From: Syntrophaceae bacterium UBA6109
GTDB lineage: Bacteria > Desulfobacterota > Syntrophia > Syntrophales > UBA6109
Reading direction: 5' to 3'
DNA: 7,764 nt
NCBI GenBank assembly: GCA_002428445.1
Contig: DIWJ01000061.1
Span: 1-7,764 of the forward strand
The notes beneath the pieces were generated by a model. That model had not been told where the DNA came from. It was given only the letters and a program-made list of their open reading frames with translations, and made no database searches. Of this stretch, positions 1 through 7,764 are shown piece by piece (within the stretch, counting starts at the first letter, position 1; each line of letters starts with the position of its first letter). The position numbers were made by a program, and so were the translations under genes.

Positions 1-474
1 GTAAACAACGCTCGATTTTCTTACATTTGGATCTTGAATATAAACATCTTCTTTCTGCGTCTTGGGAAGACCAGCGATATAGCCCAATAGCAGTTCCGCG
101 AGAAAAGTGTCATCCACGTGGCAGCTCTCCAAAACCGGTGCAAGTTCTGCTGCCAGCGGTTCCATCTCCCGTGCATGACGTAAAGCCTTTTTTATATCCC
201 AGCCCCGTCGTTGGTCACTCTTTTGTTTGCTCTCTATCAGCGTTTCAGCCCTGTTCGGTTCACGGACCGCCTTCTTCGCCCAACCGTCATATGGCTTCCA
301 ACGACGGCAAAACATTGCGAGCGCTTTGGTCGGTGCAGTTTGTGCCATAGCGAAAATCTGATTACCCAGGAGCGATGGTGGCACTGCCCCGCCTCGGACG
401 TCAGCGCAGTAGCCAGCATGAACTACATCCGCTGCTGCCAGAAGTTGTCCAAGCTTGAATGCCGTTTCGTTCAT
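1..474 (-). CDS. cas11c: Putative Cas11c small subunit, translated from an internal start in cas8c
   Basis: An in-frame ATG within cas8c (474-472, Met579 of Cas8c) is preceded by AAGGAGGTG, a perfect 9-base match to the 16S anti-Shine-Dalgarno sequence, with a 3-base gap (TAC) to the ATG. The product begins MNETAFKLGQLLAAADVV and is open for 158 codons to the left edge. This is the predicted helical C-terminal part of Cas8c. Type I-C systems are known to make the small Cascade subunit Cas11 from such an internal start in cas8c, and several copies of it line the crRNA backbone. The codons supplying the ribosome site read Lys-Glu-Val-Tyr in Cas8c. The initiation site is seen directly; the separate product is inferred from the family. 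Confidence 0.65.
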   Translation of the reverse strand, partial: MNETAFKLGQLLAAADVVHAGYCADVRGGAVPPSLLGNQIFAMAQTAPTKALAMFCRRWKPYDGWAKKAVREPNRAETLIESKQKSDQRRGWDIKKALRHAREMEPLAAELAPVLESCHVDDTFLAELLLGYIAGLPKTQKEDVYIQDPNVRKSSVVY

Positions 475-2208
475 GTACACCTCCTTGTTTCGATAAAGTT
501 TATGTAATAGTACCCCAATAATTGTTATTGTCCGCAACGTCTCATGACGATCATAATCCTTTGCGAAATCAAAGCCGCGTCGTAATGCATGGGCCGTCCC
601 GGTGACAAGTGTCGCACGTCGTCTCAGCAACAGCCGTAGAACTCGTTTCACTCGATGACTCGCCGACAGATCGACATTTCCCACTGGATCGATAAAAAAT
701 CTCAGCGCTTCACCTGCAGGCAAACCGATTTTCTCTTTTTTCTTGCCGTTTGGACGCTTCCCGCTATGCAAGAAGATTTGCTTGCTGAAGTAAATCAATC
801 CCAGCGGGGCGACATGCGGTGGCGACATCCAATATGGCTCGCTCTCACCCTTTTTCCAGAGCGGTAATTTCAGCCACGGCGGCACATTTTTCTCACTCAC
901 GATCCATGTTGTTGCAGCGTCATAGAAGTCGGCGACTGTGGGTGCACTGGCATAGACGACTTTGTGATTGCCTTGCGAGAGCTTTCGAATAATCATCAAA
1001 TGCACGGGTGTTTTGCGCAGATCATTCATGACTCTTGCTTGCACAGTTTCGATCAATCTCTCGGTCCTTTTTTCAAAAACCGCAACTGAACTTGCTGAAT
1101 CGGTAACGGAGTTGGGTTCTTCTACAGACAAATCTTCTTCATTATCAGATAGGAGAGATACCGTTGGCACATCAAGAACTTCGTCAATGAATGCGAGGAA
1201 TAAGTCACTTTGTTTTGGAGCCTCTCCGGGGATTGCTCGCCATGTTTTACCCTTGCGGATTTCTGAAGTAAGAGCCCGGAGTGCGGCATCCAGGTGTTTT
1301 TCTGTCTCCACTCCCACGGGCATTGCCTCAGCGGAGAAACGACCATAGCGATCGTTGGCTGGAATCTCCTTATTTTTAGCGAACAGATATGTTTGACCCA
1401 ATCCCGCTGGTAGTTTAGGCTGATGGAAATTTCCGGTTAATAGTTGACTTTTTAAACCCGTCAACCCACAGATGCCCCACTTCTGATCTTGCATTTCATT
1501 ATCGCTGTAAGCCTGTAGCGCCTCGCTTACAGGTGCAATCAAACTTTGATCAGCAATCGATAAAGGAAATCCTGCTGCCTCAAAGAGCAAAGCACCATCA
1601 CATATCCATTTGTTTTTAAATTTCTTGCCTACCAACAGATCGACAGTGATTTTTGTCCAATCATCCTGTGCGGTTTGTCTAAGATTTTCAATGAGCGCTT
1701 TCGTCACGCCTTCTATCAACTGTTGGGGTGATTGACTGCAAGCGAGCAGGAAACGATCAATCGTAGCATACACCAAGGCTGCGTTTGTATTTTCAAGACT
1801 TCGGAGTTGCTTGTCTCGTTCGTGCAGTCGTTTTAAAAAAACTTCACTAGGCCAATCCTCGAAAGCATCAGAATCATATTGGGCATTGCCTACAAAAGAG
1901 AGCAGCACCTCCCTCCGTTCGTTCTTCTTCTTATCAAGGACCGTTTCTCTCCACTCTTCACCAACCGTGCAAGCCCAAAGAGGAAAGCTGGGTTGGACGA
2001 AGGGGAAACTATTGTGCTGGCCGTCTCGTAGCGTCCAAGGTGAAACTCTGGAGGAAACTGGCCGGATACATGTGATGTGTCCTTTTTCGTCAAGTTGCAC
2101 TAAAAGTGCTGATTTTCTTCCAGCATCTTTAACGTCCGGATGCCGCAGGGACTTCTTAATATCCTCCGGCGGTGCCCCGCGTTCGACGATAAGAAGTTCA
2201 TTTAGCAT
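1..2208 (-). CDS. cas8c: Cas8c/Csd1-like large subunit of type I-C Cascade (3' end beyond window)
   Basis: Translating the minus strand from the ATG at 2208-2206 gives 736 codons with no stop up to the left edge, so the C-terminus is missing. In type I-C, Cas8c is the large Cascade subunit that helps recognise the PAM and hold target DNA. The family call rests on four things: position directly after cas5, the N-terminal MLNELLIVERGAPPEDI, a central stretch GKTWRAIPGEAPKQSDLF at about 320-337, and a helical C-terminal part containing FKLGQLLA and ending near FLAELLLGY, which resembles the Csd1 C-terminus. An acidic, serine-rich probable linker sits at about 353-375. The start overlaps cas5 by 11 bases and is preceded by GGGAGGTG (2217-2224), which indicates coupled translation. 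The protein is long for Csd1 and the central region looks divergent. Codons are AT-richer than in the genes to the right. Confidence 0.8.
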   Translation of the reverse strand, partial: MLNELLIVERGAPPEDIKKSLRHPDVKDAGRKSALLVQLDEKGHITCIRPVSSRVSPWTLRDGQHNSFPFVQPSFPLWACTVGEEWRETVLDKKKNERREVLLSFVGNAQYDSDAFEDWPSEVFLKRLHERDKQLRSLENTNAALVYATIDRFLLACSQSPQQLIEGVTKALIENLRQTAQDDWTKITVDLLVGKKFKNKWICDGALLFEAAGFPLSIADQSLIAPVSEALQAYSDNEMQDQKWGICGLTGLKSQLLTGNFHQPKLPAGLGQTYLFAKNKEIPANDRYGRFSAEAMPVGVETEKHLDAALRALTSEIRKGKTWRAIPGEAPKQSDLFLAFIDEVLDVPTVSLLSDNEEDLSVEEPNSVTDSASSVAVFEKRTERLIETVQARVMNDLRKTPVHLMIIRKLSQGNHKVVYASAPTVADFYDAATTWIVSEKNVPPWLKLPLWKKGESEPYWMSPPHVAPLGLIYFSKQIFLHSGKRPNGKKKEKIGLPAGEALRFFIDPVGNVDLSASHRVKRVLRLLLRRRATLVTGTAHALRRGFDFAKDYDRHETLRTITIIGVLLHKLYRNKEVYMNETAFKLGQLLAAADVVHAGYCADVRGGAVPPSLLGNQIFAMAQTAPTKALAMFCRRWKPYDGWAKKAVREPNRAETLIESKQKSDQRRGWDIKKALRHAREMEPLAAELAPVLESCHVDDTFLAELLLGYIAGLPKTQKEDVYIQDPNVRKSSVVY
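478..486 (-). promoter_or_regulatory. Internal Shine-Dalgarno sequence within cas8c
   Basis: The minus strand reads AAGGAGGTG here, followed by TAC and the ATG at 474-472. Nine contiguous bases pair with the 3' end of 16S rRNA. This is a stronger ribosome site than those of most genes in the window, although it lies inside coding sequence, and it is the main support for an internally started Cas11c. Confidence 0.75.
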
Positions 2209-2902
2209 TTGTCTTCACCTCCCGTTCCATCACGGATAGCCACTCTTCCGGAATTTCGTATTTCAGAATACCACCTTCGATCTTTACATTCTGACGGAAT
2301 ACCGGTTCATATCGTCCGCTTAATGGGTTATTCCAAACACATAAAAGCATTGAAGGAATTTCCAGAGAAAAATCTGTATCTACTTCCGTCATTCCTTCAC
2401 GAAATGGCCCCCAGTATGAACAGGTAAACTCGCTCCATCCGAGGCAAGGAGTCCGGTAACATTGACCCCGCCTCAACCGTCGATCGAAAAGATCCTGCAA
2501 GTGATGCCGGGGGTTGTTTTCTCTTTTCCATTGAGAACTTACAGCAACACCATGCAGTCGATAACAAACGTCTTTCAGAATCGTGGCGAAAAGCTGCATA
2601 CTGCTGCCGCCCGGAGTGATTCCCTTATTGAACAAGTCACCCTTACGCAGTGGTCCTCCATAGTTTGTCGTATACCGTTGAAAATGCACCCGGCCACCGG
2701 TCTCGCCGTCACGCCGACAGATCTCGGCCTTTGTCGGGCAAATCCATGCCGCCCCGTCGGCAAAAAACGCAATCGACTCGAACAGACCCTTTGCGGCCGA
2801 CCAAGTCGGCACGGGGTAGCTCGTCGGAGTTCCTCCCGTATCAGGCCGCGCAAACATCGCCGCAGGTCCAGCTATTTCAAAAGAAACTTCATATTCACTC
2901 AT
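2198..2902 (-). CDS. cas5c: Type I-C CRISPR-associated protein Cas5 (Cas5c/Cas5d)
   Basis: This is a 234-residue protein of normal Cas5d length. The N-terminus has the RAMP-fold signature of the family: YEVSFEIAGPAAMFARPD (4-21), then SYPVPTWSAAKGLFESI (28-44). A second conserved block, RRLRRGQCYRTPCLGWSEF (141-159), matches the GQCFxRPYLGCREF region of Cas5d. In type I-C, Cas5 both cleaves pre-crRNA in place of Cas6 and caps the 5' handle in Cascade. Compared from memory with the Bacillus halodurans enzyme (Tyr46, Lys116, His117), the tyrosine position is Ala45 here and the Lys-His pair falls in Pro-Arg-His-His (131-134), so nuclease activity is uncertain. The start is supported by GGAGG (2910-2914). 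It overlaps cas8c by 11 bases. No cas3 is seen upstream. Confidence 0.88.
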   Translation of the reverse strand: MSEYEVSFEIAGPAAMFARPDTGGTPTSYPVPTWSAAKGLFESIAFFADGAAWICPTKAEICRRDGETGGRVHFQRYTTNYGGPLRKGDLFNKGITPGGSSMQLFATILKDVCYRLHGVAVSSQWKRENNPRHHLQDLFDRRLRRGQCYRTPCLGWSEFTCSYWGPFREGMTEVDTDFSLEIPSMLLCVWNNPLSGRYEPVFRQNVKIEGGILKYEIPEEWLSVMEREVKTNAK

Positions 2903-2909
2903 ATGCCAA

Positions 2910-2914
2910 CCTCC
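2910..2914 (-). promoter_or_regulatory. Ribosome binding site of cas5
   Basis: The minus strand carries GGAGG 7 bases before the ATG at 2902-2900. This fixes the cas5 start, since no better placed start is visible. No convincing promoter was found further upstream on this strand. Confidence 0.65.
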
Positions 2915-3172
2915 ATCGAATATTCCTCAAGACTCGTCGCATACGGAGAGGATGCCACCGTACTCTACACCGATATCTAAAGACGGACTCCATCTCGCCA
3001 GCCATGCTCCACCGTCTTTGTTTCGACTCCAATTCTTCGCTACGGCTTGACCGCCGGGGCCAGCAGTTGCCGGATGGTATGGAAGATTCCTTTGACATTC
3101 CGATCTGGAATCTCAAAGACTTTGCTTTTGGAATTGCCCTGTTTTCGTGGACACGACTGGTGCCGAAAGACA

Positions 3173-3201
3173 CTGGACTCCCGCTTTCGCGGGAGTGACA
3201 C
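3173..3201 (+). repeat. Palindromic repeat, family B, copy 1
   Basis: An 8-base stem ACTCCCGC/GCGGGAGT (3177-3184 with 3189-3196) closes on a TTTC loop and is followed by GACAC. The full 29 bases recur identically at 3568-3596. It resembles REP-type intergenic palindromes. It could form a hairpin in RNA but lacks a following T-tract, so a terminator role is not supported. Confidence 0.85.
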
Positions 3202-3206
3202 AGAGA

Positions 3207-3237
3207 GATTGCCACGGCCCTGCGGGCCTCGCATGAC
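3207..3237 (+). repeat. Interspersed repeat, family A, copy 1
   Basis: It runs from GATTGCC to CATGAC with an inner palindromic GGCCCTGCGGGCC. It belongs to a family with the layout GATTGCCRCG, a variable hairpin, then CTCGCRATGAC, seen several times in both spacers of this window. It sits five bases after a family B copy. Confidence 0.75.
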
Positions 3238-3251
3238 AGGAGCAAAAGCAA

Positions 3252-3283
3252 AAATCGCCGCGGTTTTCGTACTTCGCGATGAC
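3252..3283 (+). repeat. Interspersed repeat, family A, copy 2 (diverged)
   Basis: It begins AAATCGCCGCGG and ends CTTCGCGATGAC, matching the family A ends with several changes. It lies 14 bases after copy 1 in the same orientation. Confidence 0.55.
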
Positions 3284-3474
3284 AACGCGTGAACAGGACC
3301 GGCCATTGACGGTGCCTCGGCAGGTTATGGTTGGATGAAAACGAATGACGTACAGACAGGTGTAGAAAGGACTAGAAATTGATTAAATCTTTCGGTGGGA
3401 GCTGTCAAGAGTTTTCCCGATGGAACGCGGTCGAAATGTCTTGGAGAAATCTGTCTGCTCTCGCAAAAGGACGA

Positions 3475-3507
3475 GATTGCCGCGTCGCTAACGCTCCTCG
3501 CAATGAC
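3475..3507 (+). repeat. Interspersed repeat, family A, copy 3
   Basis: This is the most typical copy: GATTGCCGCGTCGC, then the GCTAACGCTC centre, then CTCGCAATGAC. Such sequences are common between genes in anaerobic deltaproteobacteria (recalled, not searched). Confidence 0.8.
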
Positions 3508-3520
3508 TACAGGCAGGCGA

Positions 3521-3552
3521 GATTGCCACGGCCCCTCCGGGCATCGCATGAC
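3521..3552 (+). repeat. Interspersed repeat, family A, copy 4
   Basis: GATTGCCACGGCCC, a CTCCGGGC centre and TCGCATGAC. It starts 13 bases after copy 3 in the same orientation and shares GATTGCCACGGCCC with copy 1. Confidence 0.8.
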
Positions 3553-3567
3553 AAACAGAAACAGATC

Positions 3568-3596
3568 CTGGACTCCCGCTTTCGCGGGAGTGACAC
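3568..3596 (+). repeat. Palindromic repeat, family B, copy 2
   Basis: Identical over 29 bases to the copy at 3173-3201, with the stem at 3572-3579 and 3584-3591. It lies between two family A copies, which repeats the A/B alternation. Confidence 0.85.
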
Positions 3597-3609
3597 GGTG
3601 AGGCGAAGA

Positions 3610-3646
3610 GATCGCTACGTCGGCCTTTCGGCCTCCTCGCGATGAC
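3610..3646 (+). repeat. Interspersed repeat, family A, copy 5
   Basis: GATCGCTACGTC, an inner palindrome GGCCTTTCGGCC, then CTCGCGATGAC. The copy is diverged at the left end but keeps the hairpin plan. Confidence 0.7.
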
Positions 3647-3660
3647 AGAGGAAAATCCGG

Positions 3661-3684
3661 CTTCCCGCCTGCGCGGAAACGACC
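3661..3684 (+). repeat. Palindromic repeat, family B, degenerate copy
   Basis: CTTCCCGCCTGCGCGGAAACG keeps the CCGC/GCGG core and the position of the family's GAC end, but the stem is imperfect. It follows family A copy 5 by 14 bases. Confidence 0.5.
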
Positions 3685-3783
3685 GGATCGGCCATGAAAA
3701 TCTCTTGACAGACCGGCCGCATCTGTCGGACGGTACGGCAGCCCCGGCGCCGGGATGCATCCATCCGGCGGCGGCTTTGAACT

Positions 3784-5355
3784 ATGACAAAACGAACGTC
3801 CGCATCCCCGCAGGAAATCGACCTGAATCCCCAGTTCCGGAGGGCCTTGGAGCTGATGGAGGAAACGGACCGGAACGTCTTCGTCACGGGACGGGCGGGG
3901 ACGGGGAAATCCACGCTGCTCGGCCATTTCCGCCGGACCACGAAAAAAACCGCCGTCGTCCTGGCCCCGACGGGCGTCGCCGCCGTCAACATCGGCGGGC
4001 AGACGATCCATTCCTTCTTCGGCTTCAAGCCCGACGTCACGCCCGCCGGGATTCGCAAGAAGATCAGGAACGATGCACAAAACCTCTACCGGAAATTGCG
4101 GACGATCGTCATCGACGAAATTTCGATGGTGCGAGCGGACCTGCTGGATTCCGTCGACCGCTTTCTGCGGCTCAACGGCCCCGACGGGAAACTGCCCTTC
4201 GGCGGCGTCCAGATGATTCTCATCGGCGACCTCTACCAGCTCCCTCCGGTCGTGACGGGTACCGAGCGGGAGATCTTCCGCAGCCGTTACGCGAGCCCCT
4301 ACTTCTTCAGCGCCGAGTCCTTCCCGGGCCTGGATGCGGCCTTCGTCGAACTGGAAAAGGTCTACAGGCAGAAAGACGGCGAGTTCGTCCGCCTGCTCAA
4401 CGCCATCCGCAACCGCACCGCGACGGAAGCGGATCTCGCGCTCCTCAACAGCCGCTGCGAGCCGAGCTTCGCGCCGCCTGAGCAGGGCTGCTACATCCAT
4501 CTGACGAGCACGAACGCCATGGCCGACGCCGTCAACGAGGAACGGCTGGCCCGCCTGCCCGGACGCTTCCGGACGTCCCGGGGCCTGGTCGAGGGCGACT
4601 TCGGACCCGAGTATCTTCCGACGGCGCTGGAGCTGAAGCTGAAAAAGGGCGCGCAGATCATGCTCCTGAACAATGACGCCGCCGGACGCTGGATCAACGG
4701 CACCATCGGGATCCTGAAAGGGTTCTCCCGCGATGAAGAGGGCCGCGATCTGGTCAAGGCGAAACTCGACACGGGGGAGACGGTGGAGATCGAGCCTTAC
4801 ACCTGGCGGATCTACCGCTTTTTCCTGAAGGACGGGGAGATCGCATCCGAGGCGGTCGGGTCCTTTACGCAGTTTCCGATCCGCCCGGCCTTTGCCGTCA
4901 CGATCCACAAGAGCCAGGGAAAGACCTTCGAGCGGGTCGTCGTTGATGTCGGCCGGGGGACCTTCGCCCACGGCCAGATGTACGTCGCCCTCTCCCGCTG
5001 CACGACGCTGGAGGGCATCGTCCTGAAGAAGCCTCTCGAATTGAGCCACGTCCTCATGGACTGGCGGGTGGTGAAATTCCTGACCGGCTTCCAGTACCGC
5101 GAGGCGGAAGCGGCCTGCCCGAGGGAGGAACGGCTGCGCCTCCTCGATGAAGCCGTCCGCAACGGGCGGACCGTCGAGATCCTCTACCTCAAGTCACGCG
5201 ACGAAAAGAGCCGGCGCGTCGTCCGCCCGCTGGCCGTCGGGCAGATGGAATTCAAGGGCCATCCCTTCCTGGGCCTTTCCGCCTTCTGCACGGAGCGCCG
5301 CGACAAACGCGTCTTCAACGTGGACAAGATCCTCGAAATCAGGGAAATTCCGTAA
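3784..5355 (+). CDS. Pif1/RecD-like superfamily 1 DNA helicase with C-terminal WYL-type domain
   Basis: This 523-residue protein has a full SF1B helicase core: Walker A GRAGTGKST (36-44), APTGVAA (61-67), Walker B VIDEISM (109-115), motif III GDLYQLPP (148-155), GAQIMLLNND (289-298), TIHKSQGKTFERVVVD (373-388) and YVALSRCTTLEG (400-411). Pif1-type enzymes use ATP to unwind DNA 5'-3', including structured DNA and R-loops. Residues of about 449-521 (RLRLLDEAVRNGRTVEILY onward) look like a WYL domain, a ligand- or nucleic-acid-sensing module often found in regulators. The ATG is the first start after an in-frame TGA at 3778; the ribosome site is weak (GGCGG). It is GC-rich like the genes to its right. 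It appears monocistronic, with repeats on both sides, and is divergent from cas5. A role in CRISPR function is not supported beyond proximity. Confidence 0.85.
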   Translation: MTKRTSASPQEIDLNPQFRRALELMEETDRNVFVTGRAGTGKSTLLGHFRRTTKKTAVVLAPTGVAAVNIGGQTIHSFFGFKPDVTPAGIRKKIRNDAQNLYRKLRTIVIDEISMVRADLLDSVDRFLRLNGPDGKLPFGGVQMILIGDLYQLPPVVTGTEREIFRSRYASPYFFSAESFPGLDAAFVELEKVYRQKDGEFVRLLNAIRNRTATEADLALLNSRCEPSFAPPEQGCYIHLTSTNAMADAVNEERLARLPGRFRTSRGLVEGDFGPEYLPTALELKLKKGAQIMLLNNDAAGRWINGTIGILKGFSRDEEGRDLVKAKLDTGETVEIEPYTWRIYRFFLKDGEIASEAVGSFTQFPIRPAFAVTIHKSQGKTFERVVVDVGRGTFAHGQMYVALSRCTTLEGIVLKKPLELSHVLMDWRVVKFLTGFQYREAEAACPREERLRLLDEAVRNGRTVEILYLKSRDEKSRRVVRPLAVGQMEFKGHPFLGLSAFCTERRDKRVFNVDKILEIREIP

Positions 5356-5427
5356 CCGCCGCAGCGAGTTCGCTTCCGACAGCAGATGGTTTCGTTCCGC
5401 TCGCAAGAACAACGATCATGTCACGCG

Positions 5428-5452
5428 TCATCCCCGCCTGCGCGGGGACCCA
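5428..5452 (-). repeat. Palindromic repeat, family B, inverted copy
   Basis: GTCATCCCCGCCTGCGCGGGG has a 7-base stem TCCCCGC/GCGGGGA (5431-5437 with 5442-5448). The GTCA end is on the left, so it is oriented opposite to the copies before the helicase. Confidence 0.75.
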
Positions 5453-5583
5453 ACGGCAAGAAACTCCGTCTGCTTTTCGATTGCCTTGTCGTCCCCTCTA
5501 TGTTGAAAAGCACGTTGGACCTGCGTAGGCGGGGACCCGGCTCTCTGCTCAGCACGTAAGTCACGGAACAAACTCAGGGCACT

Positions 5584-5608
5584 GGATTCCCGCATGCGCG
5601 GGAATGAC
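5584..5608 (+). repeat. Palindromic repeat, family B, copy
   Basis: It has an 8-base stem ATTCCCGC/GCGGGAAT (5586-5593 with 5598-5605) around ATGC, followed by GAC as in the other copies. The stem differs from that of copies 1 and 2 by a compensated change (ACT/AGT to ATT/AAT), so the palindrome is preserved. Confidence 0.8.
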
Positions 5609-5626
5609 TGCAAGAATCAATAAGCG

Positions 5627-5682
5627 GTCATTGCGGGGAGCCCTCGTCGGGGCTCAGGATGAACTCCACGACGCGGCAATCC
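5627..5682 (-). repeat. Interspersed repeat, family A, inverted and expanded copy
   Basis: GTCATTGCGGGGAGCC at the left and GACGCGGCAATCC at the right are the reversed family A ends. The 56-base unit has a longer centre than the other copies, including AGCCCTCGTCGGGGCT. Confidence 0.65.
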
Positions 5683-5696
5683 AGTCCTTAAATGCA

Positions 5697-5721
5697 GATT
5701 GCCGCGCTTTGCTCGCATGAC
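5697..5721 (+). repeat. Interspersed repeat, family A, short copy
   Basis: GATTGCCGCG, a short CTTTG centre, then CTCGCATGAC. It lies 14 bases after the inverted copy, giving a head-to-head pair. Confidence 0.7.
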
Positions 5722-5851
5722 AAACAGGCGGCCGTTGATGTATCCGGCCGGGGGCGATTCTCCCCGCTGCCGGGGGTGAGGCGCCCCCTGTCCCGCCTGA
5801 AACGCCCTCTCTTATTCCCTTGAGTTCCGTCATATCAACAGGTTGCATTTG

Positions 5852-5867
5852 TGGTATCGCGTTTGCT
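5852..5867 (+). promoter_or_regulatory. Candidate sigma-54 (-24/-12) promoter of the formate dehydrogenase operon
   Basis: TGGTATCGCGTTTGCT fits the sigma-54 consensus TGGCACGNNNNTTGCW. The invariant GG (5853-5854) and GC (5865-5866) are exactly 10 bases apart, with mismatches only at three less strict positions. Transcription would start near 5878, leaving an untranslated leader of about 48 bases before the ATG at 5926. Sigma-54 control is known for fdhF in E. coli. No activator site was identified. A single short motif can arise by chance. Confidence 0.45.
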
Positions 5868-5912
5868 TTTTCGCTGGGCAAGCCTGCGTGCAGGCATATC
5901 TCATCGTGAACG

Positions 5913-5920
5913 AAGGAGGG
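5913..5920 (+). promoter_or_regulatory. Ribosome binding site deciding the start at 5926
   Basis: AAGGAGGG lies 5 bases before ATG 5926. It selects this ATG over the in-frame upstream ATG at 5851, which would add 25 unconserved residues, has no comparable site and overlaps the candidate promoter. Confidence 0.8.
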
Positions 5921-5925
5921 CCCTC

Positions 5926-6768
5926 ATGGGGAACCAACCCTGCAACATCTACGATCCCCGCCCCGTTTCCATCGCCCGGACGCTGCCCCAGATCGCAGAC
6001 CACCGTCTCTTCCAGCTCAAGCTTGAAGACGGAACCTCCTGGGACCAGTTCGGCCATCAGCCGGGGCAATTCATCGAAGTCTCCCTCTTCGGCAAGGGCG
6101 AGGCGCCGATCAGCATTTCGTCGCCGCCCACCCGGCCGGAAGCCCTTGAGATCTGTGTCCGCCGGGCCGGGAAACTCACCAACGGCCTTTTCGAACTGGG
6201 CAAGGGATCGGCCCTGCATATCCGGGGCCCCTACGGGCGCGGCTTTCCCGTGGAAACCTTCAAGGGGAAGAAACTCCTCCTGGTCGCCGGCGGGCTGGGC
6301 CTGGCGCCGCTGCGCTCGCTCCTTCTGTACGTCCTCGACCGGCGCAAGGAGTTCGACGAGCTGATCCTCATGTACGGGACCAACAACCCCGACAACGTCC
6401 TCTTCAAATACGAGCTCCTGAGCTTTTTCGACCGCAACGACATCCAGTACCTCTACAGCGTGGACCGCGACGAGGAAGGCATCTGGAAACAGTATGTGGG
6501 CGTGGTGACCGGCCTCTTCGACCGGGCGTCGCTCTCGCCGGCCGATACCTACGCCGTTCTCTGCGGTCCGCCCATCATGTACCGCTTCGTCCTGAAGCGT
6601 CTGCTCGAGCTGGGCTTCGCCAAGGACCACATCTATATGTCGCTGGAGCGGATGATGAAGTGCGGCGTCGGCAAGTGCGGCCACTGCGCGATCGGCGACA
6701 AGTACTGCTGCGTCGACGGGCCGGTCTTCTGCTACCCCGAACTCGAATCCATCAAGGAGGCGATCTGA
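5926..6768 (+). CDS. FAD/NAD(P)-binding oxidoreductase subunit with C-terminal iron-sulfur cluster
   Basis: This 280-residue protein of the ferredoxin-NADP reductase superfamily resembles the gamma (HydG-type) subunit of sulfhydrogenases, the sulfite reductase B subunit and PyrK. The FAD-binding half runs to about 110, with PGQFIEVSLFG (46-56), PISISSPP (61-68) and GPYGRGFP (101-108). The NAD(P)-binding half has LLLVAGGLGLAPLRSLL (117-133) and CGPPIMY (213-219). A cysteine cluster (C246, C251, C254, C261/C262, C269) should bind a [2Fe-2S] centre. Such subunits pass electrons between NAD(P)H and a partner enzyme. Its stop is two bases before the formate dehydrogenase ATG, so the two are cotranscribed and probably form one complex. 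It has no signal peptide and is presumably cytoplasmic. The true partner carrier (NAD, NADP or a heterodisulfide-reductase-like module) cannot be read from the sequence. Confidence 0.85.
   Translation: MGNQPCNIYDPRPVSIARTLPQIADHRLFQLKLEDGTSWDQFGHQPGQFIEVSLFGKGEAPISISSPPTRPEALEICVRRAGKLTNGLFELGKGSALHIRGPYGRGFPVETFKGKKLLLVAGGLGLAPLRSLLLYVLDRRKEFDELILMYGTNNPDNVLFKYELLSFFDRNDIQYLYSVDRDEEGIWKQYVGVVTGLFDRASLSPADTYAVLCGPPIMYRFVLKRLLELGFAKDHIYMSLERMMKCGVGKCGHCAIGDKYCCVDGPVFCYPELESIKEAI
6754..6760 (+). promoter_or_regulatory. Ribosome binding site of the formate dehydrogenase gene
   Basis: AAGGAGG within the last codons of the upstream gene sits 10 bases before ATG 6771, supporting this start and tight coupling of the two genes. 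Confidence 0.7.
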
Positions 6769-6770
6769 CC

Positions 6771-7764
6771 ATGGCCAGAACCCTTACCGTATGCCCCTTC
6801 TGCGGCTGCGGCTGCAACTTCTACCTCGTGACCGACGGGAACCGCATCGTCGGCGTGGAACCGTCACCGGGAAATCCGGTCAACCGCGGCACGCTCTGCG
6901 TCAAAGGATGGAACGCCCACGAATTCGTGTCCTCCCCCGACCGCCTGACAACGCCGCTCGTCAGGAAGGACGGCAAGCTGACGGAAGCCACCTGGGACGA
7001 GGCGCTGGATACCGTCGCCGCGCGGCTTCGGGAAATCCGCAACGCCTCGGGACCGCGGTCGGTCGCGTTCCTGTCCTCGGCGAAGGTCTCCAATGAAGAG
7101 AATTATCTGCTCATGAAGCTGGCGCGGGCGGCCCTCAAGACGAACAGCGTCGACCACTGCGCGCGCCTCTGACACAGCTCCACTGTGGTCGGTCTGGCCG
7201 CAACATTCGGGTCCGGCGCCATGACGAATTCCATCGGCGAATTCGAGGAGGCGGACCTCTTCTTCATCACGGGATCGAACACGACCGCTCAGCACCCGCT
7301 CATCGGCACGCGCATCCTCAACGCGAAGGAGCGCGGGGCGAAGATCGTTCTTCTGGACCCGCGCGCCATCCAGCTGGCGCGTTTCGCCGATCTCCATCTG
7401 CGCCAGAACATCGGCACGGACGTGGCCGTTCTCAACGCGATGATGAACGTCATCATCGCCGAGGAGCTCTACGACAAGGCTTTCGTCGAAACGAGAACCG
7501 AGGGCTTCGACAAACTCAAGGCCGTCGTCGCCCGCTACAGCCCCCGGGTGGCTGAAACGATTTCGGGAATTCCGGCGAAGGACATCGAGGAGGCGGCGCG
7601 CCTCTATGCCAAGTCCGACAAGGCGATGATCGTCTACGCGATGGGCATCACCCAGCACACGACGGGCGTGGACAACGTCAAGACGCTGGCGAATCTGGCC
7701 ATGCTGACGGGACACGTGGGAAGACCCTCCACCGGCGTGAACCCGCTCCGCGGCCAGAACAACG
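6771..7764 (+). CDS. fdhA: Formate dehydrogenase catalytic subunit, selenocysteine-containing (3' end beyond window)
   Basis: It encodes the molybdopterin (Mo/W-bis-MGD) subunit that interconverts formate and CO2. The N-terminus binds a [4Fe-4S] cluster through C8, C11, C15 and C43 (CPFCGCGC, then GTLCVKG). The frame meets TGA at 7170-7172 (codon 134) in the context SVDHCARL-U-HSS, which matches the E. coli FdhF site CCARV-U-H; the following His is conserved. After it, the frame continues for 197 codons with clear family sequence: GSGAMTNSIGEFEEADLFFI, ITGSNTTAQHPL, VLLDPRA, MLTGHVGRPSTGVNPLRGQN. The TGA is therefore read as selenocysteine, not as a stop or a mutation. About 331 codons are present, roughly half of a usual 680-720 residue subunit. 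No twin-arginine signal is seen, so it is cytoplasmic. The start is supported by AAGGAGG at 6754-6760. Confidence 0.93.
7173..7200 (+). promoter_or_regulatory. Candidate bacterial SECIS element after the UGA codon
   Basis: A GGTC (7187-7190) lies 14 bases after the UGA, near the distance of the SelB-binding GGUC loop in E. coli fdhF. A short stem can be drawn: CC (7180-7181) with GG (7196-7197), two bulged bases, then ACT (7182-7184) with GGT (7191-7193). It closes on a loop ending in GGTC. The helix is weak by eye, and selA, selB and selC are not in this window. Confidence 0.5.

Follow-up and report, generated by a model that had tools for sequence, protein, structure and literature searches.

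The window, that is, the whole stretch of 7,764 nt analyzed here, contains part of a cas operon on the minus strand. The gene for a divergent type I-C-like large subunit, cas8c (1..2208, minus strand), is cut by the window end, with 736 of 740 codons inside (the full protein, P0001, consists of 740 amino acids), and its start overlaps by 11 nt the cas5 gene (Cas5c-like; 2198..2902, minus strand). Both genes are preceded by a GGAGG motif on the same strand, the one for cas8c located in the end of cas5 (2218..2222) and the one for cas5 at 2910..2914. Because the window ends inside cas8c, Cas5c is the only one of Cas5c, Cas7c, Cas3 and the adaptation proteins to be seen in it. On the opposite strand, the cas operon is adjoined by a gene (3784-5355, plus strand) for a RecD-like helicase of 523 residues, whose C-terminus (residues 446-521) is WYL-like, and several short palindromic stretches of the CCCGCTTTCGCGGGAGTGACA type, perhaps dispersed intergenic repeats, are found between genes at 2920-3780 and 5360-5760. 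Farther along, at 6771-7763 (plus strand), matches to formate dehydrogenase alpha (TIGR01591) lie on both sides of an in-frame TGA (7171-7173), with model positions 1-128 upstream and 135-326 downstream, so that this TGA is probably a selenocysteine codon.

Inspection of the letters of the minus strand within cas8c yields ...CGAAAC AAGGAGGTG TAC ATG AACGAAACG..., in agreement with the earlier note, which had reported AAGGAGGTG-TAC-ATG in the cas8c frame. The putative internal Shine-Dalgarno sequence AAGGAGGTG (478..486) covers the codons Lys575-Glu576-Val577, the spacer codon TAC occupies 475..477, and the ATG lies at 472..474; the span of 475..490 originally given for the feature thus includes the 9-mer and the spacer, with the ATG just outside. 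The spacing to the ATG is 3 nt from the 9-mer and 5 nt from GGAGG. This ATG, codon 579 in the cas8c frame starting at 2208, would be Met1 of Cas11c, the predicted small subunit, an assignment that is backed by the conservation of the Met. The putative cas11c frame (1..474, minus strand; 158 of 162 codons in the window), for which the predicted fold speaks as well, would encode a protein of 162 residues, 17.9 kDa and pI 8.8, close to the length of about 160 residues anticipated in the earlier note.

The exact 9-mer occurs once in the window compared with 0.04 expected occurrences, and was found in 9 of 200 shuffled sequences. The looser motif GGAGG-N4..9-ATG is present four times, with 1.65 matches expected; the four are the internal site, the gene starts of cas8c and of cas5, and what is probably the start of a gene at 5926. 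The rarity of the motif alone is insufficient because 23 of the 200 shuffles reach at least four such matches; hence the original argument that the site is unlikely to arise by chance is suggestive rather than decisive. Rarity within the window was accordingly rejected as sufficient proof, the decisive evidence being conservation. A fortuitous Shine-Dalgarno-like sequence, for which the expectation of 1.65 looser matches per window might speak, is refuted by the finding that the site is conserved among both the 23 divergent and the 29 classical genes (see below), and its probability appears negligible. The predicted strength of the site is considerable: pairing of the 9-mer with the anti-Shine-Dalgarno sequence (-12.7 kcal/mol) is the best among the 42 in-frame ATG, GTG and TTG codons of the window cas8c and exceeds that at the gene starts themselves (-11.6 kcal/mol for cas8c and -10.0 kcal/mol for cas5), and the mRNA at the internal ATG is the most open among the nine in-frame ATGs tested in this gene. 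Across the 23 divergent genes, these measures are less uniform, with the internal site being the best-pairing in-frame ATG in 15 and the second best in 7; the mRNA at the site is more open than at the median ATG in 17 genes, equally open in three and less so in another three.

The assignment of the large subunit to Cas8c, made in the earlier note, depends on the method. The PADLOC model PDLC01562 identifies the window protein as Cas8c (5e-125) and the predicted fold is that of Cas8c, whereas by sequence the NCBIfam equivalog TIGR01863 (Cas8c/Csd1) does not recognize it (11.3 bits, the cut-off being 218.65), nor does it recognize any of the six relatives tested, the best of which scores 17 bits. 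In Pfam, there is no family for either Cas8c or the fragment. Searches of solved structures by sequence, whether with the protein, the 49-row profile or the fragment profile, returned no Cas8c, so that a comparison of folds was needed. The model of the fragment is a helical bundle of high confidence (pLDDT 91.5), except for a low-confidence tail of the last 18 residues (pLDDT 58-59). In VIA-align, the top ten entries for this model all come from type I-C Cascade, with small-subunit and Cas8c chains in the lead; the Foldseek result is weak on its own. Thus, the comparison of the predicted structure with Cas11c that the earlier note had suggested gave the helical bundle expected of a small subunit.

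At the protein level, the site is strongly conserved. In an alignment of 49 proteins, drawn from a listing of 120 out of 191 homologues, residue 579 is Met in 48, the sole exception being P0063 with Leu, and the flanking residues Lys575, Glu576 and Tyr578 are retained in 41, 45 and 49 proteins, respectively. Such conservation was rejected as proof of a ribosome site, given that it does not separate constraint on the protein from constraint on the RNA. Indeed, Lys-Glu-x-Tyr-Met might be kept for the sake of the protein alone, with the likeness to a Shine-Dalgarno sequence being a by-product of the Lys-Glu codons, and the invariance of Tyr578, the near invariance of Glu576 and the conservation of the helix that follows the site would all be compatible with this. 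Because the conservation of Met, Lys and Glu may reflect protein constraint, the DNA of relatives was compared. A scan of genome contigs yielded just two loci, and therefore, whole genomes were searched; at an E-value of 1e-20, relatives were detected in 10 of 395, 2 of 385, 7 of 242, 5 of 193 and 3 of 82 genomes of overlapping groups, and none in the plasmids and viral contigs searched. The resulting set consists of 23 distinct cas8c genes including that of the window, after removal of second copies of genes already in the set (L003, L004, L014, L015, L023 and L024) and of L026, a partial contig of another genome with the same site as L025 that would add one more AAGGAG.

The internal start is ATG in all 23 genes. 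Lys-Glu is present at the site in 20 of these and is encoded by AAG-GAG in 19, compared with 19 of the 114 Lys-Glu pairs that these genes contain at other positions, and with 2.9 expected from the codon use of each gene (P about 1e-16 under independence, an assumption that related genes violate). With one representative per cluster, AAG-GAG is found in 8 of 9 genes at 50% identity (1.64 expected) and in 6 of 6 at 40% identity (1.12 expected). When 185 columns are scored for codon constraint in excess of codon use, Lys575 comes first (6e-8) and Glu576 second (2e-6), followed by Asn3 (1e-3). There are few exceptions: in L006, AAGGAG is shifted by one base toward the ATG such that Glu is replaced by Gly and the ribosome site is retained, and the remaining exceptions carry GGGGA (L016 and L029) or AAGGAA (L021). 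Codon comparison across these relatives indicates that the site is held at the RNA level; thus, when homologues are aligned, as had been proposed, both the Met and the site prove to be kept, and the site codons are the most constrained of all columns. A purely protein-level origin of the motif is highly improbable considering that the synonymous choice of AAG-GAG far exceeds the expectation from codon use, that L006 alters the residue and yet retains the motif, and that the classical relatives considered next alter the residues and mostly retain the motif.

Within the phylum of G001, 41 of 247 genomes had a match to classical Cas8c as defined by TIGR01863. A total of 30 loci were retrieved, and 29 genes entered the alignment, L055 being excluded because it was not among the hits at 1e-5 of a phmmer search with L030 as the query (L049 and L044 were omitted from the C-terminal profile comparison only). 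In 26 of the 29 genes, GGAG precedes ATG or GTG at the aligned position, often in the register AAG-GAG-NNN-NNN-ATG, and the other three contain AGGA or GGGGA, all this on top of residues that differ widely among the genes. The start position is occupied by ATG in 19 and GTG in 9 genes, with L059 having ATG one codon earlier; the total of 29 of 29 allows slack, in that the start codon was sought first at the aligned position, next one codon ahead of it and finally one codon behind. All nine Val residues at the start position are encoded by GTG, a count drawn from the unfiltered listing because the filtered one admitted no Val codon except GTG, and this uniformity further argues against selection for the protein alone. 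In the classical set, the Glu codon of the internal site ranks fourth among 246 columns by codon constraint, behind three columns located at the frames' 5' end, in what is apparently the start region of the gene itself. The numbers of other ATGs with GGAG (12 of 282 in the divergent and 30 of 249 in the classical genes) are unsuitable as a control because stop-to-stop frames can include the own starts of the genes. Profile comparison aligns the C-terminal segments of the two lineages (probability 96.6, E 5e-10), and at full length (E 3e-15), KETYM of L001 falls opposite KELNM of L030; because the profiles align there, the internal start position is considered homologous in both lineages. The site thus lies, as the earlier note had placed it, where type I-C systems start Cas11c, and it probably predates the split between the window's lineage and classical type I-C.

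A strong Shine-Dalgarno sequence within a gene might slow ribosomes, and the site could act by slowing or pausing elongation between two domains of Cas8c without any separate product, which would be consistent with the predicted location of Met579 in a loop preceding the C-terminal bundle. Pausing would not require a start codon, yet every divergent gene has ATG, and every classical one has ATG or GTG in the aligned position or adjacent to it; moreover, a small subunit from the matching part of Desulfovibrio vulgaris Cas8c is present in the solved complex, as described in the covered sections of the structural report. Pausing therefore seems even less probable than the protein-only origin.

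In the seven relatives compared (L001, L002 and L060-L064), the gene order is cas5-cas8c-cas7-cas3, with cas4 and cas1 behind cas3 in five and neither gene within the stretch examined of L002 and L062, in contrast to the order cas3-cas5-cas8c-cas7-cas4-cas1 in all five classical loci (L065-L069). In L001, the best PADLOC models are Cas5c, Cas3c, Cas4c and Cas1c, Cas7 being recognized by a model labeled Cas7b for I-B and I-C, and relatives of the L001 Cas proteins are present in the other six loci. In the window, the five frames tested in the interval 2650-5355 gave no match to any Cas3 model, which fits the order of the relatives on the upstream side. The position of cas3 possibly marks a separate I-C variant. 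Besides the full cas3 behind cas7, L001 encodes a 180-residue Cas3 HD fragment directly before cas5 (L001:6769-7311); of the five classical upstream Cas3 proteins, two match this fragment with a better E-value than that of their match to the downstream cas3 of L001, so that the fragment may be a relic of classical cas3. The same locus contains the 5' part of cas4 twice, on either side of an unrelated 353-residue frame (L001:13634-16140), as if an insertion had occurred with duplication.

Taken together, the site, its conservation at the RNA level, the conservation of the start codon, the predicted fold and the positional homology with classical Cas8c support double translation, and it is very likely that the ribosome-binding site within cas8c and the start codon behind it are functional, such that one mRNA is translated into both Cas8c and Cas11c. 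Under this scenario, translation from the gene's own start would yield the full-length Cas8c (740 amino acids), and translation of the same mRNA from Met579 the small subunit (162 amino acids), which would be a repeat of the C-terminal helical bundle of Cas8c and, placed beside that bundle in Cascade, would hold the displaced DNA strand. The internally translated Cas11c predicted in the earlier note is in this way supported by codon conservation and the predicted fold; we infer the translation itself, together with the use of the site by ribosomes in this organism, the entry of the product into Cascade, its copy number and its job. More tentatively, and with somewhat less than an even chance, the window's lineage (PDLC01562) could be a distinct type I-C variant, with sequences beyond the reach of TIGR01863, cas3 moved behind cas7, a ribosome site inherited from the ancestor shared with classical type I-C, and a Cas11c that grew by about 40 residues, compared with that of D. 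vulgaris, in the window's branch. If so, the longer Cas11c could alter the number of small subunits in Cascade or the grip on the displaced strand. In practical terms, codon optimization of cas8c in a rebuilt Cascade, for example, for genome editing, would probably destroy the site and, with it, the small subunit, and the codon-constraint scan is a simple way to seek hidden small-subunit starts overlooked by gene callers.

The internal translation of Cas11c in type I-C is a published, known mechanism. According to the covered sections of O'Brien et al. 2020 (PMC7684278), the D. vulgaris type I-C Cascade contains two small subunits derived from Cas8c residues 489-612; the same text attributes the internal ribosome site, and its occurrence across I-B, I-C and I-D, to an earlier report, presumably McBride et al. 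2020, to which the covered part of PMC11899642 refers for it. The literature covered, including portions of PMC7684278, PMC12669027 and PMC11899642, does not name the window's lineage; this does not prove that the lineage has gone unreported, and the survey of McBride et al. 2020 lies outside this coverage. Like the predicted protein, D. vulgaris Cas11c (7kha, 8dex; covered text of PMC7684278) is an in-frame C-terminal segment of Cas8c, a helical bundle with an internal ribosome site, and residue 7 of the solved subunit aligns with residue 1 of the model. The two share 14% identity over 109-111 aligned residues and differ in length (162 amino acids predicted here compared with 124), the extra length being partly the low-confidence tail and partly an insertion before the long helix that is missing in more distant members of the window's lineage. 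Cas11b from cas8b (type I-B) and Cas11d from cas10d (type I-D) are also produced by internal in-frame translation, as stated in the covered part of PMC11899642, but from large subunits of other families. Another close parallel is with the classical TIGR01863 cas8c genes, most of which share the GGAG core before the start codon; to these, the present locus adds a clear example from a divergent Cas8c lineage that the NCBI model fails to recognize and in which cas3 lies behind cas7 in the relatives examined.
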